This document shows positions 1-64,000 of a DNA stretch of 64,000 nucleotides, piece after piece; position 1 is the stretch's first letter; every line of letters begins with the position of its first letter. The position numbers were made by a program, and so were the translations under genes. This DNA comes from Thozetella sp. PMI_491 (taxonomy: Eukaryota > Ascomycota > Sordariomycetes > Chaetosphaeriales > Chaetosphaeriaceae), in contig MU270113.1 in assembly GCA_021432635.1 (NCBI GenBank), positions 1-64,000 of the forward strand, in the 5' to 3' direction. The notes under the pieces were generated by a model. That model saw only the letters and a program-made list of their open reading frames with translations, did no database searches and was not told where the DNA came from.

Positions 1-69
1 CAACTGCACCTTCCTGCTGCTCCCCCACAACAACTGCTCCGCTCTAATGCCGGTAGTGCGTGCCTCGCC

Positions 70-1501
70 TCAGTGGGAGCCGGTCTTGACGGCCTTGGCG
101 AGCGTCGTGGTCATGGTGACGCGCAGATGCGTCGTGACGGTCACGCGGGTTGTACCCACCTTGGTGGTGTAGATGGTCTGCTTGCCCTGCGCCGTGGCCA
201 GCGCCGTGGTCAAGGTGGACAGCTTGGTGGCTCCCGTCGCCGGGGTCGCCAGGGTCGCCGGGGTCGCCGGGGTCGCCGCCGTCCCAGCAGAGCTCGCCGC
301 GACTGCCCCGCCGGTCGGCTTCGCCTGGATGACCAGGCTTGGGATCCCGTTGGCTGTGCCTTTGATCGCCGGGCCCTTGCTCTGCGCAATCTTAACGGCT
401 CCTGAGTAGAGCGGGGGCTAGAGATCGACGTCTGTTAGCGGCTAGACGATGGAACCCCCCCTCTGGGCGTAACACAACGGCGGCATATAGCCCGCATCCC
501 TGTGCAAGGGCGCAAGCCGGACTGCTACTATGAAAGGAGGGGGAAGGGACTGGGCAGAACTACTCACTCCTGGTATCGGGTAGTCGGTATATTTGACAAA
601 TAGGTCAAAGTGGATACCCGGGTCCGCCGGCTTGTAGAACGACGTCGCCAATACGCCTTCGGGGTTGGCCGTCCCATCGCTGGAGATGGCAAGGCTGTAG
701 CAGAAGGGGTAATTCTGCGCGCCGTTGGTCTGGCCGGCGGCATGCAGCGCGATGATCTCGTGCCGGAGCACGTAGTTGCCCGGCGCGATGCCGGTTGGGA
801 TCGTCACTAGCCAGCTATTGTTGTTGTTCATGAGTTGCGTCGCGCCCCAGACGTCCTTGGCAGCGTCTACGAGGCCAACCTCGGAGATCTTGAAGAACTT
901 GAGCTTGGACTTGTCGGCAGTGGTCTGATAGCAAGGCCGTCATGTCAGTACTCGTGCTCAGGTACGTACGCACACTATGGATGAGGAACGGGGCGCTAAC
1001 GCAGGAGCCATCGCACTTGGCTAGGTAGTCGATGACTGGTCCCTTGTGGGAGGCCGGCCACGGGGTCCATTGGACTTCGATAGTATCTCCCGCATTCACC
1101 GGCGCTTCTGCTCCCGCAGGCGTTGCCCCAACATGGCAGGCAATGTCTGGGCCGTCGTACCCTGACGGGCTAACAAAAGTGTTCCTACGACACTCGGGTT
1201 CAGCGACTCTTCCTGTCAGAGCGGCGCGGGCGTAGGGGGGCTTACTGGAGATCATCGGGCGTCGACCACCCCACTACAGTTGGTGGAGGCTTCTCGTACT
1301 GGTAGGACGGATTGTAGCCTTTGTAGCTGCTCACCCGCGTTGATTAGCCCCTGCATCCAAACGATAGCCATGGTCGGGCGCTTCGTACAATGTCCCTGTT
1401 GGAAATACGACAAGCGCGCTAGCAATGCCATGGGCTCTGGCCCCCGTAGCTGCGAGGACGAAGCCGGCGACGGCAGCGTTGAATGCGGATCGTGGCGCCA
1501 T
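70..1501 (-). CDS. AA9 lytic polysaccharide monooxygenase (GH61 family), secreted
   Basis: This is a copper-dependent enzyme that cleaves cellulose or related glucans oxidatively outside the cell. Five exons were read on the minus strand: 1501-1389, 1326-1246, 1184-1001, 924-568 and 417-70, giving about 360 aa. A signal peptide ends in ARA, which leaves His24 as the N-terminal copper ligand of the histidine brace. The second brace His lies in SHKGPVIDYLAKC; the outer-sphere His lies in LRHEIIALH; the Gln and axial Tyr lie in GAQNYPFC. The disulfide pair IACH/PFCYS and the IPGPPLY end of the fold are present. The first exon is joined by the donor GTACGA, giving GTFYKGYNPSYQYEKPP, which is typical of the family. 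No CBM1 follows; instead there is a tail of about 90 residues rich in T/A/P with ATP-type repeats. The family is secure; substrate and regiochemistry cannot be read. Confidence 0.9.
238..283 (-). repeat. 9-nt tandem repeat in the LPMO tail
   Basis: The plus strand shows imperfect tandem copies of the 9-mer GGGGTCGCC. On the coding strand they specify the Ala-Thr-Pro triplets of the LPMO C-terminal tail (AATPATPATLATPATG). Repeats of this kind usually vary in copy number between strains. Confidence 0.75.
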
Positions 1502-3142
1502 GTTCGTTATCGACAGAACATTCAAGATCTCCTGCCTCGATACGCACCTGCCGGGAAGCAAACGGGAAATGGGTGGTGCTGTCCCTATGTACGGCTAGAC
1601 AATATCTCCCAGCCCCAACTCTCCCGTCCCAAGTCTTGCCAGTGCTCCCCTCCAATTTGACGACCGCGCCACAAGTTACCCTCCCTTATCTCAAAGACCG
1701 AGAAATCTGCGCACACGCAAGAGGTAAATAGAGTGCCTCTCATCTATTGTTCCCTGAAATTACCGTCGACTTGCGCACCTCACGACCCAGGAGCGCGCTC
1801 ACGAGAGTCCTCCACCCATCTTGCGACTTATATCTGCCACCCAATGACGCTGGGTTACACATATTACGCTGACCCTGTGACTGGCCCTCTGAGCCGTTTC
1901 CTGGATCCGTCATCTCGTTGGTGGCGGCCGGGATCTGACCATCTGTGCTAAACCGCGCATACCCCACGGCCTGGGGAAAGTGGGAAGGGGGGGAGGGGGG
2001 GGGAGAAAGCGTGGAGAAGCGCGGGACAAGCGAGATGTGGTGAGTGGTCCGGATGAGATGCTGGGTAAAAGTTGAGAGTGCCGCTCACAACGCAGCTTCC
2101 CGTCAAGCCGAGTATGCAATATAACTCAAAGATGGCGGGAATACAACACGGGATAACATGAGTGAGCTGCTACCTCATCCGCCTGCGTCTCGAAGCTTCG
2201 GTGCCTCGGGGGCGGCTCCTGCTGCCTCCACGCCATGTTGCCCAGGCCAGCCGCCCGAGGCGCAGGTGAAGAAATGGTTGAGTAAAGCAAGATGTTGTTT
2301 GTAATACTTCTTTCCTGATGGCCCTGAGGGTGCAGCCAACAGAAAGGCGAGGTGGCCAAGTTGGCTCTGTTCAACCTCGCCAGGCGGGGGCTAGTCTTCC
2401 AGGGCCACGCGTGACATGCTACGAGAGAATGACGCAGCAGGCAGCGTCACATCTCGGAAGACCACTGGAACAAAAAGGGTAAACATCTCGGTTCCGTGGC
2501 CCGTTCTAACCCGGATCTGGGGCTTGGTTCTGGAAGTGCCTCGGCATTGCTGGTGCCGCTTGTAAATCAGCTACCACACAACGTAGGAACCAAGATGTTC
2601 GTAACCCTTCCCTCCAGCCCGAGGAAATACCTCCCCCCCTTTTTTGATAGGCTGGCCGGAGCCTTGGCAAGTCGAGGTGGTTTTAACACGTGGTTCATAC
2701 CAAGTAGAACCCTAAGCCTCACTAGTTTGTTTGTTTGTTTGTTTTTTCTCGTGGGGTAAGGGAGAGCAACACCCGGGCATAAGGAGTAGGGAATGGGGGA
2801 GATCTGCGCCAGCATCTCCTTCCCGAACACATGTTAGAGCCGCTCATGCCTGCGCACGGTCATGCTCGAAGAAGCAACAAGCGATCAAAAACATCAAGCA
2901 AACAGCCGATGGGGCCGGTTCACTCACGCAAGAGCCACGCGATGTGCTTGTCCATAGTTGATAATCCAATTCCAAGAAAGAGTCTAATGCGAGAATCGCT
3001 GATTACCTTGATATCCCCGAATAACACCAGGCCATGATCTTCCTCCTCGTCGCAGCAAGCGGAATGGGCGGTGCCGTAGGCAGCGCAAGGCCACTTCCAT
3101 CCTTCTCTTTTTCGTCTCTTCTAAACCCCCCCGAAGGCATGT
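1502..3142. other. Gene-free interval between the LPMO and ATX1
   Basis: I see no supported gene. The interval must hold the LPMO promoter (genes on the minus strand, so upstream is rightward) and the ATX1 3' end. It contains a G-rich run near 1985-2007 and a (TTTG)n tract at about 2725-2748. The short open frames here show no recognisable domain. Confidence 0.5.
2725..2748. repeat. (TTTG)n microsatellite
   Basis: About five tandem copies of GTTT run into a T-rich stretch. It is a simple repeat in noncoding DNA. Confidence 0.7.
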
Positions 3143-3547
3143 TTATGCCGCAGCGGGAACCTGGATGCTCTGCGCAACACCATCGGCCTCGCCCGAGTTG
3201 ACCTTCTTGCCGGTCTTGGCGATGGTCTGGAGGACCTTGTCGTACGAGAGCGACGGCTCGGCGATGACGGTGGCGGTTTGCGACTCGAGGGAAACCTCGT
3301 GGCTTTTGACGCCTGCACGCGCGTGTCAGATTTTGCATTCCGAGTGCTTTTCTACTTCCAAGCACTGCTGTAGGCAGTGTGGAGGTGTTGCTAACAGGAG
3401 GGAAAGAACGAAGGGGGTCGGGGGAGGATGGAGGGGCAGCGTCTGGTACGTACCGTCGAGCTTCTTCAGGACGCGGTCAACGGCGCCGGAGCAGCCGCCG
3501 CAGCTCATGCTGACGTTGAACTTGTAGGTGTGCTCGGCGTCGGCCAT
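3143..3547 (-). CDS. ATX1: Cytosolic copper chaperone Atx1
   Basis: Two exons, 3547-3454 and 3312-3143, encode 87 aa. The protein is a single heavy-metal-associated (HMA) ferredoxin-like domain. It begins MADAEHTYKFNVSMSCGGCS, where MSCGGC is the Cu(I)-binding MxCxxC loop, and continues through VKSHEVSLESQTATV to a Lys-rich KTGKKVN loop, the patch used to dock on the Ccc2-type ATPase. In yeast, Atx1 hands Cu(I) to Ccc2 in the trans-Golgi for loading secreted cuproenzymes. The intron runs from donor GTACGTACC to acceptor TGCAG and falls after KKLD, the usual place in a small HMA protein. Length and motif are exactly those of the family. Confidence 0.93.
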
Positions 3548-4634
3548 TGTGTGTGTGGGTGCTGCAGTAAATGCGCAGAGAGCTAAAAGGATAGGTTGTG
3601 ATGGATGGTGTCGGTTGGTTGGTGCGGGGCAGAAGAGCAGGTTCGAAGGTCGGTGGAGAAAACTTGGAGGGGGAAGCTTGACCCTTTTAACTAAGAACGG
3701 GCGAGGGGTTCATAATACATGTCAAAGGGCGCTCCCACCACCCCATCTCTGGGAATTAAAAAGGACCTGTGATGGCCCCGAAGCAGCCCGGAAGAAAGAA
3801 CAGCTGAGTAATAACTTGCTCACTGTCTCCTGTGTCGCGCGGCACGCCCCCCTAATTGCAGCACAAGCCGGATAACCTTCAGGGCCTGTTCCAGATTTCT
3901 AAGCTGGAGGTGGCCATGGCGATGGCGTGCTGGACCCTGGGCCGAACGGTGGCACCGAACACCCCTCGCACGGAGAGCGTGGCCGGGGTTGCCGCCACTC
4001 TTGACAGTGCGCCGTGGAGTGCGTGCAAACCCCCCAGCCTTGCCCTCTTCTGAAACTTGCTCCTGGCGTCGTGTGAAGCTGAAACCGTGGCAATCGCAGA
4101 ACGCACTGGAAGAAATGGCTCACGCTTGCGCTCACAGAGAGTGCTAGCGACGCGTTTCTCAACAGTTTGATTCACGGTGCGATTGGCTTCTCTAAAAGCG
4201 CGGCAGCTATTGCTTGAGAAGGGTAGACGGCACCCGTCTTTCTCATCTTTGCATTGTCCGGCGTATCTATGGCGCTCGCCTATCTACACCTAGTTACTTG
4301 CTTTGCTATATTGGGCCGGCATAGGATGCCACGATGCACACTATCCCTCTGTAGATCGCCGAGGCGATGGTCCCTGTCACTAGGGGGCTCCATGCCGCAT
4401 ATCCGGGGCGGCTCTGCCCATGCAGCAGGCGCCAAGACGCATCCTTCATTACGGTGAACGCCTGCTCGTCACCCTGCAGCTGAATGCATGCACTTCATCC
4501 TACTATCATTTTTCCTATTTGGTCCTCTTCATATGGTTCCTGTTGAATTGGCCCCGTGAGGCAAGAGATCACCATGTCGTGCCGCCGGCCCCCCTCATTG
4601 GATGCGTCACCGACGAGTTTCCCATGCGCCCTAC
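3548..4634. other. ATX1 upstream region and TCF25 3' flank
   Basis: I see no supported gene. The part next to 3548 should carry the ATX1 promoter. Open frames at 3856-4175 lie on both strands, without domain features or splice-consistent extensions. Confidence 0.45.
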
Positions 4635-6905
4635 TCAGCCCAGCAACGAATCATCCTCACTGTCGCTGCCGTCGGCGTCCTCCACATGCGCGTGGCGATT
4701 CGACCCTGGGTGGCCGCTCGTGCCACCGCCGTCATGCGGATTGGAGGCGCTAGGCACCAGTTCCGGTAGTTCCTCTTCGTCGTCATCGTCTGCCCATGCT
4801 CCGGGCATCTGGTCGATGTTCACATCTGGGAAGTCGTTGGCATTGGCAGTGGTGGCGGCGTTGCGCAGCAGACCACGGAGTGTGTCAATGAACTCGAGCA
4901 ACCCGCCGGGGTCTCTCGGCCCTTCCTGGGCGAGTCCATCCTGACCGACCAGCTCGTCTATCATGGCATCAACCCCAGCCCGCATGTCTGGGGGTAGCTC
5001 CCGTAGCGCCCCGTGTACATCTTCAGGGTCGTTCCCGTCGGCACCCGGGTCTCTGCCGACGCGTGCGTTGACGCGCCGTTCAAGTAGCTCCAGCACCTCG
5101 TGCACCCCCGGTTGCGGGTTGCGGGCAGGGCGGTCTTGCCATGGCAGCCGTTGCGTTTCGCTTGAGAAGATGTTGTCTGCCTCCGGAGGTGGGAGGGGGT
5201 CGAAGTCGAAATTGGGCGACACGTCCAGCATGCCCCGGGGCAGGAGACCCAGCATGCCGGGGGTATCGTCTAGGTAGACAAATCGCGCCGTGCTAAGGGT
5301 GACAGGAGGGGCGGCTGGGAGTGATCGGATGTTGACCTTCTGCACCGCCTGCGCAGCTTCTGTGAGCAGGTCTGTAGCCTGGGGGTTGTTCCACAGGTCC
5401 ATGGCCATGTGGATGTAGAGCTTAGTGTAGAGTTCCTCCTTTTCGTCACGTGGCTGGGCCCCCCAGATTGACTTGGGGATGTCGAGGTTGAGCTGGCTGA
5501 AGAGGGCAGCAAACAGCCACGGCAGTCGTTCCATGCCTTCAATCAGAGCCGCCTTGGCTCCCACCCTGTCATTCAGCTGCAGCTTGGCGAGAGGGAGCGT
5601 CTGCTTGATGTACATGCTTGTCAAAATTCCCGCACCCTCGTCGAGCAGTTCAGAGCCACACAAGTCGACAAACCACTCGGCCTCATGAGCGCGGATGGCG
5701 AGGACGTGCAGCCAGTTGATCATCCCATACGGATCGTCCGCGTTCAGACCGATGAACAGCTTCGTCCACTCCAGGGCAGTTCGGTAGGTGCCCTTGCGGA
5801 TTAAGTTCTTGATGTAGTTGTATCCGGCTAGGTAGAACTGTCGGTTCTCGGGCCTCGCACAGTCCAGCCTTGCCAGGCCTTGCTCTAGCTTCTTACGCCA
5901 AGATGAGAGCGTCGCGCGGCCAAAGGTGAAGAGAGCCCTCTCGCACAGCTCGGCGGCTAAGGCCGAGTTTTGGTCCTGTTTGGCGATCTTGCTGGCTTGG
6001 ATAAGGGAGGATACGTGGTATGGATGTCTGTGGAGAAAGTGCACGATGCTCATGGGGTCGTAGGTCTGTACCAGCATGAAGAACTCGCGCTCTAGGGCGT
6101 CGTACCCCCGATCATGGGCGAATGTACATTCCATGATCAGGCTGTCGGGGCTCGAGACGGGCTTCATGGTGAGCCCGGCCGTGGAGTCGTTCGGCCACGA
6201 CTTCTTGCCGTCGATGAAAGGGTTTCTCTTCAGGATGACATCCGACAGCGGCTTGTTAGGGTTGCCTCGCAGGTATGTCTCCAGGTCGACTCTCTGCTGC
6301 CGTAGCCTCTCGGCTAAGTTCGCTGCCTCTTGCGCTGTGTCCTCGGCAATGGCGGCGTCGATTGCCTCCCGCCCAAAGACCTTGCGCATCTCGTTCATAG
6401 CCTTTAGGTGCTGGAAGTTGATCTGTAGAAGGCCCGACAGCTTCTCCCCGTTATACGGCCAATCCGGGATGGCCCATTTGTTGGCAGACTGGGGAGCCTG
6501 TTGCGACTGTGCAAGCTTCAACTCGGAAATCGCCCGGTCGATCTCGTCGACGTCGTTCTCGGGTGCCTCGGGCGCGGTGTCCGTAGTGGCCTTCTTGCCC
6601 TTCTTGCCCTTCTTTTTCTTGGACTTCTTGGGCTTTTTAGCAGGCGTCGGCTCTTCGGCGGCAGGCTGGCTGGTAGCAGGGCTGGCCTCGGCATCCTCTA
6701 CCGCCTCATCATCCTCATTTTCTTGTTCGTTTTCGTCGCCCCCGTCATCTGCGAGAGCGGCGAAGCCGGCGAAGGCATTGGCGCGGGGCATTGGCGGGGC
6801 TGGCGTGTCCTCGCCATCGCTTGAGCCCTCCTCTTCTTCTAGTGTATGGAAATTTTGGAGTTCCTCCTGCTGCTTGCGCAGCCGTCGCATCTGGCGGGAC
6901 GACAT
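4635..6905 (-). CDS. RQC1: TCF25/Rqc1 family, ribosome quality control complex subunit
   Basis: One uninterrupted frame of 756 aa from the Met of MSSRQMRRLRKQQEE. The open frame extends further upstream, but that stretch reads like leader and lacks family features, so this Met is chosen. The N-terminus is basic, then very acidic, with a Lys-rich tract at about residues 90-105 (KKPKKSKKKKGKKGKK), as in Rqc1/TCF25. The central TPR-like helical part has family segments such as EREFFMLVQTYDPMSIVHFL, HPYHVSSLIQASKI and DDPYGMINWLHVLAIRAHE. The C-terminus is acidic (WADDDDEEELPELVP). Rqc1 works with Ltn1/Rqc2/Cdc48 on stalled 60S subunits and promotes K48-linked ubiquitin chains on nascent peptides. 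Family assignment is strong; the exact fungal role follows from yeast. Confidence 0.9.
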   Translation of the reverse strand: MSSRQMRRLRKQQEELQNFHTLEEEEGSSDGEDTPAPPMPRANAFAGFAALADDGGDENEQENEDDEAVEDAEASPATSQPAAEEPTPAKKPKKSKKKKGKKGKKATTDTAPEAPENDVDEIDRAISELKLAQSQQAPQSANKWAIPDWPYNGEKLSGLLQINFQHLKAMNEMRKVFGREAIDAAIAEDTAQEAANLAERLRQQRVDLETYLRGNPNKPLSDVILKRNPFIDGKKSWPNDSTAGLTMKPVSSPDSLIMECTFAHDRGYDALEREFFMLVQTYDPMSIVHFLHRHPYHVSSLIQASKIAKQDQNSALAAELCERALFTFGRATLSSWRKKLEQGLARLDCARPENRQFYLAGYNYIKNLIRKGTYRTALEWTKLFIGLNADDPYGMINWLHVLAIRAHEAEWFVDLCGSELLDEGAGILTSMYIKQTLPLAKLQLNDRVGAKAALIEGMERLPWLFAALFSQLNLDIPKSIWGAQPRDEKEELYTKLYIHMAMDLWNNPQATDLLTEAAQAVQKVNIRSLPAAPPVTLSTARFVYLDDTPGMLGLLPRGMLDVSPNFDFDPLPPPEADNIFSSETQRLPWQDRPARNPQPGVHEVLELLERRVNARVGRDPGADGNDPEDVHGALRELPPDMRAGVDAMIDELVGQDGLAQEGPRDPGGLLEFIDTLRGLLRNAATTANANDFPDVNIDQMPGAWADDDDEEELPELVPSASNPHDGGGTSGHPGSNRHAHVEDADGSDSEDDSLLG

Positions 6906-7453
6906 GGCTTGCGTGCGAGTCTTGTCGCGTGGTGCGCGTGCTAGGTCGTGGGATGTGCGTGTCAAATGTGAAGGGTGCGGCGGTTCCGTCCCACAAAGGA
7001 AGGGGTGATTTTGAAAGCTGGGTTCAAGGCTGACGATGAGCCCCCGGATGAGCCTCTCCAATGACTCTCTGGTCGGCCAGACGTTATCGATAAGAGGTAA
7101 AGTGGCGGGGTTTGAAATCGTGGTACGGTAGAAGGCGGGGCCAGAATGGCCTATTTGCCATTTGCACAGTGCTAGAAATTTCGATTCTGCTTCTTTCATC
7201 CGGACCTTTTCACAGTCTACCCCCTGTATATTTGTTGGTTTGATAAAGGCATAGCCCAGCCAGAATTGAGAACCTGGAAGCCAGTAAAGGGCTCTGCACA
7301 TTCTTTGGTCCTTTGCTTTGGCGTCGAACTCTGAATCTTGAAGCGAGGACGTTTAATATCGCCATGTACTTAAACAGTGGAAGGTGCTAGCGAGAATTTG
7401 ATGTCTATCTAGGAAGTCTATGCTGTCTAATCTGTCAGTTGCCATCCTATTCC
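6906..7453. other. TCF25 promoter / monooxygenase 3' flank
   Basis: I see no gene. The open frame of TCF25 continues through 7301 but without domain-like sequence; I treat it as 5' leader. Confidence 0.5.
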
Positions 7454-8809
7454 CTACTGTGTCTTTCCCAGGGCCCCGGAAGCCCATTCATCGATCTCTT
7501 TTTCAGCCGAGTACTTGTATAGCCATGCCATCTGCTCGGGGTCTTCCTCCGACCGGTCCGTCCAGACTTCCTGCGGCCCGAACTGCGCAATGATCTCGGC
7601 CTGCTTGTCGGTCGGCAGCCGCTTGTTGTTGAGCTGCTTAGTGAGCACTACGAGACCATCGATGCGCCTCTGGCGGATCGTCTGCCAAAAATGCAGCGCG
7701 TTTGCCCACGCCAGCCTGGGCTCTTCCTGTAGCTTCTTGATCAGAAGGCTCAGCGCGTAAACGTCCTCGAAGGCCATCGAGGCGCCGAGACCCGTTGTAG
7801 GTGGGAGTGCATGGGCGGCATCGCCCACCAGCACGACGCGCCGGTGCGTCTTCGACATCCACCTGTCGAGCGTCGGAATCTTGTAGAAGGCCCACACGTT
7901 GAACGTGTCCGTGTTGATGTTATCGAGTGCCGACTGGATAACGGGCGGCCACTTGTCGTAGTCTTGGCGCAGCATGGCGCGGAGCGTGTCCTTGTCCTTG
8001 AGAAAGGCGGCCAATTCCTCGCGCGACTTCTCCTCAAAGCGGAACTGAGTTCCCGCCAGCATCAGGCTCCCGTCGGGTGTCTGGGGCGCGATGACGAAAG
8101 AGCCGGTCTTGGTAGTCAACTGAACCGGGAAGACGTAGTTCTTGTCAGCCGGGACTACCAGCTTGGCGGCATCTAGCTCGTAGGTTATGGCAGACATGCC
8201 TGTGTATTCCTTCTTCACGGTCCCGTCGGTGACGTACGAGTCGCGGATCTTGGAGTGGATGCCGTCAGCCCCAATCAGAAGCTGCGTGGTCCGAGTGGTG
8301 CCGTCGCCCAGCTCGAAGGTGACGCTGTCGGCCGTCTCCTCTATCACCCGCTTAAACTTGACGCCGAACTCAAACTTGACTCCTCGTTCCTTACACTGCG
8401 CATACATCGCCTCGAGGAACCCCTGGCGGTACAGTCGCAAGCCGCTGTATCCAAAGGTTTCCTTGTTGCCAAACGGAAACCGATCCACCGTCTCCTCGTT
8501 GTCGGTCTTGTAGTTAACGTAGTCGAATGTGTATCCCAGCGGAAGGATCTTCTCATAGACCCCGAAGTAGTCCAGGATCCGAAGCGCATTGGCGCCGACC
8601 ATCATCCCTCCTCCCTCGGTGCGAGCTGCGCTCAAGTCTTCTCGTTGCTCATACACGGTGCAAGAGATGCCCAGTCTGTCTAGGCTCAAAGCCATGGCCA
8701 AACCCTAAAGGTGCTTGTTAGTGGCTATACCAATCTCCGTCGAGGTTTATGAGCTGCTTACTGCCAGGCCGGCACCCACCACGGCGATGTTTTTCGAATC
8801 CTGAGCCAT
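7454..8809 (-). CDS. FAD-dependent monooxygenase (salicylate hydroxylase/UbiH-like)
   Basis: Two exons, 8809-8762 and 8704-7454, encode 432 aa. The intron (GTAAGC to TTTAG) interrupts the dinucleotide-binding loop; splicing restores VVGAGLAGLAMALSLDRLG, the GxGxxG Rossmann motif at residues 10-30. The group-A flavoprotein DG motif GADGIHSKIRDS lies near residue 160, and the GD motif VLVGDAAHALPP with TGLGASMAFEDVYAL follows near residue 310. These three signatures define the NAD(P)H-dependent, single-component FAD hydroxylases that act on aromatic or secondary-metabolite substrates. No signal peptide or membrane anchor is visible. It sits beside housekeeping genes, so context gives no substrate; I would not go further than the family. 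Confidence 0.9.
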
Positions 8810-9967
8810 GTTGAAGGTCTTGACCGGTATTGAAGTCCGAGTACTCAGTCGCTTAGATAAATATCCGCACGGAGGTGAACCAGAAGTAGCAGCGCTGGAC
8901 TTAAGTGAGAATGTAATGTGAAGATGTGAGCGATATCTTGTGGATCTGTATAGCCAAAGGAAGGGGGCCGAAGCCATTGAGCAGGCGACAGACTTTTATA
9001 GTCTTCTAGCACTGCATCTTTGCCTTCATTTTCTCAGTGGCTTACACGAGGCTTTGCCATATGGTGGGAATTCGACTAACAAACGAGACCCTCGTAATTC
9101 CGGCACCCCTTACACCAGCATAGTGCCCGAGGGTAGGGTGCAGACCATAATATCTATCGGCCGAGAGTTCGGGTTTCGGATCCGAAGCTCCACTCTGTCT
9201 GCTTTGCCTGGGCCACACGCATAACGCGGGAGCTAATACCTGTAGTTATGCAGCTCGACTGTGCCGTAGTAGCGTCAGTGCATGGCCGAAGCTGTTTCGC
9301 TAGACAGTCCGAAGTTAACCATAGGCTATCAGAGTCAGGAAACCCCATACTTCGGGGCGGCACGGAGCACTACGGAGATAAGCATACCCTGGTTCATGAA
9401 TAGCCCGGAGGTTGCTCTTGCGTGCTTCGAGAAACAGTCTATGAGATGCTGCCTAAGACTCCATAATAAGAGTTTGTCTTTGCTAGTAATAAAGTATGAA
9501 ACCAGTCTTCGGGTGAGAAACCGACGGAGACCGAGCGATCTAGCTACATCTCGACTCCTAACACTTTCACCCACAACAAGGTGTTGTGTGCTCTATCAAC
9601 TGCCAGTTGAAGCACGAGGAAACAGGGCGCATACGCGTATCCAAAAAAAAAAAAAAGGATCGAGTTTTCATTTGGCCCAGCGGGACTGTATCTGGCGCGT
9701 CTATTGACCTCGCGCCGAACCTAGCATGAGCCTTCCTGCCCGGTCTATATCTTATTGAGCCTCCCTCACGCCATGCCGATTCCATCACAAATACTTCCGA
9801 GTCCATTAGGTAAGCATATTTTGGCCCCGAATAAAGCAGGCCCGGTCGAAGCACCGGGCCTAGAACACGCTCCATTGCCCCTGACCACCGAACCGAATCT
9901 GGCCTGGCCGTAGACGCCAACCGAATACGAGAGTCGTGTGTGACTCCAGGCCGCCTAGAATGCAGAC
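8810..9967. other. Gene-free interval upstream of the monooxygenase
   Basis: This is the probable promoter of the monooxygenase plus the TSC13 3' flank. It contains a 14-A run at 9643-9656. Open frames on both strands between 9150 and 9920 have no recognisable domain and I do not call them. Confidence 0.45.
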
Positions 9968-10958
9968 CTAGATGAGACCGGGCAGCATAGTGTACCGCTT
10001 GCGCTTGTACTTGTCAGGGAACGCAGTACGAAGAGCCTTCTCCTTGTCCTTGGACCACGAGGCCATGAAAGAGATTCCGACCGAGATGAACACAACCACG
10101 CTCCAGCTACGGCTGATCAGAATGACGCCGATCCAAGCAATGACTTCGAACATGTAGTTGGGGCAGGTCACGAGGCTGCTGCCAAAGCAGCTTGGGATCC
10201 CCTTTTCCGTACCGCCACGGGACCGCAGCTGAGCCAGGTGCAGGTGGACGTTGAAGTTGGCCAGCTCCCCGAACACGTATAGCGCGATACCGAAATAGTC
10301 GAGAGGGCCAAGCTCGTTGCGATCGGCCAAGGAGCCGGGAGCATAGATATCCCAACCCGAGAGCAGGCCTGAGAAGGCCCAGTAAAAGCCCGAATTGCGG
10401 AGCATGTTGAAGAACGGCATCGTGTTTGCCGAGAACTTGTGTAGGAAGATGGTCTCGAGCTCCCGCTTGACGAAATGGGCCACGAACAAGGTGAGGAGCA
10501 GCCACTGGATCGTCGACATGGGAGTGGCGGTCTCATTCTTGTAGACATACGGCCAGAAGAAGTATATGTACTGGCGGATATAGGGGAAGAGCGCATGGAT
10601 GACAATGGGGCCGGCGTACTCGATGATGTAGACGGTTCTCCAATCAGCCTGGGGGCCTGGGTCACGCAGTGTTAGCAAAGAAGGCGGACAGGCCGAGCTT
10701 GGAGGACATACCGAGGTCCTTGACAAGAAGCTCCTTCGACGCGAGGCTTTTCAGGGAAGCCTTGCGGTCCTTGAGGATCTTCTGGGTACTGGCTTCGTAC
10801 AAGCCTAGCCGGTTGTAGTCGGCGATGCCGGCTTGCCGTGCAATGGCACGCTTTGCATCCTCCACGGTGCCATTCTCGGGCACCTCGACCTGCGCGGGCA
10901 GCTTCCGGATGGGCCGCTTGGGGACCCGGCTCGACAGGGCCAGGGTAATGTTTGCCAT
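9968..10958 (-). CDS. TSC13: Very-long-chain trans-2-enoyl-CoA reductase
   Basis: Two exons, 10958-10712 and 10656-9968, encode 311 aa. The N-terminal part (about 1-80) is the ubiquitin-like fold seen in Tsc13/TECR (PENGTVEDAKRAIARQAG, NRLGLYEASTQKILKD). After splicing the sequence runs KDLGPQADWRTVYIIEYAGP into the multi-pass steroid 5-alpha-reductase domain, with GIPSCFGSSLVTCPNYMFEV and the C-terminal DKYKRKRYTMLPGLI typical of the family. The enzyme performs the last reduction of each very-long-chain fatty acid elongation cycle in the ER. Two acceptor AGs lie 8 nt apart; only CCCAG (exon from 10656) keeps the frame. Head-to-head with MTR4. Confidence 0.95.
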
Positions 10959-11964
10959 ATCAAGGACTGGTTGCAGGTGCGAGAAGGGTTGGGGATGTCT
11001 GGTGACCGCTTTGTTGGTGGTGCAGAAGCTTGGGGTTATAGCTGCTGGCCGGTACACAGTGGCTTTTCTGATGCGGCGTCCGCGGGCTTGGGACTTGTTG
11101 GACTTGTCCACCCTCGCAAAAAATTGACAGGGGGCAGCCTATCAAATTTGCCTATCCCGGGGCAGCTGCCGAGGCAAGGTGTGGGGAAAGAACATTGGGG
11201 GCGTAGAACCAGACGACCGGCCGGGAGCGGCCCTCAAGAGGCTGTTTGTTTTCAACAAAGCAGACTGGAGGGTTTCTTGGGCACATGCATGTCATCAACG
11301 ACTGTTTACTTCCCTCTTTCTTTCTTCTCTTGCAGTGCTGACTGGTAAGGTGACGTTGGGAGACTGGGGTGCTCCTGACCAACGGGGGGATAGCAGAGGG
11401 AAAGTATAGATGTGCATTTATTACTATGGATGCAGAACGGACCTTGGGTTCGTTGAAAGGAGCTACCTTGTCGTTTGTTCGAAGTTACCACGTTTGTTGA
11501 TATCGCGCCTGCTTATGAAGTAAACGGCGAGTTTAGATGAGCCTAAGCCCTAATATGTACCCTACCTGGAAGTTATGGCTTACGGGCCTCAAGTTGCTAG
11601 ATTTACCCCTCTCGACCCAGATCAATCGACACTCCATAGGCGGATCGGTGGTTCACCGCCTCAGCTGGGCTAGCATTCTGCCAGCTGCCCCACCTACCCG
11701 CCGACTTTTTTTCTGCTCTCTCAGTCGCTTTGAACTCGCGATCACAACCGATAAACGTGCGGTCCCTGAACGAAGCGGACTTGAGCCAGAGCCCCGAGCA
11801 AGCTCTGCAAACCGGACCAACGAGAATAAAGACCCGTTTTTTCACTAAAGCTCGTCACCGAGATTTTTTTTTCTTCCTTGTGTTCACGTGGACCCCGAGA
11901 TTTCAAGCCGTCCTTGCCTGCTCACCTGGACTTTGCTTGGAGCTCAGCTCCTCCTAGCTTCGAG
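10959..11964. promoter_or_regulatory. Bidirectional promoter region, TSC13 / MTR4
   Basis: About 1 kb separates the two divergent start codons. No open frame here shows a domain. The 3' half, up to 11964, is C/T-rich and probably contains the MTR4 leader. Confidence 0.5.
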
Positions 11965-14900
11965 ATGGACGACCTATTCGACGTTTTCGAGGAACAAACC
12001 CGGGCTCCCAAGCGCAAAGCGGAGACGTCCGACATACACATGACTGATGGCGCCAACGAGAACCACGATCATGTCCCATCCAACACCAATGACGAGGAGG
12101 CCCCTGTTGACGATGCCCTGCTAGACAGCCAAGGCGATAGCAAGCGCAGGAAAAAGGAGGAGGAGGCCGAACCTGTGTTGACCGACTCGTTCCAGACGGC
12201 CGAATCACGAGAAGTCAAAGGCGCCCAAGGCTTTGCAGCGGCCGAGGCCGAGTCCCTCGTACTACAGCACAACATCCAGCACCAAGTCGCGCTCCCCCCT
12301 GACCTCGACTACGAATACATCCCTCTCTCAGAGCACAAGGCACCTGCCGAGCCCGCGCGGTCGTATCCCTTCAAGCTTGACCCCTTCCAGAGCTTGGCCA
12401 TCGCTTCGATCGAGCGTGACGAGAGCGTGTTGGTGTCCGCCCACACCAGCGCTGGTAAAACGGTCGTCGCCGAGTACGCCATCGCCCAATGTCTCAAACA
12501 GAACCAGCGAGTCATCTACACCAGCCCTATCAAGGCGCTCAGCAACCAAAAATACCGAGATTTCCAAGGGGAATTTGGCGATGTCGGTCTTATGACGGGA
12601 GATGTCACCATCAATCCCACTGCGAGCTGCCTCGTCATGACGACCGAGATTCTGCGATCTATGCTGTATCGCGGCTCCGAAATCATGCGCGAGGTTGCCT
12701 GGGTCGTTTTCGACGAGATCCACTACATGCGCGATAAGACGCGCGGCGTGGTCTGGGAAGAGACAATTATCCTGCTCCCCGATAAAGTGCGCTATGTCTT
12801 TCTGTCGGCCACCATTCCGAATGCCTTCCAGTTCGCCGAATGGATCGCCAAGATCCACCGTCAGGCGTGCCACGTCGTCTATACGGACTTCCGTCCCACC
12901 CCTTTGCAGAACTACTTCTTCCCGGCTGGCGGCAAGGGCATCTTCTTGATTGTGGATGAGAAGGGCAACTTCAAGGAGCAGAACTTCAACACGGCCATGG
13001 ACTTGGTCGTCCAGAATGCCGGCGCCGAACCCAACGACCCCAATGCTAAGATGAAAGGCAGGGGCAAGAATAAAAAGATTGATAAGGGAGGAGTCAGCGA
13101 CTCAAAGTCTGACATCTCCAAGATCATTCGGATGATCATCAAGAAGAATTTCCAGCCTGTCATCGTTTTCAACTTCAGCAAGCGGGAAGTAGAGGCCCTG
13201 GCACTCAAGATATCCGACTCCAAGTTCAACTCGCCCGACCAGGAGGCCATGGTGAGGCATGTTTTTGACAATGCGCTCAAGTCCCTCTCGGATGAAGACA
13301 GGGGTCTCCCACAGATCCAAAACATCCTGCCACTCCTCATCAAAGGCGTCGGCGTTCACCACTCCGGCCTTCTTCCGATCCTCAAGGAAACCATTGAGAT
13401 TCTCTTCCAGGAGGGCCTCATCAAGGTCTTGTTCGCAACCGAGACCTTCTCCATCGGCCTGAACATGCCTGCAAGGACAGTTGTCTTCACCAACGTTAAG
13501 AAGTTCGATGGCGTCAAGCAACGCGCTATCACCTCCTCCGAGTACATCCAGATGGCCGGGCGCGCAGGTCGTCGAGGTCTCGATGACCGTGGTATTGTCA
13601 TCATGATGGTCAATGACAAGCTTGAGCCGGATGAAGCCAGAAGCATTGTTGTTGGCCAACAAGACCGACTCAACTCGGCCTTTTACCTAGGCTACAACAT
13701 GGTCTTAAATCTCCTCCGTATCGAGGCGGTGTCACCCGAGTTCATGCTGGAGCGCTGCTTCTTCCAGTTCCAGAATGCCGCTAGTGTCCCCCAGCTAGAG
13801 AAGGAGCTCGTCAGCCTCCAGCAAGAGCGCGACAGCATGGTCATTGTGGACGAAGCCACGGTAAAGGATTACTACAACATTCGCCAGCAGCTCGAGGGCT
13901 ATAAGAAAGATTTTATCTCGGTGACCCAGCATCCCAACTACTGCCTAGAATTTCTTCAGCCGGGCCGCCTCGTCGGTATCAAAAGCCCTACTACTGGGAC
14001 TGATTACGGATGGGGCGTCGTGACAAACTTCGTAGCCCGTAAGAAATCGAAGGCAGAGCCCGAATACCCCCCACAAGAGTCTTACTTCATCGACGTGCTG
14101 CTGAAGATCTCAGCCAACAGCAAGGATTTCGACGTCCAAAACAAAAGCTCTGAGCTGCCACCCGGTCTCGTGCCGAGCAGCAACAGCGACTCGAGATACG
14201 AAGTTGTCCCGTGTCTGCTCACCTGCATGGAGGCCTTGAGTCAGATTCGGGTCTTCATGCCCAAGCGCATAGACTCGCGGGAAGACAAGGACCAGGTCGG
14301 CAAACTTCTGGAGGAAGTGGCGCGCCGGTTCCCGGATGGCGTGCCCAAGCTTGACCCTCTCGAAAACATGGGCATTCAGGACGAGTCCTTCAAGGCCCTC
14401 ATGCGGAAGATCGAGGTCCTCGAGTCTCGCCTCATGTCTAACCCTCTCCATAACTCACCTCTGATGCCTGAGCTCTGGCAACAGTATTCGGTCAAGGTGG
14501 ACATTGGCGAGAAGATCAAAGAAAAAAAGAAGGCCATCGCCAAGGCACACAGCATCAGCCAGCTGGATGAGCTCAAGTCCCGTAAGCGAGTCCTTCGGAG
14601 ACTGGGGTTCATCAACGATAGTGAGGTCGTCCAGATGAAGGCCCGTGTTGCCTGTGAGATATCGGCGACCGAAGGCCACGAGTTGCTGCTTGCAGAGCTG
14701 CTGTTCAATCGTTTTTTTAACGAGCTGAACCCTGAGGTCTGCGCGGCTGTGCTGAGCTGCTTCATCTTTGACGAGAAGGTTGAGTCCACTGCGCCCCGAG
14801 AGGAGCTTGCTAAGCCTTTCCGTGAAATCAAGGCGCAAGCCAAGATTATTGCGAAGGTTAGCATGGAGAGCAAGCTTGAAATGAACGAAGAAGAATATCT

Positions 14901-15225
14901 CGCCAAGCTCAAGGGCGAGCTCATGGAGACAGTGTTCGCCTGGGCGGGCGGAAAGCCCTTCTCTGAAGTCTGGTACGACCCCTAGACATATCCCCTTTCC
15001 TCCGCCTCTACGCTCTGCTCCAGTTTCTAACCGACCATCTGCAGCAAAATGACCAATGCGTACGAGGGCTCCCTCATTCGCCTCTTCCGCCGCCTTGAGG
15101 AGCTTCTCCGCCAGATGGCCGAAGCCAGCAAGGTCATGGGCAGCGAAGATTTGCGCGAGAAGTTCGAGACTAGCCTGACCAAGGTCCGGCGCGACATCGT
15201 CTCGTTTAACTCCCTCTACCTCTGA
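11965..15225 (+). CDS. MTR4: Exosome/TRAMP RNA helicase Mtr4 (Ski2-like DExH)
   Basis: Two exons, 11965-14972 and 15045-15225, encode 1062 aa, close to yeast Mtr4 (1073). Start chosen at MDDLFDVFEEQ; an upstream in-frame Met belongs to the leader. Motif I SAHTSAGKT lies at about 159-166, the DEIH box at 250-253, SAT follows in FLSATIP, and motif VI is QMAGRAGRRGLD. The arch/KOW insertion is visible (PGRLVGIKSPTTGTDYGWGV), then the C-terminal helical domain. The first exon runs into a stop soon after the donor GTACGA; splicing to TGCAG at 15044 joins SEVC to KMTNAYEGSLIRLFRRLEEL, the conserved end of the protein. Mtr4 unwinds RNA 3'-5' and feeds it to the nuclear exosome in rRNA processing and decay. 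Confidence 0.96.
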
Positions 15226-15763
15226 ACAGAAAGTCACCCTTGGCTGTGAGACAGGCAAGCTGCGACAAGCAAATATGGTCAGAATGTGGCTTAGGGCGGG
15301 GATACTCCTACCGCTGCCTCATTCTAGCTCTACACTCATAACTTTAACTATCTTGACGGCCGCCTCGACAGATTAGGTGTCGTATCATGGCAGTCTGGCG
15401 ACTTACCCGCCAAGCCAGCAGATGAAATAGTTGAGTCTTTCCTGGCGAGTTATGGCGTTTTCGGCGGGAAAATACCAGGTCTTTATGGTTCATGGCACGG
15501 GGATCATTGCCGAGATGATAATGCATGACCTATTCATTCCATGGGTCGCTATGGAGTACTCGGATGCTTGCTTACATTGGTGCATAGAGTGATACCGTCC
15601 AGTTGCTGTATATAGGTAGCTTGTAGGTAGTTAGGTGCAGCGCCTCTTGTAATTCGGCACATCCTTCTGCCTTGACATTTTTTCGTTTCCTCATCGTACA
15701 TGTTCTAGTCACGCCAAGCAGTTTCTTGCGTGCGATGGGCAGACACATCCCACCCAGATCCCA
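15226..15763. other. Convergent 3' intergenic region
   Basis: This lies between the 3' ends of MTR4 (+) and the small membrane protein (-). I see no coding signal. Confidence 0.5.
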
Positions 15764-16184
15764 TTACAGCTGTTTCTTCAGTCCCCCGACGGCCCCAAGG
15801 CCTTGCTTTACGTCCTCGGCCTGCTGGTTGCCCTTCAGTTGGGCTAGAACGGCCGACGATGGTTAGCATTCGCTGCACGTCGAATCCACTGTAAGGGTAA
15901 ATTGCGTAAGGCTACTCACAGCCGACAAAGTCTTCGCCCGACTTGAGCCCCTGGGCCTGGAGTTTCTTGGCCTCCGCCGCAGCTTTGGCCTTGAACATGT
16001 ACACACTACAAGGCTCCATTGTCAGCAGCTGGAAACTCGAGGTGTTTGGTGCGGCGAGGCCGGCGTACCCGATCTTCTCGATGATGGGGTCCAGGTAGCC
16101 CTGCTCGTAGGCAAAGTATGTTCCCGCGACGATGGCGAGGACAACGAGGAGGGACACGAGCACCGAAGAGGCTGTGGAGTCCAT
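15764..16184 (-). CDS. Small single-pass membrane protein, unknown function (93 aa)
   Basis: Three exons, 16184-16069, 16005-15920 and 15843-15764, encode 93 aa. Residues about 6-26 (SSVLVSLLVVLAIVAGTYFAY) form one transmembrane segment close to the N-terminus. It is followed by KIGVYMFKAKAAAEAKKLQAQGLK, an Ala/Lys-rich amphipathic helix, and a Gly/Gln-rich end GAVGGLKKQL. All three junctions keep the frame with good donors (GTACGC, GTGAGT) and TAG acceptors, which argues for a real gene. The short exposed N-terminus suggests a tail on one face of an organelle membrane, possibly the ER or mitochondrial outer membrane, but nothing in the sequence decides which. I do not recognise a named family. 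Confidence 0.75.
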
Positions 16185-17119
16185 GGTAATTATTTGTGTA
16201 TGATCGTGTTGGGTGGGGGGGGAGCTACAGGGAGGCAGGTGTGCACGCGACGGCAGGGGAGACTAGCCAAAAGTAGGTCAATTCAGTTTGGGTGTCGGTG
16301 AAGGGTGAAAAGAGCTGTCTATCCCTCTCACCGCTATCTCTCTCTCTTTATACTCTCCTCTCTTGCTCAATTCCGGCTTTTCTGGTGTTGAGGCTCCCGA
16401 TGCTGTGCCATGACGTGAGTGCTCCGCCGTCTGCGCGGGCGCATCGACGGACTCGCCACCGATAACCAAGTTTTCCGGCAAGTTTAGCCATGTTGCGCAA
16501 ACACCAACTACGCCCACCAACCGGGTGACACGAATGCCAATGTCATGGACCAGCAGCCTACACCAGGCAAAATTGCTAGAAATTGAGATATGATGTTATG
16601 CTTTGGCCTCCTGTCGAGCATCTTTGGCTGTTGGCGTTAATTACCCTAGCATGGACCGTCTAGCCGGCCCTGAGGGCCTCACTTTTTGCTCACCAATTTT
16701 TTGGGGGGGAACAAGGCTGCATGTGAAACATGCCTCTACCCTGCAGCACAACTTTTCAGGAGGGAGGAGATCTGCTTCATTAGGCCGGTGCGGCCTACTT
16801 ACCTAACTTATAGTCGTATATATAATGCCACTTACTTCGTTATGGGTTGGACAATTTATAGTAATTTTTGACGCTAATTTCTTCAAATTTAGGTGCATCC
16901 GAGGTGGATGGATGGTATAGGGCTATGCTGACGCGCTTTATTTTACATAAAAAAGAGAGGAAAAGGGAAAGAAAGGGAATGCTATAAAGTAAGCCAGCTG
17001 TTCTCCCACAGAAGAGCGATTTGGTGGATAAGAATTAGATTTTATGACAAAAAGGAAGCCTGATCTCTCTCTTTTTTATAACCCGTGTGGCCAAGGGTGG
17101 CTCTGGAGACATAAGTAGA
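16185..17119. repeat. AT-rich gene-free block, probable decayed repeat
   Basis: The first 300 bp should be the promoter of the small membrane protein (CT-rich on the plus strand at 16320-16370). From about 16560 to 17110 the composition turns AT- and TpA-rich (for example TATAGTCGTATATATAATGC), unlike the GC-rich neighbours. No coding frame survives. It looks like a short remnant of repeat DNA after C-to-T decay, but the source element cannot be named. Confidence 0.4.
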
Positions 17120-19740
17120 CTATTGATCTCGAGAGTCTGGCTGGTCTGAGCTATTGTTGAACAATAGTATCGAGTTTTTATCATGGAAGGAAGGCGCCGA
17201 TGGATCCATATAACCGGAATATGGAATAGTGTTCAAGTCTGTCGGATATCCAAAGTTCATGCTGCCATGTTGCTGCTGTTCGAGAACTGGCAGCGCCATC
17301 TCAAAAAGCGATGGATCGAAGTCGAAACCTTCAATTGCCAGCCCGCTGTCCATACCTTCGGCGTGGACCGGACCATTGGGTATCAAAAAGGGCGTAGAAC
17401 CCTCGTGTTGTGAATAAGAGGTGCTGGGGGGTATGGCGGGATACTGGGGCTGTTCTATAGTCGTTTTGCGAGGTTCCTCTGATCCTCGGGATTGCTCGCT
17501 AGGGGTAAGGGGCTGCTTTCCCTTGCTCATGTGGTTTCCTTGATACGAACGAAACACTTCTATCTGTGCATCCCGGACGATGCCCACAAACTGGGCCCGG
17601 AGTGCGTCTTCTAGTGGCCCGGCGATACCAAGCACTTCTTCCTCAAGTCGTTTCCTAACGAGGCGCAGAAGCTCCCGCCTCTGTACCCTTTCGTACTGTA
17701 CCACAGCATCTTGCGGCGATGAGCTACCACTATCATAGTCTGTAGGGGGTAGGGATTAGTGGAAGACAATTAGCGAGCAGTTTCAAATGGATGGCTTACA
17801 CGGCGAGGGTATCAAGTCGCCGTCCTCATCCGGGAATATAATCTTGTATATCTCAAACCACTTCTCCTCTTCCGAAGCGCCCCTAAGCCTCTTCCTGAGT
17901 GCCTTTTCCTGGTTGTCATCGATCCCTTCGGGCAGGTTTACTAGTTGCACTTCACAAGCAATAGCTTGTCGCTGATGGGCGATGAGGTCTGCGTTTGTGG
18001 ACATGACGGATCCGCAACGGTTGCAATGGATCGGTAGCTTGTGGTTTCGATAAAGATGCTCTCTGTTGTTTCATTAATTAGTACCCCGCATAGCATTAAC
18101 GTAGAAGGACTGGGAGTATTACTTGACTCGGTGGGTCGACTCCCACCCCGGCCCGCCGCACGATCGGAGCTTCAGGTGCTTCTTGGTATTGTGCTTGAAA
18201 AATGGACAGGCTAGCCTTCGGACGCCTATGCCATTGCCCTGTGCGCCTTGCCTAGGCCTCTTAGACTCTCCCTCTCTACCTGTCTCGTCAGTCGAGTTGG
18301 AGTCGATGCTGTCTTCCCTGTTACGCTTTGTGCTACGGCTCAGCTCTCCAGAAGAAGAGGCGGATGACATCCCTCTTTGGGAGCGAGTGTCAGAGGGGGA
18401 GCCCGCCCCGGCTCTGACGCTTACACCGCTGAGGCACCCGTGGTGGTTCAGCATCGACCGGAATTCAGCCATGAGCGTATCCACCGCGCGGCGTTTGGAC
18501 AATTCAAGACTAAGGGGGATAATGGCCGAATCGGAAGACTCGCCGACAGACAACGAGCCAGCGGACCCTAAGGTCGCTCGATCGAACTCTGAATCGGCGA
18601 GCTCGCTCGAAGTAGCAGTCGACTCGGAAGCCTATATCAGGGAGTTAGGTGGGATCTCAACAACCGACAGTGCAGAGGCAGACTTACATTCATCAGTGAT
18701 ATTGAATCTGGAGATTTACGGACGTCCGCCGTTTTCTCGGCCCCCTGGCCAGCCGAGCCATCGGACCCATGTATAGATTCGTCGCTCTCGGCCACCATGT
18801 CTAGCCGCGGCCGTCTCGTGAGAGAATTCTGCCTGGATAGGGCTTCGTTCTTGTTTTCAGCGCTGGGGGCAGATGTCTCTGCTTGCTGTCGAAGTTGTGG
18901 TGCCGGTGCCAGGCCTGGCTGGATGCTTAACTGTCGTTGTGTCTCGGTCGGGGGGACAGGTAGCGGCGGTGCACTTATACTTTCGGGTGGCCGGCCCGGT
19001 AGGCTGTGTATCTCGATTGGCAAACCGATATTCTCCTCCTCACATTCTAAGATTGTGTGCTGCCAGGCAGGGACCTCGGTCCCCATGCTGGGCAGACCGT
19101 AAGATAGGGTAACCTGTGAGCCTGAATTGGAATAGTATCGCGCGCCGGCGACAGAGGTATCTCGGCTGCTATTGCTAGCAGAAGACATCATCAGCGGATC
19201 TAGGCTTCTAGTGTCGGCCTCGGACATGGGAAGAGGTGCCTTGTCGCGCTCCTTGTATGTCGTCTGTACCATTGGGCCTGGAGGCTTGGTGCGCCCCCTG
19301 CTGGGGACGTCTCGCGCAGCAGGGACGCAGTTGCGGCATTTCTGGCGCCTTGCAAATAGCCATGCCACTACCAGCACGATAAGCAATGACCCTACCGCTC
19401 CGGCGACGATGCCGCCGATCTGGCGGGGACTCAGGCCGCTGGTGGCCGGCTGGGTGGGCAGAGAGGATTCGGAGGAAGCGGCGTCAGCTTGGGACAAGGC
19501 TGTCTGGGAGGCGGCGACCGGAGGAACGGCCTGGAATGTAGTGGCCGGCGCAACGGAAGACCCTATGCCGGTGGGCATCTGCGTCGTGGTAATTGTATGG
19601 CCGTTTTCCGTCAGCGTGAGGACGGTTTGGTGGCCACCATCGTAAGGCACTATCAACGCTGCAGCCTGGCCTTCACACAGCAGCAGGAGCGCCAGGAGTA
19701 GCATGCCAATGCGCTCTGGCCATGACTGCGAGGTACGCAT
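17120..19740 (-). CDS. Predicted membrane-anchored C2H2 zinc-finger protein (814 aa)
   Basis: Four exons: 19740-18688, 18631-18123, 18062-17800 and 17739-17120. Exon 1 gives a signal peptide (residues 1 to about 27, MLLLALLLLCEGQAAA), a short Ser/Thr-rich lumenal part, and a transmembrane segment at about 108-130 (IGGIVAGAVGSLLIVLVVAW) followed by the basic stop-transfer ARRQKCRNC. A long disordered cytoplasmic part follows. Exon 2 enters with no Met and continues into SKRRAVDTLMAEFRSML, two basic NLS-like clusters (TKRNRED, SKRPRQ) and a fungal C2H2 family domain: CPFFKHN from about residue 493, then GWESTHRVKEHLYRNHKLP, IHCNRCGS and LIAHQRQ. That family is normally soluble. The exon 1/2 intron has GTAAGT, CTAAC and TAG signals. 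The alternative is two separate genes, but the second would lack a start and a promoter. Confidence 0.72.
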
Positions 19741-21518
19741 CGTCGCCTAAAGACGGTGGACTCAAACCACCTTAGTCTGGCGATGCTACGGACGTTCCAT
19801 GAACGAGGGACGGCCCGGAAGGTGTAGGAGTGGGCCGCGCAATTGGAAAGAGGCTCTCAAATGCGCAAGTTCGCATTACACGCTTCTCTTTTGGTCCTAG
19901 CGCGGGCTATACACGAACAGGAAAGTACATACAACGTGGCCGGTCTGCTGTGATAGGCCAGAGAGGTGGGGTAGGTGGAAACCTGCAAGGATCTGACAGG
20001 TTTGTTAGCCCATATACGAAAGTACCTAATTAAGCGAATCTGTCGAAGGTTACAACGATGGCCCCGGAATGTCGCCAACGGCTTTTTCTTTTTTAGGCCA
20101 CTGGCATGCCCATAATCCGGGGGGCATATCATCAATGCCTTCGACCATCTCCAACATGCCTGACCTAGGTGCCGGTCGAGACAATTACTTTACGATCTGG
20201 ACGCACACTGACCGACCTGCTGTTCTCTAGGCAGGATCACTTTCAGAGTCGTGCATTCAAGTTACAAGTGTGGCCCGCCAAGCGCATCGCTTCGCGTCAA
20301 ATTGCCCGCGCCCATGCCACCATTACTTGACTCCAGGTGGGTAATTAGACCAAGTTCAAGGCGAGCCTCAATTGTCTCATCCCGAAATCTACGTCCCGGA
20401 ATTTGTGGAGGGTATCTCGACTGTCGGGTTGGAAACTGACCATTGAGGCCTATTCTCGCCGCTTGACTCGGCGCAACACCAGGGGGAACTCACGTATTTG
20501 AAAAAAAGGCGATCTGCAGGCGTCCCTGATGGGCATTTTCCTGTTCATATCAATCGGAGGCTGACAGATGCTTGCTAGCCTTCCCGGCGCACAAGTTCTC
20601 CTTCACAAGTGGGAGTCTTCCATTGTTAATTGGATGGCGTGGCTTCAGGACGTTCACAAGCCTGCTTCATATCGTTCGAGTGGGCGTTCGATGCCAGCAC
20701 CTACTCCAGAGCCGGGGATTCCGAAGCAAACGGGCACATATGCGACCCATGACCCAGGGTTCTTTGTGCTTACATTTAATGGCAAACTCAAAAACAGCCT
20801 CTATCCTTGGAATCATGTCTCGAGGCGCCATGGCTGTTGGTCCTTGGCGCCCCGAGCCGGCAACCACGACTTTGCCTCGTGGGCTAAAGCGGGGAGAGCT
20901 CGTGAGGCTCGAAACACGTTTCCCAAATAGACCATGGTTTCTCGCAAAACACAAAGAAAGGATAATTGTATTAGGAGCGAGGCGTGACCAACGCTCGTAA
21001 TTGGATGGCTGTGCCTGCTGAGCTGAGGGCCTAAGGGCTGACGTGTGGCCCGTGACGCTATCGATGTCTGTGTGTAACACAGACAACAAAGGAACAGTTT
21101 TACCCCGAATCTTGGCCCTACAAGCAGGAGCAATCGGCTGGATCGCGGCGCTTCTCGGACCTTTTGGGGATTGCCGTCATCCATCCTCGGTGAGCGACGA
21201 GTTATGGCTCCGCCTGCATAGATGCGTGTGTTCTGCCAACGGCCACTGCGAGTGGCACCGAGGGCCAATCACCAAAGGACAGCGTAGTTCGGAGTAGGGC
21301 GAATTCTAATTCTCTAGACATAGTGTGGGTACTTTGGAAGACAGTTCCCTTCTCGCGGGTCGTCCATTGCCTGGATGTCAGCCGAGTATAAGTACCTACA
21401 TATGTAGAACGGATGGCCTGCCCGAGGCGATGTTCCCGGCCCATCCCTCTCTTCTACCTATTTAGAGGATCTAGACGGACGCATACTCGCAATTCATCCT
21501 CGATTATCAAGTGCAGAA
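19741..21518. promoter_or_regulatory. Divergent intergenic region, C2H2 gene / tyrosinase
   Basis: About 1.8 kb lies between two divergent starts. Overlapping open frames at 20568-21268 on both strands carry no domain and no splice-consistent extension, so I leave them out. The right end holds the tyrosinase promoter. Confidence 0.45.
21387..21392 (+). promoter_or_regulatory. Possible TATA element of the tyrosinase gene
   Basis: TATAAG occurs about 130 nt upstream of the tyrosinase ATG, a plausible core-promoter distance with a 60-100 nt leader. It is only a sequence match. Confidence 0.35.
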
Positions 21519-23750
21519 ATGGCTGGAAACGTTCAAATCACTGGCGTCCCAAATAAACCTAACCCTGATGGTACGCTGCTTGCTTACCTCCCTTGCCATT
21601 ATATGATCAGTCTCCGTAACTTGTCTTGCTAGGGTCCTTTCCCCTGCGGCGAGAGATTCGCGACCTTCAGAAAAATTTCCCGGATCAGTTCAATCTGTAT
21701 ATTCTTGGCCTCAGACTCCTGCAAGGAGTCAGTGAGGATGAGTTGACATCTTACTACCAGATCGCTGGGATCCATGGCATGCCATTCAAGCCATGGGACA
21801 ATGTCCAAGGCAACACCGACTGGTCTACTGACCCGCAAGGGTTTGGTGGATACTGCACCCACTCGTCCATTCTGTTCACTACCTGGCATCGCCCTTATCT
21901 GGCCCTATTCGAGGTGACACCCTTTCGCCCCCTCCTTGCCGAGTCTACTTGGATGATGAACCAACCAGAGCCATATAGCAATCCCTTTACGCTGCCGTTC
22001 AAGCTGCCGTTCAGCAGTTCCCTGAATCCCTAAGGGGTCGATATGAAGAAGCAGCTCAGGACTTCCGCATGCCATATTTCGACTGGGCCATCATCCCTCC
22101 CACGGGCAGCAGCGGTTTCCCAGCCGCTATCAGCTCGGCCAAGATCTCAGTGGTAGACATAGACGGCAAGTCAAAGTCCATCGACAACCCCCTCTACCAG
22201 TACACCTTCAACCCGCTGAACCCGCAGCCGCAAGACTTTGACGATCAGGTAAGCCGATAGCACCACGCCGAGAGTTTAAACCTGGCTTCTCTCTCCCTGA
22301 GAATATGAACATTTCTGAGCATCTCGATACCAGTGGAGTCAGTACCCGACTACCGTACGCTATCCAGACCAAAACGGTAACTCGCACGACTCACAAATCA
22401 CGTCTATCCTTAACAACGAGAACGGATCCCTGCGCAACAACGTTTCGATCCTCCTGCTTTCCTACCACCAATTCGATGGCTTCAGCTCCAACCAGTGGAA
22501 CAATGAGACTAGTCCTGGAGCGTACGGGAGCTTAGAAGACATTCACAATGAGATCCATGACAAGACTGGCGGCCCCGGTGGCCACATGTCTGCGTTGGAG
22601 GTGTCGGCATTTGATCCTATCTTTTGGCTCCATCATACGTGAGTCCCCTTCAAGAGTCATCTGGGCCAAAGATAATGGGTTTTTAAACGCAAATTTCGTA
22701 GTAATGTGGATCGTCTCTGGGCTATCTGGCAAGGCCTCAACCCCGATGCCTTCATCACGCCTCAACCTGCGCCATACCCTACGTTTTGGGCCGAGAGAGG
22801 CGACAGCCAGACGGCAGACTCGCCCTTAGTACCGTTTTGGGACCAGACGGGCAGCAGTTTTTGGACCTCGAACCAGGTCAAGGACAGCAGCATTTTCGGA
22901 TATGCCTATCCGGAGACGCAAAAATGGAAATATGCCAACACTGACGACTACCAGACCTCGATCCGCCAAGCCGTCGTCAGGCTGTATGGTGGTAACGTGT
23001 TTAGTAATTTCATACAGACTATCGCTTCCCAGATGCATCCAGCTGGCGTTGAGGGCAATGCTGGGTTGGCCGCCCCGGCTGGAAAGCAGCTTCAACAGCC
23101 TCTAAAGGGTGAGGAAAACGGGAAAGCCGTGCAAAGCTCCGGTAGCATCGAAGGCAAGTCATAGCTTCGGATGACACCACAAATCGGGATCCTAACTCCT
23201 CGCAGGCCCTATACCCGCGGCCCTAGCGCACCTAGCGCCGAACAACAAGTACAGCGAATGGATCGTCAATGTGCGTGCTCTCAAGCACGGTCTTGGACAA
23301 TCCTTCCGCATCCTTGTCTTCCTGGGCGATTTTAGCCCCGACTCGTCGACCTGGAACTCAGAGCCCAACTGCGTCGGCCGCGTGTCAATCCTCGGCCGCA
23401 GCCCGGCGACCGCGTGCGGAAAGTGCCAGCATGATCGAAATACCAATCTCGTTGTGTCCGGTACTGTTCCACTCACCTCAGCGCTTCTGCAGGATATCGT
23501 CGAGGGGCGGCTGCGGAGCTTAGAGCCAGCCGATGTGGTCCCCTACCTCCGGGAGAACCTCACGGTAAAAGCTACATTGTTTTCGGGACAGGAGAGAGCT
23601 GTGGATGAGATTCCAGGTCTGAAGGTGAGCGTATGTTCGACAGAAGTCGAGATTGGGGTGGATGGGCTCCCGGTGTACTCGGGGACTTACATCAAGTATC
23701 CTGAGATCACCAACGCCTTCCCGGGCGTTGTTGGGAGGGAAGATGCTTAG
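21519..23750 (+). CDS. Tyrosinase (type-3 copper polyphenol oxidase)
   Basis: Six exons: 21519-21570, 21633-21913, 21979-22248, 22334-22638, 22702-23153 and 23206-23750, about 634 aa. CuA ligands: His in IAGIHGMPFKPW, His of YCTHSS (its Cys is the usual thioether partner) and His in TTWHRPYLALFE. CuB ligands: HNEIH and FWLHHTNVDRLW. It oxidises monophenols and o-diphenols to quinones, the entry to melanin. No signal peptide is visible, so it is probably cytosolic, like other fungal tyrosinases. The C-terminal part (from about 450) matches the cap that is removed when the proenzyme matures. The last intron appears to use a GC donor (AAG|GCAAGT); an in-frame GT donor 9 nt upstream is possible but weaker. 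Confidence 0.93.
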
Positions 23751-24260
23751 CTTCTCAGTGCCGCGCTCACCGAAAGTTGACGGGCACCCCAAGATCGTTC
23801 GCTTCCCACACTGTACAGTCGTAGCAAGGGTTTAGCCGCACCACGGCGTGCTCGAAGAGCATTGGAGATATAATGGTATATACGCTTTGAGAATTTTTAA
23901 TCATGGATAAAATGACTAAATAGACATCACCCTTTCTCTGAAAGGTTACTCCTACTAGTATAAGAGAATGGATGCTCTCTAACTCCACTCTTATTCAAGT
24001 TCGGTGGAATGGCTTCTGACCACTGTAAAGGTTATCCTTCATTCCCGTATCCATGACCAGATGCCTCAGAGTCCCATTCTAGTCGTACGAGATCCTTCTC
24101 ATACCTCTTTGGCCAAACTACCTGGTATGGCCCTAGGTTTAGCCCTAGGTTCTTGGGGGGTCCATTGGATCATCGCCGTGGAAATCTAGCCCTGGGTTTG
24201 CGTGTGTTTGTGATGTGTCGTTCAATTGCTAGGTAGCGTCTTATCCGGAGAACAGTATCT
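23751..24260. other. Convergent 3' region, tyrosinase / HET gene
   Basis: I see no gene. It contains two direct copies of GCCCTAGGTT at 24130-24139 and 24142-24151, and is AT-rich between 23870 and 23970. Confidence 0.45.
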
Positions 24261-26260
24261 TTAAACCAGAGAGAACTTCCTTATATCTTTTTCGTCATCT
24301 AATCTTTTTGTGACCCTTCTTTTTGACGAGCGGTCGTCAAGAATACGACAGTTCCCCAGATACTCGAAATAGGGCCCCGCCGGGCGCAAGAGACATAGGC
24401 TTTGTGACCCCTCGAGTACACATACTAGGTCATCGGGCAAAATCTTGACACTGTCTCGTCTATAACAGCGTATGATGCGGCCGTCTTCGATAATTGTAAA
24501 AGCAGCCCTTAGATAGACAGCAAGGCGGTACTCTTCTGCGTGAGCTTCACGTGTAAGTATGCTTAACTCCAGAGACGACCGTGCGGGAACAGAGCGTTGT
24601 TGCATTCGGTTCCAGAGTTGGCGGTCATGCCGCCCATATCGCAAGAACTCATCCTCAACAACAGATATGTTGACGCCTTTGATCGCGGAGGCGTGCCGAA
24701 GAAGCTCGTCTTGGACAAGCTGAAGTCTGCATGCCAAAGCCTCAGGGATAGCAACATCGGAGGGTAGCCCCTCGGGCCCTAGAGATATGGACTTCACGCA
24801 GCGGCCAATAATATACCCCCGGACATTCATGATTTGTAGATCGTCGGAGATGAAGACACGAGGAGTGTTTGACAACGGTGAGTTGTGCGAGGGGCCAAAG
24901 CTAGGAGCCCATAAGTGTCGAAAGTCAGGTACCCATGTGGGCACACCCGTGAGTTCGTTTCTCCGGCAATTGAGAAGCTCCAAATTCCCAGTCTTCTCTA
25001 GAAGAAAGGCCGCGTACCTATGGTATATGACTTCGTAGGTTACGCGATAATCTGGGTCAAGATGTCTGGGTAGATCACCAGCAACTCTGCTCAGAGCCAG
25101 TAGGCCGTAGATTTGGTCCCGAGGATCGGTCGATCTTGAGCCACCGACACGGATCAGAAGCGAGGCGAGAAGTGCGGCAGGACTTTCATTGATGCCTCGT
25201 AGGGTCAAAGTTTTGCTTCCGTCCTCTCTTGTGGCGATTGTAAAAGAATTTCGTATCCGACGAAGCCTTTCAACTTTGCTCCCACTTTGGCCCACGATAC
25301 TCTTCACTACAGGGGTGTTCTCTCCTATCAAGAGGCCGTAGAGGCGTCCTAGATTCGCCAACCGCGTCTGATGTCTCCCAGAAAATAGAACTGGATCCTT
25401 CGAACTAGCGACAACCTCCTGAACAACCCAGGTCCTCCTAAACCATGGACGATCGCTACAAAATTTATAAAAAGTTGCGATGATCTGAGAAATATGTGGC
25501 CCAAGAGGAAATTTTGATGACTGGGAATGGATCTTCAGTAGTTTTCTTTTTTCCCTCATCCAACCTCCTAGAGCTCGTGATTTCTCAAACAGTCCCTCAA
25601 TCTCTTTGTCTTCCTGATCCGAGACATTTGGCCCCAGCCAGACGATGGTACATACGGCGGATGAGTAAATCTCAGACATGCGTGCAACTTCGACTGATCT
25701 CTCGTCTATATCGTCCTGGTTGATACAGATTGCGTCGATCCATAGGGCACCCCTAAATGCAGATTCGGTATCTTGAAGCTCTCGAAACTGCAGCAATGCC
25801 TCATGTAAATTCTTCCTTACGCGGAATGTCCGGCTGTTTAAAAGATCTCTTCTGTCTCTTGTCCTTCGCCCCAGTAATATGATAAGGCGTGAAACACGGG
25901 TCTAGAGCTCAAAGCCACCTGTTCCAATATGCAGGCGAGGGGCTTATCCTTGTGTCCCGGCAGAATTTTAAGCAAACGGATGTCGGAATTGAGGAGCTCG
26001 CGATATGGATAGGAAACAGTGCTATTCCTCTTTGAAACATCCGTGGGCACCGGCAGTGGTTGTGCAACTGGTGTAGATTGGCATTGGTCTGTTGTACTCG
26101 AAGATAACTGCCGTCGTCTAAAGAGGGGAGACAATTGCACGATATAAGGAGTATGGTGAATATGCGAATTGTCACGGCAAAAGGGCGCCTTTGGTCGATG
26201 CAGAAGAAGGAATGGCGTACCTCTAAGCTGAAGTCGGTTAAGGATTTCGTGTCTGGTCAT
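24261..26260 (-). CDS. HET-domain (heterokaryon incompatibility) protein, frame interrupted
   Basis: The N-terminal part (26260 to about 25838) ends in VFHALSYYWGEGQETEEI, the first HET motif (ALSYxWG). The rest (from about 25840 to 24261) carries LNSRTFRVRKNLHEALLQ, then ALWIDAICINQDDIDERSVEVARMSEIYSSA and CTIVWLG, the core HET motifs in order. The C-terminal part is about 400 aa of the usual HET-protein tail (DPDYRVTYEVIYHRYAAFLLE, GVPTWVPDF). The two parts lie in different reading frames at a T-run and no GT-AG intron can bridge them without losing the motif, so this is either a young pseudogene or a base error in the assembly. HET proteins trigger compartment death after fusion of unlike strains. 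Codon use is more AT-rich than in neighbours, as is usual for this fast-evolving family. Confidence 0.75.
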
Positions 26261-27771
26261 GTGGACGTCCTACATCAGCGGGCAGTTTATTGCGGCCTCT
26301 GTATATTGAACGTCAACTGCGGAGCATAGAGGGATCCCGCTCGACCATACAAGGCAGTATAAATAGGCCTATTAAATCGGATTTTGGGTGCCTAGGTAAG
26401 CTGTGTGATGGGAGATATGACCTAGCGGCCTTGGGGTGGTGGATATAGATGTAATGGTATTAACGGTAATAGGCAATCTGTAGGATGAAGCTCTCCGGTG
26501 ACCATGAGGATAGCGCTATCTGTCTATATGACTATGCCTCAATGATGCCTAATCGATGGTGCCTAATCCAGCACTTTCACAACTTGGGTTTCCTCTCCGC
26601 AGTCTCACCAGCTACTGCACTCTACACGTGGATGCTACAATCCTCGGGTAACCGGTAGACTATAGGGGTTCTTGTCCAATGATAAGGGAGTAAGGAGGTG
26701 AGGACAATCCTCGCTCAAACACCCGAAGGCCGACACGTACGGCATTTCTTTTCTCCAACAACAATGAAGAAGGGCATCGCTACTGTCCTGCATTTTAGTT
26801 CCTGCCAACGAACTTGAGCTGGGTCTCTTGTGTCACCCACATCAATGGTCGAACTGTTAATGAAGGTGGGGTTAGGATTCACATTGGAAGTCCACTGATA
26901 TTAGATTATAAGTTATAGGTTTTCTTATAAAAATAAAGAGCTAATAATGTTATAGAGAAAGTTAAGAGGTCACTATGTAAACTAATCGCTAAAGCTTAAC
27001 CATTCCATAAAGTTTATATGAGCCCAAACCAAGGCTCTAGCTGTAATCTTGACCCTAGATAGCCGTAGTTTTAAGCTGTCAAAAGGCCAGGCAAAGATAA
27101 TTTTACTCGGCGAATAAATTAAACTTAGCAAGGTATATATACCCTACTTTAGATACATATACAGGGCAGAAAAATCTGTTACAAATCGCAGGCAGTAATC
27201 TTATCTATGTAGAATACAATCACCCAATTTTGAAGTACTCCTCTAGCATGGGATCGGGCTACAGCAACTCAAAGTTAGGGAGTAATGGTAAGGTGACTAG
27301 CTGCTAAAGGGGCCGGATGACGAGGATGCTTGAATGTCAATGATCCAATGACAATACAAGATAGAGAACCATCCAGTCTGCTATTTCAACTTGTAATGGC
27401 CGAGGCCACCTCCCTCCCTCCTACATCCTACATCCATTAAATGATGCGGTCAAGTCATTCGGTCGGTATGCTCAGCAGACTCAGCAAATCGGGTTGCCTG
27501 ATAGTTGGTCATTCGCTGAGCAACTGTACACCACTTGCGTACATAAGAGAATCTGATTGCTCTCCTCCAACAAGCATCATGTATGTGAGCTTTGGTTAGA
27601 ATCATACCTTAACGCCAGGTCCCCGAGAGGTTGAGAAAGAATAACCACGAAAGCCCCACACAAGTCATCAGCCGTTCTCCGCTTTGTTGCGCCCTTGGTT
27701 GGTCTCATGGATTCATTAACATCGTTCCAAGTCCAGCAATCTAGATAACTGGAACCACATTGCCGCCATGA
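26261..27771. repeat. AT-rich, gene-free block; probable RIP-decayed repeat remnants
   Basis: No frame of note survives across 1.5 kb. From about 26860 to 27240 the sequence is strongly AT- and TpA-rich (for example TTATAAGTTATAGGTTTTC, GTATATATACCC), in sharp contrast to flanking exons. This fits repeat DNA mutated by repeat-induced point mutation. No terminal repeats or family can be recognised. The left 100 bp next to 26260 should be the HET promoter. Confidence 0.5.
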
Positions 27772-28920
27772 TCATGCCACTGCGGTGACAGACTCAGATA
27801 TTCCTGATAGAGCGGGAGTCTGGTCTGTTTCATCAGACTCCCCGTAAAGTGACTTGTCGTCGGATGGCGGGAGAGGAATGGCTTCGGGGCGCAGGCCTTC
27901 CTCTTCACTCTGCTCGCCGGCCACCTTGGGAGCAAGGAGAGTCGTGACGGGTCGAGGCTGTACAATAGCCGTATCAGCGGCATCTGTCGCCGCAACCTCC
28001 TCGGCTAGCTGGCCAAGAATCGTGGGTGCCGTATCGATATCCATTGTCCCGTCGACCATGACTTCCTTACCCTTCCCCTTGTCTGTAATTGGTGCAACTG
28101 CTTGGTCTGTCTTGTCTTCGTTCCCCATGGCAACATCACCATCAGCGTCGACGCTCGCACTCATGTCCTTGTAAGAATGAGAATCGATGCCTGCGGCGTC
28201 TCTCTCCATACTGCCCTCCCGACTTCCCCTTTCACTCCCACTGCCGGACCAGCTTCCCGAGCCGCTCCAGCTCCCACTTCCGCTCCTCGACCTCCCGCTG
28301 TACTCGCTTCCCTCTCGGACCAAACGCATGGTCTCCTCTAGCACTAAGAACTCGCGTTCCAGCAACTCGGCGTAGTTCTGTACGTGGCCGACGGGCTTGA
28401 TGTCTCGCACCGTGTCGGCGGCTAACTTCTGCAGCTTGTCGTTCTCGCGGCGCAGCGCCTCGGTCGCCTTGACCACATCGCGCTCCTGACGCTCGATGGC
28501 GGCGTTGTTGGCGTGCAACTGCTGGGCGCGCGCTTGTAAGTCGCTGTCCAATATATTACTGATGGATGCGATAAGTGCAGTGCGGGCCTCGGCGATCTGG
28601 CGCTGCGTCGACGGCGAGGGGAGCGGCGGGAGAGTGTTGGTCAACGGCCGCGGCTGGGATGCTAGGTGCGGCGGGCGGTGGGGGGCTTGGCCGGGTACGC
28701 CGGCGTGCACGTTCCCGGGAGGAGCAAGATGTCCGGGGAACCGTGGCGATGGTGCCGAGGACGCGGTGGAGGCGGCAGCCGGAGACGAGGTGCTGAGCTG
28801 TTGGCTCGTGACAGTAGACGTGGTCGTAGACTCAGTCTCGGCAGACGAGTTGTCTATGGAAGGCGGCGGGGCCGGAGCCGGGGCCGGGGCTGCGCTAGAA
28901 GAGGACGCCCAGGAAAACAT
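27772..28920 (-). CDS. BLOC1S1/GCN5L1-like coiled-coil protein
   Basis: One exon, 382 aa. Residues 1 to about 105 are Ser/Pro/Ala-rich and disordered. A coiled-coil core follows at about 108-205 (RQIAEARTALIASISNIL, AAIERQERDVVKATEALRREND, then VGHVQNYAELLEREFLVLEE). The last piece parallels the GDVENWARSIELDMRTIATAL end of human BLOC1S1, which is why I name that family. A Ser/Gly repeat (SGSGSWSGSGSW) and an acidic tail follow. In yeast and animals BLOC-1 subunits act at endosomes. The family match is to a short helical region, so the assignment is tentative; other coiled-coil adaptors remain possible. Divergent from the amidohydrolase. Confidence 0.7.
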   Translation of the reverse strand: MFSWASSSSAAPAPAPAPPPSIDNSSAETESTTTSTVTSQQLSTSSPAAASTASSAPSPRFPGHLAPPGNVHAGVPGQAPHRPPHLASQPRPLTNTLPPLPSPSTQRQIAEARTALIASISNILDSDLQARAQQLHANNAAIERQERDVVKATEALRRENDKLQKLAADTVRDIKPVGHVQNYAELLEREFLVLEETMRLVREGSEYSGRSRSGSGSWSGSGSWSGSGSERGSREGSMERDAAGIDSHSYKDMSASVDADGDVAMGNEDKTDQAVAPITDKGKGKEVMVDGTMDIDTAPTILGQLAEEVAATDAADTAIVQPRPVTTLLAPKVAGEQSEEEGLRPEAIPLPPSDDKSLYGESDETDQTPALSGISESVTAVA

Positions 28921-29628
28921 GGCTGAGTATAGGGCGAAGAAAGGGGCTTGGAGAACTGATCAATGCGAGAAGGATTGTCAAGAAGAGTTGTCGAGATGGC
29001 GGCAGCGATCAGGGCTTTTTGGACTCTCTAGACATGGCAGACGAATGCCTTCACGTCTTCCCAGCTGCGCAGAGAAGTTCTATGCTAGACTAAGGCGGCT
29101 GCGACATTTGAATGGCTGATGACGGTCAGCTGTTTCTTTTTTTTCGGAGCTTGTCATATGGTCTGCGGGAGAAGGCGCAGCTCGCTGTTGTCACTGCAGC
29201 ACGGAGGTGAAGAGGGGTAGCTCGGGGGCCACTCCAAAGTGCATAGCGGGGTAGCTCCTAACTGCGCGGCGACGTAGATAAAGCATCCACCTATACTAGC
29301 AGCTACAACGAGCGATATTCTGGGAATATAACGGATAGATAGAATTCTGGAGACGCCTAGGAGACCCTACGTTTTCATCATTTTTCTGTTTGTAATGTTC
29401 GGGATTTCTTCTCCTCACTTGTTGGTCTCATTGTGTCGAATCACAAAATCTTTTGGTCCTGGGGATGCAGCATATATATTATTGGCGACTATCTACATCT
29501 ACCTACGTAGGCGCTCGACTTTGCGGCTTGGCTGAACTAAGTTTGAAAGGCGCCTGGGGAACGGTGTCAACGCGTGTACCCCGAATTACCGCCTCCTAGT
29601 CGTTGCTCGCCTTACCATTTTGTCCATA
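28921..29628. promoter_or_regulatory. Bidirectional promoter region, BLOC1S1-like / amidohydrolase
   Basis: About 0.7 kb separates the two divergent starts. It holds a TATATATTATTGG stretch near 29472, roughly 150 nt upstream of the amidohydrolase ATG, which could be a core-promoter element. No coding signal. Confidence 0.45.
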
Positions 29629-31202
29629 ATGGAGTTGACCAACGTCATTCTACCGTCTTCAGAGCCAGAGGGGAGGGTCGATATCACGGTTACCAACGGC
29701 ACTGTCAACTCGGTCCAGCTCACGGAAGCGCCATTCTCTGAGCCTCCTAGCTTACTCCTACCATCCCTCTGCCACCCGCATATACACCTTGACAAGCCGT
29801 ACATCCTGACCTGTAACCACGGGTTGAAAAGCAGCTCGTGCATCTTCCCGCAAAAGGACGTACACTATCCCGACTACTCAGATCTGGCTCCCACCTCTGG
29901 CGATTTCCAAGAAGCCTTGCGCAACACATCCCTCGCCAAGGAACGCTACACTCCCGACGACTTGTATATACGCGGCGGCCAATTGCTCGCGACGGCGTAT
30001 AGGCAGGGCGTGACCCACACGCGTGCTTTTGTTGAGGTAGATCACGTCGTTGGCTTGCAAGCGCTCGAGGCTGGTGTCAAGCTCAAGAACGACTTCGCGC
30101 ACTTGCTTGAGGTTCAGCTCTGCGTTTTTGCCCAGGATCCAATCTTCTCCGGCGACCACGGCACAGAGAACCGAGACCTAGTTCTGGAGGCGCTGCAGAG
30201 CTACGGTGAGAGCATCGATGTGCTGGGTACAACCCCGTATGTCGAGAAGAGCCGCGACACTGCCGTGGAAAACATCAAGTGGGCTATAGAGACCGCCCTG
30301 GCGCGAAACCTGCACCTAGACTTCCACATCGACGCAAGTATTTCCCATTTTCTTTACCCTCTTCCCAGGGTCTGCTGAGAGTGGCTGTACACTTGGCAGA
30401 GCCTTTGACATGGGTTCTGCTCCGAGGCATGCTTTGGGCCTCGCGAGACACTCTTAAACTCGATAAAACGCTGACATCGTCCTAGTATGACCTGGATCGC
30501 GACAGAAGCCCGGACGAGTTGCTGACGCGCATAGTGGTCGACGAGCTTATCCGAAAGGACTGGCCGGCAGTTGCTGGGGCGGGAAAGACGATTGTTCTTG
30601 GCCATGCCACGCGCCTGACGGTGTTGGACCAAAAGGCATTGCAGAGCTTGGCTGACGATATCTTGGTGCATAAACTTCCAGTTCACTTTGTCGGGCTGCC
30701 GACAAGTGACATTTTCATGATGGGGCGTGCGAGCAACGCCGACGGCTCATTGGAGCGTCCTAGGGGGACCCTTCCCGTCCCGACTTTAATAAAACAAGGT
30801 CTGAACGCCTGCCTCGGGGTGAACAACGTCGGAAACGCATTTACCCCTTACGGCACTGGGGATCCACTCTCCCTCGCCTCATGGGGCGTCGGGCTCTACC
30901 AGGCAGGGACAGTAGACGACGCGGACCTCCTCTATTCGTGTGTGAGTTGGCGGGCACGCAGGGCCATCGGGCTCGAGCAAGGCGACGAGACGCAGCCGTT
31001 CAAAGAGGGCGCGAGGTGGCAGCCGGTGCTTCTTGTCCGGAACAAAAGCTTGATCGATATACCCGCTGCGAGCTCTGACGCTGACAGCTTCGGCAGCCTC
31101 GAGGCGGGACAGGCGTTAAAGATTCCAGCGCGGCAGAGGCTCAGCATTAAAGACGTAGTCTGGGATCCTCCGGAGTTGGAATTGAGAAGATCTGTGAGGT
31201 GA
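29629..31202 (+). CDS. Metal-dependent amidohydrolase (cytosine deaminase-like)
   Basis: Two exons, 29629-30333 and 30486-31202, encode 473 aa. The amidohydrolase metal motif HPHIHLDKP (HxH) lies at about residues 50-58. The conserved strand LHLDFHIDYDLD spans the splice junction, GHATRL carries the next His, and the final Asp is in the LGVNNVGNAFTPYGTGDPL region. This set places it with the cytosine-deaminase-like group of the amidohydrolase superfamily, which hydrolyses C-N bonds of rings or amides with Zn or Fe. The intron has a GC donor (GAC|GCAAGT) and a CCTAG acceptor; the nearby GT gives an immediate stop, so GC-AG is the only reading that fits. The substrate is unknown. ATG chosen at 29629 because the upstream in-frame codon is TTG. 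Confidence 0.85.
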
Positions 31203-31951
31203 GAGCAGCGCGACATGGCCGCGCCTCGCCATCGTCTCCGTCCATGGTCCTTGCCTCAGCTGTACATCTATAGTGTGTGCACTAGGGCTACTATACATCT
31301 CTCGATTTTGGCCTAAGAGATTCATGAAGAAGAACCATGGGGTTGCATTATTCATTTGATATTCGCCAGTTAAGCTAGAGTACCTTAGCCCAGTATGCCA
31401 TTACCATGTCCATATGCCGCCGGTTTCAAGACCCATTTCACTTTGCCTGCCGTCCCTTGCCATGCGGCCAAGCAGAGTTGTTTTTGCTCCAGTTTTGATG
31501 GGTTTCCCAGGCTACCCTCCATATGGTGCCATACGCTGAAGCAAAGAAGCTAGGCTACCCGTCCCAGGCCTGTAGCCGGCAAAGTCTGGTTCAAGACATT
31601 ACATTTAGTAGTCGTAGCATATATGTTCCGCCTGCCATGCGGCCCGTTCCGTGTGGCCTGTTGACACCAGATTCTCCCTCCTCTGAAACTTCTTTATTCA
31701 TCCCATTCTCCTCCATTTCCAAGCGGGGGACGCCGCTCTGTCCCGTTCCAGCGTCTATGCCAAGATGGAGCAGAGCTAGGACCGCTGGGCAGCACGTCGT
31801 GATCCAATGAGCTTTCGAAGCGGAATTAAGCCAAAGGGCGGTGGGCCTTCAGATGTCCTCGAGAAGGAACGTCAAGGAGTTGTGATGATAAAACTTAGGC
31901 ATTCGTATGCCTTCGGGGGTGCATGTAGTTCTTGGCATTACCCGACCTCTT
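31203..31951. other. Convergent 3' region, amidohydrolase / SOG2
   Basis: I see no coding signal on either strand. It holds the 3' untranslated parts of both genes. Confidence 0.5.
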
Positions 31952-34933
31952 CTAGAAGGCGACTTTGCTGCCGTTGTTTAGTCGTAACGGTAGAGGGCCG
32001 AGTGGGCCTGGCCCGGGACTAATCATAGACGAGGGCGTCATGATGCCGTCCTGGGAGGAGAGCGTGCTACTAAACGAGTTGAGACTCGATGTGGAGTTAG
32101 ATGTCATGGTCCCCGTGCGCGACATGGAGAGGCCGCCCATCGAGATCAGAGTTTCTGCGCGCTCAAAGACGCCACCGTTGAAAGCTGCCGCAAACGACCC
32201 GCTCTGGGGGGTTGATGGAACGGTTGCCTGCACAGCCGGCCCAAGGGCGGCACTCTGGGGCGTCATGGGTAAGGCAATCGGCGTTGCCGACTGCGTGCTG
32301 TATGGACTCATAATCTCACCCATGCTCATTTCCTTGTAGAGATACGACCAAGGCGAGGTCTGCATTAAAGTTGAACACTCCTTCAGGGTCTTGTGGATGG
32401 GCCGAAGTCTATTCCTAGTATCCAACGGCAGAGGAACCTCGTTCTCGGCGTCCCAGATGCGCTTAACCAGTCCGTACCACGCGTCAACAAAGTTGTAGCA
32501 CAGACCCCAGAAAGGACGGTGAGTCCGGATGCCAGGCTCCTTGAGCTTGATGGTGGAGAGACGGGCCTTGAGCATCTCGGTTTGGTGGATAGCCGAAGAG
32601 CATTTGGCGATCAAGGCCCTCCACGCCATGAGTGCGTGCTCCGGTGCCCGTTGGTTCATGGCATTGCGCAGGGCATCGTTGAATTGTCTGTTAAGAGTCG
32701 GTAGATTTCGCATGACCACCTCGGCTGACTTCTGAAGCGAGAGGAAGATCTTCTCGAACAAGCGGTCTTCCTCGGTGAAATCAGCAGAGAGGCCGCGCCC
32801 GCCAGACGTGCTCGTCGAGGTAAACGACTCCCCTGACCGAGGGGTGGCCGAGGTGATGGTGGCAGTGCGCCCGGTGCCATTGATGAAGGGCATGGGAGGG
32901 ATCGGGACGTCTGTGGCAACGCGCAGGTTGCTGGGCTGGTAGTTGTATGGATTGTTTCGTGGCCTCACGGTCAAGGAGGATCGGTCCGACGGCGCGACGG
33001 AGCTCTCTCTCGACCGTGGCTTGATGGTGCCGCCGTAGGCGGCCCGCGTAGCTGCGCGGCGGTAACCATCCTCCGGGGGTACAAGTTGGGCGCAGGTGAC
33101 TCGCAGCTCCATGATGCTATTGTAAAGCTGGGTCAAGAGTGTCCGGATATAGCGGGGGTCGCCGTTATCGATGAAGAGGTCGACATTGCCAGCCAACAGG
33201 GTGCAGACGTGCGAGTAGGCGTTCACAAGCGTCAAGCAGGCTCTCTGGACGCTCTCATTCTCTCGTTGGCCATATACTTCCTCGTCGCCAAGCGGCTCGT
33301 GTTTCTGGATCTCGAGCTCGAGTTCCTCCACGTGATCGTTGGTGTTGTAGAAGACAATTTCAAGGCTCGAGCGCTTAACCGAGCCATCGCTAGTTAAGCT
33401 CATCAACATTTGGATCATGGGGTGGATTTGGAATATCGAGTAGAGGATGCCCTTAGCAGCCTCTAGGATAGGGTCCGTAAGCTTGGATTCCCGTTTTCGC
33501 TCAGGCAGGATCGAGAGCCGGCGGACGTAGATTGGTCGCTGCAAGTACGGGTCTCCGCCAGCAGCCGGGCTGCCAGGCCCGGGGCTCTTCGCCATGCCGG
33601 TGCCATTGCCTTGCATGGCCGATCCGTGGCTCAGGCCACGGTAGTGGCTGAATCGGTTATTCGCCTGGGTCTCATCTAATGTCCCGAGCTCTGATGGCTT
33701 CCTCGAGACGATCCCCATGCGTCGATTCCTGCTCTCGGGGCGCTCTCCGCGTGGCGTTTGCAATACCGTCTCAGAATTGCTGCGAATCCGCTCATTCACA
33801 TTACCAATGGTCAAGGGCATTACGCCGGGGCGGCGCTGGGCCGTATTCTGTTGCGAGAGTCCGCGATAGTGAGATCTTGTCGGGATAGGAGGTGGTCGGC
33901 TCAAATTCGGTGACCGCAAGTCCGGGAGGTCGGTGCCATTGACTTTGATAGGAAAACGACCGCTCACAACCCGCTTGACGGGGACCCGGGGGGTTTCAGT
34001 GCCTTCTGAAGAGTCTTCACCCGTATCCGTGTCGTTTCGTGTGTTCAACGAAGTAGCCGCCCTCTGCCTGAGAAATTTCTTTATGTGTGCTGTGATCGCG
34101 ACTTCCGTCACCTCGCTTTCCTTCAGGATACCTTCATTGGGCGGGCTTGTCGCCTGGACCTGCAGCACCTCCGGTGGTGGGAATACGAGCGGATTGCCGT
34201 CCAGCTTGAGCATTTGTAATGATGACATATCCGCGAGGCACAGCGGCAGCTCCGAGATTTGGTTCTTCTGAATCGACAACACCTTCAAGGATGACAGCTT
34301 GATGATGTCAGGCGGTAGGATGCGGAGTTTGTTGCGACCGAGATCGAGAATCTCAAGAGACCTGAGGTCGCATAGCTGATTGACGGGGAAGGGAATTGAT
34401 TAGGATGGATGCTGTGCGGCTTTCACGGACGCCGGAGCACTTACCGCTAGAGGAAACTCTCGTATCTTGTTCTGTCGAACATTGAGGTACCGAAGTGAGC
34501 TGCATTCGGAAAAACGAGCAGGGAATGTTGTTAAGCTGTTATGCGAGAGTGCAAGCCTGTCAGGCCTTCGGGTCAGCGCGCCTCATCGTCCGATCTCCAC
34601 CCTGACGGCCTCTTACCTCTCCAACTCATTCTTGATGATATCCACTACCTCATCTGGAAGCCTCGCGATGTTCTTCCTGCTCAGGTCGATCGTCACGCCC
34701 GGCTTTAGCTCATTGCTCACCCCGCTCGCTTCGGCAGCCTGAGTCTCATGCTCGTCGAGAGCAGCTCGCATCGCCTCGCGGGCTAGGGCAATGACCTGAC
34801 CGGAGGACATCGGCGGGTTGGGCGCGAGGTTGGAGCTGGACGCAACATCGCGGAGAGGAGGGACCGGCGGTAGAGACTGGTTCGTTCGTCTTCCCTGAGC
34901 TGGGTTCTCGGGGAGCCCCCGTGGTCGGTCCAT
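31952..34933 (-). CDS. SOG2: RAM-pathway leucine-rich-repeat protein Sog2
   Basis: Three exons, 34933-34617, 34556-34445 and 34375-31952, encode about 950 aa. After a disordered start (about 1-85) come tandem LRRs at about 85-215: LALSHNSLTTFPARFSECSSL, LRYLNVRQNKIREFPLALCDL, LEILDLGRNKLRILPPDIIKL, LKVLSIQKNQISELPLCLADM and LQMLKLDGNPLVFPP. Both introns cut inside the LRR block and splice in frame. The rest is the Sog2 region with helical segments (LEAAKGILYSIFQIHPMIQML, FVDAWYGLVKRIWDAENEVPL) separated by Ser/Pro-rich linkers. In yeast Sog2 binds Kic1/Hym1 in the RAM network that activates Cbk1 for polar growth and cell separation; in moulds the COT1 pathway is the counterpart. Confidence 0.92.
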
Positions 34934-37529
34934 GGCAATCGGAAGGTCGTCCGGGTCGGGAGAGCACGGTCAGCGAGGCGACGATGCTTGACGTGGGACA
35001 AAGCGGGGTGTGGGGATCGCAGGTGCTCTTCCGATAGATCACGCTTTGTCGGCCGTTGATGATGGTGCGAGATAATCAAGCCAATCGGCACGGGAGTCGT
35101 GAGGCTTTCATTCCTGGCAGGAAAGAGCCAACAAGAAGGGGGATCGGCTGACGGGGGACGGGTTGAGGCGGGAGATGGGAAGCACAGCAATTGTGGCGGG
35201 TCGGGCTTCCCCCAAAATGCAGCAAAACAGTGCTCGCCCGCGCAATCGATAGCGGGAATGTCTGGTGTTGTCTCGCCGGTGTTGAGGTCGCGAGGCAAGC
35301 AGGTGTGCAAGGGATTGAAATTTCCTTTGTCTTTGTCTGTGAGCCTCCCCCCGAGCGGGCAGAAAGAGTCCACAGCCACGTTGGGTAGCAGAACGCCAAG
35401 AAAGGGGGAGATATACTCACGCCCTCGTTGCTCGCCCGAGGGTGTGGGGATAAGATCAGCCGGTCGAGTATCCGACGAAAGTCCTTGGCGAAGCGGCCGG
35501 TTCCTGACAGGGCGGGGGCGTAGCATTAGAGACACGAGAGGCACGTCTAAAACGCTGCTAAGGTGTGGCTAGCGCGCCGCAAAACTGCAAGGGACCAGGA
35601 CGTTACCTCAGAGGACGATGTGCCTCCGAGGCCCCACGGTGATTGGCCCAGGGCCTCATTCTCTCACAAGAGCTCCTGCCCGACAAAAAGGTGAAACGAA
35701 ACAACCACGGTCAGTCCCCCCCGAGCGAAGAGACAACACGCTGCGCGGCGGGGCAAGGAGGAGCGCGGCGAGCCCTGGAGAGCGCGACACCGCTCTTCTC
35801 GGGGATGCGGCCATCCCATCGCCAGCCCAACTGCTCCATATCAGAGGGTAAGGTACGAAGCAGGCTCGCCGCCTCCTGAACCCGCCAAGTTGACGCCATT
35901 GCCCGCCCGGCGCATCGAAACCCCGACCATCAGGGTCCCAGACCGCATCATGGTGTGTGCGGAGGCACAGCGCTCACGTCTCTTTCAATGCACTGTCAAA
36001 GTTGTCAAAATCGCGGGCACTGGACGAGGGGCAGAAGCGATTCGTCAGGGATGGTGGCCCCGAGCCAGGTCCAGGGCCTTTCCACGCCTGGAGAAGCTGA
36101 GGTCACGATGTCTGATCTCCTATAGGATAGTGCTGTTTGATGCGGCCAACAACCCTGTGGCCCCTGTCTGACAAGTGGACTACCCTCATTTCTGAGGAAC
36201 GAGGATAGGGACTAGCCGTTGCTCTCTCCTGATGCCTCGGACATAGGCCTAACCCCATCCCAATGCCTTGTATCAATGCTCTATTTCGGCGCTCTCAGGG
36301 GCCCGCCAAGCTGATAGGATCCTCTTTACTCCGTATTCTTTGCTGGGGAGCCCTACTACTGCTGTATCACTATATCTACGTAATTTCTAGTACCCAGCTG
36401 GCCCGGCAGAAGTTACCCGTATGGGGCCCCATGACCTGCACGCATTGCCCGCCGATGGAGCTCGAATGGCAGCGAGTCAGTAAATACAGTCTATGAGATG
36501 TCTTCATGGAAGACCCCTGCGTTCATGCCTGCGTTACCGCCGACTCCAGATTCCGGGGAAGCTTCTTCGCTGCTTCCACAACCCCCTTCCACGGAACCAC
36601 CGGCCCTTGTGAGCAACAGCACAACTGAAGGGAGGGGCGCAGGCGCACCAGACCAGCCTGCTCACGCGCAGAGCCGAGCAGCAGCCCGTGCCGCCTAAAA
36701 ATACAAGCCGGCAGCGAGTTGAGCAAGAATCAGCATAATCTTGCATCATCTATCCCGTAAGCAATCCTGCTATTCCGGGCCGTCCTCCGGTACACGGACT
36801 TCCGGTGCATGGCCTGTCTGTCGTGCGACCTCGCTGCTCAAGCTCTCGCTTAGAGAGTGGTATTTTCTCAGCATTGGCGGTGGAGTACGTCCAAGGAGTC
36901 TTGACTCTCGAGCTTCCCACCATTGGTCAAACTGGACCATCAATATTGATCCAGCTTACTACTTATGTACCCTTGAGGCGCGAGGGCCTGACTTGCTACC
37001 TATCTAAGCACCTAAACGCTAAGATAGATGCTGACCGACTAGAAGCACATAGCTCCGGCATTGGGTCGGGACGCAAAAATTGAGTGCCTTCCGCAGGCTA
37101 CTCACGCTCCGGTGCTATATCCGTGGAACCCCGCATGATCACGACCACAACCCTAAACGACTGCTTGGGCAGAGGGTTCCCATGAGTCCAAAAGGGAGTG
37201 TTTGGGCCAGCATAATGGCTTCCTCATTCCTACTTAGTAATTATTTGTTTTGGACGAGGTCTGTAGCAGAGGCTGCTGAGTGGCGGCTTGCAATTGCGGG
37301 GCAGGAGCCACACGTCAAACCTCCACTTCTCGATGTACCTTACCGCGAAGAGTCAGCAAACAAACCCATATCCAATCAGGCAACAAGAGTCCAAGCAAAC
37401 ATGAAGCTCCAGGCATAAGCTTGTTGTGTTCTGCCTTTGAATTATTCCAACTGTAATGATCCCCGTACAATTAGACACCTCAGAGAGGCCACCTAGGACG
37501 GAAAGTGACTCTGGTCAAGCCTCCACGCG
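34934..37529. promoter_or_regulatory. Long divergent intergenic region, SOG2 / RecQ
   Basis: This 2.6 kb is the longest gene-free stretch with normal GC content. The left 0.9 kb is pyrimidine/purine rich and probably includes a long SOG2 leader. Several open frames of 60-250 codons exist on both strands but share no domain and overlap each other, so none is called. Confidence 0.4.
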
Positions 37530-39127
37530 ATGGCCCTGGCACGGGGCGACTCCTTCCACGGTGTGCAAGATGTCGAATTCACTCTACGGAACCAGTTCCA
37601 CAAGCTCACATTCCGGTATTTCTCATTAAAGACGCCACCCAGCCGGACCCAAACTCACCCATCTCAGGCCGTTTCAGAGAGAGATCATCGACGCTGCGAT
37701 TGATGGCAAAGATGTCTTCGTCCAGGCGGCCACCTCATTTGGGAAAAGCCTCTGCTTCCAGCTCCCAGCCGTGCTAGATCGCGGAAGTAAGCCGAGGCTC
37801 TCCCACGCCTGTCCGACCTGTGCTAAAAGTGTAGCAGTTACTATTGTGATTTCTCCATTGTTGAGTCTAATGGTATGCTGCTTCTCGATCCTCGAGGTAG
37901 TTATCGCGCATGCTTAGAGATTCGTAGATGAACCAAGTTGAGGCTCTCAGGGCATCCGCTATTGAGGCCTATAGCCTGAACAGCAACACCCCCCTGAGCG
38001 AGAAGGATTACATTCACCGAGATCTCGCATCCGGACACCCTCGCACGCGCCTTCTCTACGTTACCCCGGAGCTGTGCTCGACCGACGGCTTCCGCAAGCG
38101 CCTCAAGCTCGTCCACGAACAAAAGGAACTTGCGCGAATCGCCGTTGATGAGGCGCACTGCATCTCAGAGTGGGGCCATGACTTTCGGAAGGACTTCAAG
38201 CGGCTGTCATGGTTTCGCGAGACATTTCCAGACGTACCCATCATGTGCTTGACTGCTACAGCCAACCACCAGGTGCGAGATGATGTGCTCTCGACGCTAG
38301 GGCTCGACAAGACGCCGGAGCGGCTCCGCACCTTCTCCATGACTGCACACCGGCCAAACTTGCACCTCGAGGTACGCTTCACCAGCGACGCAGCCGATGA
38401 CAAGTTTGACGACTTTGTTAGCTGGCTGAAGGGCGTGTACGCGCGGCGGGAGTCAGCCTCCCGCAGAGCCGAGCTCGATGCGGTGAAGGAACGAGTCGAC
38501 AATGTTCCGGGCATAATCTACACCACCTCGCGAGACGAGTGCGAGGTCATCGCCGCGGCACTGCGGGAGGAACAGATTGGGGCGCGCCCATTCCACGCCA
38601 AGCTCTCCAAGGAAGTCAAGGAGAAGACGCTAGAGCGATGGATCAACAACCAGCCGGGATACGACATCATCGTGGCGACGACTGCCTTCGGCATGGGCAT
38701 CGACAAAGAGAACGTCCGATTCGTTGTGCACTGGCGACTCCCGAAGTCATTCGAGGGGTACTACCAGGAGGCCGGCCGAGCAGGACGGGACGGCAAGGCA
38801 AGCTATTGCTTCCTCTACTACAGCCGCGAGGACAAGAACCGCGTGTGGAACCTAATGCTGCGGGATATACCCAAGGATGGGACAAATCGACTGGCAAGAA
38901 TGGCGAGCCTGGAGAAGCTTGTAGAATACTGCGAGGCAACGACCATCTGCAGGCATCAAGCCATCTGCCGCTATTTCGGGGAGGCAGAGGTGCCGGAGTG
39001 CGATTATGCCTGCGACTGGCACAAGGACGCCCAAGCGCTCAAACAGAGGAAGAAAGCCCTGGAAACGGAGGAGTTTGTGAGTACTCAACAGGAACAGGGG
39101 CGGTATCAGGAATATTGGAGCGATTGA
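37530..39127 (+). CDS. RecQ-family DNA helicase, short form (480 aa)
   Basis: Four exons: 37530-37615, 37668-37786, 37835-37872 and 37928-39127. Motif 0 FRPFQREIIDAAIDG is rebuilt by the first splice. Motif I is QAATSFGKSLCFQLPA (GKS), motif Ia VTIVISPLLSLM is completed by the 38-nt third exon, motif II is DEAHCISEWGHDFRKDF, motif III CLTATAN, motif V VATTAFGMGIDKENVRFVVHW and motif VI QEAGRAGRDGKASYC. A RecQ zinc-binding region follows (YCEATTICRHQAICRYFGE, CDYACDW). The protein stops there: no winged-helix or HRDC domain. An in-frame TGA just upstream fixes the start. Note SFGKS rather than the more usual TGAGKS/TGGGKS. It unwinds DNA 3'-5'; the exact paralogue among fungal RecQs is unclear. 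Confidence 0.9.
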
Positions 39128-39380
39128 GCAGCATTTCCTGCAGTCCCAGACTGCGGCTAAGTATTTACAGAGACAGACGCGCCAGCACAGGATATGATAC
39201 CCAGATCAAAAATTCAAGTCATCTTGTGGCCATCCTGTGGTCATGCCGTGCTTCCAGGCTGTGACACTCGCCACGAGCATGGCTGAATTATCCATTGGGT
39301 GTCACTGACAACGAAATGGAGATAGACACGCAGCGCAATGGTACAGTCCACCAACGAGCCCTGTCCATGGCAGACTCGGC

Positions 39381-40514
39381 CTAAGCCTTGGAAGCTTTAA
39401 GCCGCGGCATACTTTTTGAATACTTACGCCGTAGCTTTTCGAACTCCTCCCCTCCATTGTCGAGAGGGTACAGTCTAAGCAACGACGACACGTCGTCCGA
39501 CGCGAGTACATCTCGGTTAGCCTGCCATCGCATCCACGTCAGGCCTTGGAGCAGTGAGTCCGCCAAATCGTCCAGCTTCAACCTCGGGTCGCCGCCTCTA
39601 GTGCCCCGCCTCGAGCCGGCAGCATCCACCGTCTCCCTCCACTGCTCTAAGAACCTCGCGCTCGTCGCCTTCACCTCGTCGGTCCCGAGCGTAACCTTTT
39701 GGCCTCGGTCCAGCATGACGCCAACTATACCAACCTTGTGCTTCTTCGTTTCTTTAGGGGACTTTCGCGCAGCGGTCGCACTAAGTGTCTCCTCCATAGC
39801 GCGGATGATCGAGAACTGCCTCTGATGCGATGCCACGTCGGGGCTGCTCGCAAGGTCTGCATCCAAAAGGCTCTCCTGGAGGAATTCTTTGGTAGAATAG
39901 GATACCACCTGGCTCGGGAGTACGGGCGTTAGCTCGCCGTCCCACTCGCCGCGTGCTTTCATGTCCGTGAAGAGGGCGTACAGCATGGCTTCCAGCATGT
40001 TGATCCGCAGCGACCACTCCACAACCGCGGACGAGCCTCCCGAGCGCGAGCGCTGACGCTCAATGAGGACATGGGTTGGCCTCAAAGGGAGGAGATGGCG
40101 GCTGACGAGTTCCGAGGCCGTCCAGGCCATCGCCTGGGGGCTGAAGGCTTCGGGTGGGACCTGATCATTATCAGCGCCCTTGGCCTTGGCATCTTTCACC
40201 ACCTCCGGGTCGGCGGTGATACGTCCGGAGGCTCCTAGCTCTAGGGGCATGTTCCTCCATGCGTGCACAGTGGCTCTCGCATCCCCTCCGGGGGTATTTG
40301 GGATCGGTGGAGAGAGCAGCGAGAAGGCGAAGTTCTTGATGCCCATGTCGATGCTCAAGATGCGGGCATGGCTGTGCAACGGGGTGTGGCTTCGAGCGGC
40401 CCGCTCCAAACCGGAGAATGTATCAGCCTTTCTTACGCCCTGCGTGAGCCCACATTTGAATGCCAAAAGCCGGAGGGCCTGCACCGTCTTGACCTCAGCC
40501 AAGCTTGTCGGCAT
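39381..40514 (-). CDS. CCE1: Mitochondrial Holliday-junction resolvase Cce1/Ydc2
   Basis: One exon, 377 aa from MPTSLAEVKTVQALRLLAF. Residues 1-40 resemble the small helical DNA-binding start of fungal CCE1. The RNase H-like nuclease core has ILSIDMGIKNFAFSLL (first catalytic Asp), PTHVLIERQRSRSGGSSAVVEW (catalytic Glu) and KLDDLADSLLQGLTWMRW (last Asp pair), the set known from Ydc2. It resolves four-way junctions in mtDNA. The frame stays open upstream to a Met at 40730 (adding 72 residues rich in Arg near LRLRPRLRTS), which could supply a mitochondrial presequence; I keep the shorter start but cannot decide. Divergent from glutathione reductase. Confidence 0.92.
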   Translation of the reverse strand: MPTSLAEVKTVQALRLLAFKCGLTQGVRKADTFSGLERAARSHTPLHSHARILSIDMGIKNFAFSLLSPPIPNTPGGDARATVHAWRNMPLELGASGRITADPEVVKDAKAKGADNDQVPPEAFSPQAMAWTASELVSRHLLPLRPTHVLIERQRSRSGGSSAVVEWSLRINMLEAMLYALFTDMKARGEWDGELTPVLPSQVVSYSTKEFLQESLLDADLASSPDVASHQRQFSIIRAMEETLSATAARKSPKETKKHKVGIVGVMLDRGQKVTLGTDEVKATSARFLEQWRETVDAAGSRRGTRGGDPRLKLDDLADSLLQGLTWMRWQANRDVLASDDVSSLLRLYPLDNGGEEFEKLRRKYSKSMPRLKASKA

Positions 40515-41169
40515 AGTTAGTCCCTTTCCCGGCCGTGCAATTTCGTCCGAGCTCGTGCGAAGCCGAGGCCGAAGCCGAAGCCGTAGCTCCCAACACGGCG
40601 CCGCCGAATGATTACCTGGGTCGGGATCTGTAAATATTTGGAATAGAGGGAGTGCAGTCACATTCTCCCTGTTGATTTGACTTTCGAGTCCCCGAGCGGT
40701 GCCGATAAGTGGGGCTGGCTGGCCAAACAACGCAGATTATTGTGACAGTATCGACCTGTATTCCATCGATGTAGCTTGGTAGCTTGGTGCATACTACATA
40801 GCTTTGGAAACATGCTGGTCCCGAGGTCTCGGGCTGCCGAAGTGGGGCCAGATCTCCCCGGCAGGTCCGTAAACATCGGTGGTTTTTTTTCTGCTTAGCT
40901 GAGCAAGATTCCACATCGTCCCGCATGTGCGCCTTTCTGGTCGATTCCTCGCTGCAACCTGTACGATTGGAAGAACTAGACGCCTACCTGCAGCAGCTTG
41001 TAGGATAGAGTTAGAACCCCTCCTTCCGTTTCAAGTGTCCAGTCACCTCTTGGGCGTCACTAAGCACACCATTCGGCCGGGACTCGCATTTAAGACGCAG
41101 CCCCTCCTACCCCGCCACAGCTTCCTTTCTCTTGCTCCCCTCTATATTGTCCATAACCACCGCACTTAA
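40515..41169. promoter_or_regulatory. Bidirectional promoter region, CCE1 / glutathione reductase
   Basis: About 0.65 kb between divergent starts, or 0.44 kb if CCE1 starts at 40730. A CT-rich stretch with TCTATATTG near 41142 precedes the reductase ATG closely. Confidence 0.45.
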
Positions 41170-42777
41170 ATGCAAGCCTTTGCCCTCTTTACTCGAGTGT
41201 CTTCACTGCCCGCAAGAACGGCTACCGCGCGACTTGGGTCATTGTCCAGGCATTTCTCTTCCACTTCGCCCTTCATGGCTCCCATCATCAAGGAGACCGA
41301 CTTTCTTGTGCTCGGCGGAGGAAGCGGCGGGCTTGGAGCGGCGCGGGCCGCCAGTGGGAAGTATGGAACGAAAGCTATGGTGATTGAGGGTGCCCGGTTG
41401 GGAGGCACCTGCGTGAATGTTGGGTGAGTGCTCAGAGAGTCCTGACGGAGCTGCCTCCCTCGCCCCCCTACTTCCCCTTTCAGTGAAAGAGAGAGGGCTA
41501 ACACAGCACTTGATCGCAGATGCGTACCCAAAAAAATTACTTTCAACGCCGCCTTGATGGCGGAGACGATTCACGAAGCCAAGTCCTACGGATTCAACGT
41601 GTCAGAGACGGCGCCCTTCGACTGGGCCACCTTTAAGAAGAAGCGGGACGCCTATATTGTACGTTTGAACGGTATATACGAGCGGAACCTTGCCAACGAC
41701 AAGGTCGAGTACCTGCACGGGTGGGCCAAGGTGCTGAATCGCAACGAAGTCGAGGTCAAGCTGGACGACGGCACCACCGCCCTTGTCAAGGCCAAGAAGA
41801 TCCTGGTGGCTGTGGGCGGCTACCCAACTCCTCCCCCTGCTATCCCGGGTGCGGAGTTTGGTACCAACAGTGACGGCTTTTTCGAGATCGAGAATCTGCC
41901 CAAAAAGGTTGCGCTAGTTGGAGCGGGATACATTGCAGTCGAGTTCGCAGGTATGTTCAACGCGCTCGGCGTCGAGACACACCTTTTCATCAGGCACGAC
42001 ACTTTCCTCCGCAACTTCGACCCAATGATCCAGGAGGGCATCACGAAGGAATACGAGAGGCTAGGGGTGCACCTGCACAAGCAAAGTGCTGCGACCAAGG
42101 TGGAGAAGGACGCCAGCGGCAAGCTGAGCATCTCGTACAAGGATAGCAATGGCGAGGGCACCTTGAGCGATGTGGACCACCTCATCTGGGCTATCGGCCG
42201 GACGCCCGCCACCAAGAACCTCGGCCTCGAGGACGCCGGTGTTAAACTCAACGAGAAGGGCTACGTCGTTGTGGACGACTACCAGAACACGAACGTGGAC
42301 AACGTCTACGCACTAGGCGACGTGACGGGACAGGTGGAACTGACGCCCGTGGCCATTGCTGCCGGTCGGAAGCTGGCGTCACGCCTGTTCGGCGGCGAGC
42401 AGTTCAAGGACGCTCACCTGAGTTACAGCAACATCCCGTCTGTTGTGTTCGCCCACCCTGAGGTCGGCTCTATCGGTCTCACGGAGCCGGAAGCTGTCGA
42501 GAAGTATGGCCGGGAGAACCTCAAGATCTACAAGACCAACTTCACGGGCCTGTACTACACTATGATGGACCCGGAGCAGAAGGGCCCCACGAGCTATAAG
42601 CTGGTCACCGTGTTGCCCGAAGAAAAGGTGGTGGGCCTGCACATCTTCGGCCAGGGCAGCGGCGAGATGCTGCAGGGCTTCGGCGTGGCCGTCAAGATGG
42701 GAGCCACCAAGGCCGATTTTGATGCCTGCGTTGCTATACATCCGACAAGCGCAGAGGAGCTGGTGACGATGAAATAA
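41170..42777 (+). CDS. GLR1: Glutathione reductase
   Basis: Two exons, 41170-41423 and 41520-42777, encode 503 aa. FAD-binding [14 protein letters not shown] lies at about 48-61. The redox pair is Cys81/Cys86 in [13 protein letters not shown]; the intron falls inside this motif and splicing rebuilds it. NADPH-binding [15 protein letters not shown] and the Arg-bearing loop [12 protein letters not shown] follow, then the second FAD motif [10 protein letters not shown] and the C-terminal catalytic [11 protein letters not shown]. It reduces GSSG with NADPH. The first 35 residues (Arg/Ser-rich, [23 protein letters not shown]) look like a mitochondrial presequence, and a second Met at 41275 ([10 protein letters not shown]) starts the mature enzyme, as expected for dual cytosol/mitochondria supply. 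Confidence 0.96.
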
Positions 42778-43434
42778 GAGAGATGGGTTATATGCAGGCG
42801 AGAAGAGGCATCCCTCGAAAGCTAGATATTAAACCGAAGATACCTTTGATAGGATAATGTACAGACGTGTTTGCTCTCAGCTGTTGCCCCTTCACCAGGC
42901 GGCATGTAATGGCGAGATTTTTGGTGTCACCAGCATGCGAGTAACAGGAGAACGCGAGTTGTCACATTCTTGATTTCGCTATCTGTAAAGAATTAACACT
43001 CGCCATGTAATGCCTGGCATCGAGCAAGTTCTCAGCACACGCCTGTCAACTAGGAGGTGACTTGACGGCACAGGAAATGCCCCAATCGGAGAGAGCTCAG
43101 AAAGGTGAGCTGTAGAAGGAGCTCCGCTGCGCTATCGTAGTGCAGTAGCCACAGCCACAGCTCCCGGTTCTCGTGTGGCTCATTGCTTTTCCACCCGGAT
43201 TTCGGCTGGCGGCTGGGGCCAACCGCGCAAAAAGCACCTGATCTAGAAGTGGGTCCTTAGCTCGCCTCCGAATCTCGAATGGCCTGACATGATTATCGTC
43301 GCAGCTTCTTCACCTCACTCATACACCATCACCATCACGACAGCTGCACCCAGGGCTCGCAACTCTCCACTCAAGGTGCGTATCCCGCTGCAAACCCTCT
43401 CATCGGACTGGCTCTAACCAATTGGCTCCTCCAG
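42778..43434 (+). promoter_or_regulatory. COX subunit promoter and leader with a 5'UTR intron
   Basis: No coding signal. At 43376-43434 the sequence fits an intron in the leader: donor GTGCGT after TCAAG, branch point CTCTAAC, acceptor TCCAG. It ends exactly one base before the start codon of the next gene. Confidence 0.6.
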
Positions 43435-43720
43435 ATGCTCGCTCGTGCCGCAATCCGCGCGACTCCGCGCTCGATCGTTTCCCGCCGGGGCTTCCAGACC
43501 ACCCGCGCCCAGTTCTCCTCGCCGTACCACTACCCCGAGGGCCCGCGGTCCAACATCCCTTTCAACCCCCAATCCAAGTGGTTCCCTCTGGGCTACTGGA
43601 CCTTCGCCGCCCTCGGCTTCGGCGCTCCGTTCCTGATTGCCCGTGAGTCTCCCTTCTCCATTGCAAGATCCACCTCCTCACCCTTTCACAGTCTGGCAGA
43701 CCTACAAGCCCAGGAAATAA
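43435..43720 (+). CDS. Cytochrome c oxidase subunit of the COX7C/yeast Cox8 type
   Basis: Two exons, 43435-43642 and 43692-43720, encode 78 aa. The N-terminus MLARAAIRATPRSIVSRRGFQTT is a mitochondrial presequence with an RRGFQTT processing site. YHYPEGPRSNIPFNPQSKWFP followed by LGYWTFAALGFGAPFLIALW is the COX7C signature with its single transmembrane helix, ending QTYKPRK on the matrix or intermembrane side. The 49-nt intron (GTGAGT to TTCACAG) cuts after LIA and the last exon adds only nine residues plus the stop. It is a nuclear-encoded subunit of complex IV. Yeast calls this subunit Cox8, so I give no symbol. Confidence 0.93.
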
Positions 43721-44803
43721 AGGACAGGACCAAATGGCTGCAACGGCTGGTTGTCTTTGGGGGATGTGTGGATAGTGAAGGGGTGCGAGAGGCATTTAGA
43801 GGAGATCCGCCTGGGCTTTGTATGTGATACACCAAAAAACGATAGACAACCGTCACCAACAAGTTTCCTTGGATCCCGTGCACCACCTCCAGTCGGCGTA
43901 CTTCGATGCTTGTCTAGAAACGTAGGACGAGCATTGAACTAAGCTGTTCCGATTCTTATGCAGCAAAACCCGACGTGCCGTGGGAATGGCTATGGGTCGA
44001 TGGTCATCCGAGACCTATCTCGGTACATGAACAATGCCTCTGGAGGCACAACTGCTCGACTCATGTCTAAGGCATGGCTTCTCTGACCGCGATTTTCTTG
44101 TTATGCCCTTGAACTTTGAAGTGTTAATTACCTGTGTTCCTGCCTGCCTGCCTGCCTGCTAAGCTGTTACTTCCGCTATCAAGCTCTCGGGGCTTGGGGT
44201 CTCCGCTTTTAGGTTGTGAGGCATTGGAGTAGGTCCAAGTGAGATAGCATGTATTGCAATTCCTCATCTACATATTGATTTCTAATCCTCGACTAGCCGA
44301 TGATGAGGCGGAAACCAGGAAGTAGAATTGTCTGCATTGGCTTGTGAAGCTGCTCTGCCTAACCGGCCGAAATGGCGCAGGCTGGGATAGGCAAACCCCA
44401 AACAAAACTTGGGCACGATATTTGCCCAACCTCACAGGGTCCGATAGCAAGAGCGACCTCCCAAAAAATAGTTGATAATTATCTGGCATAGCTAGCCAGA
44501 CTTCAATTAAGTCTTCCTCTTGGGTCTTTTGCGTAAAGCATAGCTGGGCTCGGAACATATGAATAAGGTGAGGCATATTCCTTAAACGGGGCGGTCGGAC
44601 CATTTCTATCGCGGGGCAGTGCGTGGCAGGCCGGCAGGACCGTCGGCCAGTGGTCCTCAAGGTCCAGCCCCAAACATATCCCAACTGTAAAACAAGACGC
44701 CTTGGGATGCCGTCATGCAACCCTCGATTTCCCCCTATACCCTAGAAATGACCTGAGATCGAAAGCCCGCGAACTTCCCTAGACGGGAGGATATTTATCG
44801 AGA
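43721..44803. other. COX subunit 3' flank and SEC6 promoter
   Basis: No supported gene. An open frame on the minus strand at 44268-44720 has no recognisable domain. It includes the (TGCC)n tract listed separately. Confidence 0.45.
44140..44159. repeat. (TGCC)n microsatellite
   Basis: About five tandem TGCC units in noncoding DNA between the COX subunit gene and SEC6. Confidence 0.75.
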
Positions 44804-47059
44804 ATGGACGTTCCAGCGGTCAAGCTCTCGGAGCTGCTCCGGCACCCGGACGACCTCGACAAGCTCCTGGGCTTGAAGCAGGAGTTCAGTCGCAAGAAGA
44901 CGGCGGTGGACTCGCAGCTCCGTGGGGGCATGCGCGAGCAGCTCGAGACGGCACAGTCTGGCATGCATGGACTCACTGATGGCCAGAAGGCGGTCAACTC
45001 GGTCAAGGAGGAGATGATGAAGATTGACAAGATTTCCTCAGAGTCGCAGAATATGATCAAAGATTTTGCGACTATCAACCTGGTGTCGCAAGCGCACCGC
45101 AGCTTCAGCGCAGTCGAGACCATGCGGAAGAACATTGAGACCTTCAACGACCGACTCGATGCGATCGAGAATATGCTGAAGCAGGACGATGCGGATCCCA
45201 CCAACATGCCCAACCTACTGCCCGTCCACTACGAGCTCACACAACTGCGAAACATCCGCGACGACGCCATAGACCAGATCTCACGGGGCGATGACCCGAG
45301 CTTCCAGTCAACCCTGGAGGAGTACTTCAACCGGCTGGACGAGGCGATCGACTGGTTCGACGAGCACATCGGAATAATTGCCATGAGCCTCCTCACATTG
45401 GTCACGAGCGAAAACAACGGGCTGGTCACGCGGTTTGCGCTGATCATAGAGGCTGAGGAGAAGAGCGACCAGCGGGTGTTGGCGCTCCAGGAAGCCCTGA
45501 AGGACCACAAGGAGATTGCCACGCGGTTCCAGAGCATCACCGACGGCGCCAAAACCGTCCGGGGTTACAAGGACAAGTTCCTTCAGGCGATCAAGGCGTA
45601 CTGCGATGCCCAGTTCGCAGAAAGCAAGCAGCAGTTCTTGGACGACCCCGCCAAGCTGGAAAAGCACGTCAGGTGGTACTTCAATGATCTCAACGCCGTC
45701 CGCCTCGGAATGGTGCCCCTGATGCCCAAGAAGTGGAAGATCTTCAAGACGTACTGTGACACGTACCACGAGTCCATGCACGATTTCCTCATTGAGCTCG
45801 TCGACGGGCCCGAGAGCAACTCGGCAAACACGCTGGAGATCATCAGCTGGCCCGAGAAGTACTACAAGAAGATGGGCAAGCTCGGAACCAAGCAGGAAGA
45901 CCTCACGCCTCATGTCATCGACAGCAGGGAGCAAGAGCTCGTGCGGGACTTCCGTAACCTCATCATCAAGTTCCTGGACGAGTGGATCGATCGGATTTTC
46001 AAGCAAGAGAAGAAGGACTTTGCGGAGCGCAACGTCGAAGGCGGGAACCTGGATGCGGATGAGTACGGCTACTTCCGCACCAAGAACCTCGTCGACATGT
46101 GGAGGATGATCCGCGAGCAGATCGATGCCGCGGCAAACTCGAAACGTGCCGACGTTATAGAGGGTGTCATCGATGCCATGTTTCTCAGGCTCCGCGGCCG
46201 GCAGCAGTCGTGGCAGCGAATGCTCGAGGAGGAAGCAGCCAAGTACGAGACGAGCAAAGAAGTCGAAATGGACGGGTTCCAGTCCCTGCAGGACTGGCTC
46301 GTTGCCGCTGCCAACGACCAGATTGCTTGCATAGACGATAACGAGGAGGAGAATAGGTTCGCCTACCTTTCGGACTTCAAGCAAAAGTTTGAGCCACTGG
46401 TTTCGGAGCAGTACATGGAGCGGGCCGAAGGCGATGTGGCCGCGTTACGCGATGGATACGTCGATTTCAGCACGTGGTGCATGTCCAAGTTCGCACAACT
46501 CATCATTACGGTCGACTTTAAGGCCGTCATGATCGAGGTGTTCACGCCCAAGTGGTACACAGGCACGGTCATGGGGCGCATGATCGCAACCTTTGAAGAT
46601 TATGTGGCTGATTACAAGCAAGTCCTGCACCACTCACTCATCGATATTTTTATTGAGATCTTCGGCGAGGAGCTGCTGGTGCGCTACCTCGGCTCGGTGC
46701 GCAACAAAGGCGCCAAGTTCAAGCGCGCCGATCAGTACCAGGACAAGATCTTCGACGACCTCAAAACGGCCTTCGACTTCTTCAGCAATCTGCCGAATCC
46801 AGACGTCGGCAACGCCATCAAAGAGACATGGCGAGTCACGGAGCCCTTCTTGCAGCTGCTCTCCGTAGACAAGGACGCCATCCCGGATGCCTTTGAGCAG
46901 TTCAAGACGTCCTACTGGGACCTCCAGATAAGTTGGGTTGAAGCAGTGCTACGATCCCGAGACGACTTCGAGAGGAGCATGCTGAATGCGGTCAAAGCGA
47001 GGGCGGCCCAGATGGAGGTTGTTAGAGGCCCAGATACCATCATGGGCAAGATCAAGTGA
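44804..47059 (+). CDS. SEC6: Exocyst complex subunit Sec6
   Basis: One exon, 751 aa, matching the usual fungal length. The N-terminal half begins with LSELLRHPDDLDKLLGLKQEF and a coiled coil (KAVNSVKEEMMKIDKISSES). HPDDL and the LPVHYELTQLRNIRDDAI segment are family hallmarks. The C-terminal helical bundles carry KWYTGTVMGRMIATFEDYV, LLVRYLGSVRNKGAKFKRADQ and FDFFSNLPNPDV. Sec6 is a core exocyst subunit that tethers secretory vesicles to the plasma membrane at hyphal tips and septa and contacts Sec9/Sec1 SNARE machinery. No introns are seen. A long antisense frame at 45308-46384 is its codon shadow. Confidence 0.96.
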   Translation: MDVPAVKLSELLRHPDDLDKLLGLKQEFSRKKTAVDSQLRGGMREQLETAQSGMHGLTDGQKAVNSVKEEMMKIDKISSESQNMIKDFATINLVSQAHRSFSAVETMRKNIETFNDRLDAIENMLKQDDADPTNMPNLLPVHYELTQLRNIRDDAIDQISRGDDPSFQSTLEEYFNRLDEAIDWFDEHIGIIAMSLLTLVTSENNGLVTRFALIIEAEEKSDQRVLALQEALKDHKEIATRFQSITDGAKTVRGYKDKFLQAIKAYCDAQFAESKQQFLDDPAKLEKHVRWYFNDLNAVRLGMVPLMPKKWKIFKTYCDTYHESMHDFLIELVDGPESNSANTLEIISWPEKYYKKMGKLGTKQEDLTPHVIDSREQELVRDFRNLIIKFLDEWIDRIFKQEKKDFAERNVEGGNLDADEYGYFRTKNLVDMWRMIREQIDAAANSKRADVIEGVIDAMFLRLRGRQQSWQRMLEEEAAKYETSKEVEMDGFQSLQDWLVAAANDQIACIDDNEEENRFAYLSDFKQKFEPLVSEQYMERAEGDVAALRDGYVDFSTWCMSKFAQLIITVDFKAVMIEVFTPKWYTGTVMGRMIATFEDYVADYKQVLHHSLIDIFIEIFGEELLVRYLGSVRNKGAKFKRADQYQDKIFDDLKTAFDFFSNLPNPDVGNAIKETWRVTEPFLQLLSVDKDAIPDAFEQFKTSYWDLQISWVEAVLRSRDDFERSMLNAVKARAAQMEVVRGPDTIMGKIK

Positions 47060-48000
47060 TCCAGAAATCAACAAGTCTCTCCAGATAAAGCAGACGTCAT
47101 TGACCTGGGAACTACTGGTGTCCGCATGTATGCTCTTTCGTTTTACGAATACGACCCAACGTCACTATCATGGGCACGATTATTTGCATTTTGCAAGTAC
47201 CCTTCACATTTCTGAATGATACCAGGGAAAGACCGGCGCAAGGCAGATAGGGCACCAGCGCCTCCAAGGCGGACTAGGTTTAGATGAGATAAGCTTCCAG
47301 TGTTCCCGCCAGTTGCATCTCAACTCTCATGGATCATTTACAAGGCTGTAACACCAAAGGTTTGGCCTGAGAACTCGTCTGACATGTTGACCAATCGCAA
47401 CAACCGCCACCCCGGCTGCATTTTTATTTCCGCTGCCTTCTGCAATGCGATGAGAGAGGGTGCCCTACACTTAGACATCCGATGGGATATTTAGATGAGT
47501 GACGGGTGCCGAGGCATGCTTGGCGTACTAACCCTGTCGTCATAGTCATTGGAAACCTCTAGAACAAGGCGCCTATCAAGCACCCAAGGCTCGTTTATGA
47601 ACGTCATGCCTTGGCCACATGGTTAGGAACCCATGCTAGGTCGAAACCAAGGAGACCTCATAACACGAGTACGATTTAAGAGAAGGTTTAGACAGTTGTC
47701 GGTTGGCCAGCACCGTCTGGCTCAGCGCTAACACAAGGAAACTAAGGCTTGAAAGCAACCACGCAGCCGAGGCGACGAAGACCAAAAGGGGTAAAAGGTT
47801 GAGAACCTCAAACAAGATGATGGGCAGCAACGAGGGGTTATATGCCTCTGTATCGTCTCCTATGGCACCCCTTTTCCAATGTTGGGTTACTCGAGCGGCT
47901 CGTCCAAGTAGCTTATATTCAGAATACGAGCGCATATCTGCTTCTTGGGACGAGATGGATTGCCAACTGATCCTGGCTAAATGCTCGCTGCAAGGCCATA
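47060..48000. other. SEC6 3' flank and carboxylesterase promoter
   Basis: No supported gene. A 99-codon minus-strand frame at 47636-47935 contains a hydrophobic stretch but has no other support. Confidence 0.45.
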
Positions 48001-49922
48001 ATGACGATGCCCCTAATGTCCAACGCCGGTCGTGGCCTTGTAGTCCTCACCCTTCTCGTGGCATACGCGGGAGCTGCTCCGTCAGCTACCAAAGAAAAAC
48101 GCTTTTTCGAGCCAGTTGTCACCATCTCTAATCCAGAGGCTACCATCGTTGGCGCCTCCGCACCGTTCATCGGTGATCTTGCTGGGGGGTCGGTTGAATC
48201 CTTCAAAGGCATCCCGTTCGCAAAGCCACCCGTGGGGGCGCTGCGACTCAAGCCGCCACAACCCTTGACGGAATCGCTCGGCCGCGTGGACGCCACGACA
48301 CTGATACCAGCATCATGTCCACAGTACCTGATAGGCGACAACATCACGATCCCTGACAATGTGCCGCCAGACATTCTCAAGAGCATCGTCGACTCGCCGC
48401 TCTTCAAGAGTACCGCCATCAGCGGCCAGGAAGACTGCCTGACTGTTAATGTACAACGGCCGGCTGGTGTCAAGGCAGGCGACAAGCTGCCTGTCATACT
48501 GTGGATCTTTGGCGGTGGGTTCGAGCTGGGGAGCACCGGCATGTACGACGCCACAGGCTTGGTGGCCAACGCGATGAGCATGGGAAAGCCGTTCGTGTTC
48601 GCCGCAATGAACTACCGTGTTGGCGGGTTCGGTTTCCTGGGAGGGAAAGAGATCCTTGCCGATGGGAGCGCAAACTTGGGCCTCCTAGACCAGCGGTTGG
48701 CCATGCAATGGGTGGCGGACAACATCGACAGCTTCGGTGAGGCTTTCCCCTCTTACATGCGCGGATGGCTATAGAGACATTATTGACTAACAGGGACATA
48801 GGGGGCGACCCGGAAAAGGTCACTCTCTGGGGCGAGTCGGCCGGCGCCATATCTATATTCGACCAAATGATCATGTTCAATGGAGATAATACTTACAAGG
48901 GGAAGCCACTCTTCCGAGGGGCAATCATGGACTCTGGTTCCGCAGTACCGACAGACAACGTCGACTGTCCTAAGGCCCAGGCTGTATACGACGCTGTGGT
49001 CGACAAGGCAGGCTGCTCCGGAAAGGCAGATACGTTGGCTTGCCTTCGTGAGGTGGACTACCAGGTATCAATGTTCCTCTCGGGTCCCTGTTATCAAGAG
49101 AGACCGGCCCCTGACAGTCTACAGACATTCCTAGCCGCGGCCAACTCGGTCCCCGGAATCCTCAGCTTCAACTCCCTCGCCCTTTCCTACCTTCCGCGAC
49201 CGGACGGCAAGGTGCTGGTCTCCTCACCCGAAGCCACTGCCCAGAGCGGGAAGGTCCCAGAAATCCCCTTCATTCTCGGCGACCAAGAAGATGAGGGCAC
49301 GCTGTTCGCGCTCTTCACCTTCAACCTCAGCACTACCGCCGACGTCGAAGACTATCTCAATACCCTCTACTTCAACGACGCCGGGCCAGATATCGTCAAG
49401 CAGCTCGTCGCAACCTACCCGGACGATCCGGCCGCGGGCTCTCCGTTCGACACGGGCGACCAGAACGCAATATACCCCCAGTTCAAGCGCGTGGCGGCGC
49501 TGCTCGGCGACGCCACATTCACTCTCACCCGGCGGGCCGTGTTCAACATCACTACGTCCCTGCAGCCAAAGGTCAAGAGGTGGTCGTACCTCGCGTCGTA
49601 CGACAGCGGCACGCCGATCCTGGGCACATTCCACGGGTCGGATCTGATCCAGGTCTTCTACGGTATCTTCCCTAACTTTGCGGCCAAGACGATCCTCGGG
49701 TACTACCTCAACTTTGCATACAATCTAGATCCCAACGATGGGAGCGGCGGAGAGCGGCCAAGGGGAGGTCCTGGGACGGGCAATCTGATGGAGTGGCCCG
49801 AGTGGAGCAATGGCAAGGCGATGATGAATTTTGATGCGAACAGCGCAAAGCTCATCACGGACGACTTCCGGCAGGAGAGCTTCGAGTTCATATTGGCGAA
49901 CGCGGCGAAGTTGCACTTCTGA
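48001..49922 (+). CDS. Secreted type-B carboxylesterase/lipase
   Basis: Exons 48001-48736 and 48802 onward, with a second likely intron at 49065-49124; about 598 aa with it removed (618 if retained). Signal peptide: GLVVLTLLVAYAGAAPSA. Family motifs: SVESFKGIPFAKPPVG, GQEDCLTVNVQRP (EDCL), the oxyanion loop WIFGGGFELGS, and the nucleophile elbow VTLWGESAGA with the catalytic Ser. The acid and His of the triad lie in EDEGTLFALF and FHGSDLIQVF. The 60-nt segment from GTATCA to CTACAG is in frame and stop-free, but removing it gives LREVDYQTFLAAANSVPGIL, which matches the family better. The enzyme probably hydrolyses lipid or feruloyl-type esters outside the cell; the first exon may start one or more codons later. 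Confidence 0.9.
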
Positions 49923-50131
49923 GGGTCATGTAAAAGAGAAGTAATGTTGTTGACTTGTCGGCCACACTATGCTTCCCTTGACTACCAGTTGTATGTACAG
50001 AAAGAAGAGGTAATGTGTACTGGCTCGCGCCCTTAGTATCAGCGATACTATCTACAAAGATGACATAGGCGAAGAGGTCCTTGCGCATCCTAAAGTTGTA
50101 TGAGAAGAAAGCGGGATGTACCGCGCTCCCC

Positions 50132-52030
50132 CTATGTTTCCTTCTTTCCTGACCCCGATCTTGATCCTGAGCCAAAACCAAAGCCACCAAGCCACCCCCT
50201 GTTCCTCTCACGCTCGGCCTGTTCCTCTTGGCTCAGGCTGAAACTCTGATCGAAAAGATCCGACAGCGAATTTCGCGGGTCGCTCTGCGACGGCTGAGAG
50301 AAGAACTTCGGCTCCGCGAACTTGATAGCCTTTGGCGCTTCGTCATCATCTGGGCCTGTCTCGCCTCTCCGCCTGAGGCCCCTCGCCGACGCCGCCCCGT
50401 TGGAGCGGGCGAATGGATTCTCCTGTGTCCCGGGGCTCGTCTGCAAGCGCGGCTGGTTCGGGGGGTTAAAAACCCGCTGCGCGGGCGTGGTTGGCGGTGG
50501 TGGCACGCGATACCAGAACGGGCCTTTGGGTTCCGTCGGAGCCTCGTTGAACCCTTCACCTTCACGCTGGCCGTATGTATTGAATGCACGGTGCTTTGAG
50601 TGTGTAGGTGTCCAGTCCATTTCTTCCTCATACTCTGCCGGAGAAAGGTCGGAGAGCTGCAGGGAGCCCACATGGACGTTCGAGTCTCGTCGGACAGCCA
50701 CCGGCCCGGCGAAGCCTCTCGACTGAACATTTGTGGGGTTGCCCAGATCAGGACGTTTCGATAGAGAGACCTGGTGAGATGGCGAGGCCGGAGTTTGAAG
50801 AATCTCGTCTAGAATCTCCGCCATGTTTTTGTCCTCGTCTCTTTTGGGTGTATCTGGGCGCTGTGGGAGAGGTCGGAGGGGTGATGGAGCGAACAGAGGG
50901 GCGGTATCGATCCGGACGACATTAATGCCGCGGAAGTAAAGCTATCGGCCTGTTAGTGAACTATCCTCACGTATTTCACAGCGTTCTTATACCCACAAAA
51001 ACGGCAAGGGCCAGCCCGAAGCAGTGCATGGCAACATACGCACTCATCAGCGCCGGTTCGGGCGCCTCGGCGCCGAGCAGTTTGAAGAACATGGCCCGTA
51101 TGAAGAGTGTAACAAATTGGTATGTATACCAAATAGGTAGGCCGATGATATGCCTAGTAAAGCCCCGCCATGTTTGTACAAGTCGGGGGTTCCACCATAT
51201 ACTCGAGACGCTGGCAGCCACACTCCAGGTAGCCAGGCGTGCAGGGGCCGGTAGACGATCTAGCACAATGTCCAGCATGCCTAGGCACCTGGATACCCAT
51301 ATGTTGGTTCCTAGCCCAAGCGAGTCCTCTACGATGTTGCGCACAATAGAGACATGCCAAAGCACCTGGGATGCGAGCGCAGCAAGCCATAGTCCGCGGC
51401 CGAGCGCAGCAGCATAATCTAGCCCCGTCCGTGTTGAGGCATGCTGGGTCTTCCGTGAGCGGTTGATCATGCGCCGCAATGTGTCCGTCTTTGCTGTGTA
51501 TGCGGCCTGCTCCATGCGCTCGCGCACCCGCGGCTCGCAGCGCGCGCATATCTGTGGGTATCGCTCCTCAGCGCTCCGGCGGAACTTGTAGTACTTCTTC
51601 TCCAGCTCTGCATAGTCGGGGGCATCAGGGTCGGGCAGGTACTGCGCCAGTGAAGCAGTGAAGAGGCGTTGGTTCTTGATGCAGGTATCGCAAAAGACAT
51701 CGTTGGACGATGCGACGGCAGCCGGTGCGAGCGCCTGGGGGACGGCGTACTGAACGGCAGTAGGCTGGAAGGCACTCGTTGTTGCTACCGGAGGGTCGGT
51801 GATCTCTCCATTCTGCGGGCAGGTAGGTGGCGGTCAGCATGGCGGATTTGCCAAAAATAAAAATAAAAAATACGGGGAGGCTTAGGGGCAGGATAACAAA
51901 CCTCGTCTAAATAGTTCGTCGCCTCACAGCTCGGGCAGTCGAAGTTGCGAACGCTGGGACCGTAAGGCGTCGACGTCTTGCCGCCACAGTAAAAGCACGT
52001 CAGGTATCTGGTCCGCTTAAAACCAGCCAT
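50132..52030 (-). CDS. IMA1: Inner nuclear membrane protein Ima1
   Basis: Three exons: 52030-51902, 51812-50997 and 50941-50132, encoding about 584 aa. The N-terminal zinc-ribbon domain has YLTCFYCGGKTSTPYGPSV with FDCPSCEATNYLDE, then FCDTCIKNQRLFTASLAQYLP, PDYAELEKKYYKFRRSAEERYP and ICARCEPRV. Several membrane spans follow in the second exon (LWLAALASQVLWHVSIV, WYTYQFVTLFIRAMFF, MSAYVAMHCFGLALAVF). The C-terminal exon (LYFRGINVVRIDTAPLF onward) is a disordered nucleoplasmic tail. S. pombe Ima1 and human Samp1 link chromatin and the LINC complex to the inner nuclear membrane. Donor GTGGGT at 50996 is chosen because the neighbouring GTATAA gives a stop. A Met 39 nt upstream (52069) is possible. 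Confidence 0.9.
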
Positions 52031-53172
52031 CCTGGCTAAAGACTGATCATTACTGGGCGACAGTGACAAGGCGCCAGTCCGCGGTCCGGTCTCAGCAAGA
52101 AGCTGTCTGGGGGGTTATTGAACTAGGTGAGATACTGCCGGGCGGTGATGCAACTTTCTTTCTCCCAGGAACGGGGCCCCGGGAGCTTCGCGGATAGGTT
52201 GTACAGTACTGTACTAGGAGGGGAGCGGAGATGGGTTGCCTGCCGGGAATTTGGACTTGCACGGACGCTGCCCCACTGTGGCAGCTGCAGGTCCCCCACG
52301 TCAACCGCCCCCGTTAGCAAAATACGGCTGGATGACACCTATCGGCATGCACGTAAACGGACGACAAAGGGGCTCCTTCCCACAGAAAGCATACGAGACA
52401 GCGTACCTACCCAGGTACATAGTCTCTTTCGCCTCTCAGCGCCGGGAGCCACAGGCTTTTAGGGTCGAATTCTCCATGGAGCCAGGCGCCGCAGAGTTTC
52501 CGAAGCGCAGGAATACTAGTTCTAGGTAGTTCTACGGATCCTACCAGATCTCAGAATCCTAGAGCAGCTCAGTGTATGTATAGCTGAAGCCCTTGCCAGC
52601 CTCTTCAGGCACGATCTATTCACCACAGTCGCGTTGGATTTGGCCAATTATGAGCTTGGAGTCATTGTGCTGCATTCAACCAGTGGTATAGTTGCGTCTC
52701 ACTAATTGCCTGCCTAGGCTACTAGTAACTGGCTCTCCGAATAGGTGCTTGGCCCTGAATATAAAGGCTCGACACCTAGAGGACGACCCTTGAGCTGCGT
52801 TCTTGGAGCTGGACTTTGGCGCCTCCGGGTTCTTTGTACCTTGCGAAGCTTTCGACTTAAGCACCCCGAGTGGACTGTCTTTCTTAACCGCCGATTACTC
52901 CGTACCTGGAGGGGCGTACTGGTTCCGCCAGCTCGACGTCCGCTTCAACGGTGTCCATTCAGACGTAGAAGATGAAATCAAACCGGGACCACAGCCTCTC
53001 GGCGGGGGAGCATCCCCCCGCAGGATACAGAAATGCCACCGCAAGCCCAGCCGTCTCCTATGAGAGCTCCTCAAAGCTACCCCAAGATAAAACTTCTTCT
53101 CCTGAACCAGCATCTCAAAACACAAGAACTCAAAACAAAAGTTCCGACAACTTGGTAGAAGTTGATATCAAG
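52031..53172. promoter_or_regulatory. Divergent intergenic region, IMA1 / ALG14
   Basis: About 1.1 kb. The last 200 nt form an open A/C-rich leader in frame with ALG14 back to a Met at 52972, which I treat as untranslated. No other coding signal. Confidence 0.45.
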
Positions 53173-54103
53173 ATGGAGGATTTCCTCGCGGTCATGCCGC
53201 TCAGCAAGTGGCTTTCTCTTGCAGTCGTCTTTACCTTGACTCTCATCTCACCTTTCATCTTCGGAGTGGTTGCCGCTTTCGCCATTGACGTGACTCTTGG
53301 GATCGGCTTTCTCAGCTTTATCTTGGTAAGTTTGTTCTGATGCAACTATTGTATCGAAACTGGCGGGAACGCTGGGCTAACGGACGATGCAGTACCGAAT
53401 TTGGAGACTCACAAGCGACCGCCCACACGTCCAACCCGCCTGGAGCCGACGGTCGCCAGACTTGAGCGGGTTTCCAGGTGTCTACTGGATGTACATTCTC
53501 GGCTCCGGCGGCCATACCACCGAGATGATCGAGACCATCAAGGCGTCCCTCCACGTCAGCCCCAACACGCACCGTCGCTATGTTGTCACCACAGGTGACC
53601 TCCACTCCGGACAGGCTGCCGAGCGACTGGAGCAAGCGATCCGCCTCCAAGTTGGTGCCCAAGGAGGAACTTCTGACCTCATCCAGATTCGCAGAGCCCG
53701 CGACGTTCATCAGAGCCTCGTTTCAGCGGTCATACCTGCCCTAGTCTCTGTCTGGGAGGCATTTGTCGCTCTCACTCGAACCCCAACCAAGCGCTCGGCT
53801 CCGCGCGATGTCGACGCCTTCCGGTACCCGAGCGTCATCGTCACCAACGGACCGGGCACAGGCTTCATCGTCGCCTGGCTAGCATTTATGCTCAAGGTCA
53901 TCTACATAATCCCCGAGACTAAGTGCAAGGTGATCTACATTGAGACCTGGGCACACGTGCGGAGTTTGAGCTTGACCGGACGGATCTTCCACACGTTGAA
54001 GATAGCGGATCTCTTCTGTGTGCAACATCGAGAGCTTGCGGTCAAGCTAGGCAAAGTCTACCTTCCCGTCGTGTTGATGCCGCAGCCGCAGCCTATAGAT
54101 TAA
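53173..54103 (+). CDS. ALG14: ALG14, membrane anchor of the UDP-GlcNAc transferase
   Basis: Two exons, 53173-53325 and 53393-54103, encode 287 aa from MEDFLAVMPLSKW. Residues about 14-50 hold hydrophobic membrane segments (LSLAVVFTLTLISPFIF, FAIDVTLGIGFLSFIL). The Alg14 domain follows: YILGSGGHTTEMIETIKA (glycine-rich loop), HRRYVVTTGD, IRRARDVHQS, YPSVIVTNGPGTGFIV, KVIYIETWAHVRSLSLTGRIFH and LFCVQHRELA. Alg14 recruits catalytic Alg13 to the ER face, and together they add the second GlcNAc to the dolichol-linked precursor of N-glycans. The intron is GTAAGT to TGCAG, phase 0. An in-frame Met at 52972 would add 67 low-complexity residues; I prefer the shorter form. Confidence 0.93.
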
Positions 54104-54429
54104 ATGGTGCATATCCGTCAACAGGACACTTCTAGTTCCGCCCTTTGCTCTCCACGGAGCGCCAAGGTCACAGCCGCCTAGACACACGAGGTGCTGTGGA
54201 GCAAGTGGAAGACGGCATGTCTAGAATGCTTCATGTGAGCTGTGAGACGCAGGAAGCGTAGGGAGCGAGTAATTTTTCCAAGGGCATCACGGGCGGTAGC
54301 ACAAGACAACGCCTAGAAGTCCAGATAGAGAAGTTACATGGCTCTCTTGTGAGCGTATTTGTTCTACACAGCTCCTAGTCCAGGATGCTTTTTACATGGT
54401 TGTCTAGAGACCCGCATGCGGCGCCTCGT
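54104..54429. other. Convergent 3' region, ALG14 / mS23
   Basis: About 0.3 kb of noncoding sequence shared by the 3' ends of the two convergent genes. Nothing else is seen. Confidence 0.5.
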
Positions 54430-55229
54430 CTAGCTTGTTGCACTGGCAGCCTCTTCTGGGGCCTCTTCGCCCTCCGCATCTCCGAAGCTCGAGTAAGCTC
54501 CACTCCGCATCGCCTCGGCCTTGGTGATGTCCCGGAGCGCAGCGAGCTTCCACCGCTCGTGAGCCTTGTCTTCAAGCTCCATGCCGACCTGTGTCGTGTT
54601 TTTGCCAAAGTACGCGCCCACCATGCGGGCTTCCTCTTGTGCTATCCTCCGTTCCACCTCCTCCTCGTGACGTAGCCGGTAGAACTCTCGCCGCGCCGCG
54701 TCGTATGCTTGCTCCTTGGACAGGCCCTTGTTCTCCATGAGCCAGAGCTGTCGCTGTATGACACTATACGCCAGGGCTGGGCGTCAGCAAAGGGCTCGAG
54801 GGAAGCGGAGCAGAGCATCTCCGGTTGGAGGGAAAAGAAACAGAGAACATACCATTCGCCGTTCAGAGGCGTGTTGGGCTGGCGCACGCCCTTGCTCCAG
54901 TCTAGGTATCTCGCATCCTTGCCGTCCATCTCGAGCACCATCTTGGGCCTCGCCAGCTCCCACGGGTGATCCTTGAAGAATTCCTTCCGCAGGTCGTCCT
55001 CCGGGTAGACAATGCGCGTTGGGCGGTAGATGTTGTGCGGTCGTCGAAGGCGCGGGTTCAGGGGCAGGTGCTGGATCGGGTACTCGCGCGTCTGGATCTC
55101 GGCCGGAGGGATGGCCTCAACCGCCTTGAACCATGCAGGCGCTACATTCTTCTTCTTGGGCACGATGCTTGAATTCAGGGTGCCCCATGTTGTCTGGTAG
55201 ACCCGTAGAGGTCGGATTTGTCGCCCCAT
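54430..55229 (-). CDS. RSM25: Mitochondrial small-subunit ribosomal protein mS23
   Basis: Two exons, 55229-54853 and 54763-54430, encode 236 aa from [12 protein letters not shown]. The family features are [40 protein letters not shown] and [21 protein letters not shown], followed after the splice by [20 protein letters not shown] and the helical [23 protein letters not shown]. The C-terminus is acidic. The yeast counterpart is Rsm25. The frame stays open 86 codons upstream, but MGRQIRP is the family start. The gene is head-to-head with the PPR gene, so both mitochondrial gene-expression proteins share a promoter region. Confidence 0.92.
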
Positions 55230-55693
55230 AGCGGGAGACAGGGACGGCGGTGGGTAAGCGCCGGCTGGTTCTTGCGTATACCGTGTTGTTGTGTTGTCCG
55301 CGTCGATGAAGGCAGTGGAGCGCAATTGGTCGCCCTGGCCCGAAACGTGCGCCCTGGTGACTTTCCGGGTGGCCCGTCTTCGCCTCGTGGTACAATTGCT
55401 TTGGGGTGCTGAAGCTTTTTTCGGATAGCTTTGACTGGCTGAAGCTCGGCGAAATTTTTGGCAGGAGGTGCGGAGCCGGCATGCCACTCGTCCTTGCGCC
55501 GCGCAGCGATAAGCTGCAAAATTTCCAGGGTCACAGCTTCTACGCTCCCTCCATCCAACCTCTCAAAGTGCAGCTTCGACATCCTCTCTCCCCGTTCCCC
55601 CCAACTCCCCCGTCGGCATCTTAACACCGCCTACTCGCCCAGCGGAGCATGAGGTCGCGGTGACGGCAACGCCGCCATGCTGGACAACGGCTC
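55230..55693. promoter_or_regulatory. Bidirectional promoter region, mS23 / PPR, with a short uORF
   Basis: Only 464 nt separate the two start codons. A six-codon upstream ORF at 55677-55697 (MLDNGS, then TGA) begins in the strong context GCCGCCATGC, and its stop overlaps the PPR start in ATGA. Confidence 0.55.
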
Positions 55694-57490
55694 ATGAAAA
55701 TCTCCGGCCGAATTGACGGGTCGATATGCGGCACGACCCTCGCGAAACCACTGCCATCGAGCCGGCTAACGGGGACATGGCCGTTTGCCCACACGACTTC
55801 CAGGGGCAGACACGCAGGACCGCAGCGCAGAAGCTACCATGGCGTCAATCCTTACAAGCCTCTCGGGCATACCAAGCGAATGCCTGCTTCCCTGTGCCAC
55901 TCGTCGCTTATAATTCCTAGACGGACCATCTTCCACAAGGGCACCTTCTTCCAGCCCGCAACGCCTCCGACATCCCGCAACCACACGGCGACGGCGATGG
56001 CGACGGCGCCGGTACTCTCTGATGAAGGAATTGCTGCAGAGGAAGTGCAGCCTCGACCTCCCCCGGCACCTCTAGTCCCACTCTCTAAGGACCAGCTGCT
56101 GTCGCTGGTCGACCAGTATGACGAAGGCACACTTGATGATCACCTGAAGATACTCCAGGATCCCTATATGCGTGGCTATGCCCCTTCAGACGGTCCGAAC
56201 CTCCAAGTATGGAAGGCACCACATGACTACCACTACCCATCCCTCGACGATGTCTTGCAGCCAGACGCCGACACGAAGCAGACGCTCTGGAACCTCAGGT
56301 TTGCCGTTGTCACCCGCCTGAGAAGCCCGCACAGGGCCGACCTCGACACTATATACCAGCTCTACCGTCAGTTACCCGAGCCACGAATATCGTATTTACA
56401 CGCCCGGCTGCGACACCAGCTCCTCCGTGTGCTCGGCAGTCCAGACAAGAAAGATTTCAAGTCGATGGTTCAGTACTTTTCCGTCATCGCGGACGTCAAG
56501 AACAACGGGATCCTTCTAACGGTGAGCGAATGGAACAACTCTGTTTCCTTCGCGAGCCGCTACGTAGGCATGTCGACGGAAGTGGAGGCACAGTCAGCGC
56601 TCAAGCTGTGGCGGGAGATGGAGCAGGAAGCTAGCATCACGGCCAACGAGGTGACATTCAACATCCTGTTTGATGTAGCATCCAAGGCAGGCAACTTTGT
56701 GCTGGCAGAAATGATCTACAGGGAGATGCGAGAGCGAAGGCATCCTTTCAATCGCTACCACCACGTCAGCCTGATCCACTTCTTTGGCCTGCAGAAGGAC
56801 AGCAGCGGCTTGCGCGCTGCCTACCGGGAGATGGTCAACCAGGGAGAGATCGTGGACACGCTCACGCTCAACTGTGTCATTTCAGGCCTGCTGCGCTGCG
56901 GGGAGGACGAGTCGGCCGAATATGTCCACAGGCGCATGAAGGCGCTAAGCCCGCAGAATGCCGAAGGACCGTCGCCATCTGCCATGACCGGCAAGGCCAT
57001 TACCAAGGTCCTGATGATGTTTGCTCGCATGGGCCGCAAGCACCCTGATCTGTACCAACCGATGCAGAACGCGGTGCTTGTGGGCCCGAATCTCTCCACC
57101 TATCGCATCCTCGTGACCCATGCAGCCTCCATTGGCAACCTTGCGCGTGTCGCGCGGTACCTCGAAGAGATGAAGCAATTCGACATCCCAACCCACGGCG
57201 CCATCTTCCTGGCGCTGTTCAAGGGCTTCCATCGACACGGCGGCTACCCAGGATCCCAGTGGAGCGAGCAGCGGCTGAACAATGTGTGGAATGCGCTGCT
57301 CCGCGCGCTCGACGAGGGCACTGGAGGCCTCGAGATCAAGACATGGATGGTCATCTGGGCTCTCAAGGCGTTTAAGACGTGCTCAACTCCACGGAAGGTG
57401 CGCGAGGTGTACAACGAGCTCGCGATGCGGTGGCATTTCACCGATGGCGAGGAACAGTTCATTATGAGCTTCTACACCAATCTACGATGA
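55694..57490 (+). CDS. Mitochondrial pentatricopeptide-repeat protein
   Basis: One exon, 598 aa. The first 100 residues are Arg/Ser/Thr-rich with almost no acid (GRHAGPQRRSYHG, IIPRRTIFHKG), fitting mitochondrial import. Helical PPR units follow: VTFNILFDVASKAGNFVLAE with MIYREMRERRH, LTLNCVISGLLRCGEDESAE with YVHRRMKA, STYRILVTHAASIGNLARVA with RYLEEMKQF, then THGAIFLALFKGFHRHGG and KTWMVIWALKAFKTC. PPR proteins bind specific mitochondrial RNAs and control their stability or translation. The fungal subgroup is not clear to me. A downstream Met (MATAPVLSDEG) could be used if the uORF diverts the first start. Confidence 0.85.
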   Translation: MKISGRIDGSICGTTLAKPLPSSRLTGTWPFAHTTSRGRHAGPQRRSYHGVNPYKPLGHTKRMPASLCHSSLIIPRRTIFHKGTFFQPATPPTSRNHTATAMATAPVLSDEGIAAEEVQPRPPPAPLVPLSKDQLLSLVDQYDEGTLDDHLKILQDPYMRGYAPSDGPNLQVWKAPHDYHYPSLDDVLQPDADTKQTLWNLRFAVVTRLRSPHRADLDTIYQLYRQLPEPRISYLHARLRHQLLRVLGSPDKKDFKSMVQYFSVIADVKNNGILLTVSEWNNSVSFASRYVGMSTEVEAQSALKLWREMEQEASITANEVTFNILFDVASKAGNFVLAEMIYREMRERRHPFNRYHHVSLIHFFGLQKDSSGLRAAYREMVNQGEIVDTLTLNCVISGLLRCGEDESAEYVHRRMKALSPQNAEGPSPSAMTGKAITKVLMMFARMGRKHPDLYQPMQNAVLVGPNLSTYRILVTHAASIGNLARVARYLEEMKQFDIPTHGAIFLALFKGFHRHGGYPGSQWSEQRLNNVWNALLRALDEGTGGLEIKTWMVIWALKAFKTCSTPRKVREVYNELAMRWHFTDGEEQFIMSFYTNLR

Positions 57491-58160
57491 GACACCGGAG
57501 GTCATGGCTACGGCCAAAACACGGGGCGTTCAGAAACCGGGTACTATAGCGCGTCGGAACTTGGTTGCGCACATACATATATATATATATATATTTATCG
57601 TCGAGGCTTGCATATATAGGAGTAGGGATCAATTCGGAGTTCAGGCTAGGATTAGCAGGGCCTTGGCGGGTGTATTATTTAGAGGCATCGGAGAAGGACG
57701 ATACCATGTTCTTGTATCGATTTAATCGTTTTGTCAACAACCCCTATTCTCTCAGTGCCCTCGTACGGCCCGCATGGCTTGGCTCAAATATGGCTACTAC
57801 AGTACAAGTACATGCTCAATTTATGGGTACTTAAGGAGCGCACCGGTTGTGTGTCTGTCTGTTTCCCTCTGACCACGTCCTACACCTAGGTATTTTTATA
57901 CTTCATGTACTGCGAAGGTCACTTCGCAAAGTATACTGGGCGCACAGATGTCACAAGGAATGAAACAGAATGTATGTGACTAAAAGTGCCTGCCTACTTC
58001 ATATGACGATCCTTGCCCGCCCCAAGTGCACGGGCCAATATATAGAAGAAGCTTGACTTCATCAGGAACCAGTGCTTCTCTACCGGGAGACCGTCTGGAA
58101 CGAAGCTCTGCGAAGCGGAATGTTAGGAATCGGAGGGCTAGAATTCCGCCGAACGGCACG
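57491..58160. other. Convergent 3' region, PPR gene / MFS gene
   Basis: Noncoding, somewhat AT-rich, with an (AT)n tract near 57577-57594. No gene. Confidence 0.5.
57577..57594. repeat. (AT)n microsatellite
   Basis: About nine AT dinucleotides downstream of the PPR stop codon. Confidence 0.8.
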
Positions 58161-60247
58161 TTACCTTCTCTCCCCGTCCAAGTCTTCCGATTCCTCATCC
58201 TTCTCCTCGACCTTGCTCTTCTCCTTTACGCACTTCCACTCCACCAAGGTCGCGCCGAAGATGCTGATAGCAGCCAAGACTGCGGCGATCAGGAACACCG
58301 CTCGCAGCGCGTTTGAATAGGCCTCCATGATGCCTCCAACGTGCTTCGGATAGATCTTTTGCATCTGCGCCTCTAGGTTGGCAGCGCCGGCCGCCATCAC
58401 GGCAGCCGGGTTCACCTGGGGCACAAGCCTGCGAAGCTCGTCGACCAGTCGTCCCTGCAGCACACTGTTCCCTGCCGACATGAACACGGAGCCGCTGAGG
58501 TTTTGCGTAAAGAGCATAAGAGCCATGGCGATTGACATATCGGTGCCGTCAAGGACGGTCTGAGCAACCATCATGCATGGCTGCACACTCATGCCCGCGC
58601 TGAAGCCGTAGATGACAAGCGCCGCTGCCCTTAGAATGCTGTCAGCTTCATCGGCTTGATCACAGAAAGTAACTGTACTGCACCTACCAGTATGTCGTGG
58701 TGGTATGAACATCGAAGCTATAGATCATTCCTGTGGAGATGGAGCCGAGAATGGCGCAAAGGTACATCTGCGGCACGTAGTATCCAATGAAACTCGTCTT
58801 TCGAAGCGCCGTTAACATATAACGGACAAGACGCTGGAGCCAATACACGGTAGGGCACTCTTACCATGTAACCGGACATGAGCGTCACCAGAGCCATGGA
58901 GCCGCTCGTGGCGAGCAGGTTGAGGCCGGACTGGTAGGCCGAGACATTCAAGATGGTCTGGAACCACATCGGGACATACTGGATGACGATGGTCCCGTAG
59001 GATCCTCTACAGAACATCATCCACAAGGACGCAGCAACGGAGCGTTGCCGGACAATCCGCAGGGGCACCGTGGCATGGTCTCCCAGCCGCCTCTGGGTAA
59101 CCCCCCATGCAACTATGGTTACACCGAAGGTGCAGAGTAACAGCACCACTCTCCAATCATCCCACGGGTATTCCTCTCCACCCCACTGTAGAGCCAGGAG
59201 CAAGGAGACCGTGGCCGGCAGAAAGAAGATCGTGCCTACGATGTCGAACTTGCGAAGTAGCTCCCAAACGCTCTTCGACGGGCTACCGCCAGCCTGTTCC
59301 GGAAGGCGGAGCATAAACAGCACAACGAGGATTGTAACGCCGCCAAGGGGCAGGTTGATCCAGAAGCACCACCCTGTCAAGGGTCAATAAGTTACCGAGC
59401 AACAGTCATCAGCTGGCTGCATTACTCACTCCAGCTAAGGCTGTCGGTGAATACACCTGGCAAACGTGTTAGGATACCTGTGAGCCGTGAAGCGCAGGAT
59501 CAGCGTGTACCTACCTCCCAGGAACGGAGCCATGACTTGAGCAACTGCGGCAAACCCGCCATTTATGCCTATGAATTTGGCCCTCTCGTGCATGGGGACA
59601 CTAAGGGCCATGATCTAGAAAGAAGGCCACCACTGTCAGTCCTGCTGGCGAGGCGGGTGGAATGTAACCACCGCTTTGCTCGAACACGTACCAGGAAGGT
59701 TCCTGTGAAGATACCGGCTCCGCCAAGGCCAGCGACAGCTCTCCCTAGTATAAGAACGAAGGAGCTCGGAGCAATGGCGCACATGACGGACCCAAGCTCA
59801 AAGATGCCGACGGCGATGAGGAACACCCATTTGATGCTGAACTCGACATAGAGCTTACCGAACAACAGCTGAAAACAGCATGTAGTCAGGGGGTATGCAG
59901 AGCCGTACCATCCGACATCTGAGAGCGAGTTGAACTCTTCCGTGATCCTAGGTAGGGCGGTGGAGATGATGGAGAGGTCCTATCAAGGCGAAAAAGAGTT
60001 AGCCGAGAAGGCATATCACCGGCCGCAAGTTCTTTCTTACAAGACCTCGGCACATGTTCGCTAGAATCATAGCTGTGCATAGAAGCGTAAGGTTGAGACC
60101 CTTGGGATAGACTTTGTCGCCATTGTCTGGCAACGTTTGAGTTTCAGGGTCTTGCTGCTGGCCCCTGACGGAAGGCTCCGGAGCGTTCTCGTAGAGCGAT
60201 GGGCTCGGCCTCGCCATGCTGCAGAGGATCTTTGCCACTCTACTCAT
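58161..60247 (-). CDS. Major facilitator superfamily drug/toxin-efflux-type transporter
   Basis: Seven exons: 60247-60041, 59979-59692, 59614-59515, 59456-59430, 59373-58865, 58797-58688 and 58629-58161, encoding 569 aa. All phases agree. The hydrophilic N-terminus leads to TM1 ([19 protein letters not shown]). [21 protein letters not shown] and [23 protein letters not shown] are the motif D/A-type stretch of the 14-span DHA2-like group. [15 protein letters not shown] is motif [22 protein letters not shown] is the conserved WRWxFxINxPxG motif, and more spans run to the Lys/Glu-rich C-terminus. The usual Asp in TM1 (VALDxTI) is replaced here by GLDLSI. It probably exports drugs or metabolites by proton antiport at the plasma membrane. 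No biosynthetic cluster adjoins it. Confidence 0.93.
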
Positions 60248-61951
60248 CTCGGTAAATTCGTGTTTGTCGTTGCTGCTGCGCGATGTTAGCGCGCCAAACT
60301 GGACTGCTATATATACGCTGGTCCGTACTTCATATGATTTGCGTGACACTCCTTGTCCCTGCTTGCCTGGCCTGTACAAGGAAGCACATCGAATTCAGAC
60401 TAGAAGAATCGAGGTGAGGTCTGGATGGAGCCAAATAGTCCATTCCGGGAGGCCCTTCCTTATATAGTTGTTGCGAAAGCTAAACCTGCTTCGTCCAGCC
60501 CAAGGGCTCTCTCTCTTGCCCTTTAGGCCTGGCGAGAAGAAGACGGCCGCGTTTGACCGCCGAGAACATCCTTTCGACATGATCCAGATGTATTGCGTCA
60601 ACCGAAGGGCAGCTAGACTACCAGAAGGTACAATTTAGCCCGCCGTGGGCAAGCCCGCAAGTTCCCGGCAACACCAAAACATATGCACCCTTTCCGCACG
60701 AGATCGATCAGCACCAGTTCGTCCACAAGATCACCAGGGAGCACTCTCGTGTTCGGGCCGATAAATTCAGCGCATGCCATTTCACTTTGGTGATGGCGGA
60801 TAGAATGCGAAGCACCGACTGTTTGTTTGGGTAGCCCGGCGGTGCCTCTATCGACCAAAGCAGGGCCTCCCCGAGCTTCTGTTTATATGGGAAAAGACGC
60901 AGAGATGATGCTAGAGCGGCCAAGCGGCTCGAGATTACGTCTCGGACTTTCTCCGACGCGTAGCTGGTATAGCTACGGCGACAGTGAAATAGGGCTCCAT
61001 CTCGTGGTATTAGGACAAGCTGCGTGGGAATGTGATGGATGCTAGAGATTTTCTCGCCGTCGATCTCACACAGTTCCCATTCATTGCATTGCATTTCTTA
61101 GTCAAGACCACGACGAGCCGGAAGGGCTAATCAGGCGTCCCGGGAATTGGTCTATGGCTAACGGAAAGCAGTGGCACCTGGCGGTCCTGTCCCCAGAATC
61201 GCTCTACGGCCAGTGTACCGCGGAATACCGAAGAACGCAGCGAAGAGCGCACGACTAGGGCGCGCCACAGGCATGTGAAGAGCATAGGCGATCGGAGATC
61301 AGGAGTTGTTCCCAGACGGCGGATCCACGGCATTACCAGAAGCATGAGGGCCCAAATGCCTGCTGTTTTTCTTGATTGCTACCTTTGCATGTGCTTGGAG
61401 CCTTGGCGGGCCCGCCTTAGCGGACCGCATATCAAGCGTGGTGAAATCCGGGGAAAGGATTGCACTGGCACGAGATCATGGCCATCTCTGCGCGATACCT
61501 TGATGGGTCTGTGGCGAGCCAGCGACTGGTGTTTCTGAAGGGCCAGACCCGTTTGACGGCTTGTTTCCGTAGCGATCAGCGAGATGGGTCCAGACAAACT
61601 CGGGACAGCGGTCCGAGAAAGCCCCCGTGGACGGAACCTTTTCGGTCACCGAGCTGCTAAGTCAAACGGGTCTCGATATCTCTCACGTGCTCGCTAGATC
61701 CTGCGAGATATGATCAGTGGCATGAATGGGTTCGGGCAGACTTGCACTCGCAACATCGAGATATCCCCTGTGGGGCATAGCCCCCTGCCTCAAACCTGCG
61801 ATGGGAGCAGCGCTACTGCCGCGAGAGAATATGCAGTCGTAGAAAGAAAAGTCAACGACAGCTGGGGAAGGGAAAAAAAAATTAACGGTCGAGAATGGGG
61901 TATCATAATTTTGCTGTCTCGTACATCGCTGGCGAACGGAGTCCCAGCCCC
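60248..61951. other. MFS gene promoter and DSC3 3' flank
   Basis: About 1.7 kb without a supported gene. Two overlapping minus-strand frames at 60613-61094 in different frames have no domain and are not called. Confidence 0.45.
60458..60467 (-). promoter_or_regulatory. TATA-like element upstream of the MFS gene
   Basis: On the minus strand CTATATAAGG lies about 210 nt upstream of the start codon. A second TATATATAG-like stretch at 60307-60315 is nearer. Either could position transcription. Confidence 0.35.
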
Positions 61952-63079
61952 TTACTTGTCCCCCGACAGCGCTTTTATCATGCCGATCGTGAGACTCACC
62001 ACAAACCCAAAGGTTGCAAATACCTGCCACCGCCGGGACCAGAGATTCTCCTCCCGTATGAGCCACCCGATCGTCCCAAGCGGGAACATGAACCCTACGA
62101 ACATACCCTTGACGAGGACGTCGAGAATTCCGTTGATGCCAAACTCCTCCCCCTCTGCACCGCCCGCGCCGTCCTCTGCGCCTCCCAGCCCGCTGGCGCC
62201 CCCAAGCCCGGCGCCGCTGTTGTTGTTCTCCATCCACATCTCCTCCATGTTCCGGAGCGTATCCGGAGATGGCATTGTGTCGGGCGTGTGTCGCGACGAT
62301 TGGATTGAGCGGAACTGCAAGCGCAGCTGATTCACCTCGGCCGCGGTGAAGCCAGCCGACAAGAGCCTGTCGAAGCCTCTCGGCGTCCGTGCCCGCAGTC
62401 CCTCGGCCGCGGCAGCACTAGTGTCTACCTGCAGCGCAGGACTCGCACGGCCGAGCTGCTTCCCGGCCATGGCGAGCCCGTCCTCGGGTGCAGGTGCCGC
62501 GCTGGGCTGCTGGGCTGCGGCCTTAGCCTCGGCCGCGATCTCAGCCTCGGTCAGCGCATCACCGATGCTGCAGTTCACGTAGACCCGCTGTATCCCCCCA
62601 TGCCGCCCCTCAACGCCCTTCCCCTTCCCCCTAGGATCCGCCTCCTTCGCCTCCCGTGCCGACTGGGCGAATGGCGGCGGCGGCAGCGGGCGTAGAACAT
62701 TGCTGAGAACCGCCGAGTCTGGCAAGATCTTGCCGCCGTGAATGAAGCGCAAACGGCCGCGGGCCGACACGGGGTCTGTCTCGGAGAGCCGCCCGCGGAT
62801 GAGATGCTTGAGCGCCACCACCGTCGTCTGCGTCGGCGTGAGGATGTCTAGCTGCACATCAGGGATGGAGGTGCTGAAGCGGATCGTCAGGTGGAGGGGC
62901 GGCGGCTGGAAAGGTGATGTAGGCCGCGGCGACGTAGGGCTCCGAAGCGGCGATCGCGATGGAGAGCGCGAGAGCGGTCGTAAGGAGGGGCTGGAGGATG
63001 AGGCAGCAGGGACGGTAAGCCGCGATGGCCGGGGAGGCTTCGTCGGAGAGGAGGACGAAGAACCGGTGCCGCCCGTCAT
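61952..63079 (-). CDS. DSC3: Dsc E3 ligase complex subunit 3
   Basis: One exon, 375 aa. Residues 1-58 are Ser/Pro-rich and disordered. A ubiquitin-like domain lies at about 60-175: PLHLTIRFSTSIPDVQLDIL, VVALKHLIRGRLS, RLRFIHGGKILPD and VYVNCSIGDALT. The central part RTPRGFDRLLSAGFTAAEVNQLRLQF is the DUF2407 C-terminal signature. Two transmembrane spans close the protein (LVKGMFVGFMFPLGTIGWL and VFATFGFVVSLTIGMI). Dsc3 belongs to the Golgi Dsc ubiquitin ligase that, in S. pombe and Aspergillus, cleaves the SREBP transcription factor in response to low oxygen or sterol. The N-terminal linker is longer and more Ser-rich than usual. Confidence 0.93.
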   Translation of the reverse strand: MTGGTGSSSSSPTKPPRPSRLTVPAASSSSPSLRPLSRSPSRSPLRSPTSPRPTSPFQPPPLHLTIRFSTSIPDVQLDILTPTQTTVVALKHLIRGRLSETDPVSARGRLRFIHGGKILPDSAVLSNVLRPLPPPPFAQSAREAKEADPRGKGKGVEGRHGGIQRVYVNCSIGDALTEAEIAAEAKAAAQQPSAAPAPEDGLAMAGKQLGRASPALQVDTSAAAAEGLRARTPRGFDRLLSAGFTAAEVNQLRLQFRSIQSSRHTPDTMPSPDTLRNMEEMWMENNNSGAGLGGASGLGGAEDGAGGAEGEEFGINGILDVLVKGMFVGFMFPLGTIGWLIREENLWSRRWQVFATFGFVVSLTIGMIKALSGDK

Positions 63080-63596
63080 CTTTCGCTGGACGCTTCAGTC
63101 GACGGAGTGATGCGACAAGGCCCTGCCAATAATATAGGTCGAAAGGGTATGACCGCGATGGGTCATGCGCTGATTTCGTGCACGATCATTAAATTCGGGT
63201 TGAGGGAGTCTGCAAGAACCTAGCAACTGGAAAGTGGAGGTTTCGAGCTTCTCTTAGGAGTGTGGTACCAATCATTCACTCGTCCTCTCCTGCTTCGCAG
63301 TTTGGGTCGCTCGTGTCGGCATTGCATGTACAGATGTCGTTGGCGCGGCACGATGCTCCTGCAGCCGGATCCCGGCCTGATGTTGGAGCAGCTACAGTAG
63401 CACGGGTAGGTGCTACCTCGCCTAGGTATTAGTTGGTCTGGCACTTGCCTGCCGGGGAGTGAACCGGGCCGCCCCACCCACCAGAGCACCGTCCAATCAA
63501 CACGTGCAAAGCATTTTCTTCCTCGAATGTCGTCTTTGGCCGCTCGAGAGCTCCTTTGAACTCACCAGCTCCTCAGTTCCGACCAAGCAACCGCCA
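63080..63596. promoter_or_regulatory. Bidirectional promoter region, DSC3 / right-edge gene
   Basis: About 0.5 kb between divergent starts. No coding signal. Confidence 0.45.
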
Positions 63597-64000
63597 ATGC
63601 ATCGACCGGCAATCCGTTTCGCCTTCGGGCGAGGACGGCAGAATGTCAGTCGATCGATCCGACTCATCCCGCTACGGGCTCGGCCCTTTTCCACGTCGCA
63701 ATGCCAGCGAGACAACGACAAGCCGCAGGGCAGCTTCCGTGAGCGCTCGGCGGCTGCAGCCTCGAAGCTCAGCGCACTGAGGCCCTCGGTCCCCAAAGAT
63801 GGCGTCGACGCGCGGTCCCTCCGCTCTTCCAGTCCTGCGGCCACCCCCCAAGGCCCCAAGGTCATCAACCTGCGAAGCCTCCGCGTGAGGAAGACCCCTT
63901 CTGGCCTCCCCGGTCGGCCAGGCGGCTTCAGGCCCCCCCGAGGACCGGGTGCTGAGGGAGGCCCACGAACAGGTGGCCCTCGAACAGGCGGCCGTCCGGG
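63597..64000 (+). CDS. Mitochondrial-type protein, 5' part only (runs off the window)
   Basis: The frame opens at MHRPAIRFAFGRGRQNVSRS and continues without a stop to the window edge, 134 codons. The first 40 residues are Arg-rich with no acid (RLIPLRARPFSTSQCQR); RPFSTSQ is a typical mitochondrial cleavage region. A hydrophilic segment and VINLRSLRVRKTPSG follow, then a Gly/Pro/Arg-rich stretch (GGFRPPRGPG, GGPRTGGPRTGGRPG). I do not recognise the family from this piece; a mitoribosome-associated protein is one possibility. The codon use and absence of stops over 400 nt support a real exon. Confidence 0.65.
   Translation, partial: MHRPAIRFAFGRGRQNVSRSIRLIPLRARPFSTSQCQRDNDKPQGSFRERSAAAASKLSALRPSVPKDGVDARSLRSSSPAATPQGPKVINLRSLRVRKTPSGLPGRPGGFRPPRGPGAEGGPRTGGPRTGGRP

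Follow-up and report, generated by a model that had tools for sequence, protein, structure and literature searches.

A fungal gene predicted to join a type I membrane anchor to a C2H2-type zinc-finger domain: a candidate membrane-tethered regulator

A minus-strand gene of Thozetella sp. PMI_491 appears to encode, in a single spliced reading frame, both a secretory membrane protein and a zinc-finger domain. One fused, membrane-tethered C2H2 regulator that is released by proteolysis is the best single explanation we can offer for this arrangement, and we favour it tentatively, stopping just short of calling it probable. The gene lies within a 64,000-nt stretch of contig MU270113.1, referred to here as the window. 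Transcription factors anchored in membranes are already known, and the combination of a signal-peptide-bearing type I anchor with a C2H2 domain would be a new form of them. If the proposal is true, an extracellular domain would be linked to transcription without a kinase cascade; if the halves are instead made separately, the locus is a warning that gene models in compact fungal genomes may be wrongly fused.

Results and discussion

The original prediction of a two-part product of 814 residues was confirmed by an independent rebuilding of the gene model. Splicing out three introns (Table 1) gave a four-exon gene of exactly 814 residues on the minus strand, from an ATG at 19740 to a stop codon ending at 17120. 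From the N- to the C-terminus, the product comprises a signal peptide, an S/T/P-rich ectodomain, a transmembrane (TM) helix, a disordered linker, zinc fingers, a helical stretch and an acidic tail. The frame of exon 1 is open over 351 codons, with 16 and 8 stops in the other two minus-strand frames, and short consensus introns are typical of the whole window of fungal DNA.

Table 1 Features of the predicted gene (window positions)
Feature	Coordinates	Strand	Basis
Exon 1 (codons 1–351): signal peptide, ectodomain, TM helix, disordered cytoplasmic linker	18688..19740	-	open ORF
Predicted signal peptide, residues 1–28, h-region MLLLALLLL	19657..19740	-	hydropathy, -3/-1 rule
Predicted TM helix, residues 107–130, small-residue motif GGIVAGAVG	19351..19422	-	hydropathy
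Intron 1, 56 nt, phase 0, GTAAGT...CTAAC...ATATAG	18632..18687	-	
Exon 2: Ser/acidic disordered stretch, amphipathic helix SLELSKRRAVDTLMAEFRSML, KRNR and KRPR, start of zinc finger 1	18123..18631	-	
Zinc-finger region C493–C557, interrupted by intron 2	17954..18208	-	Cys/His positions, PDB C2H2 matches
Intron 2, 60 nt, GTAATA...ACTAAT...CAG; removal restores THRVK|EHLYR	18063..18122	-	
Exon 3: end of finger 1, finger 2, EEEKW..IYKIIFPDEDGDLIPSP block	17800..18062	-	
Intron 3, 60 nt, GTAAGC...CTAAT...CAG	17740..17799	-	
Exon 4: helical RRELLRLVRKRLEEEV...LRAQFVGIVRDAQIEVFRSY, then acidic C-terminal tail, stop	17120..17739	-	
Acidic, aromatic/leucine-rich stretch, residues 733–765, including GFDFDPSLFEMALPVL	17270..17368	-	
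AATAAA, the sole one found; TATGTA upstream at 16949	16937..16942	-	

The short intron that had been predicted to join the two halves in frame was borne out, in phase 0 and with consensus signals. Its GTAAGT at 18687 is the sole good donor in exon 1, and CTAAC and TAG follow at normal distances. Between positions 16836 and 34375 of the minus strand, intron 1 was the only candidate with the strict GTAAGT-branch-AG pattern, which was seen four times on the whole minus strand against about 1.2 expected by chance. As chance yields it about once per strand, the pattern is weak on its own, and the weight therefore rests on position and frame. More specifically, in the frame of exon 2 an in-frame stop ends exactly at the intron 1 acceptor, and the first ATG (codon 405) comes only within what is probably the first helix of the finger half; this half thus requires an upstream exon, namely exon 1. 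The linker-composition scores flanking the intron were 0.16 and 0.18, with 95% of null 38-mers scoring below 0.09, while the intron read-through scored -0.41 and was unlike the linker. No canonical poly(A) signal was found between the halves, AATAAA being absent there, and the sole poly(A)-like hexamer in 17900–18760 is a weak AATGAA within intron 2 (18075). AATAAA was found only after the final stop, at a distance of 178 bp, and together with the lack of a canonical signal between the halves this favours one gene. Based on the frame, the splice signals, the matching low-complexity flanks and the fact that neither an alternative start of the finger half in exon 2 nor a canonical poly(A) signal between the halves was found, we consider it well supported that a single gene encodes both halves.

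Retention of intron 1 is the starting point of the main rival to a fused regulator, which we regard as possible but on the unlikely side. Here one locus would give two products, a 367-residue membrane protein from upstream-promoter transcripts that keep intron 1 and a soluble zinc-finger protein from transcripts with an internal start, and the fused form would be minor or absent. Read-through into the intron (VSLPLHCRLLRSHLTP) meets a TGA after 16 codons (18637-18639) and would yield just such a 367-residue membrane protein without the finger. Two in-frame ATG codons are possible starts of a soluble isoform, namely codon 315 (18796-18798, minus strand), in the context GACATGG, and codon 350 (18691..18693, minus strand), two codons before the intron 1 donor. 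In Magnaporthe oryzae, intron retention is the commonest type of alternative splicing and isoform-switching genes are enriched in C2H2 factors (PMC8942408). Against this reading, the stretch from the intron 1 stop to intron 2 contains none of the usual poly(A) signals, neither ATG has a TATA-like site within 150 bp, and the 16 residues read from the intron are unlike the linker. Moreover, it would be a coincidence for two overlapping genes to keep a common frame across a phase-0 intron. Membrane and soluble products could also coexist with the fusion.

Codon usage was tried as a test for two origins and was set aside. Synonymous usage was slightly unfavourable over codons 314–347, at -0.12 against +0.06 over codons 1–313, which would count against the fused regulator but means little with so few codons. 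A change point was placed at codon 520 (p=0.023), away from the junction, and an ordinary gene of the window gave a stronger one; for these two reasons it is given no weight. The same change point is what could be cited for the joined frame being a by-product, whether of a recent fusion, a degenerate pair of neighbours or a misassembly, and for no working fusion protein being made. We think this quite unlikely, as the three introns, the finger ligands and the downstream helices are all intact, and the 814 codons contain no frameshift or stop. No second copy of either half was found within the window.

The signal peptide, short lumenal part and single TM span that had been read into exon 1 were supported by two hydrophobic peaks, at residues 11–33 and 106–132. 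In 20,000 shuffles of the exon 1 residues, the N-terminal hydrophobicity was reached twice, that of the TM segment twice and both together never; the described structure exceeds chance. Cleavage of the signal peptide is allowed after residue 26 or 28 by the -3/-1 rule. The ectodomain that would follow (residues 29–106) has 78 residues, is S/T/P-rich with one basic residue, and is predicted to be prone to O-glycosylation. In the 30 residues after the TM helix (131–160) there are eight K/R, against one in the whole ectodomain, and this strong positive-inside bias predicts a type I topology with a cytosolic C-terminus and some 680 residues in the cytosol. From these features of the sequence we infer that the protein resides in a membrane. 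The long disordered linker expected between the TM helix and the fingers is present, and its length, put at about 350 residues in the original prediction, is corrected to about 362.

The second half carries two zinc-finger-like units. Finger 1 has the ligands C493, C509, H523 and H528 (C-x15-C-x13-H-x4-H), with an atypical, long Cys-Cys spacing, and finger 2 has C534, C537, H550 and C557 (C-x2-C-x12-H-x6-C), and is thus of C2HC type. A phmmer search against the PDB matched classical C2H2 chains (best E 5.6e-6, domain residues 19–64) and gave no solved relative beyond these generic matches. No Pfam model passed its cut-off, the best being zf-C2HE (E 0.31, 11.9 bits against a gathering score of 30.1), and membership of the C2H2 superfamily is therefore based on the ligand spacing and the PDB matches only. 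The zinc-finger nature of the domain thus stood, while a standard C2H2 pair did not, given the x15 spacing and the C2HC finger. An AlphaFold model of exon 3 alone had a mean pLDDT of 58, which is insufficient for searching by fold, and showed at this low confidence a strand-turn-helix at finger 2. The domain resembles a fungal C2H2 family, presumably one without a Pfam model, that has GPGW..HRVKEHLYR.H..PI.C.RC and IPSPYY(D/E) blocks; the finger spacing, the downstream EEKW/IPSPYYD block and the FRSY helix are presumably typical of it. Known members of this family are soluble, and the signal peptide and TM helix placed in front are the unusual part of the protein described here. Identity to two consensus probes of the family was 57% and 52%, figures that are not evidence of conservation, the probes having served as search bait only. 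Neither the window domain nor these probes found relatives in viral and prokaryote contigs.

The two basic NLS-like clusters of the original prediction were located just before the fingers, at KRNR (453–456) and KRPR (475–478), and we infer that the finger domain binds DNA. Beyond the helical stretch, the last 114 residues (701–814; 17120-17463) contain 15 acidic and two basic residues and 10% aromatics. Within this tail, residues 733–765 are the most acidic-and-hydrophobic stretch and the top-scoring one in the whole protein. The acidic, aromatic-rich tail, which the original prediction did not mention, resembles an activation domain. With a domain of DNA-binding type, the NLS-like clusters and this activation-like tail all on one half, the finger half is suggested to be a full transcription factor. 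The basic clusters and the tail fit a nuclear role, and they count against a reading in which the fusion is real and stays membrane-bound as a surface sensor, its fingers forming a cytosolic module that binds protein or RNA rather than DNA. The non-standard finger spacing, the failure of any Pfam model to pass and the lack of a solved relative beyond generic C2H2 matches would agree with such a module, which we nevertheless judge improbable.

In the scheme that we propose for the fused regulator, one gene would give a spliced mRNA for a type I membrane protein, directed into the ER by its signal peptide. The short, O-glycosylation-prone ectodomain would face the lumen or the cell exterior, and the zinc-finger half would be held in the cytosol on its long disordered linker. 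No cleavage motif was found in the protein; rhomboid-type substrates are often rich in small residues within the TM helix, as is the GGIVAGAVG start here. The trigger may be stress on the wall or membrane, or the state of the lipids, and the cut would fall in or beside this helix; the likeliest enzyme is a rhomboid or a protease of the signal-peptide-peptidase type, as on fungal SREBP. The freed fragment would then enter the nucleus by means of its basic clusters, where the fingers would bind DNA and the acidic tail would activate. The original suggestion is supported in part, by the evidence for a single gene (frame, splice signals); the topology, basic clusters and acidic tail agree with a dormant factor freed by cleavage, while release from the membrane is proposed. 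A related possibility, to which we give a rather low probability, is a single-pass surface sensor whose tail is a zinc-finger factor cut loose on stimulation, so that one protein alone would carry a signal from cell wall to nucleus, with retention of intron 1 giving a sensor-only form.

Comparison with known systems

On the spliced model from the ATG at 19740, the product combines a DNA-binding-type domain with a TM helix and places the domain on the cytosolic side, as in a membrane-bound transcription factor. Release of fungal SREBP involves the Dsc complex, the rhomboid Rbd2/RbdB and SppA; rhomboid and SppA cut within TM helices, and in Aspergillus RbdB and SppA are required for SREBP cleavage (PMC4863583). 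The protein described here would resemble SREBP/Sre1/SrbA, the membrane-bound bHLH factors of fungi and animals, in having a soluble regulator half anchored in the cytosol and, as proposed, released by proteolysis (PMC4863583). SREBP, however, has an N-terminal bHLH domain and a two-TM hairpin and lacks a signal peptide, whereas here there is a signal peptide, a single type I TM helix and a C-terminal finger. With no bHLH Pfam match and one internal TM helix besides the signal peptide, the protein was not assigned to the SREBP family.

A 2026 survey of membrane-bound regulators describes a candidate fungal NDT80-domain family, and these candidates share with MYRF and with the present protein the combination of a DNA-binding-type domain with a TM helix (PMC13294678). 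NDT80 candidates and MYRF carry an NDT80/PhoG domain, in place of which the present protein has a zinc finger, and MYRF is freed by its ICA autoprotease domain (PMC13294678), nothing of which was seen here. Assignment to this group was rejected, as no Pfam NDT80/PhoG match was obtained. Few fungal membrane-bound factors are known, namely SREBP, Mga2/Spt23 and the predicted NDT80 proteins of the survey, and in the passages of it considered here no C2H2 protein that has a signal peptide is mentioned (PMC13294678). The literature searched gave no C2H2 protein of fungi that is anchored by a TM helix, and a published precedent is possible, most subscription papers lying outside that search.

Mga2 and Spt23 are ER-bound fungal transcription factors that are freed from the membrane; they have IPT/TIG and ankyrin domains and a C-terminal tail anchor, and are released by the proteasome. 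Membrane release, as proposed here, is the point of likeness, whereas their domains, tail anchor and proteasome route differ from those of the present protein. Mid2-type fungal single-pass sensors have a signal peptide, a short S/T-rich stalk, one TM helix that begins with small residues and a basic juxtamembrane tail. The anchor had been predicted to be Mid2-like, and this general layout is indeed common to both, but the protein was not placed among the Mid2 proteins, as no Pfam Mid2-type match was obtained at E<=1. We know of no Mid2-type sensor whose cytoplasmic tail includes a zinc finger.

Genomic context

Several neighbouring genes in the window could be assigned. A tyrosinase gene (21620-22260, plus strand) is divergent from the gene described here, with about 1.8 kb between the two and no obvious gene in that interval. 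A HET-domain (heterokaryon incompatibility) gene occupies 24261-25901 on the minus strand, and its synonymous codon usage (-0.16) is clearly set apart from that of the window's remaining long genes (+0.09 to +0.23). An Mtr4/FRH-type helicase is encoded at 11968-14985, its best PDB match being Neurospora crassa FRH (1688 bits, against 1155 for yeast Dob1), which points to a Sordariomycete or a near relative as the likely source of the DNA. Lastly, a small minus-strand ORF lies downstream at 15912-16262; it has an N-terminal hydrophobic segment (MDSTASSVLVSLLVVLAIVAGTYFAYEQGYLDP) and probably encodes a small membrane protein.
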